The translations under genes and the position numbers were made by a program. Below are positions 1 through 64,000 of a DNA stretch of 64,000 bases, in pieces. Within the stretch, counting starts at the first letter, position 1, and each line of letters starts with the position of its first letter. This DNA is from Rhizobium sp. Q54. GTDB taxonomy: Bacteria > Pseudomonadota > Alphaproteobacteria > Rhizobiales > Aestuariivirgaceae. The notes beneath the pieces were generated by a model, which was not told the DNA's origin, did no database searches, and was given only the letters and a program-made list of their open reading frames with translations. Where the stretch lies: assembly GCA_945889445.1 (NCBI GenBank), contig CAMDBX010000012.1, positions 1-64,000 on the forward strand, given 5' to 3'.

Positions 1-1061
1 GCGCGCTTGCGCGGCTTCTTCCGCGCCGTTTGCAGGAAGGCATAGACGGTGCCCGGCCATGACGGCGCGGCATCGGCTTCGGGCCAGGCCTGGCGGTACT
101 CGCTGGGCTTCTTGCCGAAGGCCTGCAGGAAGCTCTGCGAGAAATAGGACATCGAGTTGAAGCCGCAGGCAGCAGAAACCTCGCGGATCGACATGCGGGT
201 GGAGCTCAGCAGCACGCGCGCATACTGAAGCCTGAGCAGCTTCGAATACTGCACGATGGTGCAGCCGATGTCGCGCTTGAACAGCCGCTCGAGCTTCCGC
301 TGCGAAACGCCAAGCTCACGGCAGACCCGCGGCACCGGCGTCGGGTCCTCGATGCGGCCTTCAAGCAGCGTCATGGCGGCGCGCACGTCCTGGTGGACGT
401 CGTCATGCTTGCCGCCTGTTGCATGGCGCTGCAGCGATTCGGGTGGCCGGCGCGGGTGGTGCATCACCTGGTTGGCGATCTCGGCGGCAAGCTGGTCGCC
501 GTTTGTGCTCCCCACGATGTGCAGCATCAGATCAAGGCCCGCGGTGCCGCCGGCACAGGTCATCACCGGCTTGTCGACCGAATAGAGCTGCTCGACCACA
601 TCGAGGTCCGGATAGGCTTCGGCCAAACCCGCCATCATCGACCAGTGGGTCGTCACCTTCTGGTCGGTCACGAGGCCAGCCTTGGCGAAGGCATAGATGC
701 CGAGTTCGACGGCGACCATCTGCACCTGGGCGCGCGCGTTCCTGCGCAGCCAGCGGAACAGCCGCTGGTCGTTGAGGTGTTCGGCACCCCAGCTGCCGCA
801 CACCGCGATGATATCGGGCTTCGGCAACCCCTCCTCATCGACATTGCGGCAGGCAACCATGAGGCCGTTGCTCGCGGGAACCTGGCCCGCCGCGGTGGCC
901 CGGAAGTCCCATTCATAAAGTTTGTGCGGTGCAAGATAATTGGCGATGCGCATCGGCTCCATGAGCATGGTGAGCGTCATCATGTTGAAGCGCGGGATCA
1001 GCACGAAGCTCACGCGGGTTACCTCACCCGTCGCCGCACCCGCTTCAGCCGCTTCCGCCAT
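1..1061 (-). CDS. GlxA family (DJ-1/PfpI + AraC HTH) transcriptional regulator, C-terminus runs off left edge
   Basis: Reverse-strand translation from ATG at 1061: MAEAAEAGAATGEVTRVSFVLIPRFNMMTLTMLMEPMRIANYLAPHKLYEWDF... ending in AraC HTH (SIREVSAACGFNSMSYFSQSFLQAFGKKPSEYRQ). Absent from the ORF track because no stop lies in the window. Confidence 0.88.
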   Translation of the reverse strand, partial: MAEAAEAGAATGEVTRVSFVLIPRFNMMTLTMLMEPMRIANYLAPHKLYEWDFRATAAGQVPASNGLMVACRNVDEEGLPKPDIIAVCGSWGAEHLNDQRLFRWLRRNARAQVQMVAVELGIYAFAKAGLVTDQKVTTHWSMMAGLAEAYPDLDVVEQLYSVDKPVMTCAGGTAGLDLMLHIVGSTNGDQLAAEIANQVMHHPRRPPESLQRHATGGKHDDVHQDVRAAMTLLEGRIEDPTPVPRVCRELGVSQRKLERLFKRDIGCTIVQYSKLLRLQYARVLLSSTRMSIREVSAACGFNSMSYFSQSFLQAFGKKPSEYRQAWPEADAAPSWPGTVYAFLQTARKKPRKR

Positions 1062-1171
1062 GATTTCGTGACCGACGAAAAAAAAGCATTGATGGCGAAA
1101 ATTCTATAACGCTGAACGGTGTTCGGGCAAATGATTTCAGCCATAAACAGAAAATGCCGGGGAGAGACAGC

Positions 1172-2059
1172 GTGAACTTCGAAGTCATTGTGACATGTGC
1201 CGTCACCGGGGCTGGTGACACGGTGGGCAAGCACCCGGGCGTTCCCGTGACGCCGGAGCAGATTGCCCAGGCTGCCATCGACGCCGCCAAGGCCGGCGCC
1301 ACCGCCGCCCACCTCCACGTCCGCGACCCGGCCACCGGCAAGGGCTCGCGCGACCCGGAACTGTTTAAGCGCGCTGTCGACATCGTCCGCTCCAGCGGCA
1401 CCGATGTCGTCATCAACCTCACCGCCGGCATGGGCGGCGACTGGATGATCAGCGAGTCCGACCCGTGCAAGCCGGGTCCCGGCACCGACATGATCGGGCA
1501 CGAGGAGCGTTTGCGCCATGTCGAGATGCTGCGCCCGGAAATCTGCAGCCTCGACTGCGGCTCGATGAATTTCGGCGACGGCAATTATGTCTACATGTCC
1601 ACCCCGCCCTATCTCCGCCGCATGGCGGCGCTGGTGAAGGAATGGGGTGTCAAGCCGGAACTCGAGGTGTTCGATCTCGGCCACATCCGCCTGGCGAAGC
1701 AACTGATCGCCGAAGGGCTGATCGAAGACCCGCCGATGTTCCAGATCTGCCTTGGCATTCCGTGGGGGGCCGACCAGTCGGTCGACAACATGAAGGCGAT
1801 GAAGGACCAATTGCCCGCCAACGCGACCTGGGCCAGCTTCGGCATCTCGCGCATGCAGATGCCGATGGCCGCCGCGGCGGTGGCCATGGGCGGTAACGTG
1901 CGCGTGGGCCTCGAGGACAATCTCTATCTCGACCGCGGCGTGCTGGCCAGCAATGCCCAGCTCGTCGAGCGCGTCGTCGGCATCGTCGAGCGCATGGGTG
2001 CCAGGGTGCTGACGCCGGCCGAGGCGCGCAAGAAGCTCGGGCTCAAGAAACAGGCATGA
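1172..2059 (+). CDS. BKACE family beta-keto acid cleavage enzyme (3-keto-5-aminohexanoate / dehydrocarnitine cleavage-like)
   Basis: [56 protein letters not shown]... typical BKACE; GTG at 1172 has an upstream GGGGAGAG; ATG 1154 is an alternative start. Confidence 0.87.
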
Positions 2060-3090
2060 AAGCAGGTCCCTCCGGCATCGGTGTCGTCTTCCAGAACGTC
2101 ACCAAGCAGTATGGAAAGATGACGGCCGTCGACGGCGTGTCGCTCGACATCCGCGCCGGCGAGTTCCTGACACTGCTGGGGCCATCGGGCTCCGGCAAGA
2201 CCACGCTGCTGATGATGCTGGCCGGATTCCAGGACATCACGGCGGGCGACATCCTCGTCGGCGGCAGTTCGATTGCCACGACACCGCCCGAGAAGCGCAA
2301 TTTCGGCATGGTGTTCCAGGGCTATGCGCTGTTCCCGCACATGAGTGTCGCCAAGAACATCTCCTATCCGCTGGAAATCCGCCGCAAGCCGCAGGCCGAG
2401 ATCGACGTCCGCGTCAACGAGATGCTGGACCTCGTGCAATTGAAAGGCTTCGCCGACCGTTATCCCCACCAGCTCTCGGGCGGCCAGCAGCAGCGTGTGG
2501 CACTGGCCCGCGCGCTCAGCTTCTCACCGCGCGTGCTGCTCCTCGACGAGCCGCTGGGCGCACTCGATCGCAAGCTCCGCTCTGACGTGCAGGAGCAGCT
2601 GAAGGACATCCACAACCGGGTCGGCACCACCTTCATATATGTGACGCACGACCAGGAAGAAGCCCTCACCATGTCCGACCGGATCGTGATCATGAACCGC
2701 GGCAAGGTGGTGCAGGTCGGCAACCCGGTCGAACTCTATGAGAGGCCGCGCACCGCTTTTGCGGCGAGTTTCCTCGGCAAGAGCAACTTCATCCATCGCG
2801 ACGGCCGCACCTTCACGCTGCGGCCGGAGAAGATCGACGTTTTCCCCGCGGGCACCGGGCATGGCCAGAACAGGCTGACCGGCACGGTGCGCGGCATCAC
2901 CTACATGGGGGCAACCCTCAAGCTGCTGGTCGAGGTTCCGGGCCACCCGATCATCGAGGTTCACGTCCCCGCGTGGCGCAATACGGGGCAGTATTCCGAC
3001 TCACAAGCCGTCGATCTCTGCTGGAGCGATGACGCTCAGGTCGTGGTCGAGGGCGGTGACGGCGAAGAAGCGGGCGCAAGATCCGCATGA
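2056..3090 (+). CDS. ABC transporter ATP-binding protein, spermidine/putrescine (PotA)-like
   Basis: Walker [10 protein letters not shown], signature [15 protein letters not shown], Walker [16 protein letters not shown]-like C-terminus; 4-bp overlap with upstream gene. Confidence 0.93.
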
Positions 3091-3154
3091 GACCGGGCGC
3101 AGTGCCCGCAACAACGAACGCGGCGAAGGCCGCAGCAAAATGGAGGAAGTGACC

Positions 3155-4264
3155 ATGAAAGACAAAGCTTTCCTGAATGACCTCGCACGCGAGGGTGCGA
3201 TTGCCTTCAAGTCCGGCCGCCTTGACCGCCGCAGCTTCCTGATGCTGTGCGGGCTGGCGGGCGTGGCGACGCTTGCCGTGAAGGCGGGCGACGCGGAGGC
3301 CGCCGCCAACGAGATCGTCATGTGGAACTGGGGTGGTGAATCCGAGAAGTGCCACGGCGACGCCATCGGCAAGCCCTTCACCGCAGCAACCGGCCTGCCG
3401 CTGAAGTTCGACACCTCGGGCCCCCTTCAGGGCAAGATCAAGGAGATGGTGGACTCCGGCAAGGTGACCGCCGACGTCTGTGATGCCGACGGCTTCGACG
3501 CCATCGCGCTCGGCAAGTCGGGTCACCTCGAGGCCATCGACTACAACATCGTCAACAAGGCGCAGATCAAGGAAGGGTCTGCCTGGGAATTCGGCGTTGG
3601 CGTCATCTATTATGGCTACGCCTTCATGTATGACACCAAGGCCTTCGGGGACAATCCGCCCAAGGGCTGGGCCGATTTCTACGATACCGCCAAGTTCCCC
3701 GGAAAGCGTTCGCTCTACAAGTGGGCCAACGGCTCAATCGAGAGCGCGCTCGTTGCCGACGGTGTGCCGAAGGACAAGGTCTATCCTTGCGACGTGCCGC
3801 GCGCCATCGCCAAGATCAAGACCATCAAGGGTGACAGCCTGTATTGGGGTTCGGGTTCCGAGGCCCACGACATGATCGTAAACGGCGAAGTGGCCATGGG
3901 CATGATCTGGCAGAACCGCGGCAAGACCATCGAGGAGCGCACCAACGGCCGCTACAAGATGGTGATGAACGAGGCGATCGCCATGCCGGGCGCCTACATC
4001 GTGCCGCGCGGCAACCCGGCCGGCCGCGACAACGTCATGAAGTTCATCCAGCAGGCGCTGCAGGTCGACTCGCAGCTCATGATTCTCGATTGCCTCGGCA
4101 TGACGCCGTCCAACCCGGAAGCATTTGCCAAGATTCCGGAAGCGATGCAGCCCTATGCTATCAACTCGGCGCAGAACATCGACAAGGTGATCTTCAACGA
4201 TCCGGTGTGGTGGGCCGACAACGGCGGCGACGCCGTGAACGCCTTCCTCGAAGCCATCGGCTGA
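3155..4264 (+). CDS. ABC transporter substrate-binding protein (PotD-like) with RR-containing signal region
   Basis: MKDKAFLNDLAREGAIAFKSGRLDRRSFLMLCGLAGVATLA...; GAGGAAG upstream; between ATPase and permeases. Confidence 0.88.
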   Translation: MKDKAFLNDLAREGAIAFKSGRLDRRSFLMLCGLAGVATLAVKAGDAEAAANEIVMWNWGGESEKCHGDAIGKPFTAATGLPLKFDTSGPLQGKIKEMVDSGKVTADVCDADGFDAIALGKSGHLEAIDYNIVNKAQIKEGSAWEFGVGVIYYGYAFMYDTKAFGDNPPKGWADFYDTAKFPGKRSLYKWANGSIESALVADGVPKDKVYPCDVPRAIAKIKTIKGDSLYWGSGSEAHDMIVNGEVAMGMIWQNRGKTIEERTNGRYKMVMNEAIAMPGAYIVPRGNPAGRDNVMKFIQQALQVDSQLMILDCLGMTPSNPEAFAKIPEAMQPYAINSAQNIDKVIFNDPVWWADNGGDAVNAFLEAIG

Positions 4265-4317
4265 TCAACGAAAGTGCAGCACGCGCCCCTGGCTAGGGGG
4301 CGCGTGCGCTCAACGCC

Positions 4318-5166
4318 ATGGCAACACGCACCTCACGATTCAATCCCTACTGGCTGCTGGTGGCACCTGCCGTGCTGCTGGTACTGGCGCTGTACGTGGC
4401 GCCGATCGTGAACGTGCTGCTGCTGAGCGTGACCGACCCGAAGCCCGGCCTCGGCAACTATGCCAAGATCTTCGAAAGCGACACGGTGGCCAACCTGATC
4501 TGGCGCACCATCCGGCTCTGCCTTATCACCACGGTGGCCGCGGTGACGCTGGGCTATGTCGTGTCCTACGCCATGCTTCACGCCCTTTCCGGCGTGCGGC
4601 GACGCATGATGTCGATCCTGCTCATCTCCTTCTGGATCTCGGTACTCGTGCGCTCCTTCGCCTGGCTCATGCTGCTTGGCCACAACGGCCTCGTGAACGG
4701 CGCGCTCCTGAGTCTGGGCATTATTTCAGAGCCTCTTCCACTGATGCGCAACGAGCTCGGCGTGCTCATCGGCATGACCGAATACATGATCCCCTATGCC
4801 ATCCTGCCGCTGCTCGCCAACATGCAGGGCATTGACCCGCGGGTGACCAGCGCCTCGCGCAGCCTCGGCGCCAGCAGCGCCCAGACCTTCTTCCGCGTCT
4901 TCCTGCCGCTGACGAAGCCCGGAATCATCGCCGCATCGCTTCTCGTGTTCATCAGTTCGCTCGGCTTCTATGTGACGCCCGCCATCCTCGGCGGCGGCAA
5001 GGTGCAGATGATTGCCGAATACATTTCCGTTCAGCTGCTGGTCACCGTGCGCTGGGGTGTGGCCGCCATGCTGGCCACGCTGATGATCGCCAGCGTGCTG
5101 GCCCTGATGTATGTGCTGAACCGCTTCATGAAGCTGTCGGTGGTGTTCGGCGGGGTGGCGCGATGA
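4318..5166 (+). CDS. ABC transporter permease (PotB-like)
   Basis: Multiple hydrophobic segments; EAA-like loop ASRSLGASSAQTFFRVFLPLTKPGI. Confidence 0.9.
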   Translation: MATRTSRFNPYWLLVAPAVLLVLALYVAPIVNVLLLSVTDPKPGLGNYAKIFESDTVANLIWRTIRLCLITTVAAVTLGYVVSYAMLHALSGVRRRMMSILLISFWISVLVRSFAWLMLLGHNGLVNGALLSLGIISEPLPLMRNELGVLIGMTEYMIPYAILPLLANMQGIDPRVTSASRSLGASSAQTFFRVFLPLTKPGIIAASLLVFISSLGFYVTPAILGGGKVQMIAEYISVQLLVTVRWGVAAMLATLMIASVLALMYVLNRFMKLSVVFGGVAR

Positions 5167-5957
5167 AACCCTCGCTCGGCGGCCGCATCAACCACATCGC
5201 GGCATGGATGATCCTGGCGATCCTGATCGTTCCCTCGCTGGTTTCCTTCCCGGTGTCGATCACTGCCAAGACCTATCTGTCGCTGCCTTGGGAAGGCGTG
5301 TCGCTGCAGCATTTCCGGAACCTGCTGACCAGCCCCGAGTGGATTTCAAGCTTCGGGCAGAGCCTGCTGATCGCCATTGCGGCATCAGCCCTCGCCACCC
5401 TTCTCGGCACGCTGGCGGCGATCGGCCTGTGGCGCCTCTCGGGCCGCTTCATCGAAACGATCCGCGCCTTTCTGCTGCTGCCGCTGATGGTGCCGCCGAT
5501 CATATCCGCCATGGCTTTCTATCGCTGGTGGGTGCCGCTCGGCCTGATCGACAGCTATCTCGGCATCATCCTTGCCCATGCCATTCTCGCCATTCCGATG
5601 GTGGTGATCACCGTGTCGGCGGCGCTGGCCAATTTCGACCTGAGGCTCGAGCAGGCCTCGCGCAGCCTTGGCGCCTCGCTGCCCACCACGCTGCGCCGGG
5701 TCATCCTGCCGGTCATCAGACCCGGCATTCTGGCCGGCGCGGTCTTTGCATTCATCCTCTCGTGGGACGAGATCGTCGTCACGCTGTTCATCTCCAAGTT
5801 CGACGTCTTCACCCTGCCGCGCCGGTTGTGGAATGGCATGCGCGAGAACACCGACCCGACGGTCGCCGCGGCGGCGGTCGTCCTGATCTGCACAACCCTC
5901 GTCTTCATCGTCGGCTTCGCGATCCTGTCGCGCAGGCGCGGCGAGGAAGCAGCCTGA
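5163..5957 (+). CDS. ABC transporter permease (PotC-like)
   Basis: Multiple TM segments; ASRSLGASLPTTLRRVILPVIRPGI; 4-bp overlap with upstream permease. Confidence 0.9.
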   Translation: MKPSLGGRINHIAAWMILAILIVPSLVSFPVSITAKTYLSLPWEGVSLQHFRNLLTSPEWISSFGQSLLIAIAASALATLLGTLAAIGLWRLSGRFIETIRAFLLLPLMVPPIISAMAFYRWWVPLGLIDSYLGIILAHAILAIPMVVITVSAALANFDLRLEQASRSLGASLPTTLRRVILPVIRPGILAGAVFAFILSWDEIVVTLFISKFDVFTLPRRLWNGMRENTDPTVAAAAVVLICTTLVFIVGFAILSRRRGEEAA

Positions 5958-5975
5958 CCCTTTCGGAGAATCGCC

Positions 5976-7136
5976 ATGAGCCTCGTCAATTCCCACGAAA
6001 ACCGCCTGCTGCTGGAAACCGTGCAGGCCTTCATGAAGGCCGAGCTTCACCCACATGAGGACCTCGTCGACAGACTGGGCGAGGTTCCACTCGACCTCGG
6101 CCGGCAGATCGAAAAGCGTGCCCACGAGGCGGGCCTCTATGCCGCAAACCTGCCGGAAGAGGTGGGCGGGGGGGGCTTAAGCCTCGAGGCCAAGACCATC
6201 ATGGAGCGCGAGTTCGGCAAGACCAGCCATGCGCTGCACAGCTGGGTGGCGCGCCCCACCGAACTGCTGCTGGCCTGCGAAGGCGAGCAGCGCGAGCGCT
6301 ACCTCATCCCATGCGTGAAGGGCGAGAAGCGCGAGCTTTTCGCGCTGACGGAGCCTGAGGCGGGTTCGGACGTGATGGGCATGAAGTCCAATGCAAGGCC
6401 GGACGGCGAAGACTGGATCCTCAACGGCTCGAAGCATTTCATCTCCGGCCCGGTGCTGCCGGATTTCGCCATCGTCTTCGCGGCAACCGGCGTGGACGAA
6501 AGCCCGCGCGGGTCGCGCAAGCGCGTGACATCCTTCCTCGTCGACACCGGAACGCCCGGCTTCGACGTGCGCGACGGCACGCATTGTGTCAGCTATCGCG
6601 GCTACAAGACCTTTCAGCTCAGCTTCGACAATGTGCGGCTCAACAAGCGCCAGATCCTCGGCGAGGAAGGCCGCGGGCTGGAGCTGGCAGGCCAGTGGCT
6701 CACCTATGGCCGCATCTTCGTGGGCGCATCATGCTGCGGCAAGGCGGAGCGGCTGATGGGGCTAGCCACCGAATGGGCGGCAAGCCGCAAGCAGTTTGGC
6801 CAGGCCATCGGCAAGTTTCAGGGCACCGGCTTCAAGCTTGCCGACATGGCCACCGAACTGCGCGCCGCCGACCTTCTGGTGGAAGACGCCATCCGCCGCG
6901 CCAACGAAGGCATCCTCACCGACGCCGACATCTCGATGGTCAAGCTCTACTGCTCCGAGATGGTCAACCGCGTGGCTGACAACACGGTGCAGATCTATGG
7001 CGGCATGGGCCTCATGGAGGAGCTGCCCGTCCAACGCCTGTGGCGCGACGCGCGCCTCGAGCGCATCTGGGACGGCACCTCCGAGATCCAGCGCCACATC
7101 ATCTCGCGCGCCATCCTGCGGCCGCTGGGCGCATGA
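5976..7136 (+). CDS. acyl-CoA dehydrogenase family protein
   Basis: ALTEPEAGSDV, QIYGGMGLMEELPVQRLWRDARLERIWDGTSEIQRHIISRAIL. Confidence 0.93.
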   Translation: MSLVNSHENRLLLETVQAFMKAELHPHEDLVDRLGEVPLDLGRQIEKRAHEAGLYAANLPEEVGGGGLSLEAKTIMEREFGKTSHALHSWVARPTELLLACEGEQRERYLIPCVKGEKRELFALTEPEAGSDVMGMKSNARPDGEDWILNGSKHFISGPVLPDFAIVFAATGVDESPRGSRKRVTSFLVDTGTPGFDVRDGTHCVSYRGYKTFQLSFDNVRLNKRQILGEEGRGLELAGQWLTYGRIFVGASCCGKAERLMGLATEWAASRKQFGQAIGKFQGTGFKLADMATELRAADLLVEDAIRRANEGILTDADISMVKLYCSEMVNRVADNTVQIYGGMGLMEELPVQRLWRDARLERIWDGTSEIQRHIISRAILRPLGA

Positions 7137-9220
7137 CCCCGAAGCGCCGCGCCAATCTCGAGCGGCTGCTGAAGCCCCGCCACGTTGCAGTGATCGGCGG
7201 GCGCGACGCGGAAACCGTCGCCGCCGAGTGCAAGCGCATCGGCTTTTCCGGCCCGTTCTGGCCGGTGAACCCGAAGCGCAGCCACATCGGCGGCCATCCC
7301 TGCTTCGCATCGATCGACGCGCTGCCGGAAGCACCTGACGCGGTGTTCCTCGCCATTCCCAAGGAAGCGGCCATCGAGGCGCTGCACAAGCTCAATGCCA
7401 TGGGGGCGGGTGGTGTTGTCTGCTACACGGCAGGCTTCGGCGAGACCGGTTCGGAAGGCGCTGATGACGAGGCGCGCCTCGTTGCTGCCGCCGGTGATCT
7501 CGCACTCGTCGGGCCCAATTGCTACGGCGTCATCAACTATGTGGACAAGGTCGCGCTGTGGCCCTTCACCCATGGCGGCTCGTGTCCTGGATATGGCGCG
7601 GCGATCATCACCCAGAGCGGCATGCTGTCCTCCGACTTCACCATGAGCCAGCGTGGTGCTCCCTTCGCCTTCATGGTTTCGGCTGGAAACCAGACGCTGC
7701 TCCGGCTCGAGGATTTCGTCGATGCTTTGGCGGACAGGCCGGAGGTGCGCGCCATCGGGCTGCACATCGAGGGGCTGAAGGATGTTCAGGCCTTCGAGCG
7801 CGCCGCGCTGAAAAGCCTGTCGCTCGGCAAGCCCATCGTGGCGCTGAAGACCGGCACGTCGCGGCTGGGCTCCAGCCTGACGGTGAGCCACACCGGCTCG
7901 CTCTCCGGCACCGAGGAGCTTTATGACGCGCTGTTCGACCGGCTCGGCATCATCCGCGTCAGCAGCCCCGCGCAGCTGCTTGAAACCACGAAATTCCTCT
8001 GCGTGGCGGGCGTGCCGAAGGGGCAACGCCTCGCCGGTCTCACCTGCTCCGGCGGCGGCGCGACCATGCTGGCTGACTATGCCGAGCGGTTCGGCCTCAC
8101 CTTCACATCACCAGATGCCGCAACAGCAGCCAGCCTGCGCAGCCTGTTGCCGCAGACTGCCACCGTCTCGAACCCGCTGGACTACACCACGCCGATCTGG
8201 GGCGTTCCGGAGAAGACGCGTCCCGTCTTCGACACGCTGTTCGCGCAGGGCCATGATGCGGCGGTGATCGTGCAGGACTATCCCGCCCCCGGCCTTGACG
8301 AGAGCAAGCCGTGGTACCGCAACGACACCCTCTCCTTCATCGCCGCCGCCAAGGCGAAGGGGCTTCCCGCCGCGGTGTGCAGCACGATCCCGGAGAACCT
8401 TGACGCGGAAACCCGCAGCTTTCTGGTTGCCGAGGGCGTTGCCCCCATGCAGGGCATCGAGGAGTGCATGACGGCCATCGCCGCCGCCGCATGGCACGGC
8501 GCGCGCCGTGCCGAGATCGCCGATGCGCGTCCCGCCCCGCTGATCGCGCCGCAGCCTGACGGCACGCCGCGACTGCTTGACGAGGCCAGCGCAAAACAGC
8601 GCCTCGCCGCGACAGGGATCGCCATTCCCCGCAACCGCGTCGGCGGCGGTGCGGATGCACCATTGCTGGCGCAGGAGCTGGGGTTTCCGGTCGCTCTCAA
8701 GATGGTCAGTGCGCATCTGCCGCACAAGACCGAGGCTGGCGCCGTTCGGCTCGGCCTCGAATCAACGGAAGCCGTTGCCGATGCGGTCAAGCGCATGAAG
8801 GCCGATGTGACAGCCTTCAACGCCAATGCCGTGACCGATCTCTTCCTCGTCGAGGCCATGGTGGCGGCCCCCGTTGCAGAACTGATGGTCAGCATCCGGC
8901 GCGACCCGCAGTTCGGGCTGGCGATGACGCTGGCGGCCGGCGGTGTGCTCGTCGAGTTGCTGGCGGATGCAACCACGATCCTGCTGCCCGCCACGCGCGC
9001 TGATCTCGCCCGTGCCCTGTCACGGCTGAAGATCAGCCGTCTTCTCGACGGCTATCGCGGCAAGCCCGCTGCCAGTCGCGCGGCCCTGCTCGACGCGCTC
9101 GAACGCCTCGCCGCCTTCGCGGGTGACGCGGCCAATGGCGTGTCCGAGATCGAGATCAACCCGCTGTTCGTGGGCGTCAGCGAGAGCTGCGCTGTCGATG
9201 TTCTGATGCAGGTCGGCTAG
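7133..9220 (+). CDS. ADP-forming acetate/acyl-CoA synthetase family protein (CoA-binding + ATP-grasp)
   Basis: LLKPRHVAVIGGRD..., GPNCYGVINY, ATP-grasp region ...PVALKMVSAHLPHKTEAGAVRLGL; ATGA overlap with upstream ACAD. Confidence 0.9.
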   Translation: MTPKRRANLERLLKPRHVAVIGGRDAETVAAECKRIGFSGPFWPVNPKRSHIGGHPCFASIDALPEAPDAVFLAIPKEAAIEALHKLNAMGAGGVVCYTAGFGETGSEGADDEARLVAAAGDLALVGPNCYGVINYVDKVALWPFTHGGSCPGYGAAIITQSGMLSSDFTMSQRGAPFAFMVSAGNQTLLRLEDFVDALADRPEVRAIGLHIEGLKDVQAFERAALKSLSLGKPIVALKTGTSRLGSSLTVSHTGSLSGTEELYDALFDRLGIIRVSSPAQLLETTKFLCVAGVPKGQRLAGLTCSGGGATMLADYAERFGLTFTSPDAATAASLRSLLPQTATVSNPLDYTTPIWGVPEKTRPVFDTLFAQGHDAAVIVQDYPAPGLDESKPWYRNDTLSFIAAAKAKGLPAAVCSTIPENLDAETRSFLVAEGVAPMQGIEECMTAIAAAAWHGARRAEIADARPAPLIAPQPDGTPRLLDEASAKQRLAATGIAIPRNRVGGGADAPLLAQELGFPVALKMVSAHLPHKTEAGAVRLGLESTEAVADAVKRMKADVTAFNANAVTDLFLVEAMVAAPVAELMVSIRRDPQFGLAMTLAAGGVLVELLADATTILLPATRADLARALSRLKISRLLDGYRGKPAASRAALLDALERLAAFAGDAANGVSEIEINPLFVGVSESCAVDVLMQVG

Positions 9221-10701
9221 CGCATCACGAAGGGGTTGGCGAGCGGCTGGTCGGAGGTGTTGATCCACACCGTCTTGGGGCGGGTGTAATCATAGATCGC
9301 CTGGAAGCCGCTCTCGCGGCCATAGCCTGACTCCTTGAAGCCGCCGAACTCGGCGATGGGCGAGACGACACGATAGGTGTTCACCCACACGATGCCGGCG
9401 CGCAGCTGCTTCGTTACCCTGAGCGCCCTGGCACCATTGCGCGTGAACACGCCGGCCGCCAGCCCGTGCTTGGTGTCATTGGCCAGCCGCAGCACCTCTT
9501 CCTCGTCCTTGAAGCGCAGTACGCTCAGCACCGGCCCGAACATCTCGGTGTCGACGATGCGGTCCTGCTGGCTGCGGCATTCGATGATGGTGGGTTCGTA
9601 GAACAGGCCGCGGTTCTGCGCCGGCGGGCGCTGGCCGCCGGTCAGCAGCTTGCCGCCCTGCTCCTGGGCGAAGGCCACTTCCTTCTCGATGCGGGCGAGT
9701 TGGCCATGGGTGGCGAGCGGCCCCATCTGGGTTTCTTCCAGCAGCGGGTCGCCGATGCGGATGTGCCGGGCGCGTGACACCATGGTGTCGAGGAACTGGT
9801 CGGCCACCTTTTCCTGCAGGTAAAGGCGCGAGCCCGCCACACAGGATTGGCCGGTGGCGCCGAAGATGCCGGAGATCGACCCGTTGACCGCACTTTCAAG
9901 GTCGGCGTCGTCGAACACCAGGAAGGGCGACTTGCCGCCAAGCTCGAGCGACACCTGCGCGAAATTTTCGGCCGAATTGCGGATGATGTGGCGTGCGGAT
10001 TCCGGCCCGCCGGTAAAGCTGATGCGCTGCACGAGGGGATGCGATGTGAGCACCCTTCCGCACGGGTCGCCATGGCCCGTGACCACGTTGAACACGCCGG
10101 GCGGAAAGCCCGCCTCCTCCATGAGCTTGGCGAATTCCAGCATGGGTGCGGAGGCATGTTCGGAGGCCTTCAGCACCACCGTGTTGCCCGCCGCCAGCGC
10201 CGGCCCGATCTTCACCGCGACGAGGAAGAGCTGCGAATTCCACGGCACCACCGCGGCGACGACACCCAGCGGCTCACGCAGCGTCATCGCCAGCATGTCC
10301 GGCTTGTCGATGGGCAGCGTGTTGCCCATCACCTTGTCGGCAGCACCGGCATAGAAGTGGAAGAACTCGGCGATGTATTTCGCCTGCCAGCGCGTTTCCT
10401 TCAGCATCTTGCCGGTATCGATCGTCTCGGTGCGGCCCAGCTCCTCGGACTTCTGGGCCAGAAGGTCGGCGAGGCGGCGGAGATACTTGCCGCGCGCGGT
10501 GGGAAGTGCCGTTGCCCATTCGCCCTGCGTGAACGCCCGGTGCGCGGCCTCGACCGCCCGGTTCACGTCGGCGGCAGTCGCCTCCGGGATTTCCGACCAG
10601 TCGTCGCCGGTCGTCGGGTTCATCGATGTGAAGGTGCGGCCATCTGCGGCATCGACCCATTTTCCATCGATGAACATCTGGTAGCGCTGCAGCGTGGTCA
10701 T
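9217..10701 (-). CDS. aldehyde dehydrogenase family protein
   Basis: VSLELGGKSPFLVFDDADLE, FGATGQSCVAGSR, EMFGPVLSVLRF; 3' end overlaps the convergent synthetase at a shared CTAG. Confidence 0.93.
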   Translation of the reverse strand: MTTLQRYQMFIDGKWVDAADGRTFTSMNPTTGDDWSEIPEATAADVNRAVEAAHRAFTQGEWATALPTARGKYLRRLADLLAQKSEELGRTETIDTGKMLKETRWQAKYIAEFFHFYAGAADKVMGNTLPIDKPDMLAMTLREPLGVVAAVVPWNSQLFLVAVKIGPALAAGNTVVLKASEHASAPMLEFAKLMEEAGFPPGVFNVVTGHGDPCGRVLTSHPLVQRISFTGGPESARHIIRNSAENFAQVSLELGGKSPFLVFDDADLESAVNGSISGIFGATGQSCVAGSRLYLQEKVADQFLDTMVSRARHIRIGDPLLEETQMGPLATHGQLARIEKEVAFAQEQGGKLLTGGQRPPAQNRGLFYEPTIIECRSQQDRIVDTEMFGPVLSVLRFKDEEEVLRLANDTKHGLAAGVFTRNGARALRVTKQLRAGIVWVNTYRVVSPIAEFGGFKESGYGRESGFQAIYDYTRPKTVWINTSDQPLANPFVMR

Positions 10702-10837
10702 GGGTCGGCCTCCTTCGACATCATCCGAGAGTGACGGTCCGTCCGGGCGCATGATGCAAGATTTTCGCCGGGCGCTGTCGGAAATCTATTACAATGCGCG
10801 GCGGACGACCGCATAGACTTTTCAACAGGTTGGGGGA

Positions 10838-11239
10838 GTGGCATTGGCCAGGACCAAGCAGGTGATCGGCGGACCACTGGTGATCGGCGGGCGCAAGCTG
10901 TCGCTGTCGCGTGCCATCCGTGCGGGTGACTTCGTGTTCCTCACCGGCCAGGTCCCGTTCAAGGACGGCCAACTGATGACCACAGGTTCAATCGAGCAGC
11001 AGACCCGCGCCGTCCTCGACGACATCACGGCCACGCTGGGCGAAGCAGGTTGCGTGCTGTCCGACGTCGTCAAGGCCATGGTATGGCTGCGCGACCGCGC
11101 CGACTTCCCCGGCTTCAACACTGTCTATGGCGAGTATTTCCCCGAGGAGCCACCCACCCGCTCCGCCGTGGTGAGCGACCTGCTCGTCGACGTCCGCGTC
11201 GAGGTGGAAGTCATCGCCTATAAGCCGGTGACCAGCTGA
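10838..11239 (+). CDS. RidA family protein
   Basis: RAGDFVFLTGQVP...TRAVLDDITATLGEAGCVLSDVVKAMVWLRD...FPEEPPTRSAVV. Confidence 0.88.
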   Translation: MALARTKQVIGGPLVIGGRKLSLSRAIRAGDFVFLTGQVPFKDGQLMTTGSIEQQTRAVLDDITATLGEAGCVLSDVVKAMVWLRDRADFPGFNTVYGEYFPEEPPTRSAVVSDLLVDVRVEVEVIAYKPVTS

Positions 11240-11240
11240 C

Positions 11241-12038
11241 ATGGCCACGCTCACCCCACGCGGCACGGCCTATGAAAGCTTCGGCAGCGGCCCGCGGGTG
11301 ATCGCGCTTGTGCACGGACTGGGCCTCAACCGCCACTCATGGCAGTGGCAGGTTCCGGCACTGTCCAGCACCCATCGCGTCATCACCTTCGACCTGCACG
11401 GCCATGGCGACAGCAGCGTGCCGCCGACCACGCCGTCGCTCACCGTCTTCTCGGAACAGCTCGTTGAACTGCTCGATCATCTCGGCATCGCCCAGGCCTC
11501 CGTCTTCGGCTTCTCGCTCGGTGGCATGATTGCCCGGCGCTTCGCCATGGACCATGCGGACAGGCTGGAGACGCTCGGCATCCTCCACTCCGCCCATGCA
11601 CGCGACCAGGCGGCGCATCACGCGATCCAGGCGCGCGTCGTGCAGGCCGCCAGGGATGGCCCCGCGGCCACTGTCGAGGCCGCCCTGCCGCGCTGGTTCA
11701 CCGACGGCTTCCGCCTGAGCCATCCGCAGATGATGGACGAGGTGCGACGCTGGATCCTCGCCAACCGCAAGGACGTCTATGCCCCGATCTACCAGGTGCT
11801 GGTCGATGGCGTCACCGAGCTGGTGGCACCCAGCCCGCCAATCGCCGCGCCTACACTCGTGATGACCGGCGAAGAGGACTACGGCAATTCCCCCGCCATG
11901 AGCCGCGCCATCGCGGCGGAAATCCCGGGCTCCGAACTCGTCATCCTGCCGGGCTTGCGCCACATGGCGCCGGCCGAGGCGCCGGAATTGTTCAACGCGA
12001 GGCTGCTGGCCTTCCTCTCACGGGTGCAAGGTGGCTGA
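11241..12038 (+). CDS. alpha/beta fold hydrolase
   Basis: LVHGLGLNRHSWQWQVPAL, nucleophile elbow GFSLGG, C-terminal GLRHMAP. Confidence 0.9.
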   Translation: MATLTPRGTAYESFGSGPRVIALVHGLGLNRHSWQWQVPALSSTHRVITFDLHGHGDSSVPPTTPSLTVFSEQLVELLDHLGIAQASVFGFSLGGMIARRFAMDHADRLETLGILHSAHARDQAAHHAIQARVVQAARDGPAATVEAALPRWFTDGFRLSHPQMMDEVRRWILANRKDVYAPIYQVLVDGVTELVAPSPPIAAPTLVMTGEEDYGNSPAMSRAIAAEIPGSELVILPGLRHMAPAEAPELFNARLLAFLSRVQGG

Positions 12039-13224
12039 GGCGCCGCGCGGCATCCTCTCCGGCATCCGCGTGCTGGATCTCAGCCGCATGCTGTCCGGCC
12101 CCTATTGCACCATGATGCTCGCCGACCACGGTGCCGAGGTCATCAAGATCGAAAGCCCCGAGGGTGACACCAGCCGCAGCAACGGCCCGTGGCGCGCCGA
12201 TGACGAGAAGCGCGACTGGGCGGGCTATTTCGTGAGCCTGAACCGCAGCAAGAAAAGCATCGTCCTCGACCTCAAGACCGAGGAGGCGAAGACCGAGATC
12301 CGCGATCTCGTGCGCTCCTCCCATGTGCTGGTCGAGAATTTCCGGCCGGGCGTCATGGAGCGGCTGGGACTTGGCTACGAGGAACTGGCAAAACTGAATC
12401 CTGCCCTCGTCTATGCCACGATCCGCGGCTTCGGTGATCCGCGCAGCGGCGAAAGCCCCTATGTGAACTGGCCGTCCTATGACGTCGTCGCGCAGGCCAT
12501 GGGCGGGCTGATGAGCATGACCGGGGCCGATCGCGAACACCCGATGAAGACCGGCCCCGGCATCGGCGACGTCTTCGCCGGCATGATGCTCGCCTTCGCC
12601 GTCGTCGCCGCCGTGCGCCATGCCGAGAAGACGGGCCACGGGCAATTCGTCGACATCGCCATGTATGATGCAATGCTCAGCCTCTGCGAGCGCCTCGTCT
12701 ATCTCTATGACATGGAGGGCAAGGTGGCTGAGCCCGCCGGCAACGGCCATCCGCTGCTCGCCCCCTTCGGATTGTTCCCCGCGTCCGACGGCTGGGTATC
12801 GATCGGTGTGGTCGATGATGCCTTCTGGCGCGAGCTTACCCGCATCATGGAGCGGCATGACCTGCTCGCCGACCAGCGGCTTTCCACCAAGTCCGGCCGG
12901 CGCGCCCATGCGCCGGAGGTGAACGACGCGGTGAGCGCCTGGACCCGCCAGCGCAGCAAGGCGGAACTCGGCACGTTGCTCGGTGGCAAGTTGCCCTTCG
13001 GCCCGGTCAACGACGCGCGCGACATCTTTCATGATCCGCATGTGGCGGCGCGCGGCATGATTGCCGAGGTGCCGCATGCTGATCAAGGCCGCAAGGGCTG
13101 GCGGGTTGCCGCCAACCCCATCCGCTTCAGCGCCACGCCGGCGCTTTCCCCCTTCACGCCGCCGCGTCTCGGCGAGCATAATCACCTGCTCGCCCTGCTC
13201 GCGCGCGCCAACCCTGCAACCTGA
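12031..13224 (+). CDS. CaiB/BaiF family (class III) CoA-transferase
   Basis: GIRVLDLSRMLSGPYCTMMLADHGAEVIKIESPEGDTSR...VENFRPGVMERLGLGYEEL; DIAMYDAML. Confidence 0.93.
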   Translation: MAEAPRGILSGIRVLDLSRMLSGPYCTMMLADHGAEVIKIESPEGDTSRSNGPWRADDEKRDWAGYFVSLNRSKKSIVLDLKTEEAKTEIRDLVRSSHVLVENFRPGVMERLGLGYEELAKLNPALVYATIRGFGDPRSGESPYVNWPSYDVVAQAMGGLMSMTGADREHPMKTGPGIGDVFAGMMLAFAVVAAVRHAEKTGHGQFVDIAMYDAMLSLCERLVYLYDMEGKVAEPAGNGHPLLAPFGLFPASDGWVSIGVVDDAFWRELTRIMERHDLLADQRLSTKSGRRAHAPEVNDAVSAWTRQRSKAELGTLLGGKLPFGPVNDARDIFHDPHVAARGMIAEVPHADQGRKGWRVAANPIRFSATPALSPFTPPRLGEHNHLLALLARANPAT

Positions 13225-13239
13225 ACACCAGAGGCTTCC

Positions 13240-13848
13240 ATGGAACTGAAGATCAGAAAGCTCGTCAACTTCGAGGAAGAGATCCATCTCGAGGGTGAGC
13301 GCGCCGCAACGCCGCCGCTGCGCATGCTGGGCGTGGCCGCCGTCGTCAGGAACCCCTGGGCGGGCCGCGGTTACGTGGCGGACCTGAAGCCCGAGATCCG
13401 CGCCTTCGCGCCGATCCTCGGCAAACTGCTCACCGAGCGCATCGTGGCCATGGCAGGCGGTGCGGACAAGATCGAGGCCTATGGCAAGGCGGCGATGGCC
13501 GGCCTCGACTGCGAGCAGGAGCACGCCTCCGCCCTGATCCACACGCTGCACTTCGGCAACTTCTATCGCGAGGCGCTGGGCGCCAAGACCTATCTGGGCT
13601 TCACCAACACGCGCGGGCCTGCCAACACGCAGATCCAGATCCCGCTGATGGACAAGCACGACACCGGCCGGCGTTCGCATTACCTGACCGTCCAGTTCTC
13701 GATCGCCGATGCACCGGCCGATGATGAGCTGATCGCCGCCTTCGGTGGCGCCACCGGTGGCCGCCCGCATCACCGCATCGGCGACCGCTACCAGGACCTC
13801 GCCGACATCGGCGCCGACGTCAACGATCCGGCCCGGCTCGGGCGCTAG
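13240..13848 (+). CDS. amino acid synthesis family protein (DUF1185/PF06684-like)
   Basis: MELKIRKLVNFEEEIHLEGERAATPPLRMLGVAAVVRNPWAGRGYV...; recognised by overall pattern. Confidence 0.75.
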   Translation: MELKIRKLVNFEEEIHLEGERAATPPLRMLGVAAVVRNPWAGRGYVADLKPEIRAFAPILGKLLTERIVAMAGGADKIEAYGKAAMAGLDCEQEHASALIHTLHFGNFYREALGAKTYLGFTNTRGPANTQIQIPLMDKHDTGRRSHYLTVQFSIADAPADDELIAAFGGATGGRPHHRIGDRYQDLADIGADVNDPARLGR

Positions 13849-13870
13849 CTGCGACAAGGATGACTGCTTG

Positions 13871-14377
13871 ATGTTCGCCATCGGTGCCACTCTCGACGTC
13901 GCTTCGCGCGACCTGTTCATCAAGGGGATGCGGCAGGTGGCAAACAGCGTGGCGGTCGTCACCACCAGCGGAGAAGCGGGGCGGCACGGAGCGACGGTGA
14001 GCGCCTTTTCCTCGGTCTCCGCCGACCCTCCCCAAGTGCTGGTCTGCCTCAGGTCGGCAAGCCGGATCGCCACGGCCGTGAATGCCAACAACGCATTCTG
14101 TCTCAACGTCCTGTCACATCAACACCCGCATCTTGCAGAACGCTTCTCGGGCCGTCACGACAGCGCCGTTGACGACCGCTTTCATGGCGTCGAACTCCAC
14201 GAGGAGGATGGCTGGATCGTTCTTTCCGAAGCCACCGCTTTCTGCTGCACCATTTCGGACCGCGTGGCATCGGGAACACACACCATTTTCATCGGTCATG
14301 TTCAGCGTCTGCGGACATCATCCGACGAACCGCTCACCTATCTCCAGGGCCGCTTCCGGAAGCTTGCGCAAGACTGA
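13871..14377 (+). CDS. flavin reductase family protein
   Basis: RQVANSVAVVTTSGEAGRHGATVSAFSSVSADPPQVLVCLRSASRIATAVNANNAFCLNVLS; FIGHVQ. Confidence 0.88.
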   Translation: MFAIGATLDVASRDLFIKGMRQVANSVAVVTTSGEAGRHGATVSAFSSVSADPPQVLVCLRSASRIATAVNANNAFCLNVLSHQHPHLAERFSGRHDSAVDDRFHGVELHEEDGWIVLSEATAFCCTISDRVASGTHTIFIGHVQRLRTSSDEPLTYLQGRFRKLAQD

Positions 14378-14868
14378 CCTGCCATCATCATGCTACCCAC
14401 AACTGCCGCAACACGGGCATGGCGCCGCAAGGCCCGTCATGCATCTCCTGTTTTCGCGCCGTGGACCCCGCAAGGAATTACATCTTGATGGCATCGGCCC
14501 GGCCATCAAGGTCCTTGGCGCCTGCCAGAACAGCACAATGATCGCCAGGATCAGCAGGGTCACGCAACCAAGGACGGAACTGCGTTCACCCATCCGGAGC
14601 GTTTGGCAGAATCGGAGACAAGTCCTGAAGCCGGACACCAACGCAGCCCCATGAAACTGCGTGGAGGTCAGCACTTGACGGGGAGACGCAATGTCCTTGA
14701 AGCGCTCTCGACATGGGTGCATTTTTTCATTGCCTCATCCATCCGGCGCAGTCAGCTTTACACAGCCTGACTGCTTGCGGCGCGGCAGGCCGAGGGTTTC
14801 AGGTTGGACGAGGCGTGTTACACTCAATAGCCATGCCTTGGGGCAGGTGTTGCAGTCAGGCATGGGTA

Positions 14869-15927
14869 ATGAAAGATCGTGATCGCAGCAGGATGGAAGG
14901 TGAGGTATCCGAAGCGGATCAGGATCGCTTCGTGAGCAAGGGCGCGGCCTTCTTTCCGCTCGATTCCCCGGTGGAAACCCGCGACTTCTATTTCATGATG
15001 CTGCCGAAGATGACGATGCTGGCCTTTTCCGCCGCCGTCGAGCCGCTGCGCATCGCCAACCAGCTGACCGGAAAGTGCCTCTATCGCTGGTATCTCCTGT
15101 CGGAGGACGGACGTCCGGTACGCTGTTCGAATGCCGTCTCGATCGTGGTCGACGGCGGGCTGACGGAAACCAAGACAGGTGACACGGTGTTCGTCTGCTC
15201 CGGCGTCGACGGCTACCTCGCGGCATCACAGCGCACCATTTCCTGGCTGCGCGACCAGGCGCGGCATGGCCGCACCATTGGCGGCGTGTGCACCGGCGCC
15301 TTTACCCTCGCCCGGGCGGGCCTTCTGCAGGACAAGCGCTTCACGCTGCACTGGGAGAACCAGCCCGCCTTCGAGGAGATATTCCCCAATCTGCCGATCA
15401 CCAACCAGCTCTACTGCCGGGATGGCCAGGTCATCACCTGCGGTGGCGGCAATGCCGGCATCGACCTTCTCGTCTCGCTGATCGAGGAACACCACGGAAA
15501 CGGGCTGGCCACCAGGGTGGCCGAGATGTGCCTGCACGGCATGCCGCGCGGCGAGAACAACAAGCAGCGTCTCTCCATCGCGGCCGAACTCGGCGTACGC
15601 CACCCGAAGCTTTCTGCCATCCTCGGCGACATGCGCGCCGGTTTTGCCCAGGACCTCAGCGTCGAGGTGCTGGCGGAGAAGCATGGGCTGTCACGACGGC
15701 AGATGGAGCGGCTGTTCCATGATCGCCTCAACTCCTCCCCTGCCGCCAAGCTGCGCGACATCCGCGTGGAGCAGGCCCATAGCCTGATTTCCGAAACCGA
15801 CATGACGATGATGGAGATTGCCGTGGCCTGCGGGTTCCAGTCCCAGGCGGCGCTGCGCCAGGCCTATCGGCAGCGCTTCGGGGTGGTGCCATCCTTCAAG
15901 ATGCGGCAGCGCTCGCCAAAGGCATAG
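14869..15927 (+). CDS. GlxA family transcriptional regulator
   Basis: FYFMMLPKMTMLAFSAAVEPLRIANQL..., GGVCTGAFTLARAGLL, AraC HTH MEIAVACGFQSQAALRQAYRQRFG. Confidence 0.9.
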   Translation: MKDRDRSRMEGEVSEADQDRFVSKGAAFFPLDSPVETRDFYFMMLPKMTMLAFSAAVEPLRIANQLTGKCLYRWYLLSEDGRPVRCSNAVSIVVDGGLTETKTGDTVFVCSGVDGYLAASQRTISWLRDQARHGRTIGGVCTGAFTLARAGLLQDKRFTLHWENQPAFEEIFPNLPITNQLYCRDGQVITCGGGNAGIDLLVSLIEEHHGNGLATRVAEMCLHGMPRGENNKQRLSIAAELGVRHPKLSAILGDMRAGFAQDLSVEVLAEKHGLSRRQMERLFHDRLNSSPAAKLRDIRVEQAHSLISETDMTMMEIAVACGFQSQAALRQAYRQRFGVVPSFKMRQRSPKA

Positions 15928-15951
15928 ACACACTGCAGAAAGGAGACGGCG

Positions 15952-16518
15952 ATGAAGGTTCTGGTGGTATTCGATCATCCACGGCGGAATTCTTTCTGCG
16001 GCGCGATCGCCGACAGTCTGATGGCAGGCCTGCGCAGCGCCGGGCATGTTCCGGAATTCGCCAATTTGCGGGCCGAGGACTTCGATCCGCGCCTGCCCGT
16101 GGCCGATGAACCGGACTGGGAGGACCCCGACAAGATCTACTCCGCCGACACCTTGGCCGAGCAGGCACGCATTGCCCGCAATGACGCGATCGCCTTCGTC
16201 TTTCCAGTGTGGTGGTGGTCGGTCCCCGCCACCACCAAGGGCTGGATCGACCGCGTATGGAACAATGGCTGGGCCTATGGCTAACGCAAGCTGAAGCTGA
16301 ACGCGGCGCTCCTCATCGGCACCGCATCGGGCGGGCCCGAAACATATTCAAAGCGTGGCTATGATGATGCGATGCGGGCGCAGCTCAATGTCGGCATCAT
16401 GGAATACTGTGGCATCCCCAAGTCGCATCTCGAGATCATGTATGACGTGATGGAGGACGATGCCACGCGCCGCGTCCTGCTGGACAGGGCGCGGCAGCTC
16501 GGTGCGGGCTGGTTCTGA
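15952..16518 (+). pseudogene. NAD(P)H-dependent oxidoreductase (flavodoxin-2 fold), interrupted by an in-frame TAA at 16282-16284
   Basis: MKVLVVFDHPRRNSFCGAIADSL...VFPVWWWSVPATTKGWIDRVWNNGWAYG*RKLKLNAALLIGTASGGPETYSKRGYDDAM...QLGAGWF*; same frame on both sides of the stop. Confidence 0.85.
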
Positions 16519-16580
16519 TTTTCGTCCTCTCCCGCTGAAGAAGCGGGAGAAGACCTGAGAGCGCGTCTCGCAGCAACCAA

Positions 16581-16859
16581 TCACTCCTCCGTCCTGGCGC
16601 TTCCAATCCGGTTGGAGAGCGCCCAGCGCAGGCTATGGATCTGGTCGACGAGATTGAGGATCACGCCCACGCCTTCCTTGTTGACACCAAGGTCGCCCTG
16701 CAGGTCACGGATCAAGCCCGCACGTGCGAGGTCGGCCTCGGAGAACAGCGGCTCGGGATCAGCCGGTTCGGGCGACAGCCATTCCTCCTCGATCCAGACT
16801 TCCAGGGTCTGCTGGTCGAGTCGGGTACGAAGAAGAAATTCGGTCCTGGTGATGATCAT
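16581..16859 (-). CDS. cbpM: chaperone modulator CbpM
   Basis: 92-aa MerR-like protein ([28 protein letters not shown]...) immediately downstream of a cbpA-type J-protein. Confidence 0.78.
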
Positions 16860-17764
16860 GACTGCATGTCCCGGCGCGGATCATAGCTTGAGCCCGGCGT
16901 CCAGCCGGAGAGGAATGTCTCGAGCTCAGGGTCCGGCTCGCTCGGCACCATGACCTTGAGCTTCACCAGCTCGTCGCCATGTCCGCCACCGCGCTTCGGA
17001 ACGCCCTTGCCCTTGAGGCGCAGCGTCGTGCCCGTGTTGGAGCCCTTGGGCACCGTGGCCATCACCGCCCCGGTCGTCGTCGGCACCTTCACTTTGCCGC
17101 CAAGCACGGCTTCCGAAATGGTGATGGGCAGTTCGACGATAATGTCATCGCCCTCGCGCCTGAAGAAGCGGTGCGGGCGGATGGTGATGGCCACCAGCGC
17201 ATCACCCGCCGGACCCTCACCGCGAGATGGCGCACCCTTGCCGCGCAAGCGCAGCACTTGGCCCTCCTCGATTCCCGACGGAATGGTGACGTCGAGCGAA
17301 CCACCATCGGGCAGCGTGATGCGGCGCGTGGCACCGTTCACGGCGTCGAGGAAATCGACCTCGAGTTCATAGGACCGGTCGGCACCCGGCGCGCGGCGGG
17401 CCTGCTGCTCGCGGCGGCGCAGCAGCTCGGCGAGGAAATCATCCTGCTGGGCAAAATCATCGAAGCCGGACGAGGCGCTCTGGTAGCGCCTTCCCGACGC
17501 GGCCTCCGCATAGTCCTTGTAATAGCGCTCGTGCTGGCGCTCAGCGCCCGTGGCATCAATCTCGCCGGCATCGAAGCGGCGCCGCTTCTCGGTGTCCGAC
17601 AGCAGGTCATAGGCGCCGGCCACCTGCTTGAACTTCTCTTCCGCCGACTTGTCGCCGGGGTTCAGGTCCGGATGCAGCTTCTTGGCCAGCTTGCGGTAAG
17701 CCGACCTGATCTCGTCAGGCGTCGCGGTCTTGGCCACGCCCAGAATTTCATATGGATCTTTCAA
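16856..17764 (-). CDS. cbpA: DnaJ-class (CbpA-like) co-chaperone lacking zinc finger
   Basis: J-domain [32 protein letters not shown]-terminal [15 protein letters not shown]; likely TTG start (LKDPYEILG). Confidence 0.88.
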
Positions 17765-17876
17765 TCGAGCCCTCCAACGGGTGCAGAGGGCCATTATAGG
17801 TCAGCGCAGGGGCTCACCGAAACCGATTTTTCACTTGGGAATGGGCGCGGGGAGACGGCCCCCCGCGCCCTGCATC

Positions 17877-18854
17877 TCAATGAGCGGCGATCTGCGCCGC
17901 CTTTTCGACCAGCACCTGGGCCTGACGGATCGAGGCATAGTCGATCAGGCGGCCATCGAGCGAGACGGCACCCTTGCCCTGGGCCTCCGCCTCCTTCATC
18001 GCCTCGAGGATGCGCCTGGCGCGCGTCACTTCGGCATCAGACGGGCTCATCACCTCGTTGGCGAGCGCGATCTGCGAGGGGTGGATGGCCCACTTGCCCT
18101 CGCAGCCCAGCACGGCGGCACGCGCTGCGGCAGCCTTGAAGGCATCGGGGTCGGAGAAGTTGCCGAAGGGACCATCGACCGGGCGCAAGCCATTGGCGCG
18201 TGCCGCCACCACCATGCGGGCGATGGCATAGTGCCACATGTCACCCCAGTGCACCTGGCGCGAATTGTCCGCAAGCGGCTCGGTGAGCACGGCATAGTCG
18301 GCATTGGCACCACCGATCGAGGTGGTGCGGGCGCGCGTCGAGGCGGCGTAGTCCGCCACGCCGAAGTGCAGCGACTCGTTGCGCTTGGAGGCCGCCGAGA
18401 TCTCGTGCACGTTCTGCATGCCGAGGGCGGTTTCGATGATGAGCTCGAAGCCGATGCGCTTCTTGCGGTTTTTCGCTGTCTCGACCTGGGTCACCAGCAT
18501 GTCCACGCCATAGACGTCGGACGCAGTGCCGACCTTGGGGATCATGATGAGGTCGAGGCGGTCGCTTGCCTGTTCCAGCACGTCGACCACGTCGCGGTAC
18601 ATGTAGTGCGTATCGAGGCCATTGATGCGCACCGAGAGGGCCTTGTTGCCCCAGTCGATATCGCCGATGGCCTGGATGATGTTCTTGCGGGCCTGCGCCT
18701 TGTCATCCGGCGCCACCGCATCCTCAAGATCGAGGAACACGACGTCGGCGGCGGACTTGGCCGCCTTTTCGAACATCTGGGGCTGGCTGCCGGGGACGGC
18801 CAGTTCGCTGCGGTTCAGGCGGGCTTTCGCCTGTTCGACGTTAAAGAAGCTCAT
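17877..18854 (-). CDS. mcl: L-malyl-CoA / beta-methylmalyl-CoA lyase (HpcH/HpaI-CitE family)
   Basis: SELAVPGSQPQMFEKAAKSAADVVFLDLEDAVAPDDKAQARKN...FGVADYAASTRARTTSIGGANADY...GKWAIHPSQI; next to mtkAB and sgaA. Confidence 0.9.
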   Translation of the reverse strand: MSFFNVEQAKARLNRSELAVPGSQPQMFEKAAKSAADVVFLDLEDAVAPDDKAQARKNIIQAIGDIDWGNKALSVRINGLDTHYMYRDVVDVLEQASDRLDLIMIPKVGTASDVYGVDMLVTQVETAKNRKKRIGFELIIETALGMQNVHEISAASKRNESLHFGVADYAASTRARTTSIGGANADYAVLTEPLADNSRQVHWGDMWHYAIARMVVAARANGLRPVDGPFGNFSDPDAFKAAAARAAVLGCEGKWAIHPSQIALANEVMSPSDAEVTRARRILEAMKEAEAQGKGAVSLDGRLIDYASIRQAQVLVEKAAQIAAH

Positions 18855-18876
18855 GATTGTTCCTAATGTGAAAAGG

Positions 18877-19224
18877 TCAGGCGGCCTTGCGCCGGCGCAG
18901 GATTTCGCTCTGCGCCGCTTCCGGGTCGAAGAGGCCGTTCTCGAACATGTAGCGCACCAGCTGGTGGCGGCGGTACAGGCCCATCTCACGAATGGCGCGA
19001 GACATGTGGGCTTTCACCGTCGCACTGCACACGCCGAGGAGAAATGCGATCTCCTTGTCGGCGAGGCCGCAGCACACGAGCTGCAGCACCAGCATCTGCA
19101 TGGCCGAGAGGCGGCAGGGCTTGGGGTCATAGCGGTAGGAGCGGAGCTCCGGCACGATGTTGACCGTGCCGGACGCGGTGGTGCTGCGCCCCAGGCGCAT
19201 GGGGGTTTCCAGAGGCAGGTTCAT
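18877..19224 (-). CDS. 115-aa LuxR-type HTH protein without receiver domain
   Basis: LSAMQMLVLQLVCCGLADKEIAFLLGVCSATVKAHMSRAIREMGLYRRHQLVRYM = LuxR_C HTH; short ~60-aa N-terminus. Confidence 0.82.
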   Translation of the reverse strand: MNLPLETPMRLGRSTTASGTVNIVPELRSYRYDPKPCRLSAMQMLVLQLVCCGLADKEIAFLLGVCSATVKAHMSRAIREMGLYRRHQLVRYMFENGLFDPEAAQSEILRRRKAA

Positions 19225-19231
19225 GATGATC

Positions 19232-20119
19232 TCACGCCGCCTTGAGAACCTTCTGCGCCGTGCTGCCGATTTCGGCAGGGGTCGGCGCAATGGCAACGCC
19301 CACGTCACGCAGCAGTTCCACCTTCTCGGAAGCACCTTCGCCGAAGGCCGAGATGATGGCGCCGGCATGGCCCATCTTGCGGCCCTTCGGCGCGGAGAGG
19401 CCCGCGACATAGGCGATCACCGGCTTGGTCATGTGGTCGCGGATGTATTCCGCGGCCTCGGCCTCCTGCGGGCCGCCGATTTCGCCGATCATGACGACGG
19501 CATGGGTTTCCGGATCAGCCTCGAAGAGCTCGAGGATGTCCTTGAAGGATGAGCCGTTGATCGGGTCACCGCCGATACCGACGCTCGTCGAGACGCCGAT
19601 GCCGAGGTCCATCATCTGCGCGGCAGCCTCGTAGCCCAGGGTGCCGGAGCGGCCGACGATGCCGACATTGCCGGGGATATAGATGTTGCCGGGCATGATG
19701 CCCATCATCGCCTTGCCGGGCGAGATGAGGCCGGCACAGTTGGGGCCGATCAGGCGCATGCGGTTTTCCGACCGGTAGCGGCGCATGTAGCGCTTCACCC
19801 GGATCATGTCCTGGCTGGGAATGCCATCGGTGATGGCAACGCAGAGGCGGATGTTGGCATCCGCCGATTCCATGATCGAATCGGCCGCGAAGGGCGGCGG
19901 CACGAAGACGATCGAGGCGGTGGCCCCGGTCTTCTCCACGGCTTCCTTCATCGTGTCGAAGACGGGGAGCCCGTCCTGCATGGTGCCGCCCTTGCCGGGG
20001 GTCACGCCGCCAACGATGTTGGTGCCATATTCGCGCATCTCCTTCGCGTGGAAGGAGCCGATCTTGCCGGTGATTCCCTGTACCAGAACCGGCGTCGTAC
20101 GGTCGAGAAGGATGCTCAT
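19232..20119 (-). CDS. mtkB: malate-CoA ligase (malate thiokinase) alpha subunit / SucD-like
   Basis: [28 protein letters not shown]...[20 protein letters not shown]...[10 protein letters not shown]; neighbours mtkA, mcl, sgaA. Confidence 0.9.
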
Positions 20120-21315
20120 GCGTTCACCACCTTGAGGCCAACGGTGTTGGCGTTGTTCTTCCAGGCTGCAACCGCGCGTTCGGCGGCTTCGGCCAGTGTA
20201 TTGGCGCGGATGATGGGAAGGCCCGAGCGCGCCAGGATGCGGCGGCCCTCCTCCACATGCGTTCCCGCCAGGCGCACGATGACCGGCACGCCGACGGGGC
20301 TCTTCTCCAGCGCCTGGACCACGCCTTCGGCAACCCAGTCGCAGCGGTTGATGCCGGCGAAGATGTTGACGAGGATGGCCTCGACGTTCTTGTCCATGGT
20401 GACGAGCTTGAAGGCCTTGGCCACGCGTTCCGGCGTGGCGCCGCCGCCGATGTCGAGGAAGTTGGCAGGCTCGCCGCCGGCCAGCTTGATCATGTCCATG
20501 GTGGCCATGGCGAGGCCGGCGCCGTTGACGATGCAGCCGATCTTGCCGGCAAGGCCGACATAGGCGAGGCCGCGGTCATTGGCGTGGGTCTCGCGCGGGT
20601 CTTCCTGGCTCTTGTCGCGGAGCTCGGCGACCGCCGGATGGCGGAACAGCGCATTGTCGTCAAAGGTCATCTTGGCGTCGAGCGCCATGACGTGGTCGTC
20701 CTCGGTGACGATGAGCGGGTTGATCTCCAGCATTGTCGCGTCGAGTTCCTCGAAGGCGCGGTAGCAGCCCATGAGGGCATTGACCGCCGACTGCACCTGC
20801 GACGGCTTGAGGCCGAGCGCGAAGGCGATCTCGCGGGCCTGGAAGGCCTGCATGCCAACCGCGGGCTCCACGCTCACCTTGACGATGGAGTCAGGCTTCT
20901 CCGCCGCAATCTCCTCGATCTCCATGCCGCCTTGCGAGGAGGCAACGACCATCACGCGCTCCGACTTGCGGTCCAGCACGAAGCCCAGATAGAGCTCCTT
21001 GGCGATGGCGACGCCGCCTTCGACATAGAGGCGGCCGACGATCTTTCCGGCGGGGCCGGACTGGTGGGTGACCAGCTTCTTGCCGAGCAGCTCGTCGGCG
21101 GCATCAGCCACCTCGTCTTCCGTACGGCAGAGCTTGACGCCGCCAGCCTTGCCGCGGCCGCCGGTGTGCACCTGCGCCTTGACGACCCACAGCTTGCCGC
21201 CGATTTCACGCGCGCGGTAAGCCGCCTGCTCGGGGCTGTAGGCGAGCGCACCCTTGGGGGTCGCTACGCCGAAGCGGGCCAGGATTTCCTTGGCCTGATA
21301 CTCATGAATGTCCAT
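20116..21315 (-). CDS. mtkA: malate-CoA ligase beta subunit / SucC-like
   Basis: [62 protein letters not shown]... Confidence 0.9.
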
Positions 21316-21325
21316 GTCTGCCTCC

Positions 21326-22519
21326 TCAGGCCGCGTTCTTGAGTGAAGCGGTGCCGGTGGCGCCGCGATAATATTCGATGGCCGCACCCACGCCCGAGCC
21401 CGCCGTCACCGGCACGCCCAGGTCGCGCATCGCCATTTCGGAACCGGCGATGGCCTGCAGGCACATGATCTCGTTGAGATCACCCAGGTGGCCGATGCGG
21501 AACACCTTGCCCGCCACCTTGTTGAGCCCCATGCCGAGCGAAAGATTGTACTTCGTGTAGGCGTGACGCACCATCGCCGCGCTGTCGAAGCCCTCAGGCA
21601 GCAGGATGGCGCTGACCGTGTCGGAATGCCACTTCGGCGCCGCGGCGCAGAGCTTGAGGCCCCAGGCCGAAACGGCTTGGCGCACGCCCTCGGCGAGGCG
21701 GAAGTGCCGGGCGAAGACATTGTCCATGCCCTCGGCGAGCAGCAGGTCGGTCGCGGCCCTCAGTGCACGGAGCATGTGGAGCGGCGGGGTGTAGGGGAAG
21801 AAGCCGTCCTTGTTGGTCTTCATCATGTCTTCGAAGTCGAAGTAGCAGCGGCGCATGCCAGCCGCCTTGCGGGCGGCGAGCGCCTTTTCCGACACGGCGA
21901 GGATGGCGAGGCCGGCGGGCATCATGAAGCCCTTCTGCGAACCCGACACGCAGACGTCGACGTTCCACTCGTCCATGCGGAAGTCGATGGAGGCGAGCGA
22001 GCTCACCGCGTCGACAAAGAGAAGAGCGGGATGATGCGCGCCATCCATCGCCTTGCGCACGCCGGCCACATCGCTGGTGACACCGGTGGCGGTTTCATTG
22101 TGGGTGACGAGCACGACCTTGTAGGCATGCGCCTTGTCGGCCTTGAGCTTCTCGGCAAAAATTTCGACGGGAACGCCCTCGCCCCACGGCACATCGACCA
22201 CGTCGACCTCGAGGCCCATGCGCTGGCACATGTCAGCCCACAGCAGCGAGAACTGGCCGAAGCGGGCGATCAGCACCTTGTCGCCGGGCGACAGCGTGTT
22301 GGTCATGGCGGCTTCCCAGCCGCCGGTGCCCGATGCCGGGAACAGGAAGACCTGCGCCATTTCGGTCTTGAAGACCTTCTTCACGTCGGCGAAGAGCGGC
22401 AGGGTGAAGGCGGGAAGATCCGGCGCGCGCTGGTCTTCCATTGAAATGTCCATCGCGAGGCGGACCGCCTGGGGCACGTTGGTGGGGCCCGGAATGAAAA
22501 GGCCACGAGTTCCTGGCAT
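21326..22519 (-). CDS. sgaA: serine-glyoxylate aminotransferase
   Basis: [83 protein letters not shown]...[13 protein letters not shown]. Confidence 0.92.
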
Positions 22520-22689
22520 TGGTTTTCTCCCATGTGTTTTGTTGTTGCAGCCACCATGGGCGGGTGGGCGCAATTTGAAAACACCCGGAAAACCAGCCTT
22601 CTGGCATCCATTAGGGTGGGAATTTTCCCATCCATTCCGGCTGTAAATTCCGCTTGTCAGGGGTTACACCCACCCGATAGGGTAGGTTT

Positions 22690-23304
22690 ATGACAGAAAT
22701 TCGCAGTGTCATCGTTGCCGACCCCAACACCATCATGCTCCAGGCCTTGTCGGACCTGTTCGAGCGCGATAAGCGCTTCAGCCTGGTGGCCACCTCCAAG
22801 ACGGCCGAGGGCTTCCTCGAATCCTGCCTCCGGGTGCCGGTCGACATCGGCATCGTCGACTGGACCATCCCGCAGCTCGGCGCCGAACGGCTGCTGGGCA
22901 TCTTGCGCGATCGGCCGGATGCGCCGCGCATCATCGTTTATTCCGGCAGCGGTGACCCGGACGTGCCACGCCGTGCCATGGCGGCGGGTGCTGCCGCCTT
23001 CCTGACGCGCGATGCGCCGGAACAGCAGCTGCTCGATGTCGCGGCAACCGTGGCGGCCGGCCGCATGGTGTTTCCCTACATGGATGTGCGCGGGCTGAAG
23101 CGCGACCCGCGCGAAAGCCTCACCGAGCGCGAGAAAACGTTGCTGGCAGCGCTGGCCAAGGGTCGCACCAACACCGAACTCGCGGCAGAACTCGACATCT
23201 CGATCAACACGGTGAAGTTCCACCTCCGGAACCTCTACGAGAAGCTCGGCCTCAACAACCGCTCGCAGGCAATTGCCTTCCATTACGCGAACGCTGTGCC
23301 TTAG
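22690..23304 (+). CDS. NarL/LuxR-type response regulator, divergent from sgaA
   Basis: Receiver-like N-terminus (IGIVDWTIPQ; FLTRDAP, Lys replaced by Arg) and HTH ESLTEREKTLLAALAKGRTNTELAAELDISINTVKFHLRNLYEKLGLNNRSQAI. Confidence 0.88.
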   Translation: MTEIRSVIVADPNTIMLQALSDLFERDKRFSLVATSKTAEGFLESCLRVPVDIGIVDWTIPQLGAERLLGILRDRPDAPRIIVYSGSGDPDVPRRAMAAGAAAFLTRDAPEQQLLDVAATVAAGRMVFPYMDVRGLKRDPRESLTEREKTLLAALAKGRTNTELAAELDISINTVKFHLRNLYEKLGLNNRSQAIAFHYANAVP

Positions 23305-23344
23305 CCACCACAGCAGCCAATGCACACCCCGCCAACCCCTCCTG

Positions 23345-23374
23345 CCGTCACCCCGGCGAAGGCCGGGATGACGG
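23345..23374. repeat. REP-like palindrome CCGTCACCCCGGC-gaag-GCCGGGATGACGG
   Basis: 12/13 complementary arms in the intergenic region between convergent genes; resembles common alphaproteobacterial dispersed repeats. Confidence 0.7.
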
Positions 23375-23503
23375 CGCAGAGAGTGGTGCACGGTAGCCGC
23401 AGGACGGGCGCTGAATGGCTTTCCTCTTCTCTCATCTAGGGTACTAGCTGTTCAGTAAAACAGCCAAAAGCAACCGTTACAAATCGATCCTCGCGAAGAC
23501 CCG

Positions 23504-23524
23504 GAAAGCTGGGCTCCAGCTTTC
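23504..23524. terminator. Inverted repeat GAAAGCTGG-gct-CCAGCTTTC (hairpin / degenerate REP)
   Basis: Perfect 9-bp arms with 3-nt loop between convergent CDSs (22690-23304 + and 23553-25214 -). Confidence 0.5.
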
Positions 23525-23552
23525 GCTGGCATGACCGAAAGAAGGGCTCGAC

Positions 23553-25214
23553 TCAGAGCCCCTTCTCTTCCGTCCACTGGTCGAGCTTCAGCATTTCGGC
23601 ATCGCCGAAATTCTCCGGCTGGATGAGGGCATGCCAGCCCGCCGCATAGTCGCGTGCCGTGTAGACGTGGCCGCGGCCCTTGGGCACCGTGGTCGCCGTC
23701 ATCATGTCGAAGGCGAGCTGGATGAAGGTGATGCCCGGATACCAGGTGAGTGCGGGTGACACGCCGGACCCGCGTGGTGCCTTCATCCAGTCAGGCTCGC
23801 GCCGCCACATGCCGGTTTCGAAGAAGGTGATCGCATCCGAGGGGTACTGCAGATAGGCGATCTTCACCGGGCCCCAGCCGGGTGCTGCCAGCTCACTGCG
23901 GTCGCCGGCGTTGAAGAAGCGGAACACGGCGGGCGTGCGGGGTTGCGGCAGCCAGGCGGGAGATCCCTTCGCGCGTGTTGCCGTCACCTGGTTCCATGTA
24001 CGGCTGGCAAAGGGCGGGCCCGCCCACAGCGCGCCCTCAAAAGGGTCTCCCAGCAGCGCATAGGCATCGGTCGCAAGATCGGAGTTCAGCGAGCCAAGGC
24101 TGAGGCCAAACAGGAACAGGCGCGGACGCCGGTCGCGCGGCAGCGAGCGCCAATGCCCATAAACAGTGTCAAACACCGCCTCCGCCGTCTCCTCGCCATA
24201 GATCGGATCGACGAACAGGGTGAGCCAGCTGGGAAGGTAGGAATACTGCACCGACACAGAGGCGACATCACCGCCCGTCATCACCTCGAGCGGCAGCATC
24301 GCGGCGGGATCGACCCAACCCGTGCCGGTCGGCGTGGCAATGACCAGCAGCTTGCGATCGAAGGCACCCGTGCGCTTCAGTTCCGCCAACGCCAGGTCGG
24401 CGCGCTCCTGTGGCGTCTCGGCGGAATTCAGGCCGACGTAGATCTGCAGCGGCGCCATGGCCTCGCGGCCGGAGATGGCAGTGATCTCTGCCGGCGTCGG
24501 CAGCGACAGGACGCGCAGGCGGCCTTGGCGGCCGAGGTCCTCCCAATCGACGAGCGAGGCTGCGCTGCCGGCCTTCAGCGGATCGGCGGGCTGCGCCTCC
24601 TCCGGCGGGATGAGCGCATCGACAGCGCGATAGGACGAGTCGAGGCCGCGCAGCAGCGCATCGAGCAGGAAGCCGTTGCCGATGGCCCAGAAGATCCATG
24701 CGGCAAGCGCCGATGCCACGAGCACGGCGGCGCGATGCGGCAGCACCCAGCGCAGCGGCGCCCCGAAGAAGTCGCGCAATGCCGCAAAGAATCGGCCCAC
24801 AAGCATCAGCACGACAATGAGCAGCAGCCCAACAGCGAGCAGAATGAAGGGCCAGCTGCCGCCGTTGGGCTGCATGTCCAGCGCAAGGCGCACCTCGTCC
24901 TGCCAGCCATCCGCCTTGAAGGCAGCGACCAGCATGATGCCAGCAGCGCCAACCACAGACAGCACGCGGATGGGCTTGAGCAGCGGCTTCGGCAGCACGG
25001 GCAGCCCCAGCCATGCCCACAGCGCGCTGACGGCGACAGCAAGCGCATAGCCCACGGCAAAGCACAGGCCGCCGATGGCCCCCTGCAGAAGGCCATCACG
25101 CGGGATGAGGCTCGGCGTCAGGGCTGCCGCCCAGAACAGCGCGCCAAGGATCACCCCCGCAGCCGAGAGCGGTCCCGTGAGACGGTGGTACAGGGCAAGC
25201 GTAAGCTTCTTCAT
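23553..25214 (-). CDS. alpha/beta-hydrolase family membrane protein (DUF2319-like)
   Basis: N-terminal TM segments, then RLFLFGLSLGSLNSDLATDAYALLGDPFEGALWAGPPFASRTWNQVTATR...WWRREPDW-type C-terminus. Confidence 0.8.
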   Translation of the reverse strand: MKKLTLALYHRLTGPLSAAGVILGALFWAAALTPSLIPRDGLLQGAIGGLCFAVGYALAVAVSALWAWLGLPVLPKPLLKPIRVLSVVGAAGIMLVAAFKADGWQDEVRLALDMQPNGGSWPFILLAVGLLLIVVLMLVGRFFAALRDFFGAPLRWVLPHRAAVLVASALAAWIFWAIGNGFLLDALLRGLDSSYRAVDALIPPEEAQPADPLKAGSAASLVDWEDLGRQGRLRVLSLPTPAEITAISGREAMAPLQIYVGLNSAETPQERADLALAELKRTGAFDRKLLVIATPTGTGWVDPAAMLPLEVMTGGDVASVSVQYSYLPSWLTLFVDPIYGEETAEAVFDTVYGHWRSLPRDRRPRLFLFGLSLGSLNSDLATDAYALLGDPFEGALWAGPPFASRTWNQVTATRAKGSPAWLPQPRTPAVFRFFNAGDRSELAAPGWGPVKIAYLQYPSDAITFFETGMWRREPDWMKAPRGSGVSPALTWYPGITFIQLAFDMMTATTVPKGRGHVYTARDYAAGWHALIQPENFGDAEMLKLDQWTEEKGL

Positions 25215-25464
25215 CAAGCGACCATCTTTGAAATTCGGAGGCGAGCAAGCCACTCGTGTACCGCCACTGTCAAGCACGACGTGACTGTGAAATCAGCTGT
25301 CCCGACGCATCACGAAGGTGTCAGGTGTGGGGTCATCCGACGTTCGCAACAACAGGGTCATGGTGCGCGTGTCGTCTAGGATCGCGTGGTGCCCTTTGCC
25401 GGACAGGCCGAAGCCGCCGCAGGGCGAAACGGCGCATTGACGCCCAACTATGACAGGCACGGCC

Positions 25465-25620
25465 TCACTTGACGGGCGGATCATCCTCCAGCGGCACGCG
25501 GGCCTCTTTCTCGAACTGCTTCTTGCGCTTTGGGTTGAAGGCATAGAAGAGCACGGCCAGGAAGGCGACAGGCACCGCCCAAATCCACCATGCGGACAAC
25601 AGGCTCTCGATCATCTCCAT
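25465..25620 (-). CDS. small CcoQ/FixQ-like membrane protein (cbb3-type oxidase subunit 3-like)
   Basis: MEMIESLLSAWWIWAVPVAFLAVLFYAFNPKRKKQFEKEARVPLEDDPPVK; one TM followed by NPKRKKQFEKEARVPLEDD; GGAAAGGAG just upstream. Confidence 0.65.
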   Translation of the reverse strand: MEMIESLLSAWWIWAVPVAFLAVLFYAFNPKRKKQFEKEARVPLEDDPPVK

Positions 25621-25840
25621 CTCCTTTCCGCTCCCGATGCGACGAGACCATGAAATGCGCCGTCGTTGCAATTGCTTTTGCCGTGTCCGATTGGCGCGGG
25701 GAACGGGCGTGGCTTGCCATGCGGCGCCGAGGCTGAGAGTCCACCCTCCTTCCTCCATCCTCGGTTGACAGGCGAGGCCGCCGCCCTAATGTCCGGGCAC
25801 ATGTCCATTCCCGCGAATCCCAAGACTTGAGAAATTCCGG

Positions 25841-26683
25841 ATGACGACAGTCCGTCTGCCGAAGGTTTCGGTCGCAATCCCGGTCTACAACGGTGAGTCC
25901 CATCTGGCGGAGACCATTGATTCCGTGCTGGCCCAGTCATGGGACGATTTCGAACTGATCATTTGCGACGATCGCTCCACGGACGGATCACTTGACGTTG
26001 CCGCCTCGCGCGCTGACGGCCGGATCCGGATCCTGCGCAACGACAGGAATCTGGGTTTTGGCGGAAACTGGAACCGCTGCCTCGCCGCGACCCAGGGCAG
26101 CTACATCAAGATCCTGCCCCAAGACGACCTTCTGCATCCGGATTGCCTCAGCAAGCAGGCGGAGGTGCTGGAGAGCGACGCCGCTGGCGAGGTGGCACTG
26201 GTGTTCTGTGCGCGTGCCATCGTCGGCCCGTCAGGCAAGTCCCATCTGACACGTCGTCTCAGTGGCAAGACCGCGAGTTACACCGGGGCGGGCCTCGCCA
26301 AGCTCACGGCGAGGAAGGGAACCAACCCGATCGGCGAGCCGGGGGCCGTCCTGTTCCGACGCACTGCCGCGCGGGCCGCCGGCCCGTTCAACGGCGCGCG
26401 GCCGTTCGTCATCGACATCGACTACTGGCTCCGCCTTCTCAAGCACGGGCGTGCTGTCTACCTGCCTGACGTGCTCGCCAGTTTCCGCGTCTCGCGCGGT
26501 TCGCAGAGCGTGCGAATGGTCCGTCATCAGGCCTCGGAGTTCAGGGCCTTTCTGACAGAAATGAAGGACTCCGGCCTCTACCCGCTGAGCAATGGAGACG
26601 TAACAATGGGTGGTCTGACGGCAACGCTGAACGGCCTTGGTCGGTCCATCTTCTACCGCCTGACGATCGGGCCCGCTTCATGA
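25841..26683 (+). CDS. glycosyltransferase family 2
   Basis: KVSVAIPVYNGESHLAETIDSVLAQSWDDFELIICDDRSTDGS. Confidence 0.92.
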   Translation: MTTVRLPKVSVAIPVYNGESHLAETIDSVLAQSWDDFELIICDDRSTDGSLDVAASRADGRIRILRNDRNLGFGGNWNRCLAATQGSYIKILPQDDLLHPDCLSKQAEVLESDAAGEVALVFCARAIVGPSGKSHLTRRLSGKTASYTGAGLAKLTARKGTNPIGEPGAVLFRRTAARAAGPFNGARPFVIDIDYWLRLLKHGRAVYLPDVLASFRVSRGSQSVRMVRHQASEFRAFLTEMKDSGLYPLSNGDVTMGGLTATLNGLGRSIFYRLTIGPAS

Positions 26684-27288
26684 GTTCAGACTTCAACGCA
26701 ATCTATGCCGCTGAACAGATCCGCCGCCGTTCTTCGCTGCTGCGGCGGATGGTGAAGGCAGGATACCTGGCCAATCTCACCCGCCGGTTCGACGGGCCAA
26801 CCATTGATCTCGGATGTGGCGCGGGCCAGTTGCTGGAGCGCCTGCCACCCGGTTCGGTGGGACTCGAATTCAACATTGCTCTGCTTGAGCACTTGAAGCG
26901 ACTCCACCTCGACGTCCTGCAATATGATGCAATCGCGGATGGCTTCTCGTTGAGCCCGCTGTTCGACACTGGCAGGGGACCCTACCGGCATCTCGTCTGC
27001 GCCCATGTCATCGAGCATTTCGACGACCCGGCACTTGCCGTTCGTAACTTGCTGCTCAGCGGCGCAAGGCTCGGATTGGAAAGCATGGTGTTCGTCGTCC
27101 CGGGCAAGAAGGGTTTCAGCACGGATGCGACACACAGGGTGTTCGTGACCGAGGATTACATCCGTCTACAGAATCTTGCGGAGTGTGGACCTTTTCACCT
27201 CGGATCAGTGGAATACTTTCCTGGAAATACGCGATGGCTGGGCGACTGGTTCGCCTATCACGAGTGCATCCTGACATGGCGGCGCTGA
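26680..27288 (+). CDS. class I SAM-dependent methyltransferase
   Basis: TIDLGCGAGQLLERLPPGSVGLEFN...VCAHVIEHFDDP. Confidence 0.82.
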   Translation: MSSDFNAIYAAEQIRRRSSLLRRMVKAGYLANLTRRFDGPTIDLGCGAGQLLERLPPGSVGLEFNIALLEHLKRLHLDVLQYDAIADGFSLSPLFDTGRGPYRHLVCAHVIEHFDDPALAVRNLLLSGARLGLESMVFVVPGKKGFSTDATHRVFVTEDYIRLQNLAECGPFHLGSVEYFPGNTRWLGDWFAYHECILTWRR

Positions 27289-27671
27289 AGCTGCCGCCAA
27301 CGGCACAAATCAGCCGCTTCGTTGCGGCCGGAGTGGTCAACACCGGTTTCAGCTATGGTGTTTATGCTGCCTTCCTCTGGCTCGGTATTTCCTACCCGCT
27401 CGCCAATCTGGCCGCGATGATTTCCGGCGTCCTCATCGGTTTCATGACGCAGGGCCACTTCGTCTTTCGAAGACTTGAAGGTCGTCGCTTCCCGTCCTTC
27501 GTTCTCTCATGGCTGACATTGTGGGGGCTGAACGTGATGCTCATCGGCCTGCTTCTGCCCTTCACGCGTGACAATGCCTATGCGGCGGGCGCTATTGCCC
27601 TGATCATGATCGTACCGCTTTCATTCATCGTTCAGAAGTATCTGGTGTTCGGCGGTGGATCCGGTCGATGA
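27276..27671 (+). CDS. GtrA family membrane protein
   Basis: ISRFVAAGVVNTGFSYGVYAAFLWLGISYPLANLAAMISGVLIGFMTQGHFVFR. Confidence 0.88.
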   Translation: MAALKLPPTAQISRFVAAGVVNTGFSYGVYAAFLWLGISYPLANLAAMISGVLIGFMTQGHFVFRRLEGRRFPSFVLSWLTLWGLNVMLIGLLLPFTRDNAYAAGAIALIMIVPLSFIVQKYLVFGGGSGR

Positions 27672-28596
27672 AGTAGCGGGGGCGCCGCTTGGCCTCAAGA
27701 TAGAGCTTTCCGACATACTCTCCGATGATGCCAATTCCGATCAGCTGGACGCCGCCGAGAAAATAGATTGGCAGCACGGTGGACGCCCAGCCCGGCACCA
27801 GCTGAGCATGCGTCAGTGCACCAACAAGTATCCACGCGCCCAGCACCAGCGTGGCCAGCGAAACCGCGAAACCAAGGGCGCTGATAAGGCGCAATGGCAG
27901 GACCGAGAAGGAGGTGATGGCGTTGAGCCCAAGCCCGACCATGCGCCGCAGCGGATATTTGGACTGCCCAGCAAACCGCTCATGCCGGTCATAGAGCACC
28001 GTCTCGGACCTGAAGCCAAGCAGCGGGATGATGCCACGCAGATAGAGGTTCACCTCCTGATACTCGGCGAGCGCATCGACCGCGCGGCGGCTCAGCAGCC
28101 GGAAATCGGCATGGTCGGACACCGTCCCGACACGCAGCATGCGAAGCAGCCCGTAAAAGGCCTTTGCAGATCCAAGCTTGAAGAGCGAATCGCCGCCACG
28201 ACTGCGGCGGACGCCATAGACGATGTCAGTCCCCTGCTCGAATTTCTCGAGCATCTGTTCAATCGCGGAAACATCATCCTGGAGATCGGCGTCAATGGAG
28301 ATCACGGCATCGCCGTCCGCGGCCTCAAGTCCGGCAATCAGCGCGATCTGGTGGCCACGGTTTCGTGACAACCTGACGCCCACGACGGGGCTGCCGGCAT
28401 CGACGGCTTGCGCAATCATTGGCCATGTATCATCGCGGCTGCCGTCATCGACGAAGAAGATGCGGCTGGCCGCGGAGATGCGCCCGCGGGCCTGAAGGCC
28501 GGCCAGCAGCGCCTCAAGCCGCCGCAGCGTCTCGGGAAGAACCTCCGCCTCATTGTAGCAGGGCACGACGATCGAGAGGTTGGGAGAAGCTGCCAT
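27625..28596 (-). CDS. glycosyltransferase family 2 (GtrB/DPM1-like, C-terminal TMs)
   Basis: NLSIVVPCYNEAEVLPETLRRLEALL...VISIDADLQDDVSAIEQML; convergent with GtrA. Confidence 0.9.
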   Translation of the reverse strand: MAASPNLSIVVPCYNEAEVLPETLRRLEALLAGLQARGRISAASRIFFVDDGSRDDTWPMIAQAVDAGSPVVGVRLSRNRGHQIALIAGLEAADGDAVISIDADLQDDVSAIEQMLEKFEQGTDIVYGVRRSRGGDSLFKLGSAKAFYGLLRMLRVGTVSDHADFRLLSRRAVDALAEYQEVNLYLRGIIPLLGFRSETVLYDRHERFAGQSKYPLRRMVGLGLNAITSFSVLPLRLISALGFAVSLATLVLGAWILVGALTHAQLVPGWASTVLPIYFLGGVQLIGIGIIGEYVGKLYLEAKRRPRYFIDRIHRRTPDTSER

Positions 28597-28698
28597 GTCC
28601 GTTACGGTTCTCGGGGCTCTGGTGCACAGAACGGCAGATGTTATGCGTCACTTCCGCGACGTTGCAAGCGGCGATTGTGCGATGTGTACGCGGGCCAC

Positions 28699-29559
28699 TC
28701 AGCGTGGAGGGTTGAAAGCCTCCAGGGATGCCCAGTCATCCGCCGGCAAGACGCTCGCTGGCTCATTCACATTGCGCGTCCACACGAAGAGACAGAGGAA
28801 GGGTGTCTGCCCAACTTTCGTGAGGTGCGGCCGCAGGGACGGGTTCCAGACTGGTTCGCCCGCAGGCTTCACGATCAACGGCCGTCCGGGTGCAAAGCGC
28901 CATCCATGCGGGCCGGTGAGGGGTGCGTAGAGCTCGGGCGCGATGTGGCAGTGATCACGATAAAGAGTGTGGGGCGCGATCAGGAACAGACCCATTTCGA
29001 AATCATCGGCGGCATAGGGTGAATCGCTCCCCACGATGGCGGCGAAGGCATGGCCGTCAGCAAAGCTATCGCCGATCTCGTTCCGGGGGTAGGCATCATA
29101 GCTGACCCAGTCAAGATACGGTGCGGCCGTGGCAATGGCCTTGGCGAGCTGAGGCTGAAAGCCGAAAGCCTCGCGCAAGGCAGGCTCCAGCCAGCGCGTG
29201 GCGATGGGATGAGGTCCTGCCGTCGGGGGCTTGCCAGAGGGGCGGCACCTGGACAGACCGCCGTGCACCTCGGCAGCGCCGGGGTGAGACAGCGTATCCA
29301 GGTAATCCGCCGCAGCGACAAACAGCGCCTGAACACTGCTCTCGGGGCTGCCAGAGGACTGGGGAGGGGCGGGCAAACCCCTGTCCGCGAGAAGCACCAA
29401 CGGATCACGCCCATCGTGCGGAGATGCATCGCGATAGGCGTCGAGTTGCGCTTCGCTGATCACGCCGTTGCAAAAGAGTTCCATGGCTGCGCCATAGCGC
29501 ACCCGGCCGGATCCGGGCACGCCGACCGGCGCATGCAGAAGCAGCAGCGTCTCATCCAT
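28699..29559 (-). CDS. cupin of the dimethylsulfoniopropionate lyase family (PF16867-like)
   Basis: MDETLLLLHAPVG...LYRDHCHIAPELYAPLTGPHGWRFAPG...EPVWNPSLRPHLTKVGQTPFLCLFVWT; contains HxHxxxExY plus downstream RPH. Confidence 0.72.
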   Translation of the reverse strand: MDETLLLLHAPVGVPGSGRVRYGAAMELFCNGVISEAQLDAYRDASPHDGRDPLVLLADRGLPAPPQSSGSPESSVQALFVAAADYLDTLSHPGAAEVHGGLSRCRPSGKPPTAGPHPIATRWLEPALREAFGFQPQLAKAIATAAPYLDWVSYDAYPRNEIGDSFADGHAFAAIVGSDSPYAADDFEMGLFLIAPHTLYRDHCHIAPELYAPLTGPHGWRFAPGRPLIVKPAGEPVWNPSLRPHLTKVGQTPFLCLFVWTRNVNEPASVLPADDWASLEAFNPPR

Positions 29560-30391
29560 TGGCGCGGAAAGCCATCTGCTCATCGTGCTGGCGGCGGCGC
29601 TCAGCGCGATGCATGACGATGCCCGCTATGAGCACGCCGATCGCCACGGTGCCAACCATGAGGGTTGCCAGTGCATTGATGTCGGGGGTGACGCCAAGCT
29701 TGACCTTGGACCAGATGAGAAGTGGCAAGGTGGTGCTGCCGGGGCCGGTGGTGAAGGAAGTGATGACGACGTCATCAAGCGAAATGGTGAAGGCCAGAAG
29801 CCAGCCGGACATGATCGCCGGGAAGATCACCGGAAGCGTCACATCGCGCAGCACCTGCCAGGGACGCGAGCCGAGATCCATCGCTGCTTCCTCAATCGAG
29901 CGGTCAGACTGCAGCATGCGGGCCTGAACGATGGTGGTGACGAAAACCATCGAGAAGGTGATGTGGGCGAGCGTCACGGTGGTGAAGCCGCGCTGCCCGG
30001 GCCAGCCGACCCATTGCGCCATGAGAATGAAAAACATCAGCGAGGAGATGCCGGTGATCACCTCCGGCATGATGAGGGGTGCGGTGACCAGCCCGGAAAA
30101 CAGCAGCCGCCCGCGGAACTTCGTGAAACGGGCGAGGGCTATTCCTGCCATGGTTCCGAGGATGGTCGCAATGCAGGCGGAGACGAAGGCAATTTGCAAA
30201 GATAGGATGAGCGCGTCGATCACCTGCTTGTTGGAGAACAGCGAGACATACCACTTGGTGGAAAATCCACCCCACACGCTGGCCAGCCGCGAAGCATTGA
30301 AGGAATAGACGATCATCGACAGGATCGGGATGTAGAAGAACGCAAAGCCGAAGCACAGCATGCTGAGAAGGAAGGTGTGGCGGCGCTTCAC
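29552..30391 (-). CDS. ABC transporter permease (PotC-like)
   Basis: MKRRHTFLLSMLCFGFAFFYIPILSMIVYSFNASRLASVWGGFSTKWY...EEAAMDLGSRPWQVLRDVTLPVIFPAI. Confidence 0.93.
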   Translation of the reverse strand: MKRRHTFLLSMLCFGFAFFYIPILSMIVYSFNASRLASVWGGFSTKWYVSLFSNKQVIDALILSLQIAFVSACIATILGTMAGIALARFTKFRGRLLFSGLVTAPLIMPEVITGISSLMFFILMAQWVGWPGQRGFTTVTLAHITFSMVFVTTIVQARMLQSDRSIEEAAMDLGSRPWQVLRDVTLPVIFPAIMSGWLLAFTISLDDVVITSFTTGPGSTTLPLLIWSKVKLGVTPDINALATLMVGTVAIGVLIAGIVMHRAERRRQHDEQMAFRANG

Positions 30392-31302
30392 TTGGAGCCC
30401 TCCGCCTTGGCCTGGAAATGGCCATAGATCATGGCGGGCACCACCATCAGTACCAGCAGCACCACCGCGATGGACGACGCCATGGGCCAGTCACGGGCGG
30501 AGGAGAACTGGTCGGAGATCACGCGTCCGATCATCGGGCTCGCGGCGTCGCCCACCAGCGTGGGGATCACCAGTTCGCCGGCCGCCGGAATGAACACCAG
30601 CATGCCGCCGGCAACAATGCCGGGAATGCTTTGCGGAAGCGTGACGTCGAGAAACACCTGCCAGGGTCTTGATCCGAGGTCGAGGGCAGCCTCGTCGAGC
30701 GTCGGGTCGAGCCGTTCGAGGCTGGCATAAAGCGGCAGGATCATGAAGGGCAGGTAGGTGTAGACCATCACCAGCACGACGGCGAAGTTCGAGTGCATCA
30801 TCGGCATGAAGTCGACGGCCCATCCGGCCGGCACCAGCGCATTCCAGATCTTCGTGATGCCCACGTTGAACCAGCTCGACTTGCCCATCAGTCCCATCCA
30901 CGCGTAGACCCGCAACAAAAAGGAGGTCCAGAAGGGGAGGATGACCAGCATAAGAAGAATGTTGCGCCAGCTCTTGGACACACGGGTGAGGGCCAACGCC
31001 ATGGGATAGCCGATCAGCAGGCAGAAGACGGTGGCAATGCCGGCACTGACCAGGGACGTGATGAAGGAGCGGAAGTAAAGCGTATCCGAAACTGCGCGGA
31101 CATAGCCCTGCAGGTTGATCAGCGGATAGTCTCCGCCGAAGGAGAAGGGAGGTGCTGTTGATGTCTTCGTGGCGACACTCATCCCCACGACGATTAGAAA
31201 TGGCAGGAGGAAAAACAGAAGCAGCCAGATGTAGGGCGCGGCAATCAGCACATCTGACCAGCCCCTGCGATCGAACCAGCCTGATAGGCGCTTGCCCCCC
31301 AT
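30388..31302 (-). CDS. ABC transporter permease (PotB-like)
   Basis: LDEAALDLGSRPWQVFLDVTLPQSIPGIVAG; multiple TM segments; 4-bp overlap. Confidence 0.93.
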   Translation of the reverse strand: MGGKRLSGWFDRRGWSDVLIAAPYIWLLLFFLLPFLIVVGMSVATKTSTAPPFSFGGDYPLINLQGYVRAVSDTLYFRSFITSLVSAGIATVFCLLIGYPMALALTRVSKSWRNILLMLVILPFWTSFLLRVYAWMGLMGKSSWFNVGITKIWNALVPAGWAVDFMPMMHSNFAVVLVMVYTYLPFMILPLYASLERLDPTLDEAALDLGSRPWQVFLDVTLPQSIPGIVAGGMLVFIPAAGELVIPTLVGDAASPMIGRVISDQFSSARDWPMASSIAVVLLVLMVVPAMIYGHFQAKAEGSK

Positions 31303-31306
31303 CGCC

Positions 31307-32410
31307 CTACTCCGTCAGCACGATGGCCGAGGACGGGTCGAAGGAAATCCACACCCGGTCATCCCAGTCGGCGGCGCGCGTCGCCTCGCCACCGCGGCTT
31401 GCATTCACGGCATGCGCCTGGACAAGTGCCCCGGAAGGAAGGACGACGCGATACAGGCTGTCCTTGCCGAAATAGGCGAGGTCCTTGACGGTTCCCTGAA
31501 ATGCGTTGGCGCCCTCCGGGCGTTCCTTCGAGATGTGAAGCTTCTCCGGGCGAATGGCGAGCGTCGCCTCCTGCCCTTCCACGAGCCCCGGCACGTCGCG
31601 CGCCAGGACATCGCCTCCCAGTGCCGGAACCGAGAGGCGTAACTGCTTGGAAACGCGTTCGACCACAGTGACTGGAAACGAGGTGATGGAGCCGATAAAA
31701 TCGGCCACAAAGCGACTGTTGGGAAATTCGTATACCTCGCCGGGCTTGCCGATCTGCCTCACCTCGCCCTTGTCCATGACCGCGATGCGGTCGGACAGGG
31801 TCATCGCCTCTTCCTGGTCATGGGTGACGACGATGAAAGTGACGCCGGTGCGATGCTGGATCGACATCAGCTCGAACTGGGTGCGCTCGCGCAGCTTCTT
31901 GTCCAGCGCCGCAAGCGGCTCGTCCAGCAGAAGCAGCTTGGGCTGGCGGGCAAGGGCCCTCGCCAGCGCCACGCGCTGGCGCTGGCCGCCGGAGATCTGG
32001 TGCGGCTTGCGCGTGGCATAGGGAACCAGCTGCACGAGTTCCAGCATCTCCCGCACCCGGTCGGCTTTCTGCTGGCTGCTCATCGCCTCATGCTTCAGGC
32101 CATAGCCAATGTTCTTCTCCACACTCATGTGCGGGAACAGTGCATAGGACTGGAACATCATGTGCACGGGTCTGCTCCATGGCGGAACCCCGGTCATGTC
32201 GCGCCCGTCGAGGAAGATCTTTCCCGAGGATGGCTCTTCAAAACCCGCCAGCATGCGCAGCAGCGTGGTCTTGCCGCAGCCGGAGCCGCCGAGGAGCGAG
32301 AAGATCTCGCCCTTGGCGACATCGAGCGAGACATCCTTCACCGCCTGGAAAGAACCGAAGAACTTCGAGACGTTCTCAATCCTGAGGAAGGGCTCACCCG
32401 CCGCGGCCAT
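31307..32410 (-). CDS. ABC transporter ATP-binding protein (PotA-like)
   Basis: [55 protein letters not shown]. Confidence 0.94.
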   Translation of the reverse strand: MAAAGEPFLRIENVSKFFGSFQAVKDVSLDVAKGEIFSLLGGSGCGKTTLLRMLAGFEEPSSGKIFLDGRDMTGVPPWSRPVHMMFQSYALFPHMSVEKNIGYGLKHEAMSSQQKADRVREMLELVQLVPYATRKPHQISGGQRQRVALARALARQPKLLLLDEPLAALDKKLRERTQFELMSIQHRTGVTFIVVTHDQEEAMTLSDRIAVMDKGEVRQIGKPGEVYEFPNSRFVADFIGSITSFPVTVVERVSKQLRLSVPALGGDVLARDVPGLVEGQEATLAIRPEKLHISKERPEGANAFQGTVKDLAYFGKDSLYRVVLPSGALVQAHAVNASRGGEATRAADWDDRVWISFDPSSAIVLTE

Positions 32411-32414
32411 GATG

Positions 32415-33524
32415 TCAGCCGCCCGTCTTGATCTCTGTCCAGGTCCGGGTGAGTGCTTCTTCCTGCTCCGGCGTCATCGGTGCGAGCGTGAACAGCCGTT
32501 CCTTGGTGGCGGCATCAGGGTAGACTGCGGGATCGCCCGAGATGGACGGGTCGACCAGCGCCGTTGCCGCCTTGTTGGCGTTGGCATAGCCGATGAAGTT
32601 GGTGGCGGCGGCAACCACTTCGGGCCGCAGCAGGTAGTTGAGGAAGGCATAGGCGTTGTCGACGTTCTTCGCATCCGAGGGAATGGCCCACACGTCGAAC
32701 CACGCGGGCGCACCGGACTTCGGCACGAAGTATTCAAGATCGAGCTTGATGCCTGCATCTGCTGCGCGCTTCTTGGCCACGCCATAGTCGCCTGACCAGC
32801 TGTTGACGGCACAGACCTCGCCGTTGGGCAGGGTGGTAAGATAGTTGGTGTTGTCGAAGGTGGCGATGTAGGGCCTGATCTTGGCGAAGGCCTCGGCCAG
32901 CTTCTTGTAGTCATCAGGCCCGGCCTTGTTCGGGTCGATGCCCAGCCACTTCATCACGACCGGCCCGATGTCGTTGGGGCTGTCGAGGATGGACAGGCCG
33001 CAGGAGGCGAGCTTCTGGGCATTGTCGGGATTGAAGACGGTGTCGAGGCTGTTGAAGTCGGCGTCCGGCAGCACCTTCTTCACGAGATCCATGTTGTAGG
33101 TGAAGCCGACCGTTCCCCAGGTGTAGGGAACGCCATATTCATTGCCAGGGTCGAAGCCCTGAAGGATCGTCAGGATCTCGGGATCGAGGTTGCCCCAGTT
33201 GCTGAGCTTTGCCTTGTCAAGCTTCTGGTAGACCTTGGCCGTGACCATGCGGGGCAGATTGAGACCCGACTGCAGCACCACGTCATAACCCGACGAGCCG
33301 GCCAGCATCTTGGCCTCCATCTCCTCGGTGCTGGCATACATGTCGTAGACGACCTTGATGCCAGTTTCCTTGGTGAAGTCGGCGACGGTGCTTTCGCCAA
33401 TGTAGTCGGCCCAGTTGTAGACGTTCACCGTTCCGGCATCGGCACGTGCACGGCGCACATAGGGCATCGCAAGTCCAGCGGCGGCACCCATCGTGACCAG
33501 TGCATGACGTCGGGTAAGTTTCAT
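32415..33524 (-). CDS. ABC transporter substrate-binding protein (PotD/PotF-like)
   Basis: MKLTRRHALVTMGAAAGLAMPYVRRARADAGTVNVYNWADYIGESTVADFTKETGIKVVYDMYASTEEMEAKMLAGSSGYDVV. Confidence 0.94.
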   Translation of the reverse strand: MKLTRRHALVTMGAAAGLAMPYVRRARADAGTVNVYNWADYIGESTVADFTKETGIKVVYDMYASTEEMEAKMLAGSSGYDVVLQSGLNLPRMVTAKVYQKLDKAKLSNWGNLDPEILTILQGFDPGNEYGVPYTWGTVGFTYNMDLVKKVLPDADFNSLDTVFNPDNAQKLASCGLSILDSPNDIGPVVMKWLGIDPNKAGPDDYKKLAEAFAKIRPYIATFDNTNYLTTLPNGEVCAVNSWSGDYGVAKKRAADAGIKLDLEYFVPKSGAPAWFDVWAIPSDAKNVDNAYAFLNYLLRPEVVAAATNFIGYANANKAATALVDPSISGDPAVYPDAATKERLFTLAPMTPEQEEALTRTWTEIKTGG

Positions 33525-33558
33525 TCATTCCTCCCGGAAGGTTTGGTTTTTTGCCAGC

Positions 33559-34776
33559 CTAGAACGAGTTGGTCGGCTGGCAAATTAAATCTTCGTTCGA
33601 GCGGGAGAGATGGCATTCCGGCGGCGGTTCGGCCAGCGTCATCACCGGCATCAGCCTGCGCAGGCCATCATGGTGTCGCCGCAACCCATACTCGAGGTCA
33701 GAGAGATGGAAGCCCTCGAAGGCGTCCGATTTCATCGACTCATTCGACCAGATGGAGAGTTGCTGGTCCTCAGCCGAGGTGAGGCGATCGATGCGGAAGG
33801 CGAGATAGCGGGCGAGCCTGGTCTGGCGGCTCTCGTCCGGCCAGCGGTACATGCGGCCGGTGAGCCGCGTGCGGCCCGGCCCCACGGGAATTTCCTGGTA
33901 GAACTGCGCTCCTTCCGGCGTGATGGAGAAGACCGCGTTGGGAAACAGCCCGTAATAGGTCCAGGCCTTCTGCAGATGAGCGGGAAGGTCCTCCCGGGGC
34001 GGCGAGATGCGGACGTAGTTCTTCACCGACCAACCGCGCGCCATGCCTTCATCGAACCAGCCGATTGACACCGAGAGGCCATTCTCAAGATGCAGGTCGC
34101 GGTAAGTGCGGCCGTAAAGTTCCTGCAGGCTCGGATGGGCGAGCGCCACGTGATAGCCCTCGTTGTCCACATCGCGCACCGACTTCCAGTTCACCGGCAG
34201 TTCCGATGTCCAGTCGAGATTGCGCACCGGCAGCAGCTTTTCGAGGCCATAGGCGGCAAAGTCGGTCTCGTAGGGCGCAAGCAGATCAGCCACCGAAGGC
34301 TGCGGTCCATCCTTGAAGCGGAGGAAGATGAAGCCGTGGAAAATCTCCATCTCGATCGGCTTCAGCCCGAACTCCTCGCGGTTCATATCGCCGAAGCTGG
34401 AGGGCCGTGCAGCACCCCTCAACGTGCCGTCGAGATTATAGACCCAGCCATGGAATGGGCAGACGATGGCGCCCTTGCAATGGCCCTTTGTGCCGTCGAC
34501 CACGCGCGCGCCGCGATGGCGACAGAGATTGTGGAAGGCGCGCACCACGCCATCATTGCCGCGCATCACCACTGCGCGCTCGCCAATCAGGTCGAAGGCC
34601 AGCCAATCTCCGGCAGCAGGAATATCGCCGACGTGCCCAACCACCTGCCAGTGGGTGAGGAAGAGCTTGTCGCGCTCGAGATCGAACAGGGCGGGCGAGT
34701 GATAGGTCCACGCCGGCAGGCCGCCGCGGTTCCAGTCGTTCGGGACAGGAATTGTATCGTAGGGCAGTGCAGTCAT
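33559..34776 (-). CDS. Rieske non-heme iron (aromatic ring-hydroxylating type) oxygenase alpha subunit
   Basis: NLCRHRGARVVDGTKGHCKGAIVCPFHGWVYNLDGTLRG; NWKSVRDVDNEGYHVALAHPSL. Confidence 0.93.
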   Translation of the reverse strand: MTALPYDTIPVPNDWNRGGLPAWTYHSPALFDLERDKLFLTHWQVVGHVGDIPAAGDWLAFDLIGERAVVMRGNDGVVRAFHNLCRHRGARVVDGTKGHCKGAIVCPFHGWVYNLDGTLRGAARPSSFGDMNREEFGLKPIEMEIFHGFIFLRFKDGPQPSVADLLAPYETDFAAYGLEKLLPVRNLDWTSELPVNWKSVRDVDNEGYHVALAHPSLQELYGRTYRDLHLENGLSVSIGWFDEGMARGWSVKNYVRISPPREDLPAHLQKAWTYYGLFPNAVFSITPEGAQFYQEIPVGPGRTRLTGRMYRWPDESRQTRLARYLAFRIDRLTSAEDQQLSIWSNESMKSDAFEGFHLSDLEYGLRRHHDGLRRLMPVMTLAEPPPECHLSRSNEDLICQPTNSF

Positions 34777-35912
34777 GCGTGCGTCTCCATTTCGTTCAGC
34801 ACCCACTGGTGAAAGCGGTGGATCTCATATTCCTCCGGCATGAGACGCGCGGCCCGGAAGGCGGGCGAGCGCATGCCGCGCTGGTTCATTTCTGAGGCAG
34901 CACCGTCCTGCTCGATGACGATCTTGGCGAAGCCGGCAACCGCTTCCGCATCAAACCCGTCCTGTGCAAGCGTCGCTTCAGGGAAGTGCCATTCGGCGAT
35001 GAGGCGGGTGCGTTCGGGTGCCATCGGCTGGATCCGGACGGACCGCACGTAATCGACATGCGCCACAATGTAGGTTGAGGGCCACAACGTCACAAAGCTG
35101 TAGCCCGCAAGCCTTTCGGCGTCGGAGAGACCGGGGAACACCGGTCCGCAGGGCTCGCCGGTCACGGTCCAGCTCTTCGCACCGGCGCGCAGATTGGGGC
35201 GTGCCTGCTCATCCGGTGTCCAACCGAGCGCCTCGGACTGGCCCATGATGCCCTTGCCGTAGATCGGCACCATGTCGCAGAGCTCTGGGTGAATGCCGGG
35301 GCAGTGCAGGCATTCCGAATAGTTTTCCCAGAATGCTTTCCAGTTGCAGGCGATCTCGGTTTCCCAGCGGTGACCCGTAACAAGACTGGACATCGGCCAG
35401 TTGTCGAGCGTGCGCAGGCCGACGTCGGCATAGAGATCGCCCGGCGCGGCGTCGAGATTGAGGAACAAAAAACCGTTCCACTCGCGGCACGTCACGCGCT
35501 TCAGCCCATGCGCGGACCTGTCGAAGTCATCCGTGGGAATGGCATGACCGGTTGCAACCAGCGCACCGTCAGAAGCCGCGAATGCGAAAGCATGATAGGG
35601 GCAACGAATGAGCTTGCCGAGCGGCTCGCGCTCGGCGCGGCAGAGTTCAGCCCCACGGTGCGGGCAGGAGTTGTGGAACGCGGAAACCGCCCCGTCGACG
35701 GTGCGCGCAACGATCACGGGCGCCGCGCCCACCTGCACCCGCTGCATCTGGCCCGGGGTGAAATCAGCCACCCTGCCCACCATCACCCATTGCCGCGAAA
35801 ACACCGTCGCCATCTCGCGCGCGAACCAGGCGGCATCCTGATAGGCCTCACGCGGGAGGCCTTCCGGGCAGCGCGCAAGGCGTGGCGAAAGCGGGTGGCG
35901 CTCGAGTCCCAT
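34773..35912 (-). CDS. Rieske non-heme iron oxygenase alpha subunit (GbcA-like)
   Basis: NSCPHRGAELCRAEREPLGKLIRCPYHAFAF; NWKAFWENYSECLHCPGIHPEL; ATGA overlap with downstream Rieske gene. Confidence 0.92.
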   Translation of the reverse strand: MGLERHPLSPRLARCPEGLPREAYQDAAWFAREMATVFSRQWVMVGRVADFTPGQMQRVQVGAAPVIVARTVDGAVSAFHNSCPHRGAELCRAEREPLGKLIRCPYHAFAFAASDGALVATGHAIPTDDFDRSAHGLKRVTCREWNGFLFLNLDAAPGDLYADVGLRTLDNWPMSSLVTGHRWETEIACNWKAFWENYSECLHCPGIHPELCDMVPIYGKGIMGQSEALGWTPDEQARPNLRAGAKSWTVTGEPCGPVFPGLSDAERLAGYSFVTLWPSTYIVAHVDYVRSVRIQPMAPERTRLIAEWHFPEATLAQDGFDAEAVAGFAKIVIEQDGAASEMNQRGMRSPAFRAARLMPEEYEIHRFHQWVLNEMETHA

Positions 35913-36059
35913 TACATTCTCCCCGGCATGTTACAGCTGTCTTCCATCGGTCGGACGAAAACAGGCTGCCATTTGACTGGTTGAACTGTCAATCAACTTC
36001 TTCCAGTTTGCTCTTCTGGGCTGATGGTTTAGAAAAATGGCAATGAACAAGGTCTTTTC

Positions 36060-36716
36060 GTGACAAACACCGTGTCTGCCCCACCGGCCCGCACGCCGCG
36101 CACCTTGAGCCGCGAAGAACGCCGCGTACAATTGTTTGAGGCAACGCTCGCGGCCATAGCAGAGTGCGGCTTTTCCCGCACCACCCTGACCGAGGTGGCG
36201 CGCCGCGCCGGCCTTTCGCACGGCTTGGTGCTGTTCCACTTCGAGACCAAGGAGAAGCTCCTCGTCGAGACGCTCGATTATCTCTCGGAGGAGTACAGGA
36301 AGAACTGGCAGGCCACGCTCGATGGTTCCGGTCCAGCGCCTGAGCAGAAACTGGCAGCCCTCATCAACGCCGATTTCAGCCCGCAGGTCTGCCAACCCAG
36401 CCGCATCAATGCCTGGTCCGCCTATTGGGGCGAAAGCCAGAGCCGCCCGCTCTATCTTTCGAAATGCGGCGAGAATGATGAACTCTACATCCGGACGCTG
36501 GAGGGATTCTGCGCTGGGATGAATTCCGCGCACGGCTACCAGATCGATCCGGCGCGTGCCGCACGGCTGATCCGCATCACCACCGAAGGCACATGGCTGG
36601 AGATGACGACGCTGCTCAATCCCTATGACGTGCGGGAAGCCAAGGCCACCGTGTGGACGTGCGCCCAGCTGCTCTATCCGCGACACTTCGGGCCAGAAGG
36701 CCCGCTCGGCCGTTAG
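36060..36716 (+). CDS. TetR family regulator, BetI-like
   Basis: HTH CGFSRTTLTEVARRAGLSHGLVLFHFETKEKLL; NAWSAYWGESQSRPLYLSKCGENDELY resembles BetI C-terminal region; GTG start. Confidence 0.87.
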   Translation: MTNTVSAPPARTPRTLSREERRVQLFEATLAAIAECGFSRTTLTEVARRAGLSHGLVLFHFETKEKLLVETLDYLSEEYRKNWQATLDGSGPAPEQKLAALINADFSPQVCQPSRINAWSAYWGESQSRPLYLSKCGENDELYIRTLEGFCAGMNSAHGYQIDPARAARLIRITTEGTWLEMTTLLNPYDVREAKATVWTCAQLLYPRHFGPEGPLGR

Positions 36717-36728
36717 GCTTCACTGAAA

Positions 36729-37289
36729 TCAGGGATAGAACTGGTCGTCGCCGATGCTGAACCACATCGGCTTTTTGGTCCATTTCGGATAGATGCAGTT
36801 CTTGAACTTGCAGTTCATCTGCTGCGGGTTGCGCGCCTGCCATTCGGTGGCCTCCGAGGATACGCGCAGCCGTACCGCTTCCTTGAGCTGGTTGTAGTGC
36901 TGGTCGCGCAGCAGCGGCGCCAGCGGAAAGCCTCCCGCGGCCGCCAGTTCGAACCAGAACAGCGCCTTGGCGGGATCCTGCCGCACGCCGCGCCCGTTGC
37001 CGTAAAAGCGACCCGTCATGTATTGCGCGTCCGCGAGGCCCTGGTAGCCAGCCCTCTTGTACCATTCGAGTGCCAGCTTGAAGTTGCGCGGCACGCCAAG
37101 GCCGTCGTCATAGGCCACGGCAAGGCTGTACTGCGCCCAGGGGTCGCCCTGCTGTGCCAGCGGCCTGAACAGCGCCACCGCCTCCCCGTAGTTGCCGGCA
37201 CGATAGGCGGACAGGCCCTGCGCCAGCTCACCCGCCTGGGCGGGCTGAAGCCAGAAAAGCAGGACAAGGATCGCAACAATTCGTTTCAT
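36729..37289 (-). CDS. Sel1/TPR-repeat secreted protein
   Basis: Signal peptide MKRIVAILVLLFWLQPAQAG; AQYSLAVAYDDGLGVPRNFKLALEWYKRAGYQGLADAQYMTGRFYGNGRGVRQDPAKALFWF. Confidence 0.85.
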   Translation of the reverse strand: MKRIVAILVLLFWLQPAQAGELAQGLSAYRAGNYGEAVALFRPLAQQGDPWAQYSLAVAYDDGLGVPRNFKLALEWYKRAGYQGLADAQYMTGRFYGNGRGVRQDPAKALFWFELAAAGGFPLAPLLRDQHYNQLKEAVRLRVSSEATEWQARNPQQMNCKFKNCIYPKWTKKPMWFSIGDDQFYP

Positions 37290-37398
37290 CCGGCGGTCCA
37301 GGAGAATCACGTTGGCGGCAGTCTAGCGGGAATTCCCGGAAAAGGTGAGGGCTGCCGCCATATTCGTTGCCTTCGCAATCGCGAAACAGCGGCCTTGT

Positions 37399-37441
37399 CT
37401 GTTTAGTGATTTCGTGTTCAGTAAACACAATCACTAAACAG
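37399..37441. promoter_or_regulatory. 43-bp dyad upstream of dhaL (operator or 5'-UTR hairpin)
   Basis: CTGTTTAGTGATT-TCGTGTTCAGTAAACAC-AATCACTAAACAG: perfect 13-bp outer arms and inner GTGTT/AACAC; ends 15 bp before ATG 37457. Confidence 0.75.
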
Positions 37442-37456
37442 TGGACCAAAGGCCCG

Positions 37457-38059
37457 ATGGCACTTCCCCTCGATACCCTGCTCGACACGCTTTCGGCCCG
37501 CATCATTGCGGCTGCGGAAGAACTGACAGAACTCGACTCAGCCATCGGTGATGCCGACCACGGCCTCAACATGAAGCGCGGCTTCGAGGCGGTGCAGGCA
37601 GAACGGACGAACATCCTCGCCAAGCCCACCGGAGAGGCCCTCAAGACGGTCGGCATGACGCTGGTCATGAAGGTGGGCGGCGCCTCGGGCCCACTTTACG
37701 GCACGCTGTTCATGACGCTCGGCAAGGAGTTGCCGGAAGATCCCACGCTTGCCGACATCGGCCGTGCGCTGCAGGCATCGGTGGTGGCGCTCAAGGCGCG
37801 CGGCAAGGCCGAAGTCGGCAACAAAACCATGCTCGATGTGCTTGGCCCCGTCGCGGCGCATCTCGAATCCGGCACGGCCAGCCTCGACAGCGTGCGCGCA
37901 CTCGCCACGGCAAGCGCCAGGGCCACCATCCCCATGAAGGCAATCCGTGGCCGCGCGTCATTCCTGGGTGACCGCTCCATCGGTCACATGGACCCGGGCG
38001 CGCGGTCGAGCGAAATCCTGATCACAGCGGTCTGCGACGTGCTGGAGGGCAAGTCATGA
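37457..38059 (+). CDS. dhaL: dihydroxyacetone kinase subunit DhaL
   Basis: DSAIGDADHGLNMKRGF, MKVGGASGPLYGTLFM, KAIRGRASFLGDRSIGHMDPGARSS. Confidence 0.94.
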   Translation: MALPLDTLLDTLSARIIAAAEELTELDSAIGDADHGLNMKRGFEAVQAERTNILAKPTGEALKTVGMTLVMKVGGASGPLYGTLFMTLGKELPEDPTLADIGRALQASVVALKARGKAEVGNKTMLDVLGPVAAHLESGTASLDSVRALATASARATIPMKAIRGRASFLGDRSIGHMDPGARSSEILITAVCDVLEGKS

Positions 38060-38442
38060 CGGTCGGCATCGTCATCGTCTCGCATTCGCCCGATGTGGCG
38101 AAGGGTGCCGCCGACATGGTGCGCCAGATGGTCGGCAACGACGTGCCCCTGGGCTTCTGCGGCGGCAACCCGGATGGCGGCCTCGGCACCAGCGTGGAGA
38201 AGATCCTCGCCGCCATCGATGCGGCTTGGTCGGAGGACGGCATCGCCATCCTGGTCGACCTCGGCGGGGCGGAGACCAACAGCGAGATGGCGATCGAGAT
38301 GTTGCCCGAGGAGAAACAGAAGAAGATCGTCATCTGCAACGCCCCCGTGGTCGAGGGCGCGGTGATGGCCGCAACGGAAGCCTGGGGCGGCGGCTCGCTG
38401 GCTGACGTGAAGCGCACTGCAGAGGAGTTGTCGCCGCAATGA
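38056..38442 (+). CDS. dhaM: PTS-dependent dihydroxyacetone kinase phosphotransferase subunit DhaM (EIIA domain)
   Basis: MTVGIVIVSHSPDVAKGAADMVRQM...ILVDLGGAETNSEMAIEML. Confidence 0.92.
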   Translation: MTVGIVIVSHSPDVAKGAADMVRQMVGNDVPLGFCGGNPDGGLGTSVEKILAAIDAAWSEDGIAILVDLGGAETNSEMAIEMLPEEKQKKIVICNAPVVEGAVMAATEAWGGGSLADVKRTAEELSPQ

Positions 38443-38732
38443 GCGAGACCGCGAATGGATCGGTGGTGATCACCCATGACGTGGGCCTGCATGCCCGGCC
38501 TTCGGTGAAGCTCACCAAGCTTGCGAAGGGCTTCGCCTCGACGCTGGAAATCGCCGGAACGGCAGAGGGCCCGTGGGTCGATGCCAAGAGCATCGTCAAG
38601 GTGATGGCGATGAAGGCGAAACAGCATTCGACGCTGTTCGTGCGCGCGACCGGAGCGGATGCGCAGGCCGCCGTCGATGCCGTGATCTCGCTCGTGCGCC
38701 GCGATTTCGACGAAGCGGGCGATGGGCACTAG
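38439..38732 (+). CDS. HPr family phosphocarrier protein
   Basis: VVITHDVGLHARPSVKLTKLAKGF; SIVKVMAMKAKQHSTLFVRATG. Confidence 0.93.
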   Translation: MSETANGSVVITHDVGLHARPSVKLTKLAKGFASTLEIAGTAEGPWVDAKSIVKVMAMKAKQHSTLFVRATGADAQAAVDAVISLVRRDFDEAGDGH

Positions 38733-40302
38733 CCACCAGGGAACCAGCGCCTCCGACGGGCTGTTCCTCGGCCCGCCGCGAAGGCTCGGCTCCGCTCTGG
38801 CCGAGCGGCAGGGAACCGGAAGTTCCGAAGGCGAGCGCGCCGCGCTGCAGGATGCAATTGCGCTTTCCGTCACTGACCTCGCAGTCCTTATGGACCGCGT
38901 CGACGGCGAGGCGCAGGATATTCTAGGCTTTCAGGTGGCCATGCTGGAGGACGACGCGCTGGCGGCGCCTGCCCTTTCGGCAATCGACAGCGGAACGCCC
39001 GCGCATGTCGCATGGTCCGCAGCACTCGACGGCGAGATCGCAGGCTATGAAGCCTCTGAAGATGACTACTTCCGTGCCCGCGCTGCCGACTTGCGTGACA
39101 TCCGTGATCGCGTGCTGCGCAACCTCTCGGGTGGCGAGTCCTCCCGCAGCCCCTCCGGCGCCGTGCTGGTTGGCGAGGACATTGCCCCCACCACCTTCCT
39201 TGAAACCGACTGGAGCGCCGGCGGCGCCATCGTGCTGATGCGCGGCAGCACCACCAGCCACGTCGCCATGCTGGCGCGGGCGCGCGGCATTCCCATGGTG
39301 GTTGGCATGGGTAAACTGCCCGAACATGCCGTGATGATTGCCGTCGATGGTGGCAGCGGAACCGTGCTGGCTGATCCCGATGACTTACAGCGCGCAGCCT
39401 TCAACGCCGCGCTCGCCTCTGACGCGCAGGCGCGCGGCCTCGAGGAGCAGTTCCGCCTTCGCCCTGCTACGCGCCGCAGCGGTGCACGCATCGACATTCT
39501 GATCAATGTGGCCGGCGTCGAGGAGCTCGATCACATCGATCTTTCCTCCTGTGACGGCATCGGCCTCATGCGGTCCGAATTCCTGTTCCGTGACGGGGCG
39601 CCACTACCTGACGAGGAGACGCAGTACCGCGCCTATCGTCGCTTCGTCGAATGGGCGGTGGGCAAGCCCGTCACCATCCGAACGCTCGACATCGGTGGCG
39701 ACAAGCCGGTGCGTGGGTTGACGCCCGATGGCGAGGCCAATCCCTTCCTCGGGTTGCGCGGCGTGCGCCTCACGCTGGCGCGCGAAGACGTGTTCCGCAC
39801 CCAGTTGCGCGCGCTGGCGCGTGCCGCCGTGCATGGCAACCTCAAGGTCATGGTTCCCATGGTCACGGTTCCGGACGAGATCACCCGTTGCGCCGCGCTG
39901 TTTGATGCCTGCGTGGCCGAACTCGATGCGCAGGGCATTGCGGCCCACAGGCCGCCACTCGGCATCATGGTGGAAGTTCCCGCCGTGGCCGTGATGCCAG
40001 AACTCTTCGATGCAGCGGCCTTCTTCTCCATCGGTTCCAACGACCTCACGCAGTACGTGACGGCCTCTTCGCGCGATGATGCGCGGGTCGCGGCGTTGAA
40101 CGATCCATCTCACCCCGCCGTCACGGCGCTCATTTCCAAGGTCGCGCAGTACGGCAGAGGGGCGGGCATACCCGTCAGCCTGTGCGGCGACATGGCAAGC
40201 GAGCCGCGGCACCTCGCAACGCTTCTCGACGCAGGTCTCACTTCGCTCTCCGTCGCGCCCGCGCGCATTGCCCGCCTCAAGGCGGCGATCGCGGAACTCT
40301 GA
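38722..40302 (+). CDS. phosphoenolpyruvate-protein phosphotransferase (PTS enzyme I)
   Basis: MRGSTTSHVAMLARARGIPMVVG (active-site His); GIGLMRSEFLF; LDIGGDKPV; IGSNDLTQYV. Confidence 0.94.
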   Translation: MGTSHQGTSASDGLFLGPPRRLGSALAERQGTGSSEGERAALQDAIALSVTDLAVLMDRVDGEAQDILGFQVAMLEDDALAAPALSAIDSGTPAHVAWSAALDGEIAGYEASEDDYFRARAADLRDIRDRVLRNLSGGESSRSPSGAVLVGEDIAPTTFLETDWSAGGAIVLMRGSTTSHVAMLARARGIPMVVGMGKLPEHAVMIAVDGGSGTVLADPDDLQRAAFNAALASDAQARGLEEQFRLRPATRRSGARIDILINVAGVEELDHIDLSSCDGIGLMRSEFLFRDGAPLPDEETQYRAYRRFVEWAVGKPVTIRTLDIGGDKPVRGLTPDGEANPFLGLRGVRLTLAREDVFRTQLRALARAAVHGNLKVMVPMVTVPDEITRCAALFDACVAELDAQGIAAHRPPLGIMVEVPAVAVMPELFDAAAFFSIGSNDLTQYVTASSRDDARVAALNDPSHPAVTALISKVAQYGRGAGIPVSLCGDMASEPRHLATLLDAGLTSLSVAPARIARLKAAIAEL

Positions 40303-40304
40303 AC

Positions 40305-40739
40305 ATGACGCAGGCATCCACAAACCAAACGCCACAGGATGCGGTTGCCGCCTACAAGCGCTTGCTGGCGGCAATCATCGATCGTCGGCCATCGGGCACA
40401 CGCCAGCGGCTGGCCACCGCACTCGCCAAGAACCGCAGCTTCGTGAGCCAGATCACGAACCCCACATATCCGACGCCCATTCCGGCCAGCCATCTGGCGC
40501 AGATCTTTGAGGTCTGCCATTTCTCAGGTCCTGAGCGGCAGGAGTTCACCAGGCTGTATGCCCGCGCGCACCCGAAGAAGATGCTGGCCGAGACACCGGC
40601 AAGCGGTGCCACGGTGGTCGAACTGCCGGACCTTGGCGACGAGATGCGCAACAAGAAACTGCAGGGGCTGGTCAGCGCCTTCGTGCGGGACATTGCAAAG
40701 CTGATCGAAGACGAACGGGAAAAAGGGAAACGGCGATGA
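40305..40739 (+). CDS. HTH-like protein in dha operon
   Basis: TRQRLATALAKNRSFVSQITNPTYPTPIPASHLAQIFEVCHFSGPERQEF; ATGA overlap with dhaK. Confidence 0.65.
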   Translation: MTQASTNQTPQDAVAAYKRLLAAIIDRRPSGTRQRLATALAKNRSFVSQITNPTYPTPIPASHLAQIFEVCHFSGPERQEFTRLYARAHPKKMLAETPASGATVVELPDLGDEMRNKKLQGLVSAFVRDIAKLIEDEREKGKRR

Positions 40740-41719
40740 AAAAACTCATCAACGACGTGTCGACGGTGCTCACGGAGAGCCTGGACGGTTTCGTGGCCGC
40801 ACATGGCGACATCATCACGCTTGGGCCTGAGCACAAGTTCGTGCAACGCAAGGTGCTGAAGCGAGGCAAGGTGGCGTTGCTATCAGGCGGTGGCGCCGGC
40901 CATGAGCCCTTGCATGCGGGCTTCGTTGGCCATGGCATGCTCGATGCCGCCTGTCCGGGCCAGGTCTTCACCTCGCCCACGCCCGACCAGATGATCGCCG
41001 CGGCAGAGGCCGTGGATACCGGTGCGGGCGTCCTGTTCATCGTCAAGAACTACGAAGGCGACGTCATGAACTTCGACATGGCGCGCGAGATGGCGGGTCG
41101 CGACATCGAGACCGTCATCACCGATGACGACGTCGCCGTCGAGAACTCGCTCTACACCACCGGCCGCCGCGGCGTTGCCGGCACGCTGGTGGTCGAGAAG
41201 GTGGTCGGCGCGGCAGCTGAGCAAGGAGCCGACCTCAAGAGCCTCAAGGCACTGGGCGACAGGGTGAACCGCGCCACCCGCTCCATGGGTGTGGCGCTCA
41301 CCAGCTGCACCGTGCCTGCTGCCGGCAAGCCCACCTTCGACATCGGCCCGACCGAGATGGAAATGGGTGTGGGCATCCACGGCGAACCCGGCCGCCGCCG
41401 CGTAACATTGCGCACGGCGAATGAGATCGCCGAGGAGATGGTCGCCGCCATCGCGGGCGACCTCAATGTGAAGGGAAATGCCCTGCTCTTCGTCAACGGC
41501 TTCGGCGGCACGCCGTCGATGGAGCTTTACCTCATGTACAACGCCGCCGTCGCGCAGCTGGCCAAGCACGGCATCATGCCGGTCCGTTCACTTGTCGGCA
41601 GCTATGTCACGTCGCTCGACATGGCCGGCTGTTCGATTACCGTCACCATGCTGGATGACGCGATCACCAAGGGCTGGGATGCGCCCGTTCACACCCCTGC
41701 CCTGCGCTGGGGACTCTAA
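40736..41719 (+). CDS. dhaK: dihydroxyacetone kinase subunit DhaK
   Basis: LLSGGGAGHEPLHAGFVGHGMLDAACPGQVFTSPTPDQM; NYEGDVMNFDMA; GVGIHGEPGR. Confidence 0.95.
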   Translation: MKKLINDVSTVLTESLDGFVAAHGDIITLGPEHKFVQRKVLKRGKVALLSGGGAGHEPLHAGFVGHGMLDAACPGQVFTSPTPDQMIAAAEAVDTGAGVLFIVKNYEGDVMNFDMAREMAGRDIETVITDDDVAVENSLYTTGRRGVAGTLVVEKVVGAAAEQGADLKSLKALGDRVNRATRSMGVALTSCTVPAAGKPTFDIGPTEMEMGVGIHGEPGRRRVTLRTANEIAEEMVAAIAGDLNVKGNALLFVNGFGGTPSMELYLMYNAAVAQLAKHGIMPVRSLVGSYVTSLDMAGCSITVTMLDDAITKGWDAPVHTPALRWGL

Positions 41720-43113
41720 CGCTGGCCGAGAAGGTTGGCGACGGAGAAGGCCTGCTGCACCTGTTCCTCCGTCATCAACCCCTCGGAAAGGACGACATCG
41801 CGGATGCTGCGGCGTGACTTCAGCGCCGTCTTTGCCACGCGGCTTGCCGCTTCATAGCCGATATAGGGGTTGAGAGCCGTCACGGTGACAAGCGAACCCT
41901 CGAGCAGTTCCGCACAACGCTCGCGGTCAGCCTCGATGCCGACGATGCACTTCTCGCGGAGCACCGCCATGCCGCGGAGCAGCATGCGCATCGACTGCAT
42001 GATGTTGAGAACGATGACCGGCTCCATGGCGTTGAGCTGCAACTGGCCTGCCTCCGCCGCGAGTGTCACGGTCAGGTCGTTGCCGATCACCTGATAGGCA
42101 ATCTGGTTGACCACCTCCGGGATGACCGGGTTGACCTTGCCCGGCATGATCGAGGAGCCCGCCTGCACCGCCGGAAGCCTGATCTCGCCCAAGCCAGCGC
42201 GCGGCCCCGAGTTCAAGAGACGCAAGTCGTTGCAGATCTTGGAGAGCTTCACGGCGATACGCTTCAGCACGCTGGAGAAGGTGACGAAGGCCCCGAGGTC
42301 GGAGGTCGCCTCGATAAGGTCTGCCGCGGGCACCATCGGCACGCCGGATATCTCCGCCAGGTTGCGGATGACGCGCTCCGAATAGCCTTCCGGCGTGTTG
42401 ATGCCGGTGCCGATCGCCGTGCCGCCCAAGTTCACCTCGCGCAGCAGGCCGGCGAATTCCTTGAGGCGCTCGATGTCCTCGGCAACCGTCACCGCGAAGG
42501 CGCGGAACTCGGATCCCAGCCGCATCGGCACCGCATCCATCAACTGCGTGCGGCCAACCTTGATGACGTCGTCGAATTCCCTGGCCTTGGCCATCAGCGC
42601 CTCGACCAGCAGCCGCTGCTCCTCGATCAGGGCCGGGCAGGCGCGCAGCACGGTGAGCCGCACCGCGGTGGGATAGACGTCGTTCGTCGACTGCGACAGG
42701 TTCACGTGGTCGTTGGGATTGATCGTGGCGTAATCACCACGCGGCTTGCCGAGCAGCTTGAGGGCGAGGTTGGCGATCACCTCATTGGCATTCATGTTGG
42801 TGGAGGTTCCGGCACCGCCCTGCAGCATGTCGACCACGAAGTCGTGATGCTCGTCGCCCGCGATGACCAGGTCGCAGGCCGAGACGATGGCCTGGGCAAC
42901 CTCCGGCTTCAGACGTCCAAAGTCGCGGTTGGCCAGCGCCGCCGCCTTCTTGACCATGGCGAGTGACTCGATGAGTTCCGGGAAGTGCGCCAGCGTGATG
43001 CCGGTGATGGGGAAGTTCTCCACCGCCCTTGCGGTGTGGATGCCGTAGTCTGCCTCCGCTGGAATTTCCATTTCGCCGATGGAATCACGTTCGGTGCGCA
43101 TGCGCCGCATCAT
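41716..43113 (-). CDS. aspA: aspartate ammonia-lyase
   Basis: EIPAEADYGIHTARAVENFPITG, NPNDHVNLSQSTNDVYPTAVRLTVL, GSSIMPGKVNPVIPEVVNQIAYQVIGND. Confidence 0.93.
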   Translation of the reverse strand: MMRRMRTERDSIGEMEIPAEADYGIHTARAVENFPITGITLAHFPELIESLAMVKKAAALANRDFGRLKPEVAQAIVSACDLVIAGDEHHDFVVDMLQGGAGTSTNMNANEVIANLALKLLGKPRGDYATINPNDHVNLSQSTNDVYPTAVRLTVLRACPALIEEQRLLVEALMAKAREFDDVIKVGRTQLMDAVPMRLGSEFRAFAVTVAEDIERLKEFAGLLREVNLGGTAIGTGINTPEGYSERVIRNLAEISGVPMVPAADLIEATSDLGAFVTFSSVLKRIAVKLSKICNDLRLLNSGPRAGLGEIRLPAVQAGSSIMPGKVNPVIPEVVNQIAYQVIGNDLTVTLAAEAGQLQLNAMEPVIVLNIMQSMRMLLRGMAVLREKCIVGIEADRERCAELLEGSLVTVTALNPYIGYEAASRVAKTALKSRRSIRDVVLSEGLMTEEQVQQAFSVANLLGQR

Positions 43114-43237
43114 CAAGCTCCCATTTCGCCGTTGCCCTGTTGCCGGGGCGTTTTCTTGGAATGTATACTGCAATCATAGGATGGAACGGAGCTTGCCGCC
43201 CCTGAAATCGGCGCAATGCTCTCACCCGTGGAAAATC

Positions 43238-43708
43238 ATGGACCTCACCCGCCCCGAACCCCGGCCAGACGGCCGCCAGTCCGCAACTGCGCTGATGATC
43301 CAGCAAGGCGTGGCCCGCCTGCTGCGCGCGGCCAATTTCGCAGTGTTGCCGGAATTCACCCTGGCCTCGGGCCGCCGCGCCGACATGATCGGGATCTCGG
43401 ACGCCGGCGAGATCTGGATCGTCGAGATCAAGTCATCGCCGGAGGACTTCCGCAGCGATTCGAAATGGCCGGAATACCGTGACTGGTGTGACCGGTTGTT
43501 CTTCGCCATATCGACCGGGATGGCGCCTGAGATCATGCCCACCGAGGCGGGCCTCATCGTGGCCGACAGCTGGGGGGCGGACATCCTGCGCCATGCGGAG
43601 GCCTCGAGCCTGCATGCTGCCCGCCGCAAGGCCTTGACGCTGGCCTTCGCGCGGGCCGCTGCGCTGCGTCTCCACGGCCTCTACGACCCGCTGGCCGACT
43701 CTCTCTGA
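43238..43708 (+). CDS. mmcB: MmcB family DNA repair protein
   Basis: GVARLLRAANFAVLPEFTLASGRRADMIGISDAGEIWIVEIKSSPEDFRSDSKWPEYRDWCDRLFFAI. Confidence 0.85.
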   Translation: MDLTRPEPRPDGRQSATALMIQQGVARLLRAANFAVLPEFTLASGRRADMIGISDAGEIWIVEIKSSPEDFRSDSKWPEYRDWCDRLFFAISTGMAPEIMPTEAGLIVADSWGADILRHAEASSLHAARRKALTLAFARAAALRLHGLYDPLADSL

Positions 43709-44254
43709 TTACTTGGGCGCGCGCTTGGCCAGGATCCGCTGCAGGGTGCGGCGGTGCATGTTGAGGCGGCGCGCCGTCTCCGAGACGTTGCGGTTGCAGA
43801 GTTCATAGACGCGCTGGATATGTTCCCAGCGCACCCGGTCCGCCGACATCGGATTGTCGGGCAGCGCCGCACGCGAGTCGGTGTCGCCCACCAGCGCGGC
43901 ATAAACGGCATCGGCATCGGCGGGCTTTGCGAGATAGTCGATGGCGCCAAGCTTCACCGCCGTCACAGCCGTGGCGATGTTGCCATAGCCGGTCAGCACC
44001 ACGGCGCGCGCCTCGGGGCGGGCCTGGTGCAGCGCCTCGATCACGTCGAGGCCGTTGCCGTCAGCGAGCCTCAGGTCGACCACCGCGAAGGCCGGCGCCG
44101 AGCGCTTCACATGAGCCACGCCTTCGGCCACCGATTCCGCCATCAGCACCTCGAAGCCGCGAGCTTCCATCGCCCGGGCGAGGCGGGTCAGGAACGGGTG
44201 GTCGTCATCGACGAGCAGCAGCGTCTTTTCGGCAGGGATCACGGCGTTTGTCAT
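43709..44254 (-). CDS. actR: ActR/PrrA/RegA family redox response regulator
   Basis: LLVDDDHPFLTRLARAMEARGFEV; FAVVDLRLADGNGLDVIEAL; Fis-type HTH NVSETARRLNMHRRTLQRILAKRAPK. Confidence 0.93.
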   Translation of the reverse strand: MTNAVIPAEKTLLLVDDDHPFLTRLARAMEARGFEVLMAESVAEGVAHVKRSAPAFAVVDLRLADGNGLDVIEALHQARPEARAVVLTGYGNIATAVTAVKLGAIDYLAKPADADAVYAALVGDTDSRAALPDNPMSADRVRWEHIQRVYELCNRNVSETARRLNMHRRTLQRILAKRAPK

Positions 44255-44329
44255 GTCGCTCCGGTTTCAGTGCTCCATGCGCTCTCTAGCCCTTTGAGGG
44301 CGCGGGTTCAAACACTTCCCAATACGCAA

Positions 44330-45679
44330 TTATGAGCGGCCGAGATCAACGAGGCTTCGCGGCCAGACGACGTGCACCACTGCACCGTGCTCCGGTGTGG
44401 GCCGGTTGGCGAGGGAAACCGTGGCGCCGGAGCGTTCCAGCAGCGTCTTGGCGATGAAGAAGCCAAGTCCCATGCCTTCGTGCTGGCCGGCCTCGCCGGT
44501 GTCCTCGCCATAGCCGGGCCGCGTCGTCACGAAGGGATCGCCTAGCCGGTCGAAGATGTTCTCATGAAAGCCCGGCCCGTCGTCACGGACGGTGATCGAA
44601 ACCTGTGCCGGTGTCCAGCGGGCGTCGACTTCCACCCGCGTCTCGGCGAAATCGACGGCGTTCTCCAGCAGATTGCCAAGCCCATAGGTAATGGCAGGGT
44701 TGCGCCGGAACACCGGTTCGTTGCCCATGGCCTTGTCGTCGGGATCGGCGGAGCTCGTCACGGCGATCACCGCGTCAGAGCCGCGCAGCGGCGCCACCAG
44801 GTCCTCGATCATGGCGAGGATCGCGGTGCGCTGGTACATTTCGTCGGTCTGCGCTTCGCGGTTCGAGAGCCGTGCGAGGATTTCCCTGCAGCGTGCCGTC
44901 TGGCTGATGAGGAGGTCAATATCCTCCGTATGCGGAGCATCGTGCGGCATTTCGCGCTTCAGCTCCTTGGCGACCAGTGCGATGGTGGCCAGCGGCGTGC
45001 CCAACTCATGCGCCGCGGCAGCCGCCATGCCGTCCAGCGCCGAGAGCCGCTGCTCGCGCGCCAGCACCAATTCGGTGGCGGAAAGCGCGGCCGACATCTG
45101 CCGGGCCTCGTCGGCAATGCGCCGGGCATAGATCGCCGAGAACACCACGCCGCAGATGATCGCCGCCCACATGCCGCCGAGATAGATGTCCGGTGGTTTG
45201 AACCTGTCGCCCGGCAGCCACGGCAGCGGAAAGTGCCGGAAGGCAAGGAAGGTCGCGCAGGCGAAGGCGAGCAGACCCAGCCACAGCGTCCAGCGGTTGG
45301 GCAACGAGGTGGCCGAAATGGTGACCGGCACGAGGAACAGGAAGGAGAAGGGATTTTCCAGCCCGCCGGTGAGGAACAGCAGCACCGCCAGTTGTATGAC
45401 GTCATAGACCAGCAGGAGGCCGGCATGGGTCTCGTGCAGCCGCATGCTCTTGCGCCAGCGGATGGTGAGAAAGATGTTGAGCCAGGCGCTGAGCGCGATC
45501 ACCACCAGGCAAGGACCAAGCGGCAGCGGAAAACCCAGCACGAAATACACCCCCAGCACGGCACCCGCCTGCCCGACGATGGCCAGCCAGCGCAGTCGCA
45601 CCAGCGTGCGCAGCCGCAGCATGCCGATTTCGGCGCCGCTGGCAGTCGGCCTTGGGTCGATGGCGAGGTCCTGGGGCAT
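44330..45679 (-). CDS. actS: ActS/PrrB/RegB family redox-sensing histidine kinase
   Basis: GGLENPFSFLFLVPV (GGxxNPF quinone motif); AAHELGTPLATIALVAKEL; redox Cys context TARCREILARLS. Confidence 0.93.
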   Translation of the reverse strand: MPQDLAIDPRPTASGAEIGMLRLRTLVRLRWLAIVGQAGAVLGVYFVLGFPLPLGPCLVVIALSAWLNIFLTIRWRKSMRLHETHAGLLLVYDVIQLAVLLFLTGGLENPFSFLFLVPVTISATSLPNRWTLWLGLLAFACATFLAFRHFPLPWLPGDRFKPPDIYLGGMWAAIICGVVFSAIYARRIADEARQMSAALSATELVLAREQRLSALDGMAAAAAHELGTPLATIALVAKELKREMPHDAPHTEDIDLLISQTARCREILARLSNREAQTDEMYQRTAILAMIEDLVAPLRGSDAVIAVTSSADPDDKAMGNEPVFRRNPAITYGLGNLLENAVDFAETRVEVDARWTPAQVSITVRDDGPGFHENIFDRLGDPFVTTRPGYGEDTGEAGQHEGMGLGFFIAKTLLERSGATVSLANRPTPEHGAVVHVVWPRSLVDLGRS

Positions 45680-45761
45680 GGGCGTCCAGCGTTACGTCGG
45701 ATTGGTGTTGAGTCCGGATCAGTCTAGACATATGTGCCCGGGTATTGAAGGACGAACACCG

Positions 45762-46370
45762 ATGCCGCGACGCCCCGTGCTGATCTTTGCCGCAATCATC
45801 CTGCTCATTGCCGCAGGGTTCGGCAGCTATGCCTACATGAACCGTGCGCTTCACCAGCAGCAGGGTTCCGGCGTGGCCCTCGTCGGCGGACCCTTCTCGC
45901 TCGTCGATCAGGATGGCCGGCGGGTGACGGAAAAGGACTTCCTCGGCAAGTACATGCTGGTGTTCTTCGGCTACACCTACTGCCCCGACATTTGCCCCAC
46001 CGAGCTGCAGGTGATGTCCGCCGCCCTCGACCAGCTGGGGCTGGAGGCCGACCGCATCCAGCCCATCTTCGTGTCCATCGATCCGGCACGGGATACGCCC
46101 GAGGTGCTCAAGGCCTATGTCGCGAATTTCGGCCCCCGCCTCATCGGCCTCACGGGAAGCCCTGAGGAGGTTGCCGCCATCGCCAAGGCCTACCGTGCCT
46201 ATTACGCTAAGGCAGGCAATGGGAGCACTGGCACCGACTATCTGATGGACCACTCAAGCATCATCTACCTGATGGGGCCGGATGGGCGCTTCGTGAAGCA
46301 CATGCCCTACACGACCGATGCCGCGAAACTCGCTACGGAACTGAAGGAAACACTTAGAACTAACCCCTAA
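45762..46370 (+). CDS. SCO/SenC family copper chaperone / thioredoxin-fold protein
   Basis: LVFFGYTYCPDICPTELQVMSAAL; FVSIDPARDTPEVLKAYV; DHSSIIYLMGPDG. Confidence 0.94.
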   Translation: MPRRPVLIFAAIILLIAAGFGSYAYMNRALHQQQGSGVALVGGPFSLVDQDGRRVTEKDFLGKYMLVFFGYTYCPDICPTELQVMSAALDQLGLEADRIQPIFVSIDPARDTPEVLKAYVANFGPRLIGLTGSPEEVAAIAKAYRAYYAKAGNGSTGTDYLMDHSSIIYLMGPDGRFVKHMPYTTDAAKLATELKETLRTNP

Positions 46371-46443
46371 AGTCTAGAATTGACGGGTTGCCCCGATTCG
46401 GGGGAGTTGCTACCGTCGAGCGTTAACGAGGGGTTTCCCGGTT

Positions 46444-47718
46444 GTGCTGTATTATCTTTACGAGATGAATCATGCGGCCCTCGCACCCTGGCGTGCGGCG
46501 GCCGATGCGGGCCTCAACTTCTGGCGGAGCCCCGCCAACCCATTCGCCGAAACCCAGATGGGCCGGTCCATGGCCGCCTCGCTCGAAATGTTCGAGCGCA
46601 CCACGCGGCGCTACGGCAAGCCGCCCTTCGAAATCCACGACGTCATCATCGATGATGACATCGTCGCCATCGAGGAGCGCAACGTCCTCAGCAAGCCCTT
46701 CTGCACGCTGCTCAACTTCGAGAAGCAGTGGGACAAGCCGAAGAAGCAGCACAAGCTGCTGATCGTTGCCCCGATGTCGGGCCACTATGCCACGCTGCTG
46801 CGCGGCACGGTGGAGTCCATGCTCCCGCATTATGACACCTACATCACGGACTGGGTCGATGCCCGGGGCGTACCCATGTCCAAGGGTGGCTTCGACATGG
46901 ACGACTATGTCGACTATGTCACCGAGTTCCTGCAGTTCCTCGGCCCCGACACCAGCGTGATGGCCGTTTGCCAGCCCTCCGTGCCGGTGATGGCCGCCGT
47001 CGCGCTGATGAATGCCGCGAAGGACCCCGCAGCGCCGAAGACCATGATCCTCATGGGCGGCCCCATCGACACGCGGCGCAACCCGACGGCCGTGAACAAC
47101 CTCGCCCAGGAAAAGGGCGTCGACTGGTTCCGCAAGAACGTCATCATGAAGGTGCCGGCACCCCATGCCGGCATGATGCGCGATGTCTATCCGGGTTTCC
47201 TGCAACTCGGTGGCTTCATGACCATGAACCTCGACCGCCACCTCGATGCCCATCGTGACCTGTTCTGGCACCTCGTGGACGGTGATGGCGACTCCGCCGA
47301 GAAGCACCGCGACTTCTACGACGAATACATGTCGGTGATGGACCTCACCGCCGAGTTCTACCTGCAGACGGTGGAAAAGGTCTTCGTCAGCCATGACCTG
47401 CCCAAGGGCACGCTGACGCACCGCAACTCACGCGTCGACCCCTCCAAGATCACCCGCACCGCGCTGATGACCATCGAGGGCGAGCGGGACGACATTTCGG
47501 GCGTCGGTCAGACGGAAGCCGCGCAGGACCTGTGCTCCAACCTGGCGCCTGAGAAGAAGCTTCACCACCTGCAGCCGGGCGTGGGCCATTATGGCGTTTT
47601 CAACGGCTCGCGGTTCCGCAAGGAAATCGTTCCGCGAATCGTCGAGTTCGTGAATAAGAACGCTGATGATCGGACTTCTCAGAAGCCTGCAGCGAACGGT
47701 CGCGCCAAGACCGCTTGA
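46444..47718 (+). CDS. phaZ: intracellular polyhydroxyalkanoate depolymerase
   Basis: GTG start; MLYYLYEMNHAALAPWRAAADAGLNFWRSPANPFAET...; VMAVCQPSVPVMAAVALMNA; EGERDDISGVGQTEAAQDLC. Confidence 0.92.
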   Translation: MLYYLYEMNHAALAPWRAAADAGLNFWRSPANPFAETQMGRSMAASLEMFERTTRRYGKPPFEIHDVIIDDDIVAIEERNVLSKPFCTLLNFEKQWDKPKKQHKLLIVAPMSGHYATLLRGTVESMLPHYDTYITDWVDARGVPMSKGGFDMDDYVDYVTEFLQFLGPDTSVMAVCQPSVPVMAAVALMNAAKDPAAPKTMILMGGPIDTRRNPTAVNNLAQEKGVDWFRKNVIMKVPAPHAGMMRDVYPGFLQLGGFMTMNLDRHLDAHRDLFWHLVDGDGDSAEKHRDFYDEYMSVMDLTAEFYLQTVEKVFVSHDLPKGTLTHRNSRVDPSKITRTALMTIEGERDDISGVGQTEAAQDLCSNLAPEKKLHHLQPGVGHYGVFNGSRFRKEIVPRIVEFVNKNADDRTSQKPAANGRAKTA

Positions 47719-48415
47719 ACCGTCCCGGCTCCTCGTCGGTGACGAGGTGCTGGAGGTTGTCTTCCGCCGCCATGCCAAGGCACGCCGCCTCGTCCTCAGG
47801 CTGAATGCCACCGGCACCGGCGTGCTGGTCACCGTGCCAAAGGGCGTGTCGCGCGCCCGCGCACTTGAATTCACCGAACGCTCGCGCAGCTGGATCGAGG
47901 ACCGGGTGCGACTGCGCGGCGGGCTCATACAACTGGCGCATGGAAGCGCCCTGCCGCTGCGTGGCATCGAGCATGACATCCAGCACATTCCCGGCCGCCG
48001 CGGCGTGGTGACGTCCGACCGCGACCGCTATTACATCAACGTGCCGGGCGACCCTGCGCATCTGCCGCGCCGTGTCCTTGATTTCCTCAAGGCCGAAGCG
48101 CGCGCCGATCTCACCAGGGCCACCACGAAATATGCCGCGCTGATGGGCGTGAAGTTCCGCCGCATCACCATCCGTGACCAGCGCAGCCGCTGGGGTTCCT
48201 GCTCGGCCGGCGGCGATCTCTCCTATTCATGGCGGCTCATCCTCACGCCCGACTATGTGCTGGACTACGTCGCCGCGCATGAAGTGGCCCATCTCCGCCA
48301 TCTCGACCACAGTCCCCGCTTCTGGCGTGTCGTGCTCACCCACTGCCCGAATGCCGCCCGCGCCAAGAACTGGCTGCGCATTCATGGGCAGGAGGTTCAC
48401 CGCGTGGTGGTTTGA
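47666..48415 (+). CDS. YgjP-like (DUF45/M48-like) metallopeptidase
   Basis: RRHAKARRLVLRLNATGTGVLVTVPKGVS; QRSRWGSCSAGGDLSYSWRLILTPDYVLDYVAAHEVAHLRHLDHSPRFW. Confidence 0.9.
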   Translation: MIGLLRSLQRTVAPRPLEPSRLLVGDEVLEVVFRRHAKARRLVLRLNATGTGVLVTVPKGVSRARALEFTERSRSWIEDRVRLRGGLIQLAHGSALPLRGIEHDIQHIPGRRGVVTSDRDRYYINVPGDPAHLPRRVLDFLKAEARADLTRATTKYAALMGVKFRRITIRDQRSRWGSCSAGGDLSYSWRLILTPDYVLDYVAAHEVAHLRHLDHSPRFWRVVLTHCPNAARAKNWLRIHGQEVHRVVV

Positions 48416-48422
48416 GCGATCC

Positions 48423-48880
48423 TCACACCGCTTGGCCGGTCTCCGATGCGATCCAATCGGCAAAGTTTCGAACCTGCGGCCGCTCGCGTGCCTCCCGTGT
48501 CATGACGAGGTCGTAGCCGATGCTGGTGTCAAGCATCACGCCGAAAGGATCGACCAGAAGCTTGGCGTCGATGATGTCCCGCAGGATCGGATGGCTGCCA
48601 AGCACAAGCCCTTGCCCCGCGATGGCCGCGTGAAGGGCGAGATTGTAGCCGCCAAAAACGATCTGCCGCTCCAGTGAGACGTCTGTCATGCCTGCCCTTG
48701 CGAGCCATGACTGCCAATCCATCAAGTCTCTGGTAGAGGTCGCCTAGGTCAGGTCGGACGTATCCCAATGCAACAGCGTCGCATGCCGCAGGTCATCAAG
48801 CTTCCGGAGTTGCGGTGCTCCTGACACCAGAGAGGGGCTGCACAGTGCGCAGATCCTTTCATCGAACAGCCCCGACACCG
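48423..48880 (-). pseudogene. LysR family regulator remnant (C-terminal effector domain only, in-frame TAG at 48744-48746)
   Basis: Reverse frame: VSGLFDERICALCSPSLVSGAPQLRKLDDLRHATLLHWDTSDLT*ATSTRDLMDWQSWLARAGMTDVSLERQIVFGGYNLALHAAIAGQGLVLGS; no HTH; stops upstream of the homology. Confidence 0.88.
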
Positions 48881-49944
48881 TGATGGGCGTCTATGCCGGG
48901 CGCTACTACAGCGTCTTCAACGCGGAGGATGTGGAGGGCGGCTACTGGACGCTCAGGCGCAAGGCCGTGCTCTATGACGTGCCGGAACGTCCTGTCGAGA
49001 TTTCAGGTCCTGATGCGGAGCGGTTCCTCGAACATGTCTTCGCACGCCGCATCTCCACGCCGCAGGAGGGCCGTGGCCGCTATGCCATCGCCTGCGATCA
49101 CATGGGCCATCTCTTCATGGACGGCGTCCTCTTCAGGCTGGCGGAGAACCACTTCTGGTACGTCCAGCCCGACGGCGCGCTGGCGACCTGGCTGCTTGCC
49201 CACAGCGCGGGCTTCGATGTTTCGGTCAGCGATCCACGATCCCGCGTTCTGCAGATACAGGGCCCGGCGTCACTTGCCATCATGTCGGCAGCGACCGACG
49301 GCGCCATCACGCAGGCCATGGGCTACTTCCATTCCGGCTTCTTCACCATCGCCGGGCAGCAGGTCTATGTCTCGCGCACCGGCTGGACCGGCGAAATGGG
49401 CTATGAAGTCTATACGCAAGGTTCCGCCACCGACTGCGGCCGGTTGTGGGATTGGCTCATGTCTGTGGGCCAGCCGCATGGCATGATCTTCGGCAGCATC
49501 TCGTCAATGGAGATGCGCCGCATAGAGGCGGGCATCCTCGACAACGGCACCGACTTCGACCTGACCATGACACCCTTCGAAGCCGGGCTCGACAGCTTCG
49601 TCGACCTCGACAAGCCGGACTTCATCGGGCGGAAGGCGCTGCTCGCTGCAGACCGAAATGCGAAACAGTTCTTCGGGCTGAAATGTCCTGGCGGCATTCC
49701 GGGTTATCGCGAAGTGATCCTGGATGGAGCGCGGGCCGTCGGCCACGTTACAGCGGGTGCGTGGTCTCCCTTCCTTGCCTCAGGCATCGGCTATGTGCGC
49801 TTCGATGCGCCAGGTGACTGGGCAGGCAGCAGGCTTCAGGTCAAGACCTCGGAGAATGGGGTGCTCGACTGCGAGATCATCGACCTGCCGTTCTACGATG
49901 TTGAGAAACGCATCCCGCGCGGGCTTGACCGAAGCGAGGTCTGA
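48880..49944 (+). CDS. GcvT/DmdA-like aminomethyltransferase family protein, apparently 5'-truncated
   Basis: GGYWTLRRKAVLYDVPERPVEISGPDAERFLEHV...GWTGEMGYEVYTQGSA...RRIEAGILDNGTDFDLTMTPFEAGLDSFVDLDKPDFIGRKALL; conserved N-terminal ~20-25 residues missing, no SD at GTG 48880/ATG 48883. Confidence 0.8.
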   Translation: MMGVYAGRYYSVFNAEDVEGGYWTLRRKAVLYDVPERPVEISGPDAERFLEHVFARRISTPQEGRGRYAIACDHMGHLFMDGVLFRLAENHFWYVQPDGALATWLLAHSAGFDVSVSDPRSRVLQIQGPASLAIMSAATDGAITQAMGYFHSGFFTIAGQQVYVSRTGWTGEMGYEVYTQGSATDCGRLWDWLMSVGQPHGMIFGSISSMEMRRIEAGILDNGTDFDLTMTPFEAGLDSFVDLDKPDFIGRKALLAADRNAKQFFGLKCPGGIPGYREVILDGARAVGHVTAGAWSPFLASGIGYVRFDAPGDWAGSRLQVKTSENGVLDCEIIDLPFYDVEKRIPRGLDRSEV

Positions 49945-49961
49945 CCGGCGCGAGGCTCCGG

Positions 49962-52085
49962 CTAGGGTTCGTCCAGCTTGTCGCGCAGCGCGCGGTCACG
50001 CGCGCTGGTGTGTTTCTTGGAGGCATCACGATTGTCCTGCCGACCGCCACCAAACAGTCGCTCGAGGAAGTTTCCGGCATTGATCTCGGGCGGCGGTTCG
50101 GCCTCCTCGGCAGCACCCATGTCATACTGCGTGTCGGTCACCGTGGCGGGTCCGCTCAGCGCCACCTGCGGCTCGCCCGGCAGGGGGCGCGGCGTCAGTC
50201 CGAGGTGCGCTGGCTCCATCACCTTGCGCCAGATCATCGCCGGGATCAGACCGCCCGTCACCTTGTTGGTGGGCGAGTTGTCGTCATTGCCCACCCAAAC
50301 GCCGGCAATCAGCTCACTGGTGTAGCCGATGAACCAGGCGTCGCGGTAGTCCTGGCTGGTGCCCGTCTTGCCGGCGATGTCGAAGCCGGGGAAATTGGCC
50401 CGCGTGCCAGTGCCGTCGGTCACCACCAGGCGCATCATGCGGTTCATGCCCCAGAGGTCATTTTCGCTGACGGCTTTGGGGAAACCGGAGCCGTTGCGCT
50501 CATAGACCACCTTGCCGTCACGCGTGAGAATGCGGGTCACCGCATAGGCCGTCACCGGATAGCCGCCATTCGAGAAGGGCACGAAGGCGGAGGTCAGCTC
50601 CAGCGGCGTCACTTCGGAGGTGCCGAGCGCGATCGAGGCATCATTGCCCAGCGGCGAGACGATGCCGAGCCGATGCGCCACCGCCGCCACGGCCTCGGGG
50701 CCGATCTGCAGGACGAGCTTCACCGAGATCGTGTTGAGCGACAGCGCCAGTGCCGTTTCCAGCGCGACGGGGCCCAGATATTTCTTGCGGTAGTTTTCCG
50801 GCTGCCAGGTGCCGACACGCACCGGCTCGTCAACTTCAACCGTGTCCGGGGTGAAGCCACGCTCGAGCGCGGCGAGGAAGACAAAAGGTTTGAAGGCGGA
50901 ACCCGGCTGGCGCTTGGCTTTGGTGGCGCGGTTGAACTGGCTCTTCTTGTAGGACTTCCCGCCCACCATGGCGAGCACCGCACCCGAACCGTCCATCACC
51001 ACCATGGCGCCTTGAGAGGCCTTGAGTTTCGTTCCTTGCGCGCTGAGTTCGGTGGCCACCGCGAGTTCGACGCTGTTCTGCAGCGCAGGGTCGATCGTCG
51101 TCTCGACCACCAGTGACTGCTGGTAGTCCTTCACGAATTCCGGCAGTTGCTCGCCAATCCAGTCGATGACGAAATTCTTGGCCGAGAGATAGCTGTCCGT
51201 CTTGGCTTCCGCCGGCCGGTCGATGGCGGCGGCAGCCTCCTCGGGTGTGATGAAGCCGCCATCCGCCATGCTCTGGATGACCAGCCGCGCACGATCCGCG
51301 GCGGCCTCAGGGTTGGACAGTGGATTGGTGGCACTGGGAGCCTTCACCACCCCGGCCAGCGTCGCGGCCTCGGCGATGGTAAGTTCGGAGGCCGGCTTCT
51401 TGTAATAGGCCTGTGCTGCCTTCTCGATGCCGGTGGCGCCGGAACCGAAATAGACGCGATTCACGTAAAGCTGGAGGATCTCGTCCTTCGAGTAATGCGT
51501 CTCAAGCCACAGGGCGAGAACCACCTCCTGCAGCTTGCGCTGGATGGTGCGGTCCGGGTTGAGGAACAGGTTCTTGGCCAGCTGCTGGCTCAGTGTCGAG
51601 CCGCCCTGTACCACGCGGCCGGAGCGGTAGTTGGTGTACATGGCGCGCAGCAATCCTATCGGGTCGACACCGAAGTGGCTGCGGAAGCGGTGATCCTCGA
51701 TGGCGATGAAAGCATCGGGCACATATTGGGGGAGGTCGGCGATCCGCACCTCGTCGCCATTGAAGGAGCCCTGCTCCGCCAGCACCGAGCCGTCGTTGGC
51801 CAGGATCATGATCCCTGGGTCGCGGTCAGGTATCTTGAGCAAGCCCTGCTTGTCGAGGGTCATCCAGACATAACCGAACAGCCCGGCAAGCCCGATGGTG
51901 CCGAGGATGGCGAGAGTGACACCGAAGCGGATGACCGGCCACAGGAACGAACGCCGGCGCCTGCGGCGCGGCTCACGGGCAGGCGGCTTGCCGCCGCCCT
52001 GGCCCTTGCCGCTTGCCTTGCCGGTAAACAGCTGCGGTTCCGCCCGCTGCCGTCCCTGACCCTTCCTCACCGTCCGACCCATCAC
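49962..52085 (-). CDS. penicillin-binding protein 1A family (transglycosylase/transpeptidase)
   Basis: AIEDHRFRSHFGVDPIGLLRAMYTNYRSGRVVQGGSTLSQQLAKNLFLNPDRTIQRKLQE; RQPGSAFKPFVFLAALE; AGKTGTSQDYRDAWFIGYT. Confidence 0.95.
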   Translation of the reverse strand: MMGRTVRKGQGRQRAEPQLFTGKASGKGQGGGKPPAREPRRRRRRSFLWPVIRFGVTLAILGTIGLAGLFGYVWMTLDKQGLLKIPDRDPGIMILANDGSVLAEQGSFNGDEVRIADLPQYVPDAFIAIEDHRFRSHFGVDPIGLLRAMYTNYRSGRVVQGGSTLSQQLAKNLFLNPDRTIQRKLQEVVLALWLETHYSKDEILQLYVNRVYFGSGATGIEKAAQAYYKKPASELTIAEAATLAGVVKAPSATNPLSNPEAAADRARLVIQSMADGGFITPEEAAAAIDRPAEAKTDSYLSAKNFVIDWIGEQLPEFVKDYQQSLVVETTIDPALQNSVELAVATELSAQGTKLKASQGAMVVMDGSGAVLAMVGGKSYKKSQFNRATKAKRQPGSAFKPFVFLAALERGFTPDTVEVDEPVRVGTWQPENYRKKYLGPVALETALALSLNTISVKLVLQIGPEAVAAVAHRLGIVSPLGNDASIALGTSEVTPLELTSAFVPFSNGGYPVTAYAVTRILTRDGKVVYERNGSGFPKAVSENDLWGMNRMMRLVVTDGTGTRANFPGFDIAGKTGTSQDYRDAWFIGYTSELIAGVWVGNDDNSPTNKVTGGLIPAMIWRKVMEPAHLGLTPRPLPGEPQVALSGPATVTDTQYDMGAAEEAEPPPEINAGNFLERLFGGGRQDNRDASKKHTSARDRALRDKLDEP

Positions 52086-52245
52086 TCCCCCGGAAAACCG
52101 GATGCGGGTCCAAGCTAGCCGTGGTCCACTTTACATGCTGTGAACCCGGCCTCTCCCGCTGGGCCAGACCATTGTTCCGCAATCATGGTGCAATGATGGC
52201 TCGGGCAGCTACCGAAACGCCAACGGCAGCAACGCAAAAGCGCGT

Positions 52246-53781
52246 CTACATCATTGCGCCGACGTGCCACGGCACATACTCGTTGTCGCCATAGCCAAGC
52301 TCTTCCGACTTGGTCTTGTGACCTGACGCCACCTTCAACATCAACTCGAAGATCTGCTGACCCTTCTCCTCGATCGACACGCCGTCGAGGATGTCGCCAC
52401 AATTGATGTCCATATCGTCGATCATGCGATTGTAGATGTCGGTATTGGTGGCGAGCTTGATCGACGGGACCGGCTTGCAGCCATAGGCCGAGCCGCGTCC
52501 CGTGGTGAAGCACAGAAGGTTTGCACCGCCCGCCACCTGCCCCGTCGCCGCAACGGGGTCGTAGCCCGGCGTATCCATGAAAACGAAGCCCTTGCCGGTC
52601 ACCGGCTCGGCGTAGCGGTAGACGTGGCGGAGCGTGGTGGTGCCGCCCTTGGCGGCTGCGCCCAACGACTTCTCGAGGATGGTGGTGAGCCCGCCCAGCT
52701 TGTTGCCCGGAGACGGATTGTTGTTCATCTCCATGTTGTTGCGCTTGGTGTAGTCTTCCCACCACTTGATGATGTCGACGAGCTTTTCGCCCACATCGCG
52801 GTTGGCGGCACGGCGCGTCAGAAGGTGCTCTGCGCCATAGATTTCAGGTGTTTCAGACAAGATGCCAGTTCCGCCGTGACGGACGAGAATGTCGACAGCC
52901 GCACCCAGTGCGGGGTTGGCGGTGATGCCTGAATAGCCGTCCGAGCCGCCGCATTGCAGGGCCACAATGAGGTCGGAAGCATGGCATGTTTCGCGCTTCA
53001 CGTTGTTGACGTGCGGCAGCATCTCCTTGATTGCGGCAACGCCTGCTGCAACCGTTTTTTTGGTGCCGCCCGTCTCCTGGATGGTCATGGTGCGAAAAGT
53101 CTCGTTCTCGACCACGCCATAGGCTTCCTTGAAGCGAGGAATCTGAAACCCTTCGCAGCCCAGGCCGACCATCAGCACGCCGCCCATGTTGGGGTTGGTG
53201 GCATAGCCCCAGGCCGTCCGCTTCAGGATGTCGAAAATCACGCCGCGGTAGTCGACCACGCAGCCATTGTCCATCTTCAGAGCCACGATGCCGTCGATGT
53301 TTGGATAGTCATCGAGCATGCCGGAGCGCTTCACTTCCTCGGCAATGAAGCCCGCCACCGTCGCGGAGCAATTCACCGAGGTCAGCACGCCGATATAGTT
53401 GCGGGTTCCGACCTTGCCATTGGCGCGGCGGATGCCCTGGAAGGTGGCTTGCTGGCTGAGCGGAAGAATGTCCTCGGGTTGCGCATCCTGCGCGAAGGCG
53501 TAGTCGCGGTCGAAGTCCTGCATGCCGGTGTTGTGTTCATGCACCCACGCGCCCCGGGAAATGTCCTGCGTCGCAAAGCCGATGATTTGCCCGAACTTGC
53601 GCACCGGCTCTCCGGCGAGGATCGCCACTGAGGCCATCTTGTGGCCCTTGCCGATGCGGTCCAGGGCGGTGATGCCCTCCGGTGCCACGGTGCCCTTGTC
53701 GACCGTGTCGATGGCGACGAGGACATTGTCAGCGCCGGACAGGCGAAGCATGCGGGGCGTTTTCGGCACGGTTGCAATCAT
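52246..53781 (-). CDS. UxaA/GarD family dehydratase (altronate/galactarate dehydratase-like)
   Basis: N-terminal SAF-like domain; GIRRANGKVGTRNYIGVLTSVNCSATV...MVGLGCEGFQI...LQCGGSDGYSGITANPALG. Confidence 0.9.
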   Translation of the reverse strand: MIATVPKTPRMLRLSGADNVLVAIDTVDKGTVAPEGITALDRIGKGHKMASVAILAGEPVRKFGQIIGFATQDISRGAWVHEHNTGMQDFDRDYAFAQDAQPEDILPLSQQATFQGIRRANGKVGTRNYIGVLTSVNCSATVAGFIAEEVKRSGMLDDYPNIDGIVALKMDNGCVVDYRGVIFDILKRTAWGYATNPNMGGVLMVGLGCEGFQIPRFKEAYGVVENETFRTMTIQETGGTKKTVAAGVAAIKEMLPHVNNVKRETCHASDLIVALQCGGSDGYSGITANPALGAAVDILVRHGGTGILSETPEIYGAEHLLTRRAANRDVGEKLVDIIKWWEDYTKRNNMEMNNNPSPGNKLGGLTTILEKSLGAAAKGGTTTLRHVYRYAEPVTGKGFVFMDTPGYDPVAATGQVAGGANLLCFTTGRGSAYGCKPVPSIKLATNTDIYNRMIDDMDINCGDILDGVSIEEKGQQIFELMLKVASGHKTKSEELGYGDNEYVPWHVGAMM

Positions 53782-53829
53782 CTGTGAAACTCGCTTTGTG
53801 CTGTAGGCCTTGCCGACCTTGGGAATATC

Positions 53830-53843
53830 GCTAACATGTTAGC
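53830..53843. promoter_or_regulatory. Perfect 14-bp palindrome GCTAACATGTTAGC, candidate GntR operator
   Basis: Lies in the 62-bp divergent intergenic between UxaA-like and gntR genes, directly abutting ATG 53844. Confidence 0.72.
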
Positions 53844-54575
53844 ATGCCAGTGGCGGCCGTCACCTATGATTTCTTGAGTCCCGGGCGGACCGCCGCCAAG
53901 GGCGCGACGGTGCGGGTGCACGCTGCGCTGCGTGAGGCCATTGTGCAGCTGGACCTGAAACCGGGAGAGTATCTCGACAAGCAGGCGATCGCCGCCCGCA
54001 TGGGCGTTTCACGATTTCCCGTGGGCGAGGCGATGAACCGGTTGGCCGCCGAGGGACTCGTCGACATCATTCCGCAGAGCGGCTCACGCGTCGCCCTCAT
54101 CAAGATCTCCGACACTCGCGAGAACATGTTCTTGCGGCGCGCGCTGGAAGTGGAGACGGTGCGGAAGCTTGCTCCGCTTGCATCCTCGGACCTTGTTGAC
54201 CAGCTTGCCAGCAACCTCCGTTACCAAAGGGCGGCCATCGAGGCGCACGACCTCAAAGGCTTCCACGGCTTCGACCTTGCGTTCCATGCCCTTCTGCAGG
54301 ACCACCTCGGCTTCGAGCGCGTCAGAAGCGCGACGGAAACGGCCCGCCTCGGCCTCGACCGGGTGCGGCAGCTGCTGAATACGCGCCGACGCCTCGACCT
54401 TACACTCGGGGAACACAAGGCCATTGTCGCGGCGCTGGACGCACATGACGGTGATGCCGCAGCAAGGGCCATGTACGGGCACCTCGACGCCGTGATGGCC
54501 GAGCTCGAAACATTCGCGCGCGAGAAGCCGGAGCTTTTCGCCGATCTCAACAGCATGGGAGAACAAGACACATGA
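53844..54575 (+). CDS. GntR family (FCD domain) transcriptional regulator
   Basis: RVHAALREAIVQLDLKPGEYLDKQAIAARMGVSRFPVGEAMNRLAAEGLVDIIPQSGSRVALI. Confidence 0.91.
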   Translation: MPVAAVTYDFLSPGRTAAKGATVRVHAALREAIVQLDLKPGEYLDKQAIAARMGVSRFPVGEAMNRLAAEGLVDIIPQSGSRVALIKISDTRENMFLRRALEVETVRKLAPLASSDLVDQLASNLRYQRAAIEAHDLKGFHGFDLAFHALLQDHLGFERVRSATETARLGLDRVRQLLNTRRRLDLTLGEHKAIVAALDAHDGDAAARAMYGHLDAVMAELETFAREKPELFADLNSMGEQDT

Positions 54576-55597
54576 AGAAGCGACACTTCAAGGCGCCATC
54601 AGGAGAGACGATTTCCTTCACCGAACTGGGATTCGGCACCGCACCGCTCGGCAACCTCTACAAGGCCACGGCCCCCGAAGAGGCACAAAGGACGCTTGAG
54701 GCAGCCTGGAAGGCCGGAATCCGATACTACGACACGGCACCGCTCTATGGTCTCGGGCTCTCGGAGACGAGGCTCAACCGCTTTCTGTTTGGCAAGAATC
54801 GCAAGGACTATGTGCTCTCCACCAAGGTGGGCCGTCTTCTCGAAGTCTGCGATCCAAAGCAGCGCACCGGCATCGGCAAATTCTTCGACACACCATCACG
54901 CCGGGAAATTTATGATTACAGCTACGATGGGTTCATGCGTTCGATCGAATTCTCGCTCGAACGCCTCGGCGTTGATTCGATCGACGTGATATTCATCCAT
55001 GACGTTGACGTCTTCAACCACAAGACCGTGGCGGCACGCGACGCCCATATGAAGACCATTCTGAAAAGCGGCATCAAGGCTCTGGAGAAACTGCGCAGCG
55101 AGAAGGTGATCAAGGCATTTGGCGCCGGCGTGAACGAATGGGAGGTTTGCGAAACCCTTGCCCGCAATTCTGACGTCGATATCTTCCTGCTGGCCGGCCG
55201 GTACACCCTGCTTGAGCAGGACTCTCTCAACTCCTTCCTGCCGCTATGCGAGGAACGTGGCATCGGCATCGTTCTGGGCGGGCCCTACAACTCGGGTATC
55301 CTCGCGACCGGTCCGAAGCCGGGTGCCTGGTACAATTACGATCCGGCCCCCAAGGCCATTCTTGAACGCGTTGCGCGTATTGAGACGGTGTGCCGCCGGC
55401 ACAAGGTGAAACTGGCCCAGGCGGCGCTGCGTTTCCCGATGCAGCACAAGAACGTGGTGAGCGTCATCCCCGGTGGCGTGAGCCCGAAGGAAGTGGCACT
55501 CAACGTTGCAACACTCGACGCCAAGATTCCAAAGGCACTCTGGAAGGATCTGAAAGCCGAAGGCCTGATGCATGCGGATGCGCCGGTGCCGAGGTGA
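54572..55597 (+). CDS. aldo/keto reductase (L-fucose dehydrogenase / pyridoxal 4-dehydrogenase-like)
   Basis: FTELGFGTAPLGNLYKATAPEEAQRTLEAAWKAGIRYYDTAPLYGLGLSETRLNRFL. Confidence 0.88.
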   Translation: MKKRHFKAPSGETISFTELGFGTAPLGNLYKATAPEEAQRTLEAAWKAGIRYYDTAPLYGLGLSETRLNRFLFGKNRKDYVLSTKVGRLLEVCDPKQRTGIGKFFDTPSRREIYDYSYDGFMRSIEFSLERLGVDSIDVIFIHDVDVFNHKTVAARDAHMKTILKSGIKALEKLRSEKVIKAFGAGVNEWEVCETLARNSDVDIFLLAGRYTLLEQDSLNSFLPLCEERGIGIVLGGPYNSGILATGPKPGAWYNYDPAPKAILERVARIETVCRRHKVKLAQAALRFPMQHKNVVSVIPGGVSPKEVALNVATLDAKIPKALWKDLKAEGLMHADAPVPR

Positions 55598-56532
55598 AGG
55601 CCGCAATCCTTGGCTCTGGTCTGATCGGCCGCTCCTGGGCGATGGTCTTCGCGCGGGGCGGCCATGCAGTGGCGCTGTGGGACCAGGATAGATCACAGGT
55701 CGAGAAGGCCCTGGAACACATCGGTCGCACCCTGCCGCAAATGGCCGAGGAAGGCCTCATCACTGATCCCGATTCGATCCGCGCGCGCATCAGGGGTGCT
55801 GCCAGCCTCGCGGATGCGCTGGCGGGCGCCGACTTCATACAAGAGAACATCATCGAACTCGCGGAGCCGAAGCAGAAGCTCTTTGCGGAGGTGGAGCGGC
55901 TTGCGGACACGGATGCCATCATCTCCAGTTCAACGTCAGCAATCATGCCGTCAATCATCTTCGGGGGCCTTGCCACGCCACAGCGTTGCCTCGTCTCTCA
56001 TCCCCTGAACCCGCCACACCTTGCCCCGATCGTTGAACTGTGTGGCGGTGACTTCACATCGGCGGAGATCATCGACCGCGCCCGAGATTTCATGGCCAGC
56101 TGCGGCATGGAGCCGATTACCGTAAAACGCGAGATCGAGGGCTTCATCCTGAACCGCCTGCAGCTTGCCGTGCTGAACGAGGCCTTCAGACTGATCGCTG
56201 AGGGCTACGTTACGGCCGAGGACTTGGACAAGACCGTCAAGGATGGGCTGGCGCTGCGCTGGAGCTTCATGGGCCCCATCGAAACCATTGACCTCAATGC
56301 TCCTGGGGGTGTTGCCGACTACCTTCAACGCTATGGCCCGACGATCCGCCGGGTGGGTGAAAGTCAAGCCGCCGCAGCGGCGTGGCCTGACACCATCGGC
56401 GCGATGCTCGATGCCGAACTGCGCGCAACCACACCACGGGAGAAGCTGGCCGACGCGACAGCATGGCGGGACCGGCGGATGATGGCTCTCGCGGCGCATA
56501 AGCAGGCGCAAGATAAAAAAAAGCCGCGCTGA
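55594..56532 (+). CDS. 3-hydroxyacyl-CoA dehydrogenase family (L-gulonate 3-dehydrogenase / lambda-crystallin-like)
   Basis: GTG start overlapping upstream stop (GTGA); VKAAILGSGLIGRSWAMVFARGGHAVALWDQD; HPLNPPHLAPIVELCGG; FILNRLQLAVLNEAFRL. Confidence 0.88.
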   Translation: MKAAILGSGLIGRSWAMVFARGGHAVALWDQDRSQVEKALEHIGRTLPQMAEEGLITDPDSIRARIRGAASLADALAGADFIQENIIELAEPKQKLFAEVERLADTDAIISSSTSAIMPSIIFGGLATPQRCLVSHPLNPPHLAPIVELCGGDFTSAEIIDRARDFMASCGMEPITVKREIEGFILNRLQLAVLNEAFRLIAEGYVTAEDLDKTVKDGLALRWSFMGPIETIDLNAPGGVADYLQRYGPTIRRVGESQAAAAAWPDTIGAMLDAELRATTPREKLADATAWRDRRMMALAAHKQAQDKKKPR

Positions 56533-56554
56533 GGCAGGAAGCCACTTTGCCGCG

Positions 56555-57343
56555 TCAGGCGGCCATCGACTCGGGCGGCGGAGTCTTGGCGCCGGTCATG
56601 AAGGCCACCGCGTCCGACATGGTGAAGTCCTTCGGGTTGATCACGCACAGGCGCTTGCCAAGGCGATGGACGTGGATGCGATCAGCCACTTCGAAGACAT
56701 GCGGCATGTTGTGCGAGATGAGCACGATGGGCAGGCCACGACGCTTCACGTCGAGAATCAGTTCGAGCACGCGGCGGGACTCCTTAACGCCAAGCGCCGC
56801 CGTGGGTTCGTCCATGATGACGACCTTGGACCCGAATGCTGCGGCGCGGGCCACAGCCACACCCTGGCGCTGGCCACCGGACAGCGTTTCCACCGCCTGG
56901 CCGATGTTCTGGATGGTCATGAGTCCCAGTTCGGTGAGCTTATCGCGGGCAATCTTTTCCATGGCCTTGTGATCGAGCTTCTTCAGCACGCTGCCGAGGA
57001 AGCCTGGCTTGCGGATCTCGCGGCCCATGAACATGTTGTCGGCAATCGACAACGCAGGGGAAAGGGCGAGGTTCTGGTACACCGTCTCGATGCCGGCATT
57101 GCGCGCCTCGAGCGGTGATTTGAATTGCACCGCTTTGCCGTCGAGCCTGATTTCGCCCTCGTCTGGCGCGACAGCGCCGCAGATGGCCTTGATGAGGGTG
57201 GACTTGCCAGCGCCATTGTCGCCGATCACAGCGAGTATCTCGTTGGGATAGAGATCGAAGTCACAGTGATCGAGGGCCGTGACGCGGCCATAGCGCTTCA
57301 CCAGGTTGCGCGTCGTGAGGATTGGTTCGACGGTGGTGCTCAT
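56555..57343 (-). CDS. sugar ABC transporter ATP-binding protein (FrcA-like)
   Basis: VIGDNGAGKSTLIKAICGAVAPDEG; LSGGQRQGVAVARAAAFGSKVVIMDEPTAALGVKE. Confidence 0.93.
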   Translation of the reverse strand: MSTTVEPILTTRNLVKRYGRVTALDHCDFDLYPNEILAVIGDNGAGKSTLIKAICGAVAPDEGEIRLDGKAVQFKSPLEARNAGIETVYQNLALSPALSIADNMFMGREIRKPGFLGSVLKKLDHKAMEKIARDKLTELGLMTIQNIGQAVETLSGGQRQGVAVARAAAFGSKVVIMDEPTAALGVKESRRVLELILDVKRRGLPIVLISHNMPHVFEVADRIHVHRLGKRLCVINPKDFTMSDAVAFMTGAKTPPPESMAA

Positions 57344-57374
57344 GGCGGGTGCTCGTGCTTGAAGCGTTGAAATC

Positions 57375-58460
57375 TCAGTTCGAAGCCTTGCGGATCCACT
57401 GATCGATAGCGACGGCGGCGATGATCAGAATGCCGACCGTGAAGTCCTGCCACAACACGTCCACCTTGGAGAGCGACAAGCCGAAGCGGAACACACCGAC
57501 GATGATGGCGCCGAGAACCGAACCGACGATGGTTCCACGACCGCCGAACAGCGAGGTGCCGCCGATCACCACGGCGGTGATGGAGTCAAGATTGGCTGTT
57601 TCACCGGCAAGCGGCGTGATCGTGCCGCCGACACGACCGATGAGGACGAGGCCCGCGAAGGCAGCAATGACACCCGCTACCGCATAGACCGAGCGCAACA
57701 CCTTGTCGGTCTGGACGCCGGACAGCATGGCGCCGTTCAAGTCATCACCAACGGCATAGACGTGGCGTCCCCAGGCGGTGTGCTTGAGAACATAAGACAT
57801 GAGCCAAGCCAGAAGCAGGAAGGCTATGGTGCCGTAGAGAATCTGAAATCCGCCTACCGAGATGACGTTGCCGAACCAGATCAGCAGGGGTGCAGTCGCT
57901 TCGGTGTCGACGTTGCGGATCGATTCCGATCCCGAGTACCAGAGCTTGAGCGCTTGGAAGATGTAGAGCGTGCCAAGGGTCACGATGAAGGGCGGTAGCC
58001 TAAGCCGCGTGACGAGCAGGCCGTTCACATACCCCATGAGCCCGCCCGCGAAGAAGCCGATGGCCATGGCCGCGGGAGCCGGAACGCCCACCTGCACTGC
58101 GAGCTTGCCCATGATAATGCTGGACAGCACCATGATGGCGCCGATCGAGAGATCGATGCCGGCCGTGAGAATGATGATGGTCTGTGCGATCGCGACAATG
58201 CCAATCGGGGTGATCTGCTTCAGGATCGTTGACAGGTTGCTGGGCTGGAAAATCTTGCCATCGGTGGTGATGCCGAACAGAAGCACCGAAATGATGAGGA
58301 CAAAGATCGGGACGGAGACCGGATAGGCCTGCAGGAAAATGCGCAACTTCTGCAGTGGCGTGATGTGTTCATGCTCGAAAGACGCCACCGACGAGTCGGC
58401 CTTGTTCAGCGCCGCCTCAAAGTCGGGAAGGGTTTTCGTCGGCTGACCGCTGTCGCTCAT
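57375..58460 (-). CDS. sugar ABC transporter permease (FrcC/RbsC-like)
   Basis: LTAGIDLSIGAIMVLSSIIMGKLAVQVG; TVVIGGTSLFGGRGTIVGSVLGAIIVG. Confidence 0.93.
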   Translation of the reverse strand: MSDSGQPTKTLPDFEAALNKADSSVASFEHEHITPLQKLRIFLQAYPVSVPIFVLIISVLLFGITTDGKIFQPSNLSTILKQITPIGIVAIAQTIIILTAGIDLSIGAIMVLSSIIMGKLAVQVGVPAPAAMAIGFFAGGLMGYVNGLLVTRLRLPPFIVTLGTLYIFQALKLWYSGSESIRNVDTEATAPLLIWFGNVISVGGFQILYGTIAFLLLAWLMSYVLKHTAWGRHVYAVGDDLNGAMLSGVQTDKVLRSVYAVAGVIAAFAGLVLIGRVGGTITPLAGETANLDSITAVVIGGTSLFGGRGTIVGSVLGAIIVGVFRFGLSLSKVDVLWQDFTVGILIIAAVAIDQWIRKASN

Positions 58461-58566
58461 GTGTCCGTCCCCAATCAGATCGTGCAGGTGTTTCCCCGCA
58501 TCTGTTATGAGGGGCGACGTTACGGCCGCCCCCCACGCTGTTCAACTCAGAAAATCCGAGGGGATA

Positions 58567-59586
58567 TCAACCCCAGCAGATCTTCAGGCCCTCTTCCGAG
58601 GTGATGGAGGGCAGGCCGTCGACCGGCTTGTCGGTGATCAGCTGTACGCCGGTGTTGAAGAAGTCGAGGCCCTCGGAGTTGGCGGGCTTCGCACCGTCCT
58701 TGGCGAAGGCGGCAACGGCTTCGACACCCTTCGAGGCCATCAGCAGCGGGAACTGCATGGAGGTGGCGCCGATGACGCCGGCCTTCACGTTCTGCACGCC
58801 CGGGCAACCACCGTCGACCGAAACGATCAGAGCCTGGGCTTCCTTGCCCGCTGCCTTCATCGCCTGGAAGGCGCCTTCAGCTGCCGGCTCGTTGATCGTG
58901 TAGATCAGGTTCATGTTCGGCTCCTTGGCAAGCAGGTTTTCTGCTGCCTTGAGGCCGCCTTCGGGATTGGCGTTCGAGGTTTCGTGGCCGATCACGCGCG
59001 GATCGGTTTCGGAGCCCATCACCTTGCCGTTCGGCACTTCGATGCCGAAGCCGGTGAGGAAGCCGGTGTCGCGCAGCACGTCGACCGAGATGTTGTCCTT
59101 GTTGATGTTCAGCATGCCGATCTTGGCATCCTTGGCGGCATCGCCCATCTGAGCCTTGGCCCACTTGCCGATCAGCACACCTGCTTCGAAGTTGTCGGTG
59201 GCGAAGGTCGAGTCGGCAGCGTCCTTGTCGCCAATCGGGGTGTCGAGTGCGATGACCAGCACACCCTTGGAACGCGCGTCCTTGAGGGCGGGGATGACCG
59301 AGTCGTTCGAGGCGGTGATCAGGATGCCCTTGGCGCCCGATGCGACACAGTTCTCGATGGCTTCGATCTGCGGGCCGGCGTCACCGTCGACCTTGCCGGC
59401 GAAAGCCTGGAACTCGAGCCCGAGTTCCTTTGCCTTGGCTTCTGCACCTTCCTTCATCTTCACGAAGAAGGGGTTGGTGTTGTTCTTGGTGATCAGGCAA
59501 ACGCCATCAGCCGCAAGAGCGGGGGTGACGGCAAAAACAGCGGTCGCCGCAGCGCCGAGCAGAGCAGATTTGAAAAGGGTCTTCAC
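58567..59586 (-). CDS. sugar ABC transporter substrate-binding protein (FrcB-like)
   Basis: Signal peptide; VCLITKNNTNPFFVKMKEGAEAKAKELGLEFQAFAGKVDGDAGPQIEAIENCVASGAKGILITASNDSVI. Confidence 0.93.
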   Translation of the reverse strand: MKTLFKSALLGAAATAVFAVTPALAADGVCLITKNNTNPFFVKMKEGAEAKAKELGLEFQAFAGKVDGDAGPQIEAIENCVASGAKGILITASNDSVIPALKDARSKGVLVIALDTPIGDKDAADSTFATDNFEAGVLIGKWAKAQMGDAAKDAKIGMLNINKDNISVDVLRDTGFLTGFGIEVPNGKVMGSETDPRVIGHETSNANPEGGLKAAENLLAKEPNMNLIYTINEPAAEGAFQAMKAAGKEAQALIVSVDGGCPGVQNVKAGVIGATSMQFPLLMASKGVEAVAAFAKDGAKPANSEGLDFFNTGVQLITDKPVDGLPSITSEEGLKICWG

Positions 59587-59713
59587 ATAGGCCTCCCATC
59601 AGTTTGTTTTCCCCTATCAAGGGGTTAGGTGAAGTTCAGATACTACGGGTGCGAGAGGGGCCTGTGGGTCCGCACTCCTGCACTTGGTGCATTCTCAACT
59701 CAAAAAATGACCT

Positions 59714-59752
59714 CTGTCAATAAATAAACCGGAATGATTTATTGATTGACAG
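59714..59752. promoter_or_regulatory. 39-bp dyad CTGTCAATAAATAAA-CCGGAATGA-TTTATTGATTGACAG, candidate ROK-regulator operator
   Basis: 14/15 arm complementarity in the divergent region between frcB-like (-) and ROK (+) genes. Confidence 0.72.
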
Positions 59753-59804
59753 TCCTTCCACCGGCTGGAAATCTGTGCGCCTCTGCAGAGGGAACGGGAT
59801 TGTC

Positions 59805-61031
59805 ATGTCGATCGAATGGGCCAGCGGCACGCGCGGGGACAGCTACCCCGAGCTTTCGCGCGGTACCACCCAGACGGGCGTGCGCCTCTACAACGAGCGG
59901 CTCATCCTATCTTTGATCCGGCTGCACGGCCAGTTGCCGAAGGCGGAAATGGCGCGCCTCACCGGGCTCTCGGCGCAGACGGTTTCGGTCATCGTACGGC
60001 AACTGGAGGCTGACGGGCTGCTGAAGCGGCGAACCCCGCAGCGCGGCAAGGTGGGCCAGCCGCTGGTGCCTTTCGAACTCGACTCGAATGGCGCCTTCTC
60101 GATCGGCCTCAAGGTGGGCCGGCGCTCGGGCGACCTGATGCTGCTGGACCTTGCCGGCAAGGTTCGACACACCATCCACAGGCCCTACAGCTTTCCCTCG
60201 CCCGCCGAGATGATGGGTTTCGTCACCTTTGGGGTCGAAGAGCTGGTGTCGGGCCTGAGCGCCGAGCAACGCGCCCGGATCAGCGGAATGGGGATCGCGG
60301 CTCCGTTCGAACTGTGGAACTGGGCGGAGGACGTGGGCGCCCCCGCCGACGTGCTGATGGCGTGGAAGGACTTCGACCTTCAGGCAGAGATCGCAAAGCT
60401 CTTTTCCTGGCCAATCCACTTCTGCAATGACGCATCAGCCGCCTGTGCGGCTGAGTTGCTGTTCGGCCACGGCCGTGACCTGCAGGATTTCGCCTATTTC
60501 TACATGGGCTACTTCATCGGCGGCGGCGTGGTGTTGAACGGCAGTCTCTATCTTGGTCGGCATGGCAATGCGGGCGCCTTCGCTTCGCTTCCCGTGACTT
60601 CGGCGAGCGGCAGGTCGGAACAACTGGTGCATTCAACCTCGCTCGCCGCCCTGGAGCGCGATATCCTACGTGAGGGCGGCGACCCCGAAGTGCTGTGGCG
60701 CGACCCCGCTGAATGGCGCGGGGCGGGCCCGGCACTCGACCGCTGGCTGGCACACGCCGCACGCGACGTTGCGACCGCCGCGGCGGGCGTCATGGCGGTT
60801 CTCGACTGCTCGGCAATCATCATTGACGGCGCGGTGCCCCTCGGGGTGCGGAGCCGATTTGTAGAAGCGGTGCAGCAGGCGCTGACGCTTGTCGATCGCC
60901 AAGGTCTTGCGGCGTTTCCGGTTCTCGAAGGCTCCGTCGGTGGGGATGCGCGGGCACTTGGTGCCGCCAGCCTGCCGCTGTTCGACAATTTCATCATCAA
61001 CCGAAACGTGCTGTTCAAGGAAAAAGCCTAA
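59805..61031 (+). CDS. ROK family transcriptional regulator
   Basis: wHTH AEMARLTGLSAQTVSVIVRQLEADGLLKRRTPQRGKVGQPLV; FCNDASAACAAELLFG; GGGVVLNGSLYLGRHGNAGAF. Confidence 0.9.
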   Translation: MSIEWASGTRGDSYPELSRGTTQTGVRLYNERLILSLIRLHGQLPKAEMARLTGLSAQTVSVIVRQLEADGLLKRRTPQRGKVGQPLVPFELDSNGAFSIGLKVGRRSGDLMLLDLAGKVRHTIHRPYSFPSPAEMMGFVTFGVEELVSGLSAEQRARISGMGIAAPFELWNWAEDVGAPADVLMAWKDFDLQAEIAKLFSWPIHFCNDASAACAAELLFGHGRDLQDFAYFYMGYFIGGGVVLNGSLYLGRHGNAGAFASLPVTSASGRSEQLVHSTSLAALERDILREGGDPEVLWRDPAEWRGAGPALDRWLAHAARDVATAAAGVMAVLDCSAIIIDGAVPLGVRSRFVEAVQQALTLVDRQGLAAFPVLEGSVGGDARALGAASLPLFDNFIINRNVLFKEKA

Positions 61032-61462
61032 TGCTCAAGGGAATTGACCCGCTGCTGAGCCCTGACCTGCTGCGTGTGCTACGGGAGATGGGGCATGGCG
61101 ACGAGATTGCCATCGTCGATGGCAACTATCCCGCCGAGGAACACGGCAAGCGCGTGGTCCGGCTCGACGGCCATGGCGCTCCGCGCATACTCGATGCCAT
61201 CCTCTCGGTCATGCCAGTCGACGACATGGTGCCCGAGGCCGTGTGGAGACCTGCCGCCTACATGGATCCCAAGCGCATGGAACCAGTGTTCGAGGACTTC
61301 ACTGCCGTGGTGCTGAAGCACGAGCCCAAACAAAGGATCGTGCCGCTGGTGGGTGATGCCTTCTACACCAAGGTCAAGGCCTGCTTTGCCATCGTCGCCT
61401 CAAGCGAGCCGCGGCTTTATGGCAACATTATCGTCAAGAAGGGTGTGATCTATCCCGCATGA
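61031..61462 (+). CDS. RbsD/FucU family sugar mutarotase
   Basis: MLKGIDPLLSPDLLRVLREMGHGDEIAIVDGNYPAEEHGKRVVRLDGHGAPRILDAIL. Confidence 0.92.
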   Translation: MLKGIDPLLSPDLLRVLREMGHGDEIAIVDGNYPAEEHGKRVVRLDGHGAPRILDAILSVMPVDDMVPEAVWRPAAYMDPKRMEPVFEDFTAVVLKHEPKQRIVPLVGDAFYTKVKACFAIVASSEPRLYGNIIVKKGVIYPA

Positions 61463-61520
61463 GCGGGCCATCCGAGGCACATCATGCCACGTCTGGACGT
61501 TCAACTGGCCGCTCACGGCT

Positions 61521-62951
61521 TCAACGGAGACCATTCTTCCTGCGGAACCGCGCGAGTGCCGTTTGGCGGCGCGGGCTAGCCATTGTTTCGGTGGACCGGG
61601 CTGACCTGGAGCTTGTTGTTGCCATGGAACTTGCAGCTGCCATGGTGAGCGCAGGGCTGGCAGATGCCACTGTCGGCGCCTTGAGCAGATCCTGCATCGG
61701 CGCAACGGTCTGGCTCGCCGGGAAGACCTCCGTGTCAAGCAGAGTGCGTGGAACACCCAGGTGATCCTGCAGCAGGCCCTTGAAGACGGCGCGCATGTCC
61801 GTTGTGGCGCGCAGCGAAGCGCCGTTCACGAGATCTGCATTGGCGAGGCCAGGCCAGCTGCCGAAGACCTTGTTGCCGTTAATCGCGCCGCCAAGCAGGA
61901 ACGCGACGGAGGCTACACCGTGGTCGGTGCCGGTTGTGCCGTTGACATATGCCCTTCGACCCATTTCGGTGACGCAGACGACCGCGGTCGTCTTCCAGGC
62001 CGCTTCCCCCATCTCGATCCGGAAGGCATCGAGGCAAGCGTCCAGTTCACTCAGCTTCGTTGTGAGAATCGAGGCCTGGGTTGCATGGGTGTCCCAGCCA
62101 CCAGTGCTGAGCACGGCGATGCGTGGCCCGGCGGGGTCCTTCAGGAGACGGGCGGTGCCGAGGAACGACCTCATCAGCGGGCTCGCAGTCGGGGGAGTCG
62201 TCGTGCCTGACGCTCCCGACTCCGCGAGTCGATATGTGCGCTCACCCTCACCGAGCACAACCGACAGTGGATTTCCGGCACGGTGGTAAAGGCTGGTCAG
62301 TGGGTCCGTGAGGGTTGAGTTGGAACGAATGCCGGGCAACCACGAGAGAACGGGTGCCGGTCCAGCGAGGATGAACGGGGTTGGGCCAACGTGCATCGCA
62401 TCGGTCTTCACGGCGGCCCCCGCCGGAAGGATATTGAGAAGGCGATTCATCCAGCCGGTCGTGCATGACCGGGGACCGCCTCCAGGCAAGCCGGACTCGA
62501 GATTATACTGACATTCGAAATGCGAGCTTATCTGCAGGGGCGGAGCAATGGCCTGCACCAGTGCTGCGTCCCCGGCGAGGAACACGTCCCGGAACTTCGG
62601 CATTGCGGCGTTGAGCGCATATTCCGATGTGAATGGAAGCAGCAGATTCTTGGGAAGTGCAAGCCCGGCCCGGAGTGACGTGTAGTTGGCATAATCGTTC
62701 AGCGGAACGGCAACATGCAGGCCGTCCAGTGCGCCAGCAAGGTTGACGATGAGAAGCCGAGGCTCCGTGCCGGCGGCTTCCGCGTGCCGCGGCATGTGGG
62801 CCCAGGCGAAGAGACCCGCCGAAAGGCCAAGAAGGTTGCGGCGGTTGATGAGCGCGCGGGACTCCGCGCAACCTTCCGCAGCAGCATCGAGCAGGTGTTG
62901 CGGAACAGTGGGCGTTTCGTGGTCGTGATCATGATCTGACATGGGTGTCAC
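61521..62951 (-). CDS. DUF1501 domain-containing protein
   Basis: RRNLLGLSAGLFAWAHMPRHAEAAGTEPRLLIVNLAGALDGLHVAVPLNDYANY...VLSTGGWDTHATQASI...TDHGVASVAFLLGGAINGNKVFGSWPGL. Confidence 0.9.
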   Translation of the reverse strand: MTPMSDHDHDHETPTVPQHLLDAAAEGCAESRALINRRNLLGLSAGLFAWAHMPRHAEAAGTEPRLLIVNLAGALDGLHVAVPLNDYANYTSLRAGLALPKNLLLPFTSEYALNAAMPKFRDVFLAGDAALVQAIAPPLQISSHFECQYNLESGLPGGGPRSCTTGWMNRLLNILPAGAAVKTDAMHVGPTPFILAGPAPVLSWLPGIRSNSTLTDPLTSLYHRAGNPLSVVLGEGERTYRLAESGASGTTTPPTASPLMRSFLGTARLLKDPAGPRIAVLSTGGWDTHATQASILTTKLSELDACLDAFRIEMGEAAWKTTAVVCVTEMGRRAYVNGTTGTDHGVASVAFLLGGAINGNKVFGSWPGLANADLVNGASLRATTDMRAVFKGLLQDHLGVPRTLLDTEVFPASQTVAPMQDLLKAPTVASASPALTMAAASSMATTSSRSARSTETMASPRRQTALARFRRKNGLR

Positions 62952-64000
62952 CTGAGCATGTATTCGGGGGAGGAGAAGAGCACCACGAGCCTGCTGCCGG
63001 CGTAGATTTTCTTCGTTTTCATTTCGGCCATGGTGGATGTCAGCGCAGCAGAGCAGACACCGGGCAACAGTTCTGCGGCGCGCGCTTCCGGATCAATCAC
63101 CATCTTGTCGACGCCGAGAGCGTTTTGCACCATCCCAAATGCAAAGTCCTTGCGAGCAAAAACGAAGCCGGGGTTCCTCCAATAATAGTCATCATCAGGA
63201 TAGCCATCCGGCGTAATCCTGCCCCAAGTCGGCTGGCTGAGCTGGCCGACGATCGAGTGAAACCCACGGGCTTTTTGCATGACCGAGTTCTTACTGAATC
63301 CCAGTCCGCGCACCATGGACATTTGCCAGTGAAGCGGTTGGACGAGCCGGGTCATCGGCAGTGTCCAGGCGCCATCAACCAGGAGCAGCGCCCTTGCGAC
63401 GGCCCAAAGATCGCCACCTGTCCGTTGGAAGACGCGGGCAAGCTTTTGAACAGCCGCGACCGGGGGCTCGTCCGTGATGAAGTGCTGGATGAGCTTGAAG
63501 GCAATATGCTGGGCCGTCGCGGGATGGGCAGCCAGCGCATCAAATACCGCCAGTCCCTGTGTCATGTCGGGTTGACTGTAGGTGACACCTAGTACCGTTT
63601 GTGGGCCCGGCTCATGGCGGCCGGGGTCGAAGCGGAACTGCCCATACGTCTCGAGTTTCTTGATGTCGTTATAGATGCTCCATCCAGTGAGAACCTTGGA
63701 AAGGCTGACGACATCTGCTTGGGTGTAGCCACCATAGGCCCCGAGGGTGTGAAGTTCGAGGATCTCGCGCCCCAGATTTTCATTGTGTGAGAGCTTGTTG
63801 GCCTTGCCCCATGCCGATTTTCCGATGGTTGAGTTCTCACCCGTCGAGAACTGGTTATCGAGGTAACAGATCATGGCCGGATGCTGGTAGACTGCCTTGA
63901 GCAGGTCGGCGAACTTGCCCAGGACGTGCGGACGGATGACCGACCGCTCGAAGTGGCCGACGGTCGGCATCACCCGCGAGTCTTTGGCGCCATTGATTGA
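62948..64000 (-). CDS. DUF1800 domain-containing protein (N-terminus beyond right edge)
   Basis: FERSVIRPHVLGKFADLLKAVYQHPAMICYLDNQFSTGENSTIG...NENLGREILELHTLGAYGGYTQADVVSLSKVLTGWSI; frame remains open to 64000. Confidence 0.9.
   Translation of the reverse strand, partial: SINGAKDSRVMPTVGHFERSVIRPHVLGKFADLLKAVYQHPAMICYLDNQFSTGENSTIGKSAWGKANKLSHNENLGREILELHTLGAYGGYTQADVVSLSKVLTGWSIYNDIKKLETYGQFRFDPGRHEPGPQTVLGVTYSQPDMTQGLAVFDALAAHPATAQHIAFKLIQHFITDEPPVAAVQKLARVFQRTGGDLWAVARALLLVDGAWTLPMTRLVQPLHWQMSMVRGLGFSKNSVMQKARGFHSIVGQLSQPTWGRITPDGYPDDDYYWRNPGFVFARKDFAFGMVQNALGVDKMVIDPEARAAELLPGVCSAALTSTMAEMKTKKIYAGSRLVVLFSSPEYMLR

Follow-up and report, generated by a model that had tools for sequence, protein, structure and literature searches.

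The window (the whole stretch analysed, 64,000 nt of contig CAMDBX010000012.1 of Rhizobium sp. Q54) contains one real, conserved operon in which two Rieske oxygenases, a Pot-type ABC importer and a cupin of the DMSP-lyase fold lie opposite a divergent TetR gene (Table 1). By a narrow balance of probability, we read it as a system for TetR-controlled uptake and oxidative N-demethylation of an N-methylated, polyamine-like dicationic amine, with an additional step carried out by the cupin. The N-demethylation, the class of substrate and the cupin chemistry are each predicted, and our confidence in any particular substrate is low.

Table 1. Features of the operon and its divergent regulator, in window coordinates
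Feature	Position	Strand	Evidence
TetR-family regulator	36060..36716	+	BetI-like HTH, TetR_C_6; divergent from operon; TetR_N 41.1 bits, TetR_C_6 28.7 bits (Pfam)
putative TetR operator TTGAACTGTCAATCAA	35980..35995	+	within invariant block 35976-35999, divergent intergenic region
Rieske oxygenase alpha subunit B	34773..35912	-	Pfam Rieske + Ring_hydroxyl_A; PDB 3n0q 7e-41, Stc2 3vca/4qup 7e-36
Rieske oxygenase alpha subunit A	33559..34776	-	Pfam Rieske + Ring_hydroxyl_A; PDB 6y8j (CntA) 6e-32
periplasmic binding protein, PotF/SpuD type	32415..33524	-	Pfam SBP_bac_8; PDB PotF/SpuD/SpuE about 1e-105
ABC importer ATPase, PotG/PotA type	31307..32410	-	Pfam ABC_tran + TOBE_2; TIGR01187 potA 388.7 bits
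ABC permease 1, PotH/PotB-like	30388..31302	-	Pfam BPD_transp_1; PotH 287.7 bits, below cut-off
ABC permease 2, PotI/PotC-like	29552..30391	-	Pfam BPD_transp_1; PotI 321.3 bits, below cut-off
orphan N-terminal helical domain of cupin protein ('cupN')	29332..29559	-	AF2 pLDDT 92.2
PF16867 DMSP-lyase-like cupin domain	28699..29331	-	PF16867 over cut-off; best Foldseek matches DddQ 4b29/4la3/5cu1

All eight open reading frames described in the sequence-only reading are present at their coordinates in the ORF list of the window, and its picture of a TetR gene divergent from a tightly packed minus-strand run was confirmed in coordinates, gene families (Pfam, NCBIfam) and packing. Successive gaps from Rieske B to the cupin are -4, +34, +4, +4, -4 and -8 bp, an operon-like packing from which co-transcription would be expected; the first of these follows from an ATG at 34776 within a Rieske A reading frame that opens at 34806. 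Scans for sigma-70 promoters and terminators gave results near background, and no Rieske reductase gene occurs within the cluster. Beyond TetR, and adjoining it, lies a gene for a small repeat protein, Sel1-like by eye (36729-37310, minus strand), that also adjoins the operon in four other Aestuariivirga genomes. Beside the cluster, a dihydroxyacetone kinase gene set (37367-41719, plus strand) comprises a DhaK that exceeds its cut-off, a DhaL-like ORF and a protein resembling PTS enzyme I; a gene of the aspartase/fumarase family comes next (41716-43173).

A neighbourhood search with the cupin, proposed in the sequence-only reading for the combination of cupin, two Rieske proteins and PotABCD, recovered the order Rieske B, Rieske A, Pot-type importer, cupin in about 60 of 80 loci, mostly from Rhodobacteraceae but also from Aestuariivirga, the host genus (including A. 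litoralis KCTC 52945). In about eleven species of the latter the block is present in whole or in large part, its proteins being 47-94% identical. This synteny within the genus and across the cupin-fetched loci indicates that the block is not a chance arrangement. Among the 80 loci, Rieske A occurs in 64, cupN in 63, the binding protein in 62 and Rieske B in 56, followed by an amidohydrolase (42), a GcvT-type protein (41), two FAD oxidoreductases (36 and 39) and a methyltransferase (34); because the cupin served to choose the loci and contig ends truncate many of them, these figures are co-occurrence counts and not independent samples. No description of the operon was found in the literature searched, in keeping with the first impression that the combination is not a described pathway.

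The window operon is a shorter version of a fuller one, to which Rhodobacteraceae and Aestuariivirga often add the two FAD oxidoreductases (conceivably PYROXD2-like), the GcvT-type protein, the amidohydrolase and the methyltransferase. A complete example is carried on a plasmid of Fuscovulum ytuae, where a TetR gene divergent from the rest is followed by genes for an aminotransferase, two FAD oxidoreductases, an aminomethyltransferase, two Rieske proteins, a polyamine binding protein, an ATPase, two permeases, a 'DMSP lyase family' protein, an amidohydrolase and a methyltransferase; most neighbours overlap or are separated by a few bases. In the fuller operons the aminotransferase is of class III, the GcvT protein has GcvT and the folate domain of TMAO demethylase as its nearest relatives, with every score under the cut-off, and the amidohydrolase is an Amidohydro_3 protein with weak similarity to HutI. 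None of the GcvT, methyltransferase and aminotransferase genes adjoins the window operon; query searches of the same genome found no close homologue of the first two, and an amidohydrolase homologue (67%) on contig C122, where it adjoins a second ABC importer. Relatives that lack the cupin, in Shinella and Parasedimentitalea, keep a Rieske A homologue and an ABC importer, together with a varying selection of the FAD proteins, GcvT and a TMADH-like enzyme. In another cluster with a different importer (L106), a ~525-aa ORF (15946-17523, minus strand) resembles MttB-family trimethylamine methyltransferase, with 27.8% identity to the L150 protein, an apparent alternative demethylation route.

An indication of what is imported comes from the binding protein, which aligns over its full length with PotF, SpuD and SpuE. 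Its residues W38, D40, Y41, D185, W243, D246, W275, D277 and Y313 are conserved in 64-66 of 66 orthologues and correspond to W37, D39, Y40, E185 (here Asp), W244, D247, F276 (here Trp), D278 and Y314 of PotF, in a numbering and with pocket roles that we take to be those of PotF; the acidic and aromatic pocket (D39, E185, D247, D278, W37, Y40, W244, Y314) is thus complete, with E185 as Asp. Such a pocket, with acids at both ends, leads us to expect a dication and speaks against DMSP, glycine betaine, carnitine or stachydrine, so that uptake of a zwitterion of this kind, as originally proposed, is not supported by the residues; this conclusion must be tempered by the ability of PotF relatives to change ligand, which leaves the pocket suggestive only. 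Further differences from PotF among the window orthologues are S38 to Ala, Ser or Gly and S87 to mostly hydrophobic residues, and the extra Trp could accommodate N-methyl groups. The importer resembles PotFGHI and SpuDEFGH in its set of components as well as in these pocket residues, and its ATPase exceeds the TIGR01187 potA cut-off (388.7 against 355.6 bits). It differs in lying under the curated PotF, PotH and PotI cut-offs (binding protein 373 bits, NCBIfam PotF cut-off 636) and in its linkage to Rieske oxygenases.

The oxygenases had been likened to quaternary-amine demethylases, and this affinity was borne out: the closest solved structure to Rieske A is the carnitine monooxygenase CntA, and those closest to Rieske B are 3n0q and then the Stc2 demethylase. 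Both have a Glu at the CntA/Stc2 position, three residues before the first iron-ligand His, so that the Rieske Cys/His set, the iron ligands and this Glu, as expected of a GbcA-type demethylase, are all present. In Rieske A (415-aa numbering) C95/H97/C116/H119, E216, H219, H224 and D347 are invariant across 69 orthologues, as are the Rieske Cys/His residues, E200, H203, H208 and D336 of Rieske B across 59. From this affinity and these conserved residues we infer N-dealkylation by both enzymes. CntA, GbcA and Stc2 share with them the Rieske and catalytic domains, the Glu and homology in the N-terminal half; unlike those systems, the operon has two different alpha subunits side by side and lacks a reductase gene, no alignment with CntA was obtained for the C-terminal half of Rieske A, and both proteins fall well below the GbcA equivalog cut-off (NF058607; 129.7 and 157.4 bits against 670).

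The cupin gene encodes a fusion. Its 29559 start, adopted in the sequence-only reading, is probably right because it gives the same 8-bp permease overlap as the annotated Fuscovulum gene, but an additional N-terminal domain had been missed. This domain, cupN, spans residues 9-84 of the 294-residue ORF, forms four helices in the AlphaFold2 model (~76 residues) and carries the motif GSGRxRYxAAM. No relative emerged from Pfam, NCBIfam or PDB, whether by sequence or fold, apart from weak TPR matches in 3 of 31 members, and a sample of 288 other alphaproteobacterial genomes, with up to 20 candidates scored in each, yielded no copy. In eight loci of the host genus (L047-L049, L191-L195) cupN is a separate gene of ~65-85 aa directly after permease 2; no PF16867 domain follows in five of them, and in two a small ChrR-type cupin is found instead. 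The absence of PF16867 from these five shows it to be dispensable to the unit, and the separate occurrence of cupN, with or without that partner, identifies the importer/oxygenase unit as the partner of cupN.

The remainder of the protein passed the proposed check against PF16867 (70.7 bits, and 72 in a second scan; cut-off 27) and has the HxHxxxExY and RPH motifs described in the sequence-only reading, the former as HCHIAPELY. In 294-aa numbering the metal and tyrosine residues are H211, H213, E217, Y219 and H253, the last four invariant and H211 present in 69 of 71 homologues (Arg in two); the window clade also has a fixed signature, YRDHxHxAPELYxPLTGPHGWRF. With the AlphaFold2 model (pLDDT 92.6) as query, the top Foldseek matches are without exception DddQ structures, followed by DddY and DddK. 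The likeness to these enzymes (PF16867, or DLL family) thus extends to the fold, the HxHxxxE...H metal ligands and a catalytic-type Tyr. By contrast, identity to DddQ is 19-20%, the extra domain and the clade signature are its own, and the surrounding genes encode Rieske enzymes and a polyamine-type importer. A tree of 49 PF16867 domains, with DddQ represented by PDB sequence fragments, places the window clade as sister to clade B, that of one paralogue in the same genome, and apart from DddQ, and no acrylate or DMSP genes occur among the identified recurrent neighbour families. The fold is therefore that of a DMSP lyase, but the suggested DMSP lyase function is not supported. The same genome has two further PF16867 genes. 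A second PF16867 clade, represented there on contig C42 (L051) and in a congener (L053), has a creatinase-like M24 ORF and an MttB-family protein in its vicinity and, in the congener, also a Rieske B homologue (66% identity); 'creatinase-like' is a reading of the letters, and NCBIfam gave no match at the threshold used.

The regulator had been described as BetI-like, a label its scores do not sustain: 89.8 bits against a TIGR03384 cut-off of 201.3, and 86.7 against 118 for NF001978. It resembles the regulator of BetI-controlled choline genes in its HTH, TetR_C_6 domain and divergent arrangement, but it has its own conserved candidate operator, and no bet genes were found adjoining it. The divergent intergenic region contains a strongly conserved block in five species. 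Upstream of every one of the 21 TetR orthologues that are at least 45% identical, its 16-bp core, YTGAAYTGTCAATCAA, can be matched with 0-3 mismatches; among random 510-bp stretches the figure is 1.15%. Common descent of the loci accounts for some of this conservation, though the site is still kept at TetR identities near 50%. It also precedes the aminotransferase gene in Fuscovulum and occurs in a cluster with a different importer (L110); no convincing further copies were found in the window's own genome. TetR would be expected to bind this candidate operator.

Evidence for methyl groups comes also from relatives in the host genus. In L047-L049 a 672-residue flavoprotein gene lies between cupN and the cupin domain (cupC); the protein is nearest to histamine and trimethylamine dehydrogenases and has the Tyr of TMADH (residue 60 there) together with the histamine-dehydrogenase Asp where TMADH has Trp. 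Given the roles that we take these positions to have, the pair is consistent with a methylated dication. A homologue in the window's own genome stands alone on contig C6. That genome (4.9 Mb) has unusually many methylamine-type genes, with 20 GcvT-domain matches and six TMADH-like proteins close to the L047 enzyme (48-61% identity); within the window, a 354-aa GcvT-type protein (48880-49944, plus strand) has TMAO demethylase (C-terminal part) and DMSP demethylase as its best NCBIfam models, both well below cut-off. The suggestion of methylated-onium catabolism survives in part: the demethylase-like Rieske pair and the GcvT, TMADH-like and FAD genes of related operons favour it, and its zwitterion substrates and DMSP lyase are not supported.

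In the mechanism we favour, the TetR-type regulator would control a single divergent operon, and the PotFGHI-type importer would bring in a polyamine-like dicationic amine with N-methyl groups. The two Rieske non-haem iron oxygenases, served by a reductase from elsewhere, would oxidatively remove N-alkyl groups with release of formaldehyde, and the metal-dependent cupin would act on a downstream intermediate, DMSP not being its main substrate; its most likely chemistry would be a tyrosine-assisted abstraction of a proton next to a carboxylate that eliminates an amine. In the fuller relatives the class III aminotransferase, two FAD oxidoreductases and amidohydrolase, with the folate-binding GcvT protein or the TMADH-like dehydrogenase, would complete the route. 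Weighing against this mechanism are the lack of a Rieske reductase gene in the cluster, the absence of GcvT, methyltransferase and aminotransferase genes beside the window operon, and a cupin domain that five relatives do without. A narrower version, put forward as a tentative possibility rather than an expectation, is an alphaproteobacterial pathway for N-methylated diamines or polyamines in which the fusion of the cupin and the new helical domain performs a C-N lyase step.

The fully polyamine-type pocket would also suit unmethylated polyamines such as spermidine, with Rieske hydroxylation next to nitrogen breaking them and the cupin eliminating an aminopropionate-type fragment, and the class III aminotransferase and FAD oxidoreductases of fuller operons fit such a route; we consider it unlikely, as the GcvT/TMAO-demethylase-like and TMADH-like partners point to methyl groups and the Rieske proteins have their affinity with quaternary-amine demethylases. 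Those Rieske relatives, CntA and Stc2, are also what would be expected if betaine, carnitine, stachydrine or DMSP were taken up and demethylated beside a true DMSP lyase, for which the PF16867 score, DddQ fold and catalytic motif speak as well. That zwitterion system is distinctly improbable in view of the polyamine-type pocket, the cupin's distance from DddQ in both tree and identity, the lack of acrylate-handling genes among the identified recurrent neighbours and the freshwater or reactor origin of several hosts (record titles). To an operon for a methylated guanidine or a cyclic, amidine-type cation such as a creatinine-like compound, its ring opened by the amidohydrolase, we give very little credence: guanidinium cations could fit the pocket, the fuller operon has its weakly HutI-like Amidohydro_3 enzyme, and the clade-B cupin of the same genome lies near the creatinase-like ORF, but that label has the standing described above and the operon itself contains no guanidine-specific enzyme.

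PF16867 proteins are routinely annotated 'DMSP lyase family', a label that can feed counts of DMS-producing genes, and the title of Lei et al. 2018 (cited in PMC8163506) describes the family as including enzymes of unknown function. A C-N lyase step, if true, gives a natural role to part of this 'unknown function' branch. A large, syntenic, TetR-controlled branch with a polyamine-type importer and Rieske enzymes would suggest that many PF16867 proteins are not DMS producers, and would offer a testable system for the functions of the family and for how Rhodobacteraceae of freshwater, sediment and wastewater turn over methylated amines.
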